Shown here in pieces: positions 1 through 34,657 of a DNA stretch of 34,657 nucleotides. Under the pieces are notes generated by a model. It was not told the origin of the DNA and made no database searches. It was given only the letters and a program-made list of their open reading frames with translations. The stretch lies in assembly GCA_030432195.1 (NCBI GenBank), contig JAUIHE010000015.1, positions 1-34,657 of the forward strand, in the 5' to 3' direction. The translations under genes and the position numbers were made by a program. Origin of the DNA: Alphaproteobacteria bacterium. GTDB lineage: Bacteria > Pseudomonadota > Alphaproteobacteria > UBA7985 > JAUIBT01. Positions within the stretch are counted from its first letter, which is position 1. The number at the start of each line of letters is the position of its first letter.

Positions 1-71
1 CTCAAAGTGCCGGAGGCGAGGGGCGGTCGACGAGGTTCGTATCTACTGGCCGGTCGGCTGACGGGGGAGTT

Positions 72-104
72 CGCCCGCACCTAGAATGCATCCGCCCGCA
101 CCTA
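72..104. repeat. 12-bp direct repeat pair
   Basis: CGCCCGCACCTA occurs at 72-83 and again at 93-104, a 21-bp period. It lies downstream of the minus-strand tRNA-Leu in sequence without a credible gene. Function unknown; it may be chance in GC-rich DNA. Confidence 0.45.
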
Positions 105-133
105 TCTTTTTATCTAGAAAAAACAAAGACTTA

Positions 134-153
134 AAAGCGGAAAATCTCGCTTT
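134..153 (-). terminator. Possible intrinsic terminator of tRNA-Leu
   Basis: Read on the minus strand just past the tRNA 3' end, a six-base-pair stem (AAAGCG/CGCTTT, 8-nt loop) is followed by a T-rich stretch (complement of the A-rich 113-136 region). The stem is short and AT-rich, and its outer base falls inside the encoded CCA, so it is only a moderate candidate. Confidence 0.45.
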
Positions 154-237
154 GGTGCCCTGGAGAAGACTCGAACTTCCACGACCGAAGTCACACGTAC
201 CTGAAACGTGCGCGTCTACCAATTCCGCCACCAGGGC
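153..237 (-). tRNA. tRNA-Leu (anticodon CAG)
   Basis: The reverse complement folds as a class II tRNA. The acceptor strands GCCCTGG and CCAGGGC pair; the T-loop has the GTTCGAGTC signature; a variable arm (TGACTTCGGTCG region) is present, as expected for leucine. The anticodon loop is TTCAGGT, giving anticodon CAG, which reads CUG. The 3' CCA is encoded (complement of 153-155) after discriminator A at 156. Length is 85 nt with CCA. No integrase gene or repeated tRNA fragment was seen nearby, so it does not look like an occupied attachment site here. Confidence 0.96.
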
Positions 238-575
238 ACTCTCTCAAACGAGACCCGCCTTATGTGAGCTTCCGCGCGGCTTGTCAATATGAAGTTGCGG
301 CATTGATGTGATTTTTTCGGCCCGGTATCACCGGTCTAGGACGCAGCTTTTGCCTGCTACAAAGGCACCGTTTGGCTGAGGCTCAATTCTGCCCCCAAAG
401 CGCTGGGGTCGCCGCGTCATTTGCCCCGCGCTGGCGGGCTTGTCTTGGCAGTGAAAAGCACGACATGTTAGGGTGACCGCAGTCTAGGACCCGATCTCGC
501 GATAGGGCGTGCTGGTCCCTTTAGGCCTGCGCGCTCAAAGGTCCAAAGCTCGTGCGCGGAACCAAGGAGTTCACC
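238..575. other. Intergenic region between tRNA-Leu and NDUFA9-like gene
   Basis: This 338-bp stretch separates divergent transcription units and must hold the promoters of both the tRNA (minus) and the SDR gene (plus). I see no convincing -35/-10 pair. Two short inverted repeats are visible: CCGGT-atc-ACCGG at 322-334, and an imperfect one around 490-506 (CCC-ATC / GAT-GGG). No credible protein gene: the reading frame that opens near 509 runs out of phase into the SDR gene and has a composition unlike a protein. Confidence 0.5.
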
Positions 576-1604
576 ATGCCAGACGAACACACATTAAATC
601 AGCAAACGCCAAGCCAGCAAACGCCAAGCCAGCAACATTCCGCTGGTGGCTCAACAGACATGCCACCGCTTGCCGTGGTGTTTGGCGGCACGGGCTTCAT
701 CGGGCGCTACCTCGTGGCCGCCTTGGCGAAAGAAGGCTGGCGGGTACGGGTCGTCAGCCGTCGCCCTGCGCGCGCAAAGTGGCTCAAGAATTTGGGCCAG
801 CCGGGCCAAGTCGAGTTGGTGCATGCCTCGTTGCGCGATGGGCCCGCGGTGGCCGCGACCCTGCAGGGAGCAACGGCGGCGGTTAACTTGGTCGGCCTTT
901 TATTCGAGCGCGGGCGCCAGAGCTTTCAAGCCATTCACGTCCAAGGCGCGGCAACCATCGCGCAACGGGCGCGCGCGGCGGGCCTTCGCCGGCTGGTGCA
1001 CATCTCGGCCATTGGCGCGGATCCGTCCTCGCCTGCTGACTACGCGCGCACCAAAGCCCAAGGCGAGGCGGCCGTACTGGCGGCTTTCCCCGATGCTACG
1101 ATCTTGCGCCCCAGCTTGGTCATCGGCATGGAAGACGGCTTTTTCAACCGCTTTGCCCGCATGGCTCAGGTATCGGCGGTCCTGCCGCTGGTTGCGGGCG
1201 GGCACACGCGCTTTCAGCCGCTGGTCGTGCATGATCTGGTCGCTGCCATCGTTGCCGCGCTGGTGGCACCGGGGCAGGCCAACCCCGCCGTTCAGGGGCG
1301 GATATTTGAGCTGGGCGGACCTAAGGTATACAGCTTCAAAGAGCTGCTAGAAATGTTGCTGCGCGAAATGGGCGCCCGCCGCCTGTTGTTGCCTCTACCC
1401 ATGCCAATTGCCAAGATCCAGGCCAGCTTTTTGCAAGTGTTGCCCAATCCGCCGCTAACGCGCGATCAGCTTCGCTTGCTCAGAACCGACAACGTGGTGA
1501 GCGGCGACTTGCCGGGCCTGGCGGACTTGGGTATTGAGGCAAGGTCGATTGTTACGATCGTGCCGTCAATCCTGGCGGGCTACCGTTCGCGCCGCACATG
1601 CTAG
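576..1604 (+). CDS. NAD(P)-binding SDR, complex I NDUFA9-like family
   Basis: A 342-residue atypical short-chain dehydrogenase of the NDUFA9/NmrA-like type. Alphaproteobacterial members are named after the accessory NDUFA9 subunit of mitochondrial complex I; in bacteria the role is uncertain, probably NADPH-binding and possibly linked to quinone or respiratory metabolism. The nucleotide-binding motif GGTGFIG is at residues 37-43 and a YxxxK pair (YARTK) lies mid-protein. The ATG at 576 was chosen because AAGGAG sits 6 nt upstream; an in-frame GTG at 552 lacks this. The N-terminus before the Rossmann fold is low-complexity (QTPSQ repeated) and encoded by a 15-bp tandem repeat, so a start at Met29 (660) cannot be excluded. 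It stands 63 bp before the HAD pair. Confidence 0.85.
   Translation: MPDEHTLNQQTPSQQTPSQQHSAGGSTDMPPLAVVFGGTGFIGRYLVAALAKEGWRVRVVSRRPARAKWLKNLGQPGQVELVHASLRDGPAVAATLQGATAAVNLVGLLFERGRQSFQAIHVQGAATIAQRARAAGLRRLVHISAIGADPSSPADYARTKAQGEAAVLAAFPDATILRPSLVIGMEDGFFNRFARMAQVSAVLPLVAGGHTRFQPLVVHDLVAAIVAALVAPGQANPAVQGRIFELGGPKVYSFKELLEMLLREMGARRLLLPLPMPIAKIQASFLQVLPNPPLTRDQLRLLRTDNVVSGDLPGLADLGIEARSIVTIVPSILAGYRSRRTC
600..635. repeat. 15-bp tandem repeat inside SDR N-terminus
   Basis: CAGCAAACGCCAAGC occurs twice back to back (600-614, 615-629), followed by a six-base start of a third copy. It encodes the repeated QTPSQ segment ahead of the Rossmann fold. The unit length of 15 bp preserves the reading frame. 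Confidence 0.9.
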
Positions 1605-1667
1605 CCTAGAGTGCGAGGGCGGGGTTTGGCTGGCGCGCGCTTCCCTACTTTTCTTCCACGAGGCTGC

Positions 1668-2366
1668 ATGCTTGAGCTTGTAATATTTGATATGGACGGA
1701 GTCCTGCACGATTCCGAAAGCCTCAGCGCGGTGGCGGTCTGCGACTGCCTGGCCCTGCGCGGCATCGACATGGCCGATAAAGAACTGGAACTGCGCTATG
1801 GCGGCCAGACCTTTGAGGACATAGCCGCCGGTCTGGAGCGTGATTTGCAGGTCGACCTTGGCCGCAATTTTGCAGAAGAATCGGCGGAACGTTGGGTGGC
1901 GCTGTTTGATGAAGCCCTGGCGCCAACCCCAGATGTTGCGGATTTCCTAGCCGCACTCAAGGATCAGGGGATGCAGATCTGTTTGGCCTCGAATTCAGCG
2001 CGCAAGGAGATTGATACAGCCCTGGCCATATCCGGCCTGGATGCCTATTTCCCGGCGACGGATCGCTTTTCGGGCATGGAAGTGCCTTCGCCGAAACCTG
2101 CGCCTGATCTCCACCGTTCTTGTTTGGCGCATTATGGCGTGGCCCAAGATCGTGCGCTGGTGTTCGAGGATTCGGTGACCGGTGCGGGCGGCGGCTTGGC
2201 CGCTGGCGTGCCCGTCTTTGGATACGTGGGGGTTCACCCGCGCCCGGTCGAACAAGCCAAGGCGCTGCTTGAACTTGGCGTGGGGCAGTGTTTTGACGCT
2301 TGGCCCCGCGTCCCAAGAACAGCGGCCGATCTGGCCGCGCTGATTGCAGATCGCCATGCCCGCTGA
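1668..2366 (+). CDS. HAD-superfamily phosphatase (beta-phosphoglucomutase-like), copy 1
   Basis: A 232-residue HAD subfamily IA hydrolase expected to act on a small phosphorylated metabolite; the substrate cannot be read from the sequence. Motif I is DMDGV with Asp8 and Asp10 as nucleophile and acid/base. Motif II is the Ser in LASNS, motif III the Lys in PSPKPAPD, and motif IV the ED of FEDSVTG. Residues after motif I form the usual alpha-helical cap. The ATG at 1668 is preferred over an upstream GTG at 1611 because motif I then falls at the normal distance from the N-terminus, with a weak GAGG just upstream. It overlaps the next gene by 11 bp, and the two proteins are clear paralogues, especially over their C-terminal halves. 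Confidence 0.88.
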   Translation: MLELVIFDMDGVLHDSESLSAVAVCDCLALRGIDMADKELELRYGGQTFEDIAAGLERDLQVDLGRNFAEESAERWVALFDEALAPTPDVADFLAALKDQGMQICLASNSARKEIDTALAISGLDAYFPATDRFSGMEVPSPKPAPDLHRSCLAHYGVAQDRALVFEDSVTGAGGGLAAGVPVFGYVGVHPRPVEQAKALLELGVGQCFDAWPRVPRTAADLAALIADRHAR

Positions 2367-3033
2367 ACTGATTATCTTCGATATGGACGGGGTGCTGACC
2401 GATTCAGAGCGCGTCGCGATACGCCTGGTAGCGGGCATCTTGAACGATTTGGACTATGCCATCAGTGAGCGCGAGGTCGAGCGCCGGTTTATGGGGGTCG
2501 CCACCCCGGTGCAGCTTGAAATGCTGCGCTCAGAACGCGGGCAGGATTTCGTTGACGCCTATCTCGCGCGGCTCAAGCCCGATTGGGCCGCAGCGATGCA
2601 AGCCGAATTGGTGGCCGCACCCGGCATTAGCAGCGTTTTAGAACAGCTGGACAGGCGGGGACGGCAGCGCTGTGTCGCCTCGAATGGCAGTGTGGATCAC
2701 ATCGATTTCTCTTTGTCGCTGACCGGCCTGGAGCGTCATTTCCACCCGGACCATCGCTTTTCAGGAACCGACATGGCGCGCCCAAAACCCGCGCCCGATC
2801 TGCATTTGCATTGCTTGGCGCAGTTCGGCAAAGCGGTCGAACAAGCCTTGGTGCTTGAGGACAGCGTGACAGGCTTAAGCGGCGCGGTCGCCGCGGGCAT
2901 TCCAGCTTGGGGGTTCGTGGGCGTGCATCCACGCCCCGAGGAGCAGGCCGAACATTTGCGCGCCGCCGGAGCCGAGCGCATTTTGTGGAATTGGGCAGAA
3001 TTGTCCGACCACCTTGCACAAGAGGCCGGCTAG
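2356..3033 (+). CDS. HAD-superfamily phosphatase (beta-phosphoglucomutase-like), copy 2
   Basis: A 225-residue HAD-IA hydrolase with nucleophile Asp9 and Asp11 in DMDGV, Ser in VASNGS, Lys in PKPAPD and ED in LEDSVTG. It shares long stretches with the preceding gene, including PKPAPDLH, EDSVTG and GVHPRP followed by EQA, so the pair arose by tandem duplication and then diverged. The ATG at 2356 lies inside the end of copy 1 (stop at 2364-2366), implying translational coupling. An upstream in-frame TTG at 2344 is a less likely start. Substrate unknown; the family includes phosphoglycolate, sugar-phosphate and nucleotide phosphatases. Confidence 0.88.
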   Translation: MPAELIIFDMDGVLTDSERVAIRLVAGILNDLDYAISEREVERRFMGVATPVQLEMLRSERGQDFVDAYLARLKPDWAAAMQAELVAAPGISSVLEQLDRRGRQRCVASNGSVDHIDFSLSLTGLERHFHPDHRFSGTDMARPKPAPDLHLHCLAQFGKAVEQALVLEDSVTGLSGAVAAGIPAWGFVGVHPRPEEQAEHLRAAGAERILWNWAELSDHLAQEAG

Positions 3034-3047
3034 CGCACTCGGGCCCA

Positions 3048-3071
3048 GCGCCTGAACAAGCGCCTGAACGG
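3048..3071. repeat. 12-bp tandem repeat after HAD pair
   Basis: GCGCCTGAACAA and GCGCCTGAACGG are adjacent (10 of 12 positions identical) and followed by GCGCCAG. They lie in the 81-bp gap between two convergent genes (HAD copy 2 and thiolase). Confidence 0.75.
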
Positions 3072-3114
3072 GCGCCAGACCCAGCCTCCGGTCTTAGACT
3101 TGGGGCTTTTTAAC

Positions 3115-4293
3115 CTAGAGGCGCTCGAAGGCAACGGCGATGCCTTGCCCGCCACCAATACACATGGTCGCTAGGCCATAGCGCCCGCCGCTGCGCTCCA
3201 GCTCGTACAAGCACTTGACGGCGATGATGCCGCCGGTGGCGCCGACCGGGTGGCCCAAAGCGATAGCGCCGCCGTTGGGATTGACCTTGGCGGGGTCCAG
3301 TCCCAGGCCAGCGCTGACGGCGCAGGCTTGAGCGGCAAAGGCTTCGTTGGACTCGATCACATCGAAGTCTTGGGCTTTCAAGCCGGTGCGTTGCAGCAAG
3401 CGTTCGACCGCCGGGATAGGCCCCAAACCCATGACCTCGGGACGCACGCCGCCGTGACCATAGCCCAAAATGCGCGCGCGCGGTTTCAGGCCTGCTGCTT
3501 CGGCCGCTTCGGCGCGGGCCAGGACCAAGGCGGAAGCGCCATCGTTGATGCCGCTGGCGTTTCCGGCTGTGACGCTGCCGTCTTTTTGGAAGGCGGGTCT
3601 CAGGTTCGCCAAGCCCTCGGGAGTGGTGTCGGGCTTCAGGTGTTCGTCCTTGTCGAAGACGACAGTCTTCCGGCGCTGGGTCACTTCAACCGGCAAAATC
3701 TGGCTATCAAAGTAGCCTTGGGCCTGGGCGTGAGCGGCGCGCTTTTGGCTCTCCAAGGCAAAGGCGTCTTGATCTTCACGACTGATGCCGCGTTCAGCCG
3801 CGACATTTTCTGCGGTGATGCCCATGTGACCGCCGCCAAAAGGATCGCTCAGCGCGCCCAGCATCATGTCTTGCGCGGTGATATCGCCCATGCGCTGGCC
3901 GAACCGAGCACTGGTCATGATGTGCGGACTGCGCGACATGACCTCGGCGCCACCGGCCAGGCCAAAGTCAGCATCGCCCAATTGCAGGCTCTGGACGATC
4001 GAGACCATGGCTTGCAGGCCAGAGCCGCAAAGGCGGTTAACGTTCATCGCTGGGGTTTCTTTGGCCATACCCGCGTTCAAGGTGGCGACACGCGAAAGGT
4101 ACATATCGCGGGGCTCGGTGTTGATGACGTGGCCGAAAGCGACATGGCCGATGCGCTCGGGCTCCAGGCCTGCTTGATCCAACGCACCACGGGCGACGTG
4201 GGCGGCTAGGTCGCAGGGGGCTTGGCCCGCAAGTGAGCCCCCAAAGGTGCCAATTGCGGTGCGGACACCGGACAGGATTACAACATCGGTCAT
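3115..4293 (-). CDS. Acetyl-CoA acetyltransferase (thiolase)
   Basis: A 392-residue thiolase of the AtoB/PhaA/BktB class, condensing two acetyl-CoA to acetoacetyl-CoA or catalysing the reverse thiolysis. The acylated cysteine is Cys89 in NRLCGSG, the general-base His348 is in GHPVGATG, and the second cysteine Cys378 is in MCIGGG. Length matches the biosynthetic-type thiolase family. An AGAGG ribosome-binding site lies about 7 nt before the ATG at 4293. It stands alone: no phaB or beta-oxidation gene is adjacent, so whether it serves PHB synthesis, ketone-body use or fatty-acid breakdown cannot be decided here. It converges with the HAD pair. Confidence 0.95.
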   Translation of the reverse strand: MTDVVILSGVRTAIGTFGGSLAGQAPCDLAAHVARGALDQAGLEPERIGHVAFGHVINTEPRDMYLSRVATLNAGMAKETPAMNVNRLCGSGLQAMVSIVQSLQLGDADFGLAGGAEVMSRSPHIMTSARFGQRMGDITAQDMMLGALSDPFGGGHMGITAENVAAERGISREDQDAFALESQKRAAHAQAQGYFDSQILPVEVTQRRKTVVFDKDEHLKPDTTPEGLANLRPAFQKDGSVTAGNASGINDGASALVLARAEAAEAAGLKPRARILGYGHGGVRPEVMGLGPIPAVERLLQRTGLKAQDFDVIESNEAFAAQACAVSAGLGLDPAKVNPNGGAIALGHPVGATGGIIAVKCLYELERSGGRYGLATMCIGGGQGIAVAFERL

Positions 4294-4392
4294 GCGAGCC
4301 TCTTCGTCTTATCATCAGAGTGGGATCAGGAATTCGTCAGACGCTAGGCGAGCGCTGTCCGCTTGTCTAGAGCTAGTGGCCCCCGTCGCGGG

Positions 4393-5094
4393 CTAGGTGC
4401 TGCCGGGCCCCTTGCCCATGAAGATATAACCTCCGCCGTAAACGGTCTTGATAACCGGGCTTGACCGGTCGCTTTCCAGCTTGGCGCGAAGCCGCGAAAT
4501 GCGCACGTCAATCGCCCGGTCATAGGCATCGCCACCATGTTGGCCTAGGCTGGTTTGGATTTGCTCGCGCGACAGAAGCCGCCCCGGAGCCTGCAAGAAC
4601 ACCTGCAAGATTTCAGCCTCTGACAGGGCAAGCGTGCGGGTCTCCTCGCCGCGCTGAAGGGTTAGGCTGTCGAAGTCGATGCGCCACCCATTGACAAAAG
4701 CGCTGCGGTGGGAGGGTGTTGGCGCAAGTCGCGTGCGCCGCAGCACGGCCTTGATGCGCGCAATCAGTTCGTCAATATCAAAAGGTTTGACCAAATAGTC
4801 GTCCGCGCCCAGCTCTAGGCCGTTGATCTTATCGCGGGTGCTGGCACGGCCGGAAATGATGATGACCGGAATCGCGAGCTGATGGGCCACCGTGCTCAAC
4901 AGGGCGAGGCCGTTTCTGTCCGGTAAGCCTAGGTCAATGATGCAAAGTTGCGGGCGCAGGCGCGCCACGTTGGTTTCAAATTCCTTCGCACTTGAAAAAG
5001 CGACACTGCGAAAACCTGCGTCTTCCAGAGCATTGCCCAGAGACGCGCGGATCATGACTTCATCATCAAGGATGGCGATGAGTTCCCCGCTCAC
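4393..5094 (-). CDS. OmpR-family response regulator
   Basis: A 233-residue two-component regulator. The receiver domain (about 1-120) has the acidic pair Asp10/Asp11, phospho-acceptor Asp54 in IIDLGLPD, Ser81 in IISG and Lys103 in LVKPFD. The C-terminal winged-helix domain (about 135-230) ends with the KTVYGGGYIF strand typical of OmpR/PhoB regulators, so it should bind direct-repeat DNA sites as a dimer. The GTG start at 5094 overlaps the TGA of the upstream hybrid kinase (GTGA, 5091-5094), so the two are translationally coupled and almost certainly partners. The divergent acyl-CoA ligase/Liv operon 2 kb away is the most plausible target, by position only. Confidence 0.94.
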   Translation of the reverse strand: MSGELIAILDDEVMIRASLGNALEDAGFRSVAFSSAKEFETNVARLRPQLCIIDLGLPDRNGLALLSTVAHQLAIPVIIISGRASTRDKINGLELGADDYLVKPFDIDELIARIKAVLRRTRLAPTPSHRSAFVNGWRIDFDSLTLQRGEETRTLALSEAEILQVFLQAPGRLLSREQIQTSLGQHGGDAYDRAIDVRISRLRAKLESDRSSPVIKTVYGGGYIFMGKGPGST

Positions 5095-7031
5095 GCTTCA
5101 GCACCCGGCGCTGGCGTGTTTTGCAGCTCTTGAACGGTGGCCGCCAACGCGGCGCCATTGAGCGGCTTGCTGATAAAAGGGTATTGCTGTTCGGCCCGCT
5201 GGCGCTGTGGGCTGCTGGCGGGCAGGGCAGAAATGATAATGGCGGGCAGGCCCTGGGCGGTAGCAGCCTGGGCGACCACCAAACCATCGGGCCCATCGCC
5301 CAGGTCTAAATCTGTGACCATGAGAGCAAAGCTCTGGCTGGCCATAAGCGCCTGTGCTTCTTCGCCGTTGCTGGCTTCCAGGACTTGATAGCCCAGTTTG
5401 CGAATAACTTGGCGTTCGTCAGCACGCAGCAAGGAGTCGTTCTCGACCAGCAACACCCGTCCGCCAGAGGACTTTTGGGAATCGGCGCCTCGTTCGGCGG
5501 GCAAATAGATATCGACCTGCGCGCCGCCGCCCGCGTGGTTGCTCAGGTGCGCACTGCCACCGGCCTGGTGGCTGAGATCATAGACCGAGCACAGGCCCAG
5601 CCCTGAGCCGGTCTCGCTGCGGGTGGTAAAGAAGGGCTCAAAGCCGTGTTCCAGGGCATCGGGCGTAAAGCCAACGCCGGTATCGCGGGCGCGCAGGTGA
5701 ACGCGCTGGCCCTCAAGGGTCAAACGGAAGGTGATTTGACCCGCGCCGCTGCCCGCCTCGATGGCGCGTTGGGCATTGATGACCAAGTTGATGAGGCAAT
5801 CCACCAAGTAACCGCGATCCAAGAGCACGAAAATCGCGTCTTCAGGCGTTTGGATCACCAGCTCGGTCTCGCCGCTCAGCAAGGGGCGCACGAGATAGTC
5901 CAGCTCCTTTAGAACCGCGACCAGGTCGGTTCGCTCGGGCTTTCCCGACCCGCCCGTCGTCATCTTTGAGATGCGTGCGATCAGTTCGCGGCCACGCTCG
6001 GCGGCGCGCAAGGTGACATCCACAGCCTCGCTTTTGTAGCCCTGAAGCAGCTCGTTTTGTGCAGACTGAATGATGAGCAGCAAATTGGAAAAATCGTGCG
6101 CGAGACCCGAAACCATCATGGCAGCGGTTGCGCGGCGATTGGCTTGGGCGATCATGGCGCGCGATATGGTCTCCTCGGTGATATCCAAGGTCAGCGCGTT
6201 GATGGCCTTGACGTGGCCCGCTTCCAGGACGGGGGTAAAGGCAACCCGCAGGCGCTTGCCGCCGGTCTCGTGGGTGAATTCAACAATCTGCGTTTGACCT
6301 TCAAAGGCCCGATCGACGGCGCTTCGAACCCGCGCGAAGCTCGATTCTCCCAATACTTCGTGTATTGATCGCCCGACAATGTTGCCCGGCAGCTCCGGCA
6401 ACAGGCGCGACAATCCGCCGTTCGAATAGACGTAGAGCCGGTCGCGGCTGATCTGTGCGATGTGTGCGGGGGCGTAATCGAAGGCCATGCGCATGCGCTC
6501 TTCGGAGGCCATGAGCTGGCGCTTGGTTTCTTCCAGGGCGGCAATAGAGGACTTAAGCGCGCGGTTGGTTGAGGACAGATCCGTAGCATAAACCGACACC
6601 TGACCATCCAGGTCCAAGGTGCGAGCTTCCAGCAGGCGTTCCTTGGCTTTGGTCTGGCTGATATCGGTGTAGACCGTGACCCAGCCGCCCTTTGCCAAAG
6701 GGTGGCCTTCGACCGAGATTATGGCGCCGTTGTCGCGTTGCCGCTCGAAATAGTGGGGTTCAAACGCCCGCGCTTGTTCCAAGCGCTCAGCGACATATTG
6801 ATCCACATTGCCAATCTGACCGTATTCCCCCGCTTCGATCAAATAGCGAATAATGGCCTCAAAGCTCCGCCCGCGAGAGGCCAGATCCGGCGGCAACTGA
6901 AACATGGTCATAAACCGCGTATTCCAAGCCGCTAACCGCAGGTCGCGATCGAAAATCGAAATGGCTTGATCGATGAGATTGAGCCCGGATTGCAGGAAGT
7001 CGCTCTCACTGGTCGCTGTTTGTGGTTCCAT
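5091..7031 (-). CDS. PAS-domain hybrid sensor histidine kinase (cytoplasmic)
   Basis: A 646-residue hybrid kinase. An N-terminal PAS-like domain of the PAS-7 type (about 12-125) is followed by a coiled-coil stretch (about 128-180), a second PAS domain (about 180-290), a HisKA domain with His312 in GLAHDFSNLL, and an HATPase_c domain with Asn415/Asn419 (NLVINA), DTGVGF at about 450 and GSGLGL at about 475. It ends in a receiver domain (about 523-640) with Asp574 and Lys622. I see no transmembrane segment or signal peptide, so it should sense a cytoplasmic signal, such as a metabolite or redox state. It is coupled to the OmpR regulator downstream and runs divergently from the acyl-CoA ligase/Liv operon. 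No Shine-Dalgarno is obvious before the ATG. Ligand unknown. Confidence 0.94.
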   Translation of the reverse strand: MEPQTATSESDFLQSGLNLIDQAISIFDRDLRLAAWNTRFMTMFQLPPDLASRGRSFEAIIRYLIEAGEYGQIGNVDQYVAERLEQARAFEPHYFERQRDNGAIISVEGHPLAKGGWVTVYTDISQTKAKERLLEARTLDLDGQVSVYATDLSSTNRALKSSIAALEETKRQLMASEERMRMAFDYAPAHIAQISRDRLYVYSNGGLSRLLPELPGNIVGRSIHEVLGESSFARVRSAVDRAFEGQTQIVEFTHETGGKRLRVAFTPVLEAGHVKAINALTLDITEETISRAMIAQANRRATAAMMVSGLAHDFSNLLLIIQSAQNELLQGYKSEAVDVTLRAAERGRELIARISKMTTGGSGKPERTDLVAVLKELDYLVRPLLSGETELVIQTPEDAIFVLLDRGYLVDCLINLVINAQRAIEAGSGAGQITFRLTLEGQRVHLRARDTGVGFTPDALEHGFEPFFTTRSETGSGLGLCSVYDLSHQAGGSAHLSNHAGGGAQVDIYLPAERGADSQKSSGGRVLLVENDSLLRADERQVIRKLGYQVLEASNGEEAQALMASQSFALMVTDLDLGDGPDGLVVAQAATAQGLPAIIISALPASSPQRQRAEQQYPFISKPLNGAALAATVQELQNTPAPGAEA

Positions 7032-7145
7032 GGCTCAAATCTAACGCTGTAACAATTCGCAATAATTAGGAAACAATTTTGAAAAAATTATGGGCTAGCG
7101 TCAAGGTAAGGAAGCAAAAATATACGATAGCTCCAGGGAGGATGC
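7032..7145. promoter_or_regulatory. Divergent promoter region, kinase / acyl-CoA ligase operon
   Basis: This 114-bp spacer is distinctly AT-rich against its surroundings (runs of A and T around 7050-7085 and TATACGATAG near 7121) and must contain the start sites of both the sensor-kinase pair and the Liv operon. No good consensus -35/-10 pair could be fixed on either strand. It is the obvious place to look for the OmpR-type regulator's binding repeats. The plus-strand ribosome-binding site AGGGAGG is at 7135-7141. Confidence 0.45.
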
Positions 7146-9140
7146 GTGACCGCAACGTCACCGGTAAAGGCCGTCACCGAATTCGGTGATTTGGTGAGCC
7201 TGCCTAAACTGCTGGCTCGCAATGCCCGCGTTTACGGCAAAAAAATCGCCTATCGCGAAAAAGAATACGGAATCTGGCAGGAATGGACCTGGGCGGAAGC
7301 CTCAACGGTCATCCAAGAGCTGGCTTCGGGCCTCATGGCTCTGGGCGTGCAGCCAGGCGACCATATCGCAGTTGTGGGCCGCAACCGGCCAGCGCTGTAT
7401 TGGTCGTTGTTGGCGGCTGGCCATATCGGCGCCGTGCCCGTGCCTTTGTATCAGGACGCGGTTGCTGAAGAGATGGAATACGTCCTAGAGCACTGCGGTG
7501 CCAAGGTCGTGATCGCCGAAGACCAAGAACAGGTCGATAAGGTGGTTGAGATCTCAGAACGTATTCATAACCTTGAGCGCGTCGTTTATTACGATCCGCG
7601 CGGGCTGAGGAACTACGACAGCGAGCGCTTCTTGAGCTTTGAGGAGCTGCGTCGGCGCGGTCGCGGCGCTTTGGCGGATACCACGCCCAAGATGCAAGCA
7701 ATTGTCGATAACTCGAATTTCGATGATGTCTGCGTCATGCTCTATACCTCGGGCACGACCGGCAAGCCCAAGGGCGTTGTGCTGTCAAACCGCAACATCA
7801 TCACCACGTCGGCGAACTCGGCGGTCTTCGACCATCTAACCCACCGCGAGAGCACGCTCGCCTATCTGCCTATGGCGTGGGTTGGCGATTTTATCTTCTC
7901 GATCGGTCAAGCCATGTGGTGCGGTTTTGAAATCAACTGCCCCGAGAGCGCGGCCACCATGCAGACCGATATGCGTGAAATCGGGCCGAGCTATTTCTTT
8001 GCGCCACCGCGCTTCTTTGAAACGCTGTTGACCAGCGTCATGATTCGTATGGAAGACGCAGGTCGCCTCAAGCGCAGCATGTTCCATGCCTTCATGAAGC
8101 ACGCCCGCAAAGTTGGACCGGCTCTGCTGGATGGCAAGACCGTCAGCGGTTGGGATCGCTTCGTTTACAAGCTGGGCGATATCCTGGTCTATGGACCGCT
8201 GAAGGACGCTTTGGGCCTGTCTCGGGTGCGCATTGGCTACACCGCAGGTGAGGCCATCGGCCCAGAAATTTTCGCCTTCTACCGGTCGCTGGGCATCAAC
8301 TTGAAACAGCTCTACGGTCAGACCGAGGCGAGTGTCTTCATCACCCAGCAGCCTGACGGTGAAGTGTCTGACGAGACGGTGGGCGTTGTCTCGCCGGGCG
8401 TCGAGCTAAAGATTGATGAGCGCGGCGAGGTCTTCTATCGCTCAACCGGTGCTTTCGAAGAGTACTATAAGAACCCTGAAAGCACGCGCGATACCAAGGA
8501 TGCAGAAGGCTGGGTCGCAACGGGCGATGCCGGCTTTATCGACGAAAAGACCGGCCACTTGCGGATCTTGGACCGTGCAAAGGACGTAGGCAAGCTGTCG
8601 AACGGTGCTCTGTTCGCGCCTAAGTACGTTGAAAACAAGCTGAAATTCTACCCGAATATCCTTGAGGTCGTCGTGATCGGCGCGGATCGCGATATGTGTA
8701 CAGCGATGATCAACATCGATTTGTATGCCCTGGGCAATTGGGCCGAACGCAACAATATCGCCTATGCCAGCTATCAAGAATTGGCCGGGCACCCGCGTGT
8801 CTACACCATGATCAAGTCGCACGTTGAAGAAGTGAACGAGAGCTTGGCGGGCGACGAGATGCTGTCGGGCTGTCAGATCCACCGCTTCTTGGTGCTGCAC
8901 AAAGAGCTGGACGCAGACGATGGTGAATTGACCCGTACCCGTAAGGTGCGCCGCCGCGTCATCGAAGAAAAGTTCCATGATCTTGTGACGGCTCTTTACG
9001 ACGGTTCGAAAGAGGTCAGCACTGAGACAGAAGTTACCTATGAAGACGGCCGCAAGGGCTCGATCAAAGCGCGCTTGCAGATTGAAGACACAAAAACGCT
9101 CGCCGCCAAGGGAGCAGCCGCCAAGGGAGCAACCGCATGA
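7146..9140 (+). CDS. Long-chain-type acyl-CoA ligase (AMP-forming)
   Basis: A 664-residue ANL-superfamily enzyme that activates a carboxylic acid with ATP to an acyl-adenylate and then the CoA thioester. The P-loop-like motif LYTSGTTGKPKG is at about 199-210. YTAGEA and LYGQTEA follow in the middle, then the A7/A8 region GWVATGDAGFID and ILDRAKD leading into the C-terminal lid. The start is a GTG at 7146, 4 nt after AGGGAGG; an ATG at 7142 is out of frame. As first gene of an operon with a Liv-type ABC importer and a second CoA ligase, it probably traps the imported acid as its CoA ester. The extreme C-terminus (AAKGAAAKGATA) is encoded by a 15-bp tandem repeat. The acid substrate is not predictable. 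Confidence 0.9.
   Translation: MTATSPVKAVTEFGDLVSLPKLLARNARVYGKKIAYREKEYGIWQEWTWAEASTVIQELASGLMALGVQPGDHIAVVGRNRPALYWSLLAAGHIGAVPVPLYQDAVAEEMEYVLEHCGAKVVIAEDQEQVDKVVEISERIHNLERVVYYDPRGLRNYDSERFLSFEELRRRGRGALADTTPKMQAIVDNSNFDDVCVMLYTSGTTGKPKGVVLSNRNIITTSANSAVFDHLTHRESTLAYLPMAWVGDFIFSIGQAMWCGFEINCPESAATMQTDMREIGPSYFFAPPRFFETLLTSVMIRMEDAGRLKRSMFHAFMKHARKVGPALLDGKTVSGWDRFVYKLGDILVYGPLKDALGLSRVRIGYTAGEAIGPEIFAFYRSLGINLKQLYGQTEASVFITQQPDGEVSDETVGVVSPGVELKIDERGEVFYRSTGAFEEYYKNPESTRDTKDAEGWVATGDAGFIDEKTGHLRILDRAKDVGKLSNGALFAPKYVENKLKFYPNILEVVVIGADRDMCTAMINIDLYALGNWAERNNIAYASYQELAGHPRVYTMIKSHVEEVNESLAGDEMLSGCQIHRFLVLHKELDADDGELTRTRKVRRRVIEEKFHDLVTALYDGSKEVSTETEVTYEDGRKGSIKARLQIEDTKTLAAKGAAAKGATA
9102..9131 (+). 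repeat. 15-bp tandem repeat carrying the livG ribosome-binding site
   Basis: GCCGCCAAGGGAGCA is present twice in tandem (9102-9116 and 9117-9131) at the very end of the acyl-CoA ligase gene. The AAGGGAG of the second copy (9123-9129) lies 7 nt before the ATG of livG, so the repeat doubles a Shine-Dalgarno sequence. Confidence 0.9.
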
Positions 9141-9943
9141 GCAGCTACGTAACGCCCGACGGGCGCACCATTGGTGACGTGTTGCTGGAGGTCAAAAACA
9201 TCACGCTGCGCTTCGGCGGCGTTGAGGCTATCAAGAACATTTCCTTCGACGTGCGTGAAGGAGAGATCAGAGCCATCATCGGCCCAAACGGGGCCGGTAA
9301 ATCCTCTATGCTAAACGTGATTAACGGCTTCTATCACCCGCAAGAAGGTGAGATCTGGTTCCACGGCAAGAAGCGTCGCGCCATGAAGCCGTCGCAGATC
9401 GCACGTCAGGGCATCGCCCGGACCTTCCAAAACATCGCGCTGTTTAAGGGCATGAACACGCTGGACAATATCATGACCGGCTGTTTCACCCATATGCACA
9501 CCAGCCTGATTGAACAGGCGATCTGGTGGGGCCGCGCTGAACGCGAAGAATACAGGTATCGCGAAAAAGTCGAACACATCATCGACTTTCTTGAAATCCA
9601 GGCCATTCGCAAAACACCTGTCGGCGCTCTGCCCTATGGTCTGCAAAAGCGCGTAGAGCTGGCGCGCGCGCTGGCGGCTGAGCCCAAGCTCTTGCTGCTG
9701 GATGAACCCATGGCGGGCATGAACGTTGAAGAAAAAGAGGACATGTGCCGCTTTGTCTTGGACGTGAATGCCGAGTTTGGCACGACGATCGTGTTGATTG
9801 AGCACGATATGGGCGTGGTGATGGATATCTCTGATCGGGTCGTGGTTTTGGACTATGGCCGCAAGATCGGCGACGGCGTGCCCGACGAGGTGCGCAGCAA
9901 CCAAGAAGTAATCGACGCCTATTTGGGCGTTCCGCATGACTGA
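9137..9943 (+). CDS. livG: ABC transporter ATP-binding protein, LivG type
   Basis: A 268-residue cytoplasmic ATPase of the branched-chain amino acid (HAAT) importer family. Walker A GPNGAGKS is at residues 49-56, the signature region is LPYGLQKRVELARAL (the usual LivG variant of LSGGQ), and Walker B LLLLDEP has Asp189/Glu190. The H-loop is within LIEHDMGVVM. Its ATG overlaps the ligase stop (ATGA, 9137-9140), giving translational coupling. It should pair with the LivF homologue encoded later in the operon to energise the LivH/LivM channel. Liv-type importers also carry amides, aromatic acids and other carboxylates; the flanking CoA ligases favour an organic acid over an amino acid here (inference). 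Confidence 0.93.
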   Translation: MSSYVTPDGRTIGDVLLEVKNITLRFGGVEAIKNISFDVREGEIRAIIGPNGAGKSSMLNVINGFYHPQEGEIWFHGKKRRAMKPSQIARQGIARTFQNIALFKGMNTLDNIMTGCFTHMHTSLIEQAIWWGRAEREEYRYREKVEHIIDFLEIQAIRKTPVGALPYGLQKRVELARALAAEPKLLLLDEPMAGMNVEEKEDMCRFVLDVNAEFGTTIVLIEHDMGVVMDISDRVVVLDYGRKIGDGVPDEVRSNQEVIDAYLGVPHD

Positions 9944-9955
9944 GGCTAGATAGAT

Positions 9956-10957
9956 ATGAGTCCCGATTTTCTATACGCAGTTGAAGTCCTGCTGAACGGC
10001 TTGATGGCCGGCGTTATGTATTCGCTGGTGGCCCTGGGCTTCGTTTTGATCTTTAAGGCCTCTGGGGTCTTCAACTATGCGCAGGGCGTCATGGCGCTGT
10101 TTGCGGCCTTGACCTTGGTGGGCATCATGAATGGCCAGGTGCCATTCTCGCACCTTATCAATGCGGTTTTTGGCACCAGCGTGCACGAGTTCGGATGGCA
10201 CGTCCCGGCGCTGGGCGCGATTGCCCTAACCGCCGTTGTCATGGTGATATTCGCCTTCCTGGTGGAAAAGCTAATCTTGAAGTATTTGATCGGCCAAGAG
10301 CCCATCATATTGTTCATGGCAACGATCGGCCTGGCTTATTTCATGGAAGGCTTTGGCGACCTGATGTGGGGCGCTGATATCAAGGCTCTGGATGTTGGCC
10401 TGCCTAAGGGCGGCTCGATTTGGATCGAGGAAAACACCGCTTGGTTGGCCGCTGAAGGCTCGCGCTTCTTTGGTTTCTTCATCGATAAGCTGGATGTCTC
10501 AGCGACGTTGGTTGCCGTGGTCTTGGTGATCGCGCTGACCTTGTTCAGCCAGTATACCGCTACAGGCCGCGCGCTGCGTGCGGTGGCCGACGATCACCAA
10601 GCGGCGCTCTCGGTCGGCATTTCGTTGCGCGCCATTTGGGTCATTACCTGGTCGATCGCGGGCTTTGTGGCGCTCGTCGCGGGCATCATGTGGGGCTCTA
10701 AGTCGGGTGTGCAGTTCTCGCTGGCCTTTATTGCGCTCAAGGCGCTGCCGGTGCTGATGTTGGGCGGCTTTACTTCCATCCCGGGCGCCATTGTCGGCGG
10801 GCTCATCATCGGCATGGGCGAAAAGCTGTTCGAATTCTTCGTTGGCCCCTTGATCGGCGGCGCGACCGAAAACTGGTTCGCCTACGTCTTGGCGCTCATT
10901 TTCCTGGTCTTCCGTCCGCAAGGCCTGTTCGGCGAACGCATCATTGAGAGGGTTTAA
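9956..10957 (+). CDS. livH: ABC transporter permease, LivH type
   Basis: A 333-residue polytopic inner-membrane protein of the LivH family, with about eight or nine hydrophobic segments. The N-terminal signature NGLMAGVMYSLVALGFVLIF, the YAQGVMALF region and the C-terminal FRPQGLFGE are characteristic. It forms the translocation channel with the LivM homologue that follows 2 bp later. It is longer than the roughly 290-300-residue typical LivH; the extra length falls in the loops around residues 55-75 and 145-180. The Shine-Dalgarno is weak (GAGG about 10 nt before the ATG), consistent with reliance on coupling to livG 12 bp upstream. Confidence 0.93.
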   Translation: MSPDFLYAVEVLLNGLMAGVMYSLVALGFVLIFKASGVFNYAQGVMALFAALTLVGIMNGQVPFSHLINAVFGTSVHEFGWHVPALGAIALTAVVMVIFAFLVEKLILKYLIGQEPIILFMATIGLAYFMEGFGDLMWGADIKALDVGLPKGGSIWIEENTAWLAAEGSRFFGFFIDKLDVSATLVAVVLVIALTLFSQYTATGRALRAVADDHQAALSVGISLRAIWVITWSIAGFVALVAGIMWGSKSGVQFSLAFIALKALPVLMLGGFTSIPGAIVGGLIIGMGEKLFEFFVGPLIGGATENWFAYVLALIFLVFRPQGLFGERIIERV

Positions 10958-10959
10958 CT

Positions 10960-12036
10960 ATGTACTATCGTGAGGCGGGCGACTTTAAGACCAGCTATCG
11001 AGCGGACCAGCAGAATTTTCCGATCCGTTTTGACCGCATCCATTTTTGGGTCATGATGGCTCTGGCCTTCGGCGTGGTGCCCTTTTTCATCAATGATTAT
11101 TGGGCGAATGCGGTCTTTGTACCCTTCCTGATTTTCGCGATCGCAACCCTTGGCCTCAACTTGCTGACCGGCTATTGCGGCCAGGTGAGCCTGGGCTCGG
11201 CTGGCTTCATGGCGGTCGGTGCCTATGCCAGCTATAAGCTGATGACCAGCTTTCCAGAGCTGAACTTCTTCGTCGTCATTTTGCTGTCAGGCGGCATCAC
11301 CGCGTTGGTCGGCACGGCCTTCGGTTTGCCCAGCTTGCGCATCAAGGGCTTCTATCTGGCGGTCGCCACTTTGGCAGCGCAGTTCTTTTTGGTCTGGCTG
11401 TTTAATAAGGTGCCATGGTTCTATAACAACTCAGCCTCGGGCCAGATTTCGGTGCCCCGCCGCGAGATGTTTGGCATTCCTATTACCGGCCCTGAAACGG
11501 CGGCCTCCACCAAATACCTGGTCTGTCTGGTCATTGTCTTTGTTTTGGGCTTTGTTGCACGCAACTTGACCCGTGGCCGGATTGGCCGCTCATGGATGGC
11601 CATTCGTGATATGGACTTTGCGGCAGAGATTATCGGCGTTGATCCATTGCGCGCCAAGCTTTCGGCCTTTGCGATCTCCTCCTTCTACATCGGGATCGCA
11701 GGCGCCTTGTTCTTCAGCGTCTATCTGGGCGCGGTTGAAGTGGGTGAGGCCTTTGGCATCAACAACAGCTTCTTGATCCTCTTTATGGTCATTATTGGCG
11801 GCCTGGGCTCCATCTACGGATCTTTCGCGGGCGCGGCTTTCCTCATCCTGATGCCGGTCTTGCTGAAGAACGTCTTGGTTGGTGGGCTGGGCTGGCCTTC
11901 TGATCTGGCCGCTCACCTTGAATTTATGATCATGGGCGCGCTTATAATCATCTTTCTGATTGTTGAACCTCACGGACTAGCGCGTCTGTGGGCGGTCACC
12001 AAGCAGAAGCTTCGGCTTTGGCCTTTCCCTTACTAG
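10960..12036 (+). CDS. livM: ABC transporter permease, LivM type
   Basis: A 358-residue LivM-family inner-membrane permease. It has a hydrophilic N-terminal tail of about 25 residues, then multiple membrane segments. LLTGYCGQVSLGSAGFMAVG and LPSLRIKGFYLAVATLAAQF are the conserved LivM blocks, and GGLGSIYGSFAGAAFL lies near the C-terminus. It starts 2 bp after livH, with GAGAGGG about 6 nt upstream. It is the second channel subunit of the importer. Confidence 0.93.
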   Translation: MYYREAGDFKTSYRADQQNFPIRFDRIHFWVMMALAFGVVPFFINDYWANAVFVPFLIFAIATLGLNLLTGYCGQVSLGSAGFMAVGAYASYKLMTSFPELNFFVVILLSGGITALVGTAFGLPSLRIKGFYLAVATLAAQFFLVWLFNKVPWFYNNSASGQISVPRREMFGIPITGPETAASTKYLVCLVIVFVLGFVARNLTRGRIGRSWMAIRDMDFAAEIIGVDPLRAKLSAFAISSFYIGIAGALFFSVYLGAVEVGEAFGINNSFLILFMVIIGGLGSIYGSFAGAAFLILMPVLLKNVLVGGLGWPSDLAAHLEFMIMGALIIIFLIVEPHGLARLWAVTKQKLRLWPFPY

Positions 12037-12108
12037 CCCCCGGCTGGCAAGGGCGACCGAGCCTCAACAATAACGAAATCCTTAATAACACAACCCAGGG
12101 AGAAACAC

Positions 12109-13398
12109 ATGAAATCTCTAAAAATCGCGGCCTTAGCGGTCGGTGCGGTTGCCCTTGCGGCTCCGGCCTTCGCTGATTTGGTCTTCCCTTCACTGTCCTA
12201 TCGTACCGGCCCTTATGCGGCTGGCGGCATCCCTTATGCTGATGGCTATCAGGACTACATGACGCTGATTAACGAGCGTGATGGCGGTCTTGGCGGCGAG
12301 AAGCTGAAGGTCGTCGAGTGTGAGACCGGCTACAACACCCAAAAGGGCGTTGAGTGCTATGAAGGCACCAAAGGCCAGGGCGCGCTGTTGTACCAGCCGT
12401 TGTCAACCGGCATTACCTACCAGTTGATTCCCAAGTCTCAAGCGGATGAAATTCCGATTTTGACCATGGGCTATGGCCGTACATCTGCCGCGAACGGCGC
12501 CGTTTTCAAGTACGTCTTCAACTTCCCAGCCAACTACTGGGCGGGTGCTTCTGGTATCGTGAACCACCTGTTGGACATCAACGGCGGCGACATCAGCGGC
12601 AAGAGCCTGGCGCTGGTCTATCACAACTCTGCCTACGGTAAAGAGCCGATCCGTACCCTAGAAGAGTTGTCTAAGAAGCACGGCTTCAGCGTGACGCTGC
12701 TGCCCGTTGACCACCCAGGTCAGGAGCAGAAGTCTCAGTGGTTGCAGATCCGTCGTGAACGTCCCGATTACGTCCTGATGTGGGGCTGGGGCGTCATGAA
12801 CTCTGTGGCGATCCAAGAAGCGGCCAACATCAACTTCCCGATGGAAAACTTCATCGGTATTTGGTGGTCAGGTTCTGAGAATGACGTGCGCCCTGCTGGT
12901 GCTGCGGCAACCGGCTATAAGGCGGCGACTTTCCACAACGTTGGTAAGGACTACCCCATCTTTGACGACCTGCAAAAGTACGTCTTCGACAAGGGTATGA
13001 CCGCTGGCGCTGGCGATCAGATCGGTACAGCGATCTACAACCGTGGTCTCTATGCTGCCATGATGGCGGTTGAAGGCGCACGCAAAGCTCAAGAGCTGGC
13101 TGGCCATGCGGCCATTACGCCTCAAGAAATGCGCGACGGCCTGGAGAACTTGGAAATCTCTGAAGAGCTGATGAACAACTTGGGCATGCCGAACTTCGGT
13201 CCAAGCTTCAAGGTCTCTTGTTCAAACCACGGCGGTAGCGGTGACGTCGGCATCCAGCAGTGGGATGCTGCCGCTGGTACTTGGTCGCTGATTTCAGACT
13301 TTGCTCCAGTGGATATGGAAGTCATCCAGCCGCTGATCGAAGAAGACTCTGCTGCTTATGCGGCTGAAGCAGGCGTTGAAGTACGCAGCTGTAACTAA
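12109..13398 (+). CDS. Periplasmic substrate-binding protein of Liv-type ABC importer
   Basis: A 429-residue type I periplasmic binding protein. The Sec signal peptide has a Lys-containing n-region, an Ala/Val-rich core and a likely cleavage after AFA at residue 22. The mature protein shows the LivK/AmiC-like fold, with SYRTGPYAAGG near the N-terminus (binding cleft) and paired cysteines (Cys near 65 and 77; near 368 and 428) that could form disulfides. AGGGAG stands about 7 nt before the ATG. It should bind the imported ligand and deliver it to LivHM. It diverges from true LivK, and the family with this operon layout is usually annotated only as branched-chain amino acid binding; aromatic, dicarboxylic or fatty acids are equally possible. 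Confidence 0.9.
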   Translation: MKSLKIAALAVGAVALAAPAFADLVFPSLSYRTGPYAAGGIPYADGYQDYMTLINERDGGLGGEKLKVVECETGYNTQKGVECYEGTKGQGALLYQPLSTGITYQLIPKSQADEIPILTMGYGRTSAANGAVFKYVFNFPANYWAGASGIVNHLLDINGGDISGKSLALVYHNSAYGKEPIRTLEELSKKHGFSVTLLPVDHPGQEQKSQWLQIRRERPDYVLMWGWGVMNSVAIQEAANINFPMENFIGIWWSGSENDVRPAGAAATGYKAATFHNVGKDYPIFDDLQKYVFDKGMTAGAGDQIGTAIYNRGLYAAMMAVEGARKAQELAGHAAITPQEMRDGLENLEISEELMNNLGMPNFGPSFKVSCSNHGGSGDVGIQQWDAAAGTWSLISDFAPVDMEVIQPLIEEDSAAYAAEAGVEVRSCN

Positions 13399-13424
13399 GG
13401 CGCCCTGCGCGTCAACACAAAGGC

Positions 13425-13457
13425 GAGTGGAGGCCCTGTGCCTCCGCTCCCCCTTTT
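13425..13457 (+). terminator. Hairpin after the binding-protein gene (attenuator-like)
   Basis: GAGTGGAGGC (13425-13434) pairs with GCCTCCGCTC (13440-13449) over ten base pairs including one G-U, with a 5-nt loop, followed by CCCCTTTTCTC. The T-tract is short, so leaky termination is likely. It lies between the binding-protein gene and livF in the same transcription direction. Such partial terminators after binding-protein genes commonly lower expression of the downstream ATPase relative to the binding protein. Confidence 0.7.
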
Positions 13458-13576
13458 CTCCAAGAGCTGGAACCAGCGGAAAAATTGTCGGCTAAAGATG
13501 CGACAACGCCGGGCAAGCTCATCCAAATTCCCAGATTATGCAGGTCCGGTTAGGGCCGGCCCAAAGAGGATCCACA

Positions 13577-14392
13577 ATGAGTGAACAGGGATCGCAAAGT
13601 TTGCTTGAAGTGAACAATATCGAGGTCATTTACAACCACCTCATATTGGTCCTGAAGGGCGTCTCTATGAATGTCAAAAAGGGCGCAATCACCGCGCTGC
13701 TTGGCGGCAACGGCGCAGGCAAGACGACAACGCTTAAGGCCATCTCAAACCTGCTGCAATCCGAACGCGGTGAGGTGACCAAGGGCTCCATCGTTTATAA
13801 TGGCAACAACATTACGCATAAGTCGCCCAACGCTCTGGTCAAAAGCGGCGTGATCCAGGTCATGGAAGGGCGCCACTGTTTTGAGCACCTGACCGTCGAA
13901 GAAAACCTGTTGACCGGCGCCTATACACGCGGCGGTGGCAGCGCGGTCGCGCGCGACTTGGAAATGGTTTATTCCTATTTTCCGCGCTTGAAGGAACGCC
14001 GTAAATCGCAGGCAGGCTACACCTCAGGCGGCGAACAACAGATGTGCGCTATTGGTCGGGCGATCATGTCGCGTCCGGAAATGATTTTGCTGGATGAACC
14101 CAGCATGGGCTTGGCGCCGCAGTTGGTCGAAGAGATCTTTGAGATTGTCCGCAACCTGAACATTGAGCAGGGCGTTTCTTTCCTGTTAGCAGAGCAGAAC
14201 ACCAACGTCGCGCTGCGCTATGCGCACTATGGCTATATTTTGGAAAACGGTCGCATCGTGATGGATGGGCCTGCCGAAGAAATCCGCGAGAATCCCGACG
14301 TTAAAGAATTCTATCTTGGCATGTCGGATTCTGGCCGCAAGAGCTTCCGTGACGTGCGCTCTTATCGCCGCCGCAAGCGCTGGCTGTCGTAA
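13577..14392 (+). CDS. livF: ABC transporter ATP-binding protein, LivF type
   Basis: A 271-residue ATPase, second nucleotide-binding subunit of the importer. Walker A is GGNGAGKT (43-50), the signature region is YTSGGEQQMCAIGRAI, Walker B is ILLDEP with Asp173/Glu174, and LLAEQN carries the LivF-type switch region. The ATG at 13577 is preceded by AAGAGGA at 6 nt; an upstream in-frame ATG at 13538 has no ribosome-binding site and adds a non-conserved tail. The C-terminus past YLG carries a basic extension (SYRRRKRW) longer than E. coli LivF, possibly a subfamily trait. It is separated from the binding-protein gene by 178 bp that contain a hairpin. Confidence 0.93.
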   Translation: MSEQGSQSLLEVNNIEVIYNHLILVLKGVSMNVKKGAITALLGGNGAGKTTTLKAISNLLQSERGEVTKGSIVYNGNNITHKSPNALVKSGVIQVMEGRHCFEHLTVEENLLTGAYTRGGGSAVARDLEMVYSYFPRLKERRKSQAGYTSGGEQQMCAIGRAIMSRPEMILLDEPSMGLAPQLVEEIFEIVRNLNIEQGVSFLLAEQNTNVALRYAHYGYILENGRIVMDGPAEEIRENPDVKEFYLGMSDSGRKSFRDVRSYRRRKRWLS

Positions 14393-14536
14393 CCTCAAGC
14401 GTCAACGGCCATCATGATACGCCCCCCCTGGAGTTGGTTGCTCGCGGCCAACAAGCCCAAACCCAGCGCCGATCAGGCCGCGCCGGACGTCGCTGACGTG
14501 CCCGCAGCGCGCCATGAGGGCGCAGCAAGGACCGCT

Positions 14537-15760
14537 ATGTCAAAGTTCTATGATGATCTAGAGACCCGTAGTACTGAGGCGCGCGAGGCTGACCTGTTTG
14601 CTCAGCTGCGCAGCGTGGTAGCAGGCGCTCTGGCGAATTCGACGCATTATGCCGCGGCCTTCAAAGGCCTGGACCCGGACAGCCTCACAGATCGTGCCGC
14701 GCTGGCGCAATTGCCGGTCCTGCGCAAGTCGGAACTGACCGAGCTGCAAAGCGCAGCGCTGCCGTTCGGTGGGGTTAACGCTATCCCCATTGGCCAATTC
14801 CAACGCATCTATCAGTCGCCGGGGCCGATTTATGAGGCCGTGACGCCCGATCATGCGGGCAAACGCATGGATCGCTTTTTGCACGCCATGGGAGTCACCA
14901 GCAATGATGTGGTGCACAACTGCTTTTCCTATCACTTTACGCCCGCCGGCCTCATGTTCGACGCGGCTGCCCAGGCGATCGGCGCGCTGGTGTTTCCTGC
15001 TGGCGTCGGGCAAACGCAACTGCAAGCGCGCGCCGCACATGACTTGGGCTCAACGGTCTATGTCGGCACGCCAGATTTTCTGCTGAAAATCATGCAAGAA
15101 GCCAAGGCAATGGAGTTGCCGCTCAAGTTCAACAAGGCCGGCGTCAGCGGCGGCGCTCTGTTCCCGAGCCTACGCGAAGAATACCGCCAAGCGGGCGTGA
15201 CCTGCACCCAATGTTATGCCACTGCCGAGGCCGGGCTGATCGCCTATGAGAGCGAGAGCCAAGAAGGCATGATCGTCGATGAAAACGTCATCTTGGAGAT
15301 CGTGCGTCCTGGTACCGGCGATCCGGTCGCGGAAGGCGAGGTCGGCGAGGTGCTTGTGACCGTCATGGACCCGCACTTCCCCCTCATTCGACTGGCGACC
15401 GGCGATCTGTCGGCGACCCTGCCGGGAACGAGCCCTTGCGGGCGCAGCAACATGCGGATTAAAGGCTGGATGGGACGCGCTGACCAGGCGGCAAAAGTTA
15501 AAGGCATGTTCATCCGCCCCGAACAGATTGCCCAGTTCTTGAAGGCCGAGCCGTCTATCGCGCGTGCCAAAGCACTGGTTAGCCGCCAGGGCGAGAACGA
15601 CCATCTGGAACTGCTGTGCGAAAGTGAAGGCGGCGATGCCAGCGCTTATGCGTCGGCTGCTCAGGCGGCGCTCAAGCTGTCGGCGGATATCAAGATCGTA
15701 CCGGTCGGCAGCCTGCCCAACGATGGCTTGGTGATCGAGGATAAGCGCGACTATTCATAG
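14537..15760 (+). CDS. PaaK-like CoA ligase (phenylacetate-CoA ligase family)
   Basis: A 407-residue AMP-forming CoA ligase related to phenylacetate-CoA ligase, which converts aryl or acyl acids plus ATP and CoA to CoA thioesters. The region around residues 226-234 (YATAEAGLIAY) matches the adenylate-binding YGxxE-type motif, and the C-terminal domain begins at KGWMGRADQAAKVKGMF. The start at 14537 is chosen because AAGGA lies 5 nt upstream and MSKFYDDLETR looks like a natural family N-terminus; an in-frame ATG at 14414 would add 41 poorly structured residues. It is the last gene of the transporter operon, so the operon has a different type of CoA ligase at each end. Specific substrate unknown. 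Confidence 0.87.
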   Translation: MSKFYDDLETRSTEAREADLFAQLRSVVAGALANSTHYAAAFKGLDPDSLTDRAALAQLPVLRKSELTELQSAALPFGGVNAIPIGQFQRIYQSPGPIYEAVTPDHAGKRMDRFLHAMGVTSNDVVHNCFSYHFTPAGLMFDAAAQAIGALVFPAGVGQTQLQARAAHDLGSTVYVGTPDFLLKIMQEAKAMELPLKFNKAGVSGGALFPSLREEYRQAGVTCTQCYATAEAGLIAYESESQEGMIVDENVILEIVRPGTGDPVAEGEVGEVLVTVMDPHFPLIRLATGDLSATLPGTSPCGRSNMRIKGWMGRADQAAKVKGMFIRPEQIAQFLKAEPSIARAKALVSRQGENDHLELLCESEGGDASAYASAAQAALKLSADIKIVPVGSLPNDGLVIEDKRDYS

Positions 15761-15827
15761 CGGGCGGGTCGTGACAAGCGAGCCCCGGCGAGTACGTTGT
15801 TTGCGGCGCGTTATTTCACGCAAACAA

Positions 15828-15863
15828 AAAAGGCGGTAGAGGAGTTACCCTCTGCCGCCTTTT
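15828..15863. terminator. Bidirectional intrinsic terminator
   Basis: AAAAGGCGGTAGAGG (15828-15842) and CCTCTGCCGCCTTTT (15849-15863) form a strong stem with a 6-nt loop (one G-U or A-C position depending on strand). There is a T-run on the plus side and an A-run (T-run on the minus strand) at 15826-15831. It sits between the convergent PaaK-like gene and nusG and can stop transcription from both sides. Confidence 0.9.
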
Positions 15864-15929
15864 CTTATGTCGTTGGTTTTGCAGTCCTGGTGACAGCCGC
15901 TTGACCGTCTGCGCTTGGACAACCGCCGC

Positions 15930-16469
15930 CTACGAGCGCTTTTCAACCTGGTTATAGGTCAGCTCGACCGGGGTCGCGCGGCCAAAGATTGATACAGACA
16001 CGGTGACCACTTGCTTGTCGGGGTCCACGGCTTCGACGATACCTTGGAAGGTCGCAAAGGGACCGTCTTTGACCTCGACGTTCTCGCCAATTTCGAACAC
16101 GATATCGCTTGGAAGTGACGCGGTGCCCTCTTGCATCTGCTGCAACATGGTCTGGGCTTCGCGCTCGGAAATCGGAATGGGCTTGCCCTTCATGCCCAAA
16201 AAGTCGGTCACACGCGCGGTGTTCTTGACCAAGTTCCAGGCTTCGTCGGTCAACTGCATGCGCACGATGATGTAGCCGGGGAAGAACTTGCGCTCTGAAT
16301 CGTAGGTCTTGCCGCGACGCACTTCTTTGACGGTCTCAGAGGGCACCAGCAATTGATCGAACTGATCGGCGATGCCTTTCTTGTCTGCCTGCTCAGCGAT
16401 GCTCTCGCAAACCTTCTTTTCGAAGCCTGAAAAGACGTGCACCACGTACCAGCGGAATGGAGTCGCCAT
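15930..16469 (-). CDS. nusG: Transcription antitermination factor NusG
   Basis: A 179-residue NusG. It binds RNA polymerase beta' clamp helices through its NGN domain, suppresses pausing, and links polymerase to Rho or to the ribosome through its KOW domain. The N-terminus WYVVHVFSGFEKKV and the PGYIIVRM strand mark the NGN domain (1-115). The KOW domain begins around GENVEVKDGPFATFQGIVE and ends with VELTYNQVEK. Full length for alphaproteobacteria. It follows secE by 3 bp. Unusually, the next gene downstream is not rplK: the gene ends against a bidirectional terminator and a convergent CoA ligase. Confidence 0.98.
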   Translation of the reverse strand: MATPFRWYVVHVFSGFEKKVCESIAEQADKKGIADQFDQLLVPSETVKEVRRGKTYDSERKFFPGYIIVRMQLTDEAWNLVKNTARVTDFLGMKGKPIPISEREAQTMLQQMQEGTASLPSDIVFEIGENVEVKDGPFATFQGIVEAVDPDKQVVTVSVSIFGRATPVELTYNQVEKRS

Positions 16470-16472
16470 ATC

Positions 16473-16655
16473 TTAACGCCCCAGCAGCAGGTTAATCAGA
16501 GTGAAATAGAGCTGATCGGCCAGGAAGAACAGCAGAGCAAAGAAAGTGCCCATGATGAACACCATCGCGGTGGTCGCCAGCACTTCACCGCGCTTGGGCC
16601 AGGTGACCTTGCTGACTTCTTGGCGAACTTCGCGCAAAAAACGCACTACATTCAT
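16473..16655 (-). CDS. secE: Preprotein translocase subunit SecE
   Basis: A 60-residue single-span SecE, the clamp subunit of the SecYEG channel in the inner membrane. The conserved cytoplasmic amphipathic segment VRQEVSKVTWPKRGEV precedes one transmembrane helix (about residues 28-50). The ATG at 16655 places the helix at the usual distance and leaves AAGGA about 11 nt upstream. An in-frame ATG at 16667 would add four residues but lies directly on the AAGG sequence. It lies between tRNA-Trp and nusG, as in many bacteria. Confidence 0.93.
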   Translation of the reverse strand: MNVVRFLREVRQEVSKVTWPKRGEVLATTAMVFIMGTFFALLFFLADQLYFTLINLLLGR

Positions 16656-16810
16656 GGAACCAACCATCCTTATTATCGCGCCCGGACGCTGCCGTCTGGG
16701 TCGTAAATCTCGTTTATGTCGGGAAAGACCGCGCTAATCCTGCGACTTGATGGGCTTCATATGGGCCAACCTGCAAGGCGGAGCAAGGACTTGAGTGTAA
16801 TTCGTCGCGA

Positions 16811-16886
16811 TGGCAGGGGCGGAGAGACTCGAACTCCCGACACTCGGTTTTGGAGACCGATGCTCTACCAACTGAGCTACGCCCCT
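16811..16886 (-). tRNA. tRNA-Trp (anticodon CCA)
   Basis: The reverse complement is a standard 76-nt tRNA. The acceptor strands AGGGGCG and CGCCCCT pair, the D-arm is AGCTCAGTTGGTAGAGC, and the T-loop has GTTCGAGTC. The anticodon loop CTCCAAA gives CCA. The discriminator is G, as expected for tryptophan, and the terminal CCA is encoded (complement of 16811-16813). It is just upstream of secE-nusG on the same strand and probably co-transcribed. Confidence 0.97.
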
Positions 16887-16925
16887 AGCGCGACGCCTAC
16901 AGCAGCCTGTACGCGACAGACGCCC

Positions 16926-16954
16926 TTACTAAGCCAGGCAAGGGCTGCTCACAA
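16926..16954 (-). promoter_or_regulatory. Candidate promoter for tRNA-Trp-secE-nusG
   Basis: On the minus strand TTGTGA (complement of 16949-16954) and TAGTAA (complement of 16926-16931) are spaced by 17 nt, which would start transcription about 30 nt before the tRNA. The match to a sigma-70 consensus is partial, especially at -10. Confidence 0.3.
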
Positions 16955-16999
16955 GCCTTTTTTTGTGAAAAAATGGCGGCAAAATGGGCCGCTGCCCTG

Positions 17000-17065
17000 C
17001 GACCACCCCGGCACCACCCCGGCACCACCCCGGCGTCACCCCGCTGCCACCCCGCTGCCACCCCT
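17000..17065. repeat. Six-unit 11-bp tandem repeat
   Basis: Six consecutive 11-bp units share the core CACCCCG or CCACCCC: CGACCACCCCG, GCACCACCCCG twice, GCGTCACCCCG, CTGCCACCCCG and CTGCCACCCCT. They fill the gap between the tRNA-Trp promoter area and the stop codon of the aldo/keto reductase. There are no spacers, so this is not a CRISPR; it looks like slippage-type expansion. Confidence 0.92.
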
Positions 17066-17084
17066 GGGAGCGCTTAGTCCCAGG
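17063..17084 (-). terminator. Hairpin spanning the aldo/keto reductase stop codon
   Basis: CCTGGGA (17063-17069) and TCCCAGG (17078-17084) form a perfect 7-bp inverted repeat with an 8-nt loop that contains the TAA stop (complement of 17074-17076). There is no T-run after it on the minus strand, so intrinsic termination is doubtful; it may act as an mRNA 3'-end stabiliser. Confidence 0.4.
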
Positions 17085-17913
17085 CTGGCGCGCTTGGCAC
17101 CTTGCTGGCGTCCACGATCCGATAGCCGTATTGCTGACCTAGAACATCCATGCGCGCGATTTGCTCTGCGCTTAGGGATTTGCCGTCGGCGGCGAAGTTG
17201 CCTGCGATATTTTGGGGCTTGGTGGACATGGCGTTGTAGGCGACCCCCTTTGCCAAAATCCAGCTCAAGGTGACCTGCGCCGGGCTGAGGCCGGTTTCTT
17301 GCGCGATGGCCAGGATCGTTGGCTCGCTGAGGGCCCTGCCGCGCGCGACGGCGCAGTAGGCGCTCAACGGGATGCCCAGGGCCCGGGCGGCTGCCGCAAC
17401 CTGGCTCTGGTCCAGCAAAGGGTGAAATTCGATCTGATTGCAGGCTATCGGCGCATCAAGCTGGGCTGCCGCTGCCTGCATCATGGCGATGGTGTAGTTG
17501 GAGACGCCAATGTGGCGGGCAAGGCCACGCGCCTGGGCCTCTTGCAGCAACGCCAGCGCTTGGGTGTTGTTGCCGTGTTGATCGGGCCAGTGCAGCAAGA
17601 GGCAGTCGATCTGGCTGCAGTCCAGGGCCTTGAGGCTGGCCTCAAGCGACGGCCAAAAATCACGCGGGTTCATGTTGTCTGGCGCAATTTTGGTCGTCAC
17701 CAGCAAGGAATCGCGCGGCACGTCGGCGTGGCGCAGGGCTTCGCCGACCGCGGCCTCGTTGCCATAGCTCTGTGCGGTGTCAATGGCGCGATAACCAACC
17801 TTGAGCGCCGTCTCAAGCGCCTCGATCAGGGCCTCTCCGTCCAACGGGAAGGTTCCAAAGCCGCGCGTAAACGCAGGGTCTAAGAAGGGAGAAGCGGCGA
17901 TGTCTTGGGTCAT
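17074..17913 (-). CDS. Aldo/keto reductase
   Basis: A 279-residue NADPH-dependent aldo/keto reductase related to the DkgA/DkgB (2,5-diketo-gluconate reductase) group. The catalytic tetrad is Asp45, Tyr50, Lys75 and His108 (in LLLHWPDQ). GVSNYTIAMM and CNQIEFHPLL are family signatures. The cofactor-binding C-terminus has STKPQNIAGNF where many members have IPKS followed by RI, a departure that could alter NADPH binding. It is transcribed away from the large catabolic cluster across a shared 284-bp promoter region, so it may reduce a carbonyl intermediate of that pathway or serve in detoxification. Confidence 0.92.
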   Translation of the reverse strand: MTQDIAASPFLDPAFTRGFGTFPLDGEALIEALETALKVGYRAIDTAQSYGNEAAVGEALRHADVPRDSLLVTTKIAPDNMNPRDFWPSLEASLKALDCSQIDCLLLHWPDQHGNNTQALALLQEAQARGLARHIGVSNYTIAMMQAAAAQLDAPIACNQIEFHPLLDQSQVAAAARALGIPLSAYCAVARGRALSEPTILAIAQETGLSPAQVTLSWILAKGVAYNAMSTKPQNIAGNFAADGKSLSAEQIARMDVLGQQYGYRIVDASKVPSAPAWD

Positions 17914-18064
17914 GGTCGTTCCTTTACGCTCTTGCGCGGCAGGGGGTTATCGGGTGGCGCTTCGACCCTGCGATTGTGCGCTATGCAGCTTGGGCTTGTC
18001 GCGGTCAAAAGCAGCGGCGCCTTCGCGTTGATTGCTTAACTTGCATCTTGCCAAAGCATAGATG

Positions 18065-18093
18065 TTGGCGTAAAGCATAAATCGCTGTATGTC
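18065..18093 (+). promoter_or_regulatory. Candidate promoter of the catabolic cluster
   Basis: TTGGCG (18065-18070), a 17-nt spacer and TATGTC (18088-18093) resemble a sigma-70 promoter, giving a start near 18100 and a leader of about 100 nt to the CoA-transferase ATG. The two copies of AAAGCATA at 18053-18060 and 18072-18079 flank or overlap its -35 region and could be activator sites. Assigned by eye only. Confidence 0.3.
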
Positions 18094-18095
18094 AC

Positions 18096-18105
18096 TAACT
18101 AGTTA
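18096..18105. promoter_or_regulatory. Palindromic operator candidate
   Basis: TAACTAGTTA is a perfect 10-bp palindrome positioned at the predicted transcription start of the catabolic cluster, where a repressor would block initiation. The AT-rich centre stands out in a GC-rich background. No regulator gene lies in the cluster to assign to it. Confidence 0.35.
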
Positions 18106-18197
18106 TTTCGTTAAAGCTCATATTGCCGCGATGCGGGGGCTTGGCGAAAGGCGAGGAAATAGGGGCACGGTAGGACATTTGATCGAGTAGACTTGCC

Positions 18198-19739
18198 ATG
18201 ACCAAACAACTAAGCCCTGAACAGGCCGTTGCGCTTATCCCTGACGCCGCCGTGGTTGCGGTCAACTCATCGAGCGGTCTGTGCTGTCCTGATGCGGTTC
18301 TGGCGGCCCTGGGCGCGCGATTTGAGGCGACCGGCGATATGTTCGGTACAAAGGGCGTCGATCACATCGCCAAGCCGGGTCTGTTGTCCAAAGTTATCGG
18401 CGGCTCCTACCCGTCTGGGCCGTCGTCGGCGGAGCCACCGCTGATCTGGCAGATGATTACAGCCAATCAGGTGAAGGCCTATAATGTGCCCAGCGGGATT
18501 GTCTTTGATATGTTGCGCGAAGCGGCGGGCCAGCGCCCAGGCGTCTTGACCAAGGTGGGCATGCAAACCTTTGTTGATCCCGATCAAGAAGGCTGCGCGA
18601 TGAATGAATCCGCCCAGAGCGAGCCCATCGTCAAGCGGGTCTCCTTCGAGGGTGAAGATTGGCTCTACTTCCAAGCGATACGGCCGGACGTCGCGATCAT
18701 TCGTGGCTCTGTGGGCGATGAACGAGGCAACATCAGTTTTGAGAATGAGGGTGCTTATCTAGGCGCTATGGAAATGGCCCTGGCTGCGCGCAACTGCGGC
18801 GGGCTGGTCATCGCTCAGGTCAGGAACGTCGTGCAGGCGGGCACCATCAAGGCCCACGACGTTAGAGTGCCTGGCAATCTGGTCGATTGCGTCGTTGAAG
18901 CCCCCGACCAACTGCAGACGACGGCGACGCCTTTTGATCCAGCGATCTCTGGCGCGGTCATCCGGCCCCTATCCAGCTTTAGCCGTCCAGCTTTCGACGT
19001 TGCCAAGGTCATCGCGCGCCGCGTTGCTCAAGAGCTGAAGAACGGTCAAGCGGTCAATATTGGCTTCGGTATTTCGGCCAACGTTCCGCGTATTTTGTTG
19101 GAAGAAGGTCTGCACGGCCAGGTGACTTGGGTCATTGAGCAAGGCGCTGTCGGCGGTGTGCCCCTATTGGAATTCAAGTTTGGCTGCTCGGCCAATGCAG
19201 AGGCCTATGTCGCTTCTCCGCACCAGTTCGCCTATTTCCAGGCCGCCGGATTTGACGCCTCGCTTTTGTCGTTCTTGCAGATCGACAAGCAAGGTTCGGT
19301 CAACGTCTCCAAGCTGGCCGCCATTCCCCATCGCACGGCTGGTGCTGGCGGCTTCGTTGATATTACCGCAAGGGCGCGGCGCATCTATTTCTCCGGTTAT
19401 TTCAACGCCGGGGCCAAGTACGCGATCGAGGACGGACTGCTCAAGATCATCAAGGAAGGCAAGATCGCAAAGATCGTTGATAGGGTCGATCAGGTCTCGT
19501 TTTCCGGCGAGCGTGCCTTGGCGCAAGGACAACAGGCGAGCTACATCACTGAGCGATGCGTTATTGAGTTGCGCCCGCAGGGTCTGACTGTCACGGAGAT
19601 AGCGCCAGGTATCGACCTGCAAAGCCAGGTGTTGGATATGGCGGCGACGCCGCTGCAGGTTGCCGACAACCTCAAGACCATGGACGCGCGCTTATTCCAG
19701 CCTGACCCTATGGGCCTTGTGCTGGAGCCCAAGGCATGA
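18198..19739 (+). CDS. Acyl-CoA:acetate/3-ketoacid CoA-transferase (YdiF-like)
   Basis: A 513-residue family I CoA-transferase with alpha and beta halves fused, as in E. coli YdiF and propionate CoA-transferase. It moves CoA between a carboxylate and an acyl-CoA through a glutamyl-CoA thioester. Glu314 in VIEQGAVGG is the likely nucleophile; the glycine-rich GFGISANVP is in the beta half. It is first in the plus-strand cluster and overlaps the enoyl-CoA hydratase by 4 bp (ATGA), which supports a joint role in activating and hydrating a short acid. No separate thiolase or acyl-CoA dehydrogenase is in the cluster. Confidence 0.92.
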   Translation: MTKQLSPEQAVALIPDAAVVAVNSSSGLCCPDAVLAALGARFEATGDMFGTKGVDHIAKPGLLSKVIGGSYPSGPSSAEPPLIWQMITANQVKAYNVPSGIVFDMLREAAGQRPGVLTKVGMQTFVDPDQEGCAMNESAQSEPIVKRVSFEGEDWLYFQAIRPDVAIIRGSVGDERGNISFENEGAYLGAMEMALAARNCGGLVIAQVRNVVQAGTIKAHDVRVPGNLVDCVVEAPDQLQTTATPFDPAISGAVIRPLSSFSRPAFDVAKVIARRVAQELKNGQAVNIGFGISANVPRILLEEGLHGQVTWVIEQGAVGGVPLLEFKFGCSANAEAYVASPHQFAYFQAAGFDASLLSFLQIDKQGSVNVSKLAAIPHRTAGAGGFVDITARARRIYFSGYFNAGAKYAIEDGLLKIIKEGKIAKIVDRVDQVSFSGERALAQGQQASYITERCVIELRPQGLTVTEIAPGIDLQSQVLDMAATPLQVADNLKTMDARLFQPDPMGLVLEPKA

Positions 19740-20533
19740 GCCAAGCCTCGCTACCCCCGTCCGGCGACGCGCGCCTACGCCTGGAATGGCTAGAAGCGGG
19801 TGTTGTGCTTTTGACGATCGACAACGCTGAGCGCCGCAACGCTCTCGATATGGCGATGGTTGAGGCGCTGGGTGCACTTTGCCCCCAACTGGAGCGAGTG
19901 AGCGATCTACGTTGCCTCGTGATCACCGGTGCGGGCGATAAGGCTTTCTGTTCGGGCGGGGATATCGAAGCCTGGTCGCAGCTCTCGCCTGAGGACTTCG
20001 GCCGCTTTTGGCTGCGCGAGGGCAACCGGGTCTTTGACGCGCTGGCTCAACTTCGCCAGCCGGTGATTGCGGTGCTGCAAGGCCACTGTCTGGGCGGTGG
20101 GCTAGAGCTGGCCGCATGCGCCGACTATCGCGTTGGTGAGCATCATATCAAACTAGGCCAACCCGAACCCGGTCTTGGCATCGTGGCAGGTTGGTCGGGA
20201 ACGCAGCGTCTGACACGGCGCTTTGGTGGGCAAGCGGTGCGGCGCATGCTGCTGATGGGCGAGGTCTTGCAGGCCGACGAGGCGTGGCGCTTGGGCCTGG
20301 TTGATCGTGTGGCCGACAAAGGGCAAGGCCTGGCCGCGGCCTTAGAGCTTGCCGAGGTGGTGGCCGCACGTTCGCCGCGCGCCACCGAAGTCAGCAAGAT
20401 GATGATCAATGCCGCGGAAGGCGAAGAAGGCGGGCGCGTATTGGATGCTTTGGCAGGTAGTTCGGCGGCGGCCTCAAGCGAGTTGGCAGAGGGGCTGGCC
20501 GCCTTTCGAGACAAGCGCCGACCCGAATTCTAA
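19736..20533 (+). CDS. Enoyl-CoA hydratase/isomerase family protein
   Basis: A 265-residue crotonase-fold enzyme. The oxyanion-hole segments are FCSGGD (71-76) and GHCLGGG (116-122). Two candidate catalytic glutamates are Glu124 in GGGLELA and Glu144 in GQPE, positions matching the hydratase pair, so hydration of a 2-enoyl-CoA is plausible; isomerases, dehalogenases and hydrolases share the fold. Translationally coupled to the CoA-transferase. The loop WSGTQRL matches the usual GGTQRL region. Confidence 0.9.
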   Translation: MSQASLPPSGDARLRLEWLEAGVVLLTIDNAERRNALDMAMVEALGALCPQLERVSDLRCLVITGAGDKAFCSGGDIEAWSQLSPEDFGRFWLREGNRVFDALAQLRQPVIAVLQGHCLGGGLELAACADYRVGEHHIKLGQPEPGLGIVAGWSGTQRLTRRFGGQAVRRMLLMGEVLQADEAWRLGLVDRVADKGQGLAAALELAEVVAARSPRATEVSKMMINAAEGEEGGRVLDALAGSSAAASSELAEGLAAFRDKRRPEF

Positions 20534-20613
20534 GGCAAGGCGCGCCAGCGTCGCCGCACCCAGACAAGCGTGGTCTCCATAGGCAGGCCGCGATCAAGAT
20601 AGGATCAAGATCC

Positions 20614-21387
20614 ATGACCCAACAGGTCGCACTCATCACAGGAGCCAACAGAGGCATTGGGCTGGCCGTCGCGCAAGCCTTGGCGGCCAAGGGTTTTGCA
20701 GTGGCCATCAACGGCTTGAAGGACGATGACAGCCTTGCAGCCGCTGTGGCTAGTATTACGGACCAAGGCAGGCGGGCGATAAAGGTCCCAGGCGACGTAA
20801 CCAACCTTGAGCGCCACGACGCTATGCTAGCGCGGGTCGAGGATGCGCTGGGGCCGCTGACAACCCTGGTCAACAACGCAGGCGTTCCAGCACTGGCGCG
20901 CGGCGATCTGTTGGAAGTCAGCGAAGCCTCTTATGATCGCTGCATGAACGTGAACGCCAAGGCGCCCTTCTTTCTATCGCAAGCCTTCGCCAAGCGCCTA
21001 GCAGGTCGCAAACGCGAGGAAGGCCTGTTCTATAGTCTTATCAATCTCACGTCTTCGTCGGCGCGGGCGGTGTCGGTCAGCCGCCTAGAATACTGCGTCT
21101 CCAAGGCGGCGGCGGCCATGATGACCCAAGGCTTTGCCGTTCGCTTGGGCCAAGAAGGCATCGCGGTCTATGATATCCAGCCGGGCGTCATTGCTACCGA
21201 CATGACCGCGCCCGTCATTGAAGAATACCAGCGTCGTATTGATGATGAGGGGCTGACCGTCTTGCCCCGCGTGGGCACCCCCCAAGACATGGGCGCAATC
21301 GCTGCCATGTTGGCCAGTGGCGGCATGCCCTATACGACTGGGCAAGTTATTTCCGCCGATGCGGGGCTGTTGATCTCCCGCTATTGA
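20614..21387 (+). CDS. Short-chain dehydrogenase/reductase
   Basis: A 257-residue classical SDR often annotated as 3-ketoacyl-ACP reductase. The cofactor motif is TGANRGIG (9-16), NNAG is at 87-90, the catalytic Ser is about 147, and Tyr160/Lys164 lie in YCVSK. The chain has a C-terminal SADAGLLISRY, close to the usual VDGG ending. The immediate neighbours are a DUF993 protein and a sugar-isomerase fold, so a role as sugar or sugar-acid dehydrogenase is more likely than one in fatty-acid synthesis (inference). It begins 80 bp after the enoyl-CoA hydratase and 37 bp before the next gene. Confidence 0.9.
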   Translation: MTQQVALITGANRGIGLAVAQALAAKGFAVAINGLKDDDSLAAAVASITDQGRRAIKVPGDVTNLERHDAMLARVEDALGPLTTLVNNAGVPALARGDLLEVSEASYDRCMNVNAKAPFFLSQAFAKRLAGRKREEGLFYSLINLTSSSARAVSVSRLEYCVSKAAAAMMTQGFAVRLGQEGIAVYDIQPGVIATDMTAPVIEEYQRRIDDEGLTVLPRVGTPQDMGAIAAMLASGGMPYTTGQVISADAGLLISRY

Positions 21388-21424
21388 CCTGACCACTTCG
21401 TTTTTGATGCAAGGATTGAAAAGC

Positions 21425-22579
21425 ATGTCGTTGCTGCTCCCCGATGCCAAGGGCACGCTTGGCGCCTACACCATGAAGGCCGAACCGATTGTGGGCCAAG
21501 CACTGAGCCCAGAGGCCTCACGGGTGGTCTTTGCTGCGGCGCACGTCGTGGCGGATCCACTGGCAGATGCCGATCCGTCGGGCGCTCCGGCGCTGGATTG
21601 GCAGGCCACGCTGGCCTTTCGCCGTCACCTGCACGGGCTAGGGCTGGGGATTGCGGAGGCCATGGACACCTCTCAACGTGGCATGGGCTTTGATTGGCCG
21701 ACGGCCTTTGAGCTGATCAAGCAGACCCGCCAAGAGTTGCCTGATGCGCTGGTCTTCAATGGCGCTGGCACCGATCAGCTGGAGCCGGAAGACGCGCGCG
21801 ACTTGGGCCAGGTCGAAGTCGCCTATGGCGAGCAGATTGAAGCGATCCAGGCTGCGGGCGGACGGATGATCTTGATGGCCAGCCGGGCATTGGCGCGGGT
21901 TGCGACCAGCCCTGCGGACTACAAGCGCGTGTACAAGAATGCTCTTGCAGCTTGCGATCAACCGATCATCTTGCACTGGTTGGGCGACATGTTCGATCCG
22001 GCGCTTGCTGGCTATTGGGGTAGCCATGATTTTGAGGCAGCGCTCGAAACCTGCTTAGAGATCATCGACGACAACAAAGCCAAGGTTGATGGGATCAAGA
22101 TTTCCTTGCTGGACAAGGACAAAGAAATAGCGATGCGTCGTCGCTTGCCCGCGGGCGTGCGCATGTATACCGGCGACGATTTCAATTATCCTGAGCTGAT
22201 TGCGGGGGATGAACAGGGCTTTTCGCACGCGCTTCTGGGGATTTTCGACCCCTTGGCAGGCGTTGCGGCGGCGGCGATCAATCGCTTGGATACGGGTGAT
22301 CGTGCTGGCTATCATGCGCTGATGGACCCCACGGTGCCCCTTGCGCGCGAGATTTTCCGTGCTCCGACGCAGTACTATAAAACGGGCGTGGTGTTCTTGG
22401 CTTGGCTCAACGGTCTGCAAGATCATTTTGTTATGATTCAGGGCCACCAGGCCATGCGCTCCCTGCCCTATTTTGCACAGGTCTTCCGCTACGCCGACCA
22501 GGCCGGGGTCTTAATGGATCCCGATTTGGCCCAAGCGCGTATGCGGCGTTTGCTGGCGCTCTACGGCGTTGAGGGCTAG
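21425..22579 (+). CDS. DUF993 protein, dihydrodipicolinate synthase-like
   Basis: A 384-residue protein of the DUF993 type, placed with the DHDPS/NAL aldolase superfamily. A (beta/alpha)8 fold with a Schiff-base lysine is expected; Lys225 in VDGIKISLLD is the best candidate. Other conserved-looking segments are AMDTSQRGMGFDW, ILHWLGDMFDP and FNYPELIAGD. Reaction unknown: likely aldol cleavage or dehydration of a keto sugar acid, by fold. The ATG at 21425 has AAGGA 9 nt upstream; starts at 21404 (TTG) and 21407 (ATG) are less suitable. It is followed after 3 bp by the TIM-barrel isomerase, a common pairing for this family. Confidence 0.82.
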   Translation: MSLLLPDAKGTLGAYTMKAEPIVGQALSPEASRVVFAAAHVVADPLADADPSGAPALDWQATLAFRRHLHGLGLGIAEAMDTSQRGMGFDWPTAFELIKQTRQELPDALVFNGAGTDQLEPEDARDLGQVEVAYGEQIEAIQAAGGRMILMASRALARVATSPADYKRVYKNALAACDQPIILHWLGDMFDPALAGYWGSHDFEAALETCLEIIDDNKAKVDGIKISLLDKDKEIAMRRRLPAGVRMYTGDDFNYPELIAGDEQGFSHALLGIFDPLAGVAAAAINRLDTGDRAGYHALMDPTVPLAREIFRAPTQYYKTGVVFLAWLNGLQDHFVMIQGHQAMRSLPYFAQVFRYADQAGVLMDPDLAQARMRRLLALYGVEG

Positions 22580-22582
22580 GCC

Positions 22583-23491
22583 ATGGGCGACGCCGCACCA
22601 GTCTTGCGCGATCTTAGCCAAGATGCCGACCTACTGGCACTCAACACCGCGACGCTTGGTCATAATCTGGACGGCTTTGGCGCGGGATGGAGTTGTGAGC
22701 AGATCATTGATGCTTGCGCTGAGCGTGGGCTTGGCGGCATCACCTTTTGGCGGCGAGAGATCGCGCCGATTGGCACCCCGCGAGCCGCCTTTGAAGCGCG
22801 CGCTATAGAGGTTGGCCAAAAGGTGCGCGGGGCCGGTATGCAGGTAGTGGGCCTGTGTCGCACGCCCTTTGTTGTGGGGCGCATGGCACCGCGACCGCTC
22901 AGCGTCCTGTTCGATGATTTCAAGGCCTCGATCGACATGGCCGCCGCCCTGGGTGCGCCGACCCTGACCATCGTCGTAGGCGGCATTGAGCCGGGTCACA
23001 GCCTGAAGCAAAGTCTAGCGTTGGTGCAAGATCGGGTGGGGCAGATGGCCGACTATGCCGCCGCCCAAAATGTAGGGCTTGGCCTGGAGCCGCTCAATCC
23101 GGTCTACGGCGGCAATCGCTCTTGCCTGACGACGGTCCGTGACGCGGTGGACATGATCCAGGTACTGGATCATCCGGCTGTCGGCCTGGCGGTCGATGTC
23201 TATCACGTCTGGTGGGATTTGAGCCTTGCCGAGCAGCTCCAGCGGCTCAAGCCAAATCAAATCCACGGTTTTCATCTCTGCGATTGGCTGGAGGACACCG
23301 AAGATTTCCTGCTGGATCGCGGCATGATGGGCGACGGCGTGGCCGACCTGAAAGGCCTGCGCGCGGCGGTCGAGGGCGCTGGCTATCGCGGGCTGTGTGA
23401 AGTCGAAATCTTTGCAAAAAATACCTGGTGGACCAAGGCGCCTGGAGAAGTCCTGGACACCTGCGTCGCGCGTTTCAAGGAGGTCTGCTGA
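22583..23491 (+). CDS. Sugar phosphate isomerase/epimerase-like TIM barrel
   Basis: A 302-residue xylose isomerase-like (AP endonuclease 2 fold) protein. A metal site is suggested by Glu169 (GLEPLNP), Asp205 (VDVYHVWWD), His231 (GFHLCDW) and Glu275 (CEVEIF), the usual pattern for divalent-metal sugar or keto-acid isomerases and epimerases. It likely interconverts a keto sugar or inosose-type intermediate; the substrate is unknown. GAGGG lies 7 nt before the ATG. The stop codon shares one base with the start of the next gene (TGATG). Confidence 0.88.
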   Translation: MGDAAPVLRDLSQDADLLALNTATLGHNLDGFGAGWSCEQIIDACAERGLGGITFWRREIAPIGTPRAAFEARAIEVGQKVRGAGMQVVGLCRTPFVVGRMAPRPLSVLFDDFKASIDMAAALGAPTLTIVVGGIEPGHSLKQSLALVQDRVGQMADYAAAQNVGLGLEPLNPVYGGNRSCLTTVRDAVDMIQVLDHPAVGLAVDVYHVWWDLSLAEQLQRLKPNQIHGFHLCDWLEDTEDFLLDRGMMGDGVADLKGLRAAVEGAGYRGLCEVEIFAKNTWWTKAPGEVLDTCVARFKEVC

Positions 23492-23919
23492 TGACCCGCC
23501 AAGAAAGTCACTTGAGCTCGGATGCCGCGGGCCGTCTGGTCGGCGAGGCCTTTAGCTATGCTGAGGCCAAGGGTTGGGCCGTTTGCGTGGCGGTCTGCGA
23601 TGCTTCGGGCAGCCTGCTCGCTTTGCAGCGCGGTGACGCCTGCATCCGCCCGGCGATTGATTTTGCCATAGATAAGGCCTTTACGGCGGCCGGGCTGCGG
23701 CGTGAGACCGAGGCTTTTTTTGAGCGCTGCCAGGAAAAGCCCGCCTTGGCACAAGGCATGACCAATCGCGAGCGCTTGTTGGTCTTTCCAGGCGGTCTGC
23801 CAATTTTTGTAGACGGGGTTTGCGTTGGTGCGATCGGCGTTTCTGGCGCCAGCGATCAAGAAGACGTGGCATGTGGGCGCGCTGCCCTGGCGGCCCTGGG
23901 GCTGAATGGTTCAGCGTGA
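23491..23919 (+). CDS. GlcG/HbpS-like protein
   Basis: A 142-residue protein of the GlcG/HbpS heme-binding family, named after the glycolate operon protein GlcG and the haem-binding HbpS of Streptomyces. The family hallmark is seen in GGLPIFVDGVCVGAIGVSGAS near the C-terminus. No signal peptide, so it is cytoplasmic. Function unclear; members often accompany dehydrogenases of alcohols or hydroxy acids, and here the next gene is a GMC oxidoreductase. The start at 23491 is fixed by AAGGAGG (23477-23483) and overlap with the previous stop. Confidence 0.88.
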   Translation: MTRQESHLSSDAAGRLVGEAFSYAEAKGWAVCVAVCDASGSLLALQRGDACIRPAIDFAIDKAFTAAGLRRETEAFFERCQEKPALAQGMTNRERLLVFPGGLPIFVDGVCVGAIGVSGASDQEDVACGRAALAALGLNGSA

Positions 23920-24014
23920 TGCAGACCAAGAGGCCATTGCCCCGCCTGGGGCGCGCGGACGCTGCCAAGCAAGCAATGCAAGACAGGAAACGTTAGACAA
24001 GGAAGGTCCAAGCC

Positions 24015-25613
24015 ATGGCGAAGCAAAGCTATGATTATATCATTGTTGGTGGCGGCTCGTCGGGCTGCGTTATGGCGGCTCGCCTGTCGGAAATGTCCGA
24101 TGCCAAGGTGCTGTTGCTGGAGGCAGGCGGCAAAGACAGCAACCCTTTTTTGCATATGCCAGTTGGCTTTGCCAAGTTCACCGCGGGGCCTTTGACTTGG
24201 GGCTTCAAGACCGCGCCTCAGCGCCACGCCAACAACCGCGAAATCCCCTATGCCCAGGGTCACGTTCTGGGCGGCGGTTCGTCGATCAATGCAGAGATCT
24301 ATACGCGCGGCAATGCCATTGACTACGATCGTTGGGCCCAGGACGAGGGCTGCCCGGGCTGGTCCTTCGCCGACGTTCTGCCTTACTTCAAGCGCTCAGA
24401 GGGCAACGCCATTTTGTCGGGCACCTATCACGGCACCGATGGTCCCTTGGGCGTTTCGAACCTGACAAACCCGCAACCCTTGTCCTCAGCATTCGTGCAG
24501 TCCTGTCAGGAGCTGGGGATGCCCTACAATCCCGATTTTAACGGGGCCCAGCAGGCTGGCGCCAGCCACTACCAGACCACCATCCGCAACGCTAAGCGCT
24601 GTTCGGCGGCCGTGGGCTACTTGCGTCCGGCGCTTCGTCGGCCCAACCTGGCGCTGAAGACGAAGTGCCAAGTCCAGCGCATCGTGTTTGAAGGGCCGCG
24701 CGCCATAGGCGTTGAGATCATCGAAGGCGGTCGCGCCCAGCTTTTGCGCGCCGACAGCGAGGTCATCGTGACCTCGGGGGCGATTAATTCGCCCAAGCTG
24801 ATGATGCTGTCGGGCGTTGGTCCGGCCGATCATTTAGCCAGTCACGGTATCCAAGTTCATCATGATTTGCCCGGTGTCGGCCAGAACCTGCAAGACCACT
24901 TTGGCATTGATATCGTCTATGAGCTGAAGGGCGCCGACAGTCTGGACAAATACAACAAGCTGCATTGGATGGTCGCTGCGGGTCTGCAGTATAGCTTGTT
25001 CAAGACGGGGCCTGTCACCTCCAACGTTGTCGAGGGCGGGGCTTTTTGGTTCGCCGATCACAGCCGCGACCAGCCAGACTTGCAGTTTCATTTCTTGGTG
25101 GGCGCGGGCGTCGAAGAGGGCGTGCCTGCCATTGCCTCGGGATCTGGTTGTACGCTTAATTCCTATACGCTGCGCCCGAGGAGCAGGGGCTCTGTGACAT
25201 TGGCGTCGGCAGATATGCGCGACATGCCGGTGATCGACCCCAACTTTATTGCGGACCCCTATGATCTCAAAACCTCGGCGGAGGGGGTGAAGATCAGCCG
25301 TGAAATCTTGAACCAACCCTCGATGGCCAAGTACATCAAGCGTGAGCATTTCCCCGGTGACACGATTAGGACCCAGCGAGATTTTGAGGACTATGCCCGC
25401 GAGTATGGGCGCACGTCCTATCACCCTGTAGGGACCTGCAAAATGGGGCAAGACGAAATGGCCGTGGTGGATCCCAGCTTGCGGGTGCGCGGGCTTGAAG
25501 GCATTCGCATTTGCGATTCCTCTGTCATGCCCAGCCTGATCGGCTCCAACACCAACGCCCCCAGCATCATGATTGGGGAAAAGGCCAGCGATCTGGTCCG
25601 CGGCAATCGCTAG
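24015..25613 (+). CDS. GMC-family FAD oxidoreductase
   Basis: A 532-residue glucose-methanol-choline oxidoreductase, choline dehydrogenase-like. The FAD-binding GGGSSGC is at about 12-18 and followed by a Glu-containing LLLEAGG; the GMC signature GGGSSINAEIYTRGN is at about 87-101. The catalytic pair is His470 (SYHPVGTCKMG) and Asn514 (NTNAP). No signal peptide is seen, unlike periplasmic sugar dehydrogenases with a Tat signal. It should oxidise a hydroxyl of a sugar or alcohol to a carbonyl and pass electrons to the respiratory chain or oxygen. Purine-rich AAGGAAGG lies about 9 nt before the ATG. Substrate not predictable. Confidence 0.93.
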   Translation: MAKQSYDYIIVGGGSSGCVMAARLSEMSDAKVLLLEAGGKDSNPFLHMPVGFAKFTAGPLTWGFKTAPQRHANNREIPYAQGHVLGGGSSINAEIYTRGNAIDYDRWAQDEGCPGWSFADVLPYFKRSEGNAILSGTYHGTDGPLGVSNLTNPQPLSSAFVQSCQELGMPYNPDFNGAQQAGASHYQTTIRNAKRCSAAVGYLRPALRRPNLALKTKCQVQRIVFEGPRAIGVEIIEGGRAQLLRADSEVIVTSGAINSPKLMMLSGVGPADHLASHGIQVHHDLPGVGQNLQDHFGIDIVYELKGADSLDKYNKLHWMVAAGLQYSLFKTGPVTSNVVEGGAFWFADHSRDQPDLQFHFLVGAGVEEGVPAIASGSGCTLNSYTLRPRSRGSVTLASADMRDMPVIDPNFIADPYDLKTSAEGVKISREILNQPSMAKYIKREHFPGDTIRTQRDFEDYAREYGRTSYHPVGTCKMGQDEMAVVDPSLRVRGLEGIRICDSSVMPSLIGSNTNAPSIMIGEKASDLVRGNR

Positions 25614-25753
25614 CACGCGCAAACAAGGCGCCAGATGGGCGACACCAATGCCCGCAAAACAGGTTCCGCTTTAAGTTGCTTTGTTCTAACCTTGGCGCGC
25701 GATCGGGCCGCTGAGCCGCTTGCAACCATCACGCTACGTCGGAGAAAACATCC

Positions 25754-26575
25754 ATGAAATTTGTTAGTTTTCAAACACAAGAGGCCGCAGGCGTCGGTAT
25801 TTTGGACGATCAAGGCCGGGTGCGCGATGCCTCTGCAATGGTGCCATCATTGGACTTTCGCGCGCTGCCGACACTCAATCCCAACTTTCTGCCGCTGGTC
25901 GAATGCGAGGTTGCGTTTCATTCGCCCATCGGTCGGCCCGGCAAGTTTATCTGCATTGGCCTGAATTACGCCGATCATGCTGCTGAAACCGGCATGGCTG
26001 CGCCCTCAGAGCCGATTGTCTTCATGAAAGCCTCGTCGGCTTGCTGTGGGCCTTTCGACGATCTGCGCTTGCCAAGGGGCTCGGTCAAAACCGACTGGGA
26101 GGTCGAGTTGGGCGTGGTCATTGGCAAGCCCGCCAAATACGTCAGCAAAGACCAGGCCATGGAGCACGTCGCGGGCTATGTCGTTACCAACGATGTCTCG
26201 GAACGTGAATTTCAAATTGAACGGCAGGGCCAGTGGACCAAGGGCAAATCTTGCGACACTTTCGGACCCATCGGCCCTTGGTTGGTGACGCCCGACGAAG
26301 TGCCGGACCCGCAAAACCTGCGCTTATGGACCAAGGTTAACGGCGAGACTCTGCAGGACGGATCGACCAAGACCATGATTTTTGGCGTGGCAGAGCTGAT
26401 CTCCTACCTCAGCCAGATGATGACGCTGGAGCCGGGCGACGTGATTTCAACCGGCACGCCGCCGGGCGTCGGCATGGGGCTCAAGCCTCAGCGCTATTTG
26501 CAAGATGGCGATGTCATTGAAATTGGCATTGATGGGCTGGGCGCACAAAAACAGCGCGTCGTAGCGGATCGCTAG
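25754..26575 (+). CDS. Fumarylacetoacetate hydrolase-family protein
   Basis: A 273-residue FAH-superfamily enzyme. Metal-binding acidic residues are expected in the conserved WEVELGVVIGK block (Glu-x-Glu) and in YVVTNDVS. CIGLNYADHAAE, KGKSCDTFGPIGPWL and STGTPPGVG are family signatures. The closest class by appearance is the 2,4-diketo-3-deoxy-L-fuconate or rhamnonate hydrolase type, which cleaves a 2,4-diketo sugar acid to pyruvate plus a 2-hydroxy acid (family knowledge, by recollection). That fits a sugar-acid pathway with the SDR as 4-dehydrogenase, but this is inference; acylpyruvase is an alternative. It is followed 3 bp later by the glycerate kinase. Confidence 0.9.
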   Translation: MKFVSFQTQEAAGVGILDDQGRVRDASAMVPSLDFRALPTLNPNFLPLVECEVAFHSPIGRPGKFICIGLNYADHAAETGMAAPSEPIVFMKASSACCGPFDDLRLPRGSVKTDWEVELGVVIGKPAKYVSKDQAMEHVAGYVVTNDVSEREFQIERQGQWTKGKSCDTFGPIGPWLVTPDEVPDPQNLRLWTKVNGETLQDGSTKTMIFGVAELISYLSQMMTLEPGDVISTGTPPGVGMGLKPQRYLQDGDVIEIGIDGLGAQKQRVVADR

Positions 26576-26578
26576 CTG

Positions 26579-27901
26579 ATGAAACGAGGGTCTGTTCATG
26601 TATCAAAGGGCCTAGCGCAGGCCGATACGCGTCGCGGACAATGCTTGTCCCTATTCGAGGCTGCGCTTGGGGTAGCCTTGCCGGACGGGCGTTTTGAGCC
26701 TCTTCCAGAGCCCCCGCAAGTTGGCGGGCGGGTTATCGTGTTGGGGGCGGGTAAGGCTGCCGCCAGTATGGCGCTAGCCTTCGAAGCGGCTTGGCGAGAA
26801 CGGTATCCGGATGTGTCTTTGGAAGGGCTGGTCATTACCCGATATGGCCATGAGGCCGTGCCGAAAGCCGGTCTACCAGCGAGCCAGATCAAACAGCTCT
26901 TGGCGGCTCACCCTGTGCCCGATGAAGCCGGACTTGAAGCCACCAGAGAGCTGATGGCCCTTGCTCAGTCGGCCAAGGCAGAGGATTTGGTGGTTTTTCT
27001 GCTGTCGGGTGGTGCGTCGGCCTTGTTGGTGGCGCCAGCCGAAGGCGTGAGCTTGGCGGAAAAACAGGCTGTCGGCAAAGCCCTGTTGAAGGCGGGGGCT
27101 AATATCGAGGCCATGAACACCGTGCGCCAGGCTTTATCGGCGGTCAAGGGCGGACGCCTGGCAGAGCTGATCCACCCCGCGCATCTTGTCACCTATGCGA
27201 TTTCTGATGTTCCAGGCGATGTGCCTGCGGTGATCGGCTCTGGGCCTACCAGTCCCGCGCTTGGGGATACCGCAAACGCCGAGGCTTTATGTCAACGCTT
27301 TGGTATCGCGCTTGGATCCGGATTGCGCGAGGCAATGAAAGCCAACCCTAGCCCCCAGGTGCCCGACGGCGATTTTCGCATGATCGCCACCCCGCAAATG
27401 GCTTTGGAGGCCGCCGCCGAGCGGGCCCGAGAGGTGGGCCTATCGCCGATGATCTTGTCCGATTGTGTCGAAGGGGAAGCGCGTGAAGTGGCACAGGTCA
27501 TGGCCAGCTTGGCCAAGCAGGTGCAGCGCCACAACCAGCCTTTGAGCGCACCTTGTGTACTTCTGTCGGGTGGGGAGACCACCGTCACCGTTCGCGGGCA
27601 AGGGCGCGGCGGGCGCAATGCAGAGTTTTTGTTGGCTCTGGCGATTGCCCTGGATGGTCTGGCGGGCGTCACGGCGCTGGCTTGCGATACCGACGGCATC
27701 GACGGCATAGAAGATAACGCAGGCGCCATGATCGACCCAACGACCTTGAGTCGGGCTCAGGCACTAGGTCTGGATGCGCGCGCCTACCTGGACAACAACG
27801 ATGCCTACAGCTTTTTTGAGGCGCTGGGCGATCTGGTCATGACCGGTCCGACGCTAACCAATGTCAACGATTTTAGGGCGATCGTGATTGCGCCGCACTA
27901 G
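26579..27901 (+). CDS. Glycerate 2-kinase (DUF4147/MOFRL type)
   Basis: A 440-residue type 2 glycerate kinase, forming 2-phosphoglycerate from D-glycerate and ATP. The N-terminal DUF4147 domain has GAGKAAASMA (about 59-68) and SDVPGDVPAVIGSGPT mid-protein. The MOFRL domain has GGRNAEFLLALAIAL and CDTDGIDGIEDNAGAM near the C-terminus. Length matches the family. It is the only clear gateway from this cluster into central carbon metabolism, so the pathway should yield glycerate. The start has only a weak ribosome-binding site, consistent with coupling to the FAH gene 3 bp upstream. Confidence 0.94.
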   Translation: MKRGSVHVSKGLAQADTRRGQCLSLFEAALGVALPDGRFEPLPEPPQVGGRVIVLGAGKAAASMALAFEAAWRERYPDVSLEGLVITRYGHEAVPKAGLPASQIKQLLAAHPVPDEAGLEATRELMALAQSAKAEDLVVFLLSGGASALLVAPAEGVSLAEKQAVGKALLKAGANIEAMNTVRQALSAVKGGRLAELIHPAHLVTYAISDVPGDVPAVIGSGPTSPALGDTANAEALCQRFGIALGSGLREAMKANPSPQVPDGDFRMIATPQMALEAAAERAREVGLSPMILSDCVEGEAREVAQVMASLAKQVQRHNQPLSAPCVLLSGGETTVTVRGQGRGGRNAEFLLALAIALDGLAGVTALACDTDGIDGIEDNAGAMIDPTTLSRAQALGLDARAYLDNNDAYSFFEALGDLVMTGPTLTNVNDFRAIVIAPH

Positions 27902-27990
27902 GCTAGCTTGTTACCTCCTGGCGGTGTTGCGGTAAGGTCGGGGCTGTGTCAGGTTCTTTCAGCCACGCCCACCACAGAAAGTTCCGCCTC

Positions 27991-29379
27991 ATGGCTGATC
28001 CGTCCCAGAAAACAGACCTGAGCGGTTTTTCGGTACCGCTGGCCCGGCGAGCCGCCTACGGTCTGCCCGACGTCGGTGTTGGCATCTTTGTCACGCTGAA
28101 GGCGGTACTGCTGCTGCCCTTCATGACCAAATATCTCGGCATCCCGATTGAATTGGCAGGTCTGGTTCTGACTGCCGGGCTCTTGCTCGACATCCTTACC
28201 GATCCGATTGTGGGTTGGCTATCTGACAACACGCGTGGGCGCTGGGGCAAGCGAGTGCCCTATATCGCAGCGGGAGCAGTGGTGTTGGCTGCGGCGACGG
28301 CGCTGATTTTCGCCGTGCCAGCGGATTGGCAGGGAGCCGCCGCCGCGCGCTGGGTGTTTGCCAGCTTCGTCTTGGCGACCTTGGGCTATACGCTGATTAT
28401 CATTCCCCATGGGGCGATGACGGCCGAGATGACCATGAGCCCCGGCGAGCGCTCGTCTTTGACAGGCTGGCGGATGGCCTTGTTTTCGATTGGCATTTTG
28501 ATCGCCGGGGGCGTGCTCCCCGGCCTGATCGAGGCCTTTGGCGGCGGGCGCAGCGGCTCGTTTTGGGGCTATTTGGCCATGGTGCCGCTGATTGTCCTGC
28601 CAAGCTGGCTCGCGTGCTGGGCGATTAAGCGCTATGATCAAGCGCCGCCTCAGCCCATTCAAAGCCCGTGGGCGCAAATTTCTAAGGTATTGAAGAACAG
28701 AAGTTTTTTTTTGCTGATGGGCTTGTTTTCGCTGCAGCTTTTGGGCTTTGCCTTCATTACTCAGTCGATTGATTTCTTCTCAACTTACCTAGTCTTGGAC
28801 CAAAACCCGGATGGTTTCTTTGGCCTGGTGGGGGTATTGGGCACCTTTGCCACTATGTTTGCGCTGGTCACGCTGGCTTCCATGGCCTCGCAGCCGTTTT
28901 GGACCTTCGCTTCGGTTTGGCTGGGCAAGATGCGCGCCTACCAGGTTGGCATGGCCGGATTTGCGCTGCTGATGGCAGGTTTCTACTTCACTTTGCCAAG
29001 CTATGATATCGACGCGACCTGTTGGTATGTGGTGGCGATCGGAATTTTTTATGGCTGTTTGCTGCAGCTGCCATGGGCGCTGATGCCCGATCTGATTGAG
29101 TCCAGCCTCGATAAAGAGCGGCGCGGCATTGGGGCCTTCAATGCCTACTGGCTATTTGGTCAGAAATTGGCCAATGCAGCGGGGCCCGGACTGTTGGCAC
29201 TCATTTTGGGCGCCTATGGTTGGCAAGAGAGTACGAAGGGGGCCGCGGAACAAAGCGACGGTGCCCTTTCAGCCCTGGCAGCGACCATGACGCTTGCGCC
29301 AGCAGGGATCTTTGCCTTCAGTGTGATATTGCTGATTTGGCTGGAGCGATATCTGCAAAGAAGTGCCGAAGGATCTTAG
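27991..29379 (+). CDS. MFS/GPH-family sugar:cation symporter
   Basis: A 462-residue inner-membrane transporter with about 12 hydrophobic segments. It resembles the glycoside-pentoside-hexuronide (GPH) family: AAYGLPDVGVGIF at the start, DPIVGWLSDNTRGRWGKRVPYI between segments 2 and 3 (the conserved GPH loop), and a matching central loop ahead of KNRSFFLLMG. It would import a sugar, glycoside or uronide with a cation. The start is uncertain: ATG 27991 gives the natural N-terminus MADPSQKTD, but an in-frame GTG at 27946 has AAGG 8 nt upstream and would add 15 residues. Its stop is 7 bp from the stop of glk on the other strand. Confidence 0.88.
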   Translation: MADPSQKTDLSGFSVPLARRAAYGLPDVGVGIFVTLKAVLLLPFMTKYLGIPIELAGLVLTAGLLLDILTDPIVGWLSDNTRGRWGKRVPYIAAGAVVLAAATALIFAVPADWQGAAAARWVFASFVLATLGYTLIIIPHGAMTAEMTMSPGERSSLTGWRMALFSIGILIAGGVLPGLIEAFGGGRSGSFWGYLAMVPLIVLPSWLACWAIKRYDQAPPQPIQSPWAQISKVLKNRSFFLLMGLFSLQLLGFAFITQSIDFFSTYLVLDQNPDGFFGLVGVLGTFATMFALVTLASMASQPFWTFASVWLGKMRAYQVGMAGFALLMAGFYFTLPSYDIDATCWYVVAIGIFYGCLLQLPWALMPDLIESSLDKERRGIGAFNAYWLFGQKLANAAGPGLLALILGAYGWQESTKGAAEQSDGALSALAATMTLAPAGIFAFSVILLIWLERYLQRSAEGS

Positions 29380-29386
29380 TTTCGCT

Positions 29387-30382
29387 CTAGGCCGCCGCGG
29401 CTTCTTCAAGCGCGTCCATCAAGGCATAGAGCGCACCGTAAAAAGGCGTCTCGTCGGTCTCGATCAAGAATATGGGCGTGCGTTCAGGAATATGCGACAT
29501 GCGGCCCTTGTATTCAAAGCCCGCGCGCAGGCTGCCCTCGGCCAGCAATGGCTTGAGGCCCTGGGCCACACCGCCGGTCAGGTACATGCCGCCATAGGCG
29601 GTGAAGATGAGGCACAAATCGCCCATGTAAGAGCCCAGCATCCGTAGATAGCGCAAGGCCACGGCGCGCGCCGGGCTGGCGGGCTCGGCTAGCGCCTGGG
29701 CGGCAATATCAGCGGCGCTCATCGGTGCAAGATCGGGATTCATCAACCGATACAGAGCCTCTAGGCCAAAGCCTGCCAGCAGGCGTTCGGCAGACACGCG
29801 ATGATGCTCCCGCCAATACCGGGCCAACAATTCCGCTTCAAAGGCATCTTGTGGAGCAAAGGAGATGTGGCCGCCTTCGCCTTGCACCGCTGCATAGTGA
29901 CCCTTGTCGGTGACAAGCGCGCCAATCCCCAGGCCGGTACCTGGTCCCAAAATGACGCGTGGCGCTGCGGGTTCCGCAGGTCGGCCGCCGATCTGGGTCA
30001 GCACATTGGGTTGCAAGAAGGGCAGGCCCAAGGCTTGCGCTTCATAGTCGTTGATAACCTTGACCAACGACAAGCCAAATTGCTCTGCCAGACCTTTGGC
30101 GCTGAAAGCCCAAGGTGAATTGGTGAAGTGGAAATGATCGCCGGTCACGGGCCCCGCGACCGCGATGCAAGCGGCGGTCGGTTTGGCCCCGGTCTGGCTG
30201 AGGTAGGCGGTAATGGCTTCGGCGGGGGTGGTGTAATTGGCCACCTTCAGCTTGGTCAGCGCCTCGATCTTTGGTTTGCTCTCTTGGCCTGGTGTCGTTC
30301 TCTCGCCGCTAGCCGCTGTCGCATGGGCAAGAGCAAAACGGGCGTTGGTGCCGCCAATGTCAGCCAAAAGAACCTGGGTCAT
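29387..30382 (-). CDS. glk: Glucokinase
   Basis: A 331-residue bacterial glucokinase (Glk family, hexokinase/actin fold), phosphorylating cytoplasmic glucose to glucose 6-phosphate. Motifs seen: [11 protein letters not shown] (phosphate 1), the catalytic Asp in [15 protein letters not shown] and the GEGGHI block that contacts glucose, and YLTGGVA near the C-terminus. The ATG overlaps the edd stop by 4 bp (ATGA). It is last in zwf-pgl-edd-glk, supplying the substrate of Zwf. It implies uptake of free glucose or intracellular release from a glycoside; no PTS is present in the window. Confidence 0.96.
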
Positions 30383-32214
30383 GAGAAAATCGACGCTCCT
30401 TGATCTGCCGGGCCAACCGCTGCTCTGAAGGGGGCGAACAGCTCGCGGCCTAATCCAAATCCTGACTGCGCCAAATGGGCCGGTTTTGCAAGGGGGCGGT
30501 GGGCGAGCTCGGCTTCATCGCCGACGAAAGCCAGGCTGCGCGCCTCGGCATCCAGGCGCAGAACATCGCCGTCTTGCAGGTGGGCAATGAGGCCGCCGTC
30601 CAAGGCTTCGGGCGTCACGTGGATGGCAGCGGGCACCTTGCCGGATGCTCCCGACATGCGCCCGTCGGTGACCAAGGCCACCTTGAAGCCCAGGTTTTGC
30701 AGCACCGACAAAGCGGGCGTCAGCTTGTGCAGCTCGGGCATGCCGTTGGCTTTGGGGCCTTGATAGCGCAAGACAACGACGACGTCGCGGTGCAGATCCC
30801 CGGCCTTATAGGCCGCCAGCGCTTCGTCTTGGTCGCTAAAGACCGCGCAGGGGGCTTCCACCATCCAGCGTTCGCGCTCAACGGCCGAGGTCTTGATGAC
30901 CGCGCGTCCCAGGTTGCCGCTGAGCAAGCGCAGGCCGCCGTCCTCTTGGAAGGGTTGGCTGGCCGGGCGCACGACGTCGAGGTCTCCGCTGGCTTCGGCC
31001 ACCGGTTCATAGCGCAGCGCGCCAGTGTCATCCAGGCTCGCGCGTTGCTGCATGTGCGCCAGCCCTTGGCCCATATTGGTACGGACATCGCCGTGCAGTA
31101 GGCCAGCGGCTACCAATTCGCGGATCAAGAAAGGCAAGCCGCCAGCGTCCTCCATGGCGTTCACGTCGGCTTGTCCGTTGGGATATACGCGGGTGAGAAG
31201 CGGGGTCAGCTTGGAAAGGGCGTCCATATCCTCCCAGGTGATTTGAATGCCGGCAGCTTTGGCGACCGCGATCCAGTGAATGGTGTGATTGGTCGATCCG
31301 CCGGTGGCCAGCAGCATGATCAGCGCGTTGACGATGGAGCGCTCGTCGATCACTTGACTGATGGGTCGGAAAGTATCGCCCATGCCAGAGATTTCGACCG
31401 CAACTCGGGTGGCTTCTTCGGTTAGCGCTTGTCGCAAAGGCGTTCCCGGATGGATGAAGGCAGCGCCCGGCACATGCAACCCCATGGCTTCAACCAAGGC
31501 TTGGTTGGAATTGGCGGTGCCGTAAAACGTACACGTGCCCGCTGAGTGATAGGACTTGCTCTCTGCTTCCAGCAATGCGGCCTTGTCGATCTTGCCTTGA
31601 GCATATTCTTCGCGAACGCGGGCCTTCTCCTTGTTGGGTAGGCCAGAGGGCATGGGGCCAGCGGGCACAAAGACGGCGGGCAGATGACCAAAGGTAAGCG
31701 CGGCAATCAATAGGCCGGGGACGATCTTGTCGCAAATGCCCAGATAGAGCGCCGCGTCGAACATGTTGTGCGAGAGGCCGACTGAGGCCGACAGCGCGAT
31801 CGTATCACGGCTGAACAGCGACAGTTCCATGCCCGGTTGGCCTTGGGTGACGCCATCACACATGGCTGGGACGCCGCCCGCGACTTGCGCCACAGCGCCC
31901 AGGGCTTCGGCCTTTGCTTTGATGATGTCGGGGTAGGTGGCATAGGGCTGATGGGCCGACAACATGTCATTATAGGCTGTTACAATGGCAAGATTGGCAG
32001 CCTGCTTACCGGCTAGGCGCTTTTTATCGTCCATGCCGCAAGCCGCAAATCCGTGCGCTAGGTTGCCACAAGATAGCACTTGCCGGTTCGGGCCGTCAGA
32101 AATGGCGGTCGCCATGCGGGACAGGTAGTCTTCGCGGCTCGCCTTTGAGCGCTCGATAATGGCCTGGGTGATGGCGGCGATTTCGGGGCGGACTTCGGGG
32201 ATTGAGGGGCTCAT
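30379..32214 (-). CDS. edd: Phosphogluconate dehydratase
   Basis: A 611-residue Edd of the IlvD/Edd family, dehydrating 6-phosphogluconate to 2-keto-3-deoxy-6-phosphogluconate with a [4Fe-4S] cluster. Candidate cluster cysteines are in [18 protein letters not shown] and [22 protein letters not shown] and [10 protein letters not shown] are conserved Edd blocks. The ATG at 32214 overlaps the pgl stop by one base (TAATG); upstream in-frame GTG (32223) and TTG (32226) codons are less likely. KDPG aldolase (eda), the next step of the pathway, is not in the window. Confidence 0.97.
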
Positions 32215-32909
32215 TAGGGGCACCAATAGACGTTCAAGGTTTTGGTAGGGTGGTTGATGAAAGCGGCGATCGGCGCCGCGATGGGATCGCCGCTCTTGGC
32301 CGCTTCATAGATAGCGCGCTTGGCGGCGCCTTCGATATGCAGATACCAGCGGTCGATCTTGGCCAGACCCGCCAGGGTCCAAGTTACCCGTCGGTGCGGG
32401 GCGTTCAAGGGTTGGTTGCTGGCCAGATCATTTGGGTTATCGGGGTCCAGCAGGGCGGCAGTGGTCTCAAGCCTAGGAAAAATCGAGGCGGTATGTGCAT
32501 CGCTCCCCATACCCAAGACCGCAAGGCTGGGGCCCTGATTTAAGGCGGTCTGGTAGGCCGCTAGCGCCTGGGCTTGGTCTTGTTGACCGTCGGCGTAGAG
32601 CGGCAGAGCTTGGCCGATGCCCGTCATCAGGTGCTGCTGCAAAAGGCGAAGATTTGAATCTTTGTGGTCGGCGGGCACGCAGCGTTCGTCCACCAGGCCT
32701 ACCTGTGCAAAGGCCGCCGGCGAAGGCTCGCGCGCGTTCAACGCCTCAAACAAGGGTATCGGGGTCGAACCGCCAGAGAACAACAGCAGGGGCAAGGGGC
32801 TGCCCTGCGGCGCGGCAGGATCGACTTCGGCAAAGACGAAATCTTCGATTTCGTCCGCCAGGCTTTCGATCATTTCTTGACGATCGGCGAAGAAGTTCTC
32901 CTGAATCAC
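32214..32909 (-). CDS. pgl: 6-phosphogluconolactonase
   Basis: A 231-residue Pgl of the DevB/NagB-like type, hydrolysing 6-phosphogluconolactone. Motifs are LFSGGSTP near residue 45, VDERCVP near 75 and the [13 protein letters not shown] block near 135. It starts with GTG at 32909, overlapping the zwf stop (GTGA, 4 bp), and so is translationally coupled. Confidence 0.95.
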
Positions 32910-34396
32910 GCGGGGGTTTCCTCGTGCCAGCGGTTATTATCTTTGTAAATCATATAGTTAGAGTCCAACGGTCCCCAGCTTCCAGCAGCATAAGCACGGG
33001 GCTTATCGCTGGAATGCTCCCAGTGAGACAAAAGCGGTCCGATCCAATGCCAGGCGGCTTCCACTTCGTCGCGGCGCATAAACAGGGTCGAGTTGCCCCG
33101 CACTACGTCCAGCAACAAGCGCTCGTAGGCGTCCGGGAAGTGCAGGTTGAATTCTTTTTGGAACGACAGATCCAACTTGACCTGTCGCAGGCGCATGCCG
33201 CCGGGTCCTGGATCTTTGGTCATCAACTCCAAGGATACGCCTTCGTCGGGTTGAAGGCGCAAAACTAGACGATTGGGCTGCATTTGTGTGTTGGTGATGG
33301 TGTCGTCAAAGACCGAATGCGCCACTTGCTTGAACTGGACGACGATCTCTGAATGGCGGCTCGCCAGACGCTTGCCGGTGCGTAGGTAGAAGGGAACGCC
33401 CTTCCAGCGCCAATTGTCTACGAAGGTCCGCAGCGCCACAAAGGTTTCGGTTCGACTGTCTTGGCCCAGCTCCTCAAGGTAGCCCGGCACGTCCTTGCCG
33501 CCAATAGAGCCCTTTTCGTATTGACCGAATACCACGTCGCCGTTGATGGCCTCAGGCCAGGGGCGTAGTGCCTTCAAAACTTTCAGCTTTTCGTCGCGCA
33601 GCATGTCCTGCTCAAGCTGCGACGGGGGCTCCATCGCCACCAAGCACAAGAGTTGCAGCAGGTGATTTTGCACCATGTCACGCATGGCGCCATAGCGATC
33701 ATAGTAGCCCGCGCGCTCGCCTAGACCCACCGTCTCGGCCACGGTAATTTGCACGTGGTCGATGTGGTCGGCGTCCCAAACATGCGTAAATAGGATGTTG
33801 GAAAATCGCAGCGCGGCCAGGTTTTGGACTGTTTCTTTGCCCAGGTAGTGGTCGATGCGGTAGATCTGGCTCTCGTCGAAGTGCGCGCGCACTTGGTCGT
33901 CGATTTGCTGGAAGGTCTGCAAGTCGCGACCAACGGGCTTTTCCAGCACGATGCGGGCGTTGTTTTCATGCAGCCCAACCGCGTGCAGATTGGCGGCGGT
34001 TTGGCCGAACAAGCTGGGCGCCATCGCCAGGTAATAAACGCGGATCGCGTCGGGCTCTTTGTCCAGCTCAGCCTTCAGCGTTTCAAAATCTTCACGCTTC
34101 GTGACATCCAGGCAGAGGTAGGCGAGGCGTTGGGCAAAGCGCGGCCAGGCCTGCTCGGGGAACTGGGCACCCAAGTGCTCTTGGCAGTTTTCCCGAACGA
34201 GCTGAAGAAAGTCGTCATGAGAGATATCATGGCGGGCGGCGCCGAATATGCGAGCGCGTTCAGGAAGCTGACCATCCTCTTCACGCTGAAGCAAAGATGG
34301 ATAAAGTTTGCGCAGCGCCAGGTCGCCGGTGCCGCCAAAAACGAGGTAGTCGAAGGGATCGACGGGGATTATCCGTGCAGAGGAAGGCTGGTTCAT
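32906..34396 (-). CDS. zwf: Glucose-6-phosphate dehydrogenase
   Basis: A 496-residue G6PD, oxidising glucose 6-phosphate to 6-phosphogluconolactone with NAD(P)+. The dinucleotide-binding GGTGDLALRK is at 21-30 and the substrate site RIDHYLGKE (His and Lys catalytic) at about 183-191. The C-terminal half has the usual KGVPFYLRTGK block. First gene of the zwf-pgl-edd-glk operon on the minus strand; the promoter must lie in 34397-34657. The Shine-Dalgarno is weak (CGAAG about 5 nt upstream). Confidence 0.97.
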   Translation of the reverse strand: MNQPSSARIIPVDPFDYLVFGGTGDLALRKLYPSLLQREEDGQLPERARIFGAARHDISHDDFLQLVRENCQEHLGAQFPEQAWPRFAQRLAYLCLDVTKREDFETLKAELDKEPDAIRVYYLAMAPSLFGQTAANLHAVGLHENNARIVLEKPVGRDLQTFQQIDDQVRAHFDESQIYRIDHYLGKETVQNLAALRFSNILFTHVWDADHIDHVQITVAETVGLGERAGYYDRYGAMRDMVQNHLLQLLCLVAMEPPSQLEQDMLRDEKLKVLKALRPWPEAINGDVVFGQYEKGSIGGKDVPGYLEELGQDSRTETFVALRTFVDNWRWKGVPFYLRTGKRLASRHSEIVVQFKQVAHSVFDDTITNTQMQPNRLVLRLQPDEGVSLELMTKDPGPGGMRLRQVKLDLSFQKEFNLHFPDAYERLLLDVVRGNSTLFMRRDEVEAAWHWIGPLLSHWEHSSDKPRAYAAGSWGPLDSNYMIYKDNNRWHEETPA

Positions 34397-34469
34397 GATC
34401 TTCGTGTTCTGTTGGACGCGCGGTTCGCTGTTCTAACGGTGGGGGCTGGCAAGGTCCAGGGACGATAAG

Positions 34470-34483
34470 GTTCGGTATCGAAC
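34470..34483. promoter_or_regulatory. Inverted repeat upstream of zwf
   Basis: GTTCG-gtat-CGAAC forms a perfect 5-bp-arm palindrome about 74-87 bp before the zwf start codon. Position and symmetry suggest a possible operator for the Entner-Doudoroff operon. Confidence 0.35.
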
Positions 34484-34489
34484 ATGAAA

Positions 34490-34504
34490 TGTAATTAAAC
34501 GAAA
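34490..34504. promoter_or_regulatory. HexR-like site upstream of zwf
   Basis: TGTAATTAAACGAAA matches 12 of 15 positions of TGTAATTAAATTACA, the palindromic HexR site I recall for gammaproteobacterial zwf and edd promoters. The left half is perfect, the right half degenerate. It is about 94-108 bp before the zwf ATG. HexR (RpiR family) responds to KDPG. No hexR gene is in the window and use of HexR by this organism is unproven. Confidence 0.3.
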
Positions 34505-34604
34505 ACGCTTAGGCGTGCAAGCAGGGAAATGTTGTGTTTTGTCACGCCGGATCGCTACCCTAGACCGGTCTTTTTCTGATGGGACTTTTCCCAGATCCGC
34601 CCGC

Positions 34605-34637
34605 CAGGCTTTGGTCAGGCTTTGGTCAGGCTTTGGT
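34605..34637. repeat. Three-unit 11-bp tandem repeat
   Basis: CAGGCTTTGGT occurs three times back to back (34605-34615, 34616-34626, 34627-34637), followed by a partial degenerate copy (CGGGC). It lies upstream of zwf at the right edge of the window; what lies beyond is not visible. Confidence 0.93.
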
Positions 34638-34657
34638 CGGGCGCCCGGCCTTGGCCT

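Follow-up and report, generated by a model that had tools for sequence, protein, structure and literature searches.

The DUF993 protein encoded in the window (the term used here for the whole 34,657-nucleotide stretch of alphaproteobacterial DNA that was analysed) may be a divergent Schiff-base, or class I, lyase built on a barrel like that of dihydrodipicolinate synthase (DHDPS) and acting on a freshly made ketone, a reading for and against which our confidence is about evenly balanced. The evidence comes from the fold of a structural model, from a lysine, Lys225, that recurs throughout the family, and from the company that the gene keeps in other genomes.

Organisation of the locus

The genes lie in the order aldo/keto reductase (AKR), CoA transferase, crotonase, short-chain dehydrogenase (SDR), DUF993, xylose-isomerase-like TIM barrel (hereafter the TIM protein), HbpS-like protein, GMC oxidoreductase, FAA-hydrolase family protein (FAH), glycerate 2-kinase and GPH symporter, and all those after the AKR are on the + strand, as far as position 29379 (Table 1). 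With the DUF993 stop codon closing at 22579 and the ATG of the sugar-isomerase-fold neighbour at 22583, only 3 bases separate the two genes, just as a preliminary description of this DNA had stated. The phrase "fused by context" used there is apt for the adjacency on the DNA, but these are two separate genes and the fusion is one of wording. A longer DUF993 frame starting at a TTG at 21404 is possible; comparison with a sister genome, G398, for which the ATG form alone was used, gave an alignment beginning at residue 1. The codons for His184 and Lys225 are at 21974-21976 and 22097-22099 respectively. The genome to which the window belongs, at 86% completeness, yielded a single copy of DUF993. 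The AKR is DkgB-like, but falls below the NCBIfam DkgB cut-off (227 against 327 bits). Past the cluster, on the - strand between 29387 and 34396, there are genes for glucokinase, glucose-6-phosphate dehydrogenase and an ILVD/EDD-type dehydratase, a combination resembling an Entner-Doudoroff set.

Table 1. Coordinates of the DUF993 gene and the features around it in the window.
Feature	Position	Strand	Match
Module absent from the G399 site (AKR, CoA transferase, crotonase, SDR, DUF993, TIM, HbpS, GMC)	16966-25751		
Aldo/keto reductase (AKR), divergent	17074-17913	-	PF00248 E 1.8e-47
CoA transferase, one-chain, YdiF/FadX-like	18198-19739	+	PF01144 E 1.2e-25; 2ahu YdiF E 1.6e-92
Enoyl-CoA hydratase/crotonase family	19736-20533	+	PF00378 E 6e-44
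Short-chain dehydrogenase (SDR), directly upstream of DUF993	20614-21387	+	PRK12745 333 bits, cut-off 250 (NCBIfam)
DUF993 protein, 384 aa, ATG start	21425-22579	+	PF06187 E 7.5e-180
Xylose-isomerase-like TIM barrel, 302 aa	22583-23491	+	PF01261 E 6.9e-34
HbpS-like protein, 10-bp overlap with TIM gene	23482-23919	+	PF03928 E 1.8e-33
GMC oxidoreductase, choline-dehydrogenase-like	24015-25613	+	PF00732/PF05199; 9lq0 E 1.5e-115
FAA-hydrolase family (FAH), glycerate 2-kinase (DUF4147/MOFRL), GPH symporter	25754-29379	+	Pfam

The DUF993 protein and its TIM-barrel partner

The protein matches the Pfam DUF993 model with 598 bits against a curated cut-off of 24, over residues 4-382 and hence its full length, and a Pfam search at E up to 0.001 returned DUF993 alone, without a match to the DHDPS model PF00701. 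An AlphaFold2 model computed from 51 rows (pLDDT 93.7) has eight barrel strands and displays the (beta/alpha)8 barrel and C-terminal helices seen in the DHDPS/NAL class I aldolase superfamily. Compared with solved structures, the model gave a Z of 57.6 with 4dnh, and with DHDPS chains a Z of about 30 and an rmsd of 2.4 A over 287 residues; the best chain from outside DUF993 was found by Foldseek at an E of 5.6e-11. The fold predicted for the protein is DHDPS-like, and the likeness to the superfamily extends to a strand-6 lysine, an equivalent of Thr44 and a G-x-D after strand 7, whereas about 30 additional N-terminal residues set DUF993 apart from DHDPS. The DHDPS-like nature of the family was already known from public annotation, in which DUF993 proteins read "dihydrodipicolinate synthase family protein". 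A solved relative dates from 2012; this is 4dnh, the protein SMc04132 of Sinorhizobium meliloti, itself a DUF993 protein with 60% identity and the same fold over 381 residues, which is titled a hypothetical protein and has no known difference from that of the window. A relative of the TIM protein from the same organism, SMc04130, has likewise been solved (3qc0, 3ju2).

Conservation was assessed on 123 stretches, which yielded 121 distinct DUF993 proteins, the lowest identity to the window protein being 45%. Lys225 is identical in all 121, as are His184, Asp81, Thr82, Arg85, His40 and Asp251. It lies on a predicted strand (221-227), the sixth of eight in the model, in which Gly223, Lys225 and Ser227 are fixed (121, 121 and 120 of the 121 respectively) and positions 224 and 226 vary among hydrophobics, the pattern expected if Lys225 faces the barrel. 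The barrel mouth, under the definition adopted here, shows no enrichment in invariant polar residues as a group (5/18, p 0.40).

The correspondence with DHDPS was sought with HHalign, using the DUF993 alignment and 27 DHDPS-family proteins from relatives' genomes (27 of 30 fetched loci, with L132, L134 and L144 left out); a further alignment, A2, held the window protein and 50 of the 80 scan loci described below, hand-picked for spread. Lys225 pairs with the DHDPS Schiff-base lysine in 6/6 reference rows, and the same register, again in 6/6, pairs Thr82 with Thr44, Gly250 with Gly186, Asp252 with Asp188 and His184 with Tyr133. The match is weak (probability below 0.5%, E 0.13-0.32, score 15.9-19.0) and its score is not above that of controls, 40 column shuffles reaching 19.45 and the reversed alignment 19.70, whilst the TIM alignment against DHDPS scored 19.74 and DUF993 against TIM 15.08. 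The score was consequently dropped as proof of the register. Only the aligned length stands out, at 226-232 columns compared to 10-49 in the eight best-scoring shuffles, 14 for the reversed alignment, 80 for TIM against DHDPS and 47 for DUF993 against TIM; in global mode 2 columns of DUF993 and DHDPS were aligned. Since the controls match the score, the register rests on the alignment in combination with the fold. The preliminary description had named Lys225 as a putative Schiff-base residue and would have given up the idea had it not been conserved; that part of the test was passed, the residue being the same in 121/121 proteins, and its predicted place on strand 6 of the DHDPS-like model, aligned with the Schiff-base lysine of DHDPS, agrees with such a role.

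In DHDPS itself Lys161 forms the imine, and Tyr133, Thr44 and Tyr107 relay protons. Tyr133, Tyr107 and Arg138 were each present in 27/27 of the DHDPS-family comparators, but in the HHalign register the place of Tyr133 is taken by His184 in 121/121 DUF993 proteins and that of Tyr107 by Leu156 (Leu in 119/121). The column of Arg138 falls, across an 11-residue insertion that follows strand 5, on position 200, a correspondence that is unsure; the residue there is Ser in the window protein, for which this alignment shows no counterpart of Arg138, and among the 121 proteins it is Thr in 45, Ser in 38, Ala in 15, Gly in 7 and His in 4. Thr44 is kept as Thr82, whereas Thr45 is replaced by Ala (107/121) or Ser (14/121) and Glu47 by Arg. 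An identity as DHDPS proper was rejected, Tyr133, Tyr107 and the Pfam DHDPS model all being unmatched. Because both tyrosines are replaced, pyruvate chemistry should not be assumed for DUF993, and the reaction with pyruvate or hydroxypyruvate envisaged in the preliminary description is unsupported. Its wider suggestion of a class I aldolase or dehydratase is favoured by the fold and the conservation and weakened by the loss of these helper residues. Fold and conservation together support the idea of a class I enzyme, with Lys225 as the residue that would form the Schiff base, and the mode of action of DUF993 may be that of a class I aldolase although the full set of residues that defines DHDPS is not present.

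The model of the TIM protein (pLDDT 94.8) matches SMc04130 (3qc0, Z 37.1), 7vpf (Z 36.6) and IolI (1i60, Z 28.9). In alignment A3, the 34 rows of which are the window protein and 33 of 62 listed TIM homologues hand-picked for spread, Glu169, Asp205 and Glu275 occur in 34/34 rows and residue 231 is His in 31, with Gln in three Streptomyces rows. A profile alignment pairs Glu169, Asp205, His231 and Glu275 with residues of the same four types in IolI, and the predicted metal site, claimed earlier to be intact, has these residues in place, conserved and aligned with IolI. The fold is common to IolI and the ketose 3-epimerases. The protein is set apart from these by falling far under the cut-offs of the NCBIfam equivalogs for hydroxypyruvate isomerase, 5-keto-L-gluconate epimerase and 2-oxo-tetronate isomerase (31.1/353, 41.9/300 and 24.7/325 bits respectively) and by carrying a D-x-Y-H-x-W-W-D stretch that is invariant in its homologues (34 rows of A3). 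Isomerases, epimerases and dehydratases all occur in the xylose-isomerase-like superfamily, and the TIM protein could be any of the three.

Gene neighbourhoods of DUF993

Of 398 genomes sampled from the phylum of the window, 36 carry DUF993, and one scan of named genomes gave at least 594 relatives. The neighbourhoods of 90 loci were compared, comprising the window, the best 80 of those at least 594 relatives and 9 plasmid records hand-picked among the matches listed (147 matched in all). A single query, or at most two, represented each neighbour family in the tblastn scoring, an approach by which distant homologues may be missed, and the ORF clustering used recovers DUF993 in 84/85 stretches. 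A TIM homologue is present in the fetched stretch at 77 of the 90 loci and lies directly downstream on the same strand at 69; of the 13 that have none, two (L046 and L064) end just past DUF993. This pairing is not chance. Distances among the DUF993 proteins correlate with those among their TIM partners at r 0.90 (n=77), a value that includes shared species history, compared to at most 0.13 in 500 permutations.

Two contexts were distinguished, A-type loci having an SDR or a CoA transferase and no Gfo/Idh protein and B-type loci having Gfo/Idh anywhere in the stretch; 40 loci, the window among them, are A-type, 47 are B-type and 3 are neither. The gene directly upstream of DUF993 encodes an SDR in 31/40 A-type loci, the window included, and Gfo/Idh in 45/47 B-type loci, so that a dehydrogenase occupies this position in 76 of the 87. 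Other frequent members of A-type loci are CoA transferase (33/40), acyl-CoA dehydrogenase (27, the window not among them), crotonase (24), GMC oxidoreductase (23), aldehyde dehydrogenase (21), aldo/keto reductase (18) and MOFRL glycerate kinase (11), whilst B-type loci include an enolase-superfamily-like protein (28/47), an NMT1-type binding protein (24/47) and parts of a TctC-type carboxylate transporter (9/47). An HbpS-like gene was found at 2/90 loci, one being the window, and FAH with GPH in the window alone. The earlier suggestion that the TIM protein feeds substrate to DUF993 was not borne out, a dehydrogenase accompanying DUF993 about as regularly (SDR in 34/40 A-type loci and, by definition, Gfo/Idh in 47/47 B-type loci, against 77/90 for TIM) and the neighbourhoods giving no order of steps. 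Nor did the neighbouring genes at the 90 loci yield a substrate for DUF993.

In a quick tree the window sits in a clade made up of 34 A-type rows (SH-aLRT 99); outside it fall 6 further A-type rows, five from Mesorhizobium and the sixth L148. The three context labels require 6 changes on this tree, whereas shuffled labels need 31.9 on average. The DUF993 protein of Enemella, a member of the Actinomycetota, is nested in a mostly alphaproteobacterial part of the window's clade, a position that suggests transfer. The record L082 bears the name Frankia sp. RB7, but its DUF993 protein groups among those of Bradyrhizobium, and it is possibly mislabelled or contaminated.

Several individual loci deserve mention. 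A divergent enolase-superfamily-like protein in L146 (11172-12584) reached 30.3 bits with MR_MLE_C against a cut-off of 29.4 and had no match in a PDB sequence search at E 1; that of L074, at 19.7 bits, is below the cut-off. An 832-aa open frame joining Gfo/Idh to DUF993 in L105 (8654-11152), from a Gemmatimonadetes MAG, is doubtful as a fusion, the linker looking like an intergenic repeat and, judged by eye, resembling sequence close to where this open frame begins. Small Dabb-domain proteins recur near DUF993 (11/40 A-type loci with two queries; for example L033:7463-7774 and L148:2131-2445). Plasmid pAO1 of Paenarthrobacter (L034) has consecutive genes for a GMC oxidoreductase, AldH, Gfo/Idh, DUF993 and a glycerate kinase of the GlxK type, and a TIM homologue was not found in its fetched stretch.

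Comparison with related genomes bears on the limits of the module. The sister genome G398, which lies outside the 90 loci, carries 12/12 of the genes tested, glk included, at 80-94% identity, and has FAH and GPH also. G399, which is of the same genus and 99% complete, is without window positions 16966-25751 at this site (BLAST against L167). The missing block amounts to 8.8 kb beside tRNA-Trp and is present in G398, and FAH, glycerate kinase and GPH are kept in G399 between the same tRNA-Trp and glk. DUF993 was not found anywhere in G399, nor in any of 8 same-order genomes searched (G400-G407), and a search for the CoA transferase across the whole of G399 gave a 40% paralogue only. Since G399 keeps the glycerate-kinase block without the DUF993 module, the "cluster" is better regarded as two modules. 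The DUF993 module is accessory and was probably gained, and the window's glycerate kinase may lie outside it, though such kinases sit in other A-type loci.

No function was found for DUF993 (PF06187) or for its solved relative SMc04132, and the family name and Pfam accession are absent from the open-access literature searched. In the same literature 4DNH, 3QC0 and SMc04130 are not mentioned, the string 3JU2 occurs only in unrelated mathematics, and terms for the neighbouring enzymes, the cluster and the fold gave nothing relevant. There is published work on the sugar enzymes of pAO1. The available part of one paper on this plasmid does not discuss the DUF993 cluster (PMC10494377). A hint as to expression comes from the available part of another paper, in which the entry for SMc04132 stands next to that for SMc04133, a putative oxidoreductase, both with negative values, in what is taken as module 6, and in which modules 4 to 6 are enriched in proteins lowered on phaR deletion (PMC12542648). 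Within that part of the paper, these values fit co-expression of DUF993 with the oxidoreductase.

Proposed chemistry and its alternatives

In the scheme proposed here, the dehydrogenase encoded directly upstream, the SDR in the window and Gfo/Idh in the other context, would make a ketone from a polar, sugar-like substrate, with which Lys225 would condense; His184, in the place of DHDPS Tyr133, and Thr82 would then move protons and a C-C bond would be cut by a retro-aldol reaction. The TIM barrel, with its predicted metal site, would belong to this pathway too, isomerising, epimerising or dehydrating either the substrate or a product. In A-type loci the CoA transferase and crotonase might carry one product on as a CoA ester, a step in which the acyl-CoA dehydrogenase would share at the 27 loci that have one. 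Fold, conservation, gene order and co-occurrence are direct results of the analysis, from which the Schiff base, the retro-aldol cleavage, the sequence of steps and the class of substrate are inferred. A more specific version, that of a class I lyase in which a histidine relays protons and which acts on a keto-sugar other than a simple pyruvate aldol, in which A-type loci are one mobile module joining sugar oxidation to enzymes of CoA-ester beta-oxidation, is considered rather unlikely as a whole. We know of no route in the DHDPS-like superfamily that joins sugar-like compounds to CoA-ester beta-oxidation.

The DHDPS-like superfamily also contains 2-keto-3-deoxy-L-arabonate dehydratase and 5-dehydro-4-deoxyglucarate dehydratase. 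The fold serves both chemistries, and DUF993 might be a Schiff-base dehydratase and not a C-C lyase. The enolase-superfamily-like protein near DUF993 in over half of the B-type loci (28/47), together with the carboxylate transporter parts in nine, would suit such a sugar-acid route, but the enolase-like gene is found in 0/40 A-type loci (one query), where the set continues with CoA enzymes instead, and dehydration is judged quite unlikely. It is very unlikely that Lys225 has an electrostatic role only and that DUF993 is a metal-dependent or other non-Schiff-base enzyme on the same fold: the invariant His40, Asp81, Arg85, His184 and Asp251 could form a different centre and the DHDPS helper residues are changed, but Lys225 is both invariant and in register with the Schiff-base lysine, and no metal-dependent member of the superfamily is known to us.

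The order of events favoured in the preliminary description, in which the TIM protein isomerises or epimerises the substrate and then hands it to DUF993, is possible though somewhat doubtful. The adjacency of the genes in 69/90 loci speaks for it, as do a metal site aligned with that of IolI and a fold common to other isomerases and epimerases. Against this, 13/90 loci have no TIM gene in the stretch, if in two cases because the contig ends there, gene neighbourhoods give no order for the two steps, and the TIM superfamily includes dehydratases as well, among them IolE and the QuiC-like fusion protein 5hmq, which we take to have dehydratase activity. It is also somewhat unlikely that the ten + strand genes from CoA transferase to GPH symporter make up a single pathway, with DUF993 as the source of the glycerate used by the glycerate kinase. 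A MOFRL glycerate kinase does occur in 11/40 A-type loci, the window included, and on pAO1 a GlxK-type kinase directly follows DUF993; however, G399 has FAH, glycerate kinase and GPH at the same site without the DUF993 module, FAH and GPH accompany DUF993 in the window alone among the 90 loci, and the kinase may be an older neighbour.

DUF993 is a known family with a solved fold and an unusual catalytic set. It is common, and given its two recurring contexts, a frequent partner gene and catalytic positions unlike those of all 27 comparators, a divergent Schiff-base lyase acting on a newly formed ketone can be put forward as a specific and testable proposal for its chemistry.
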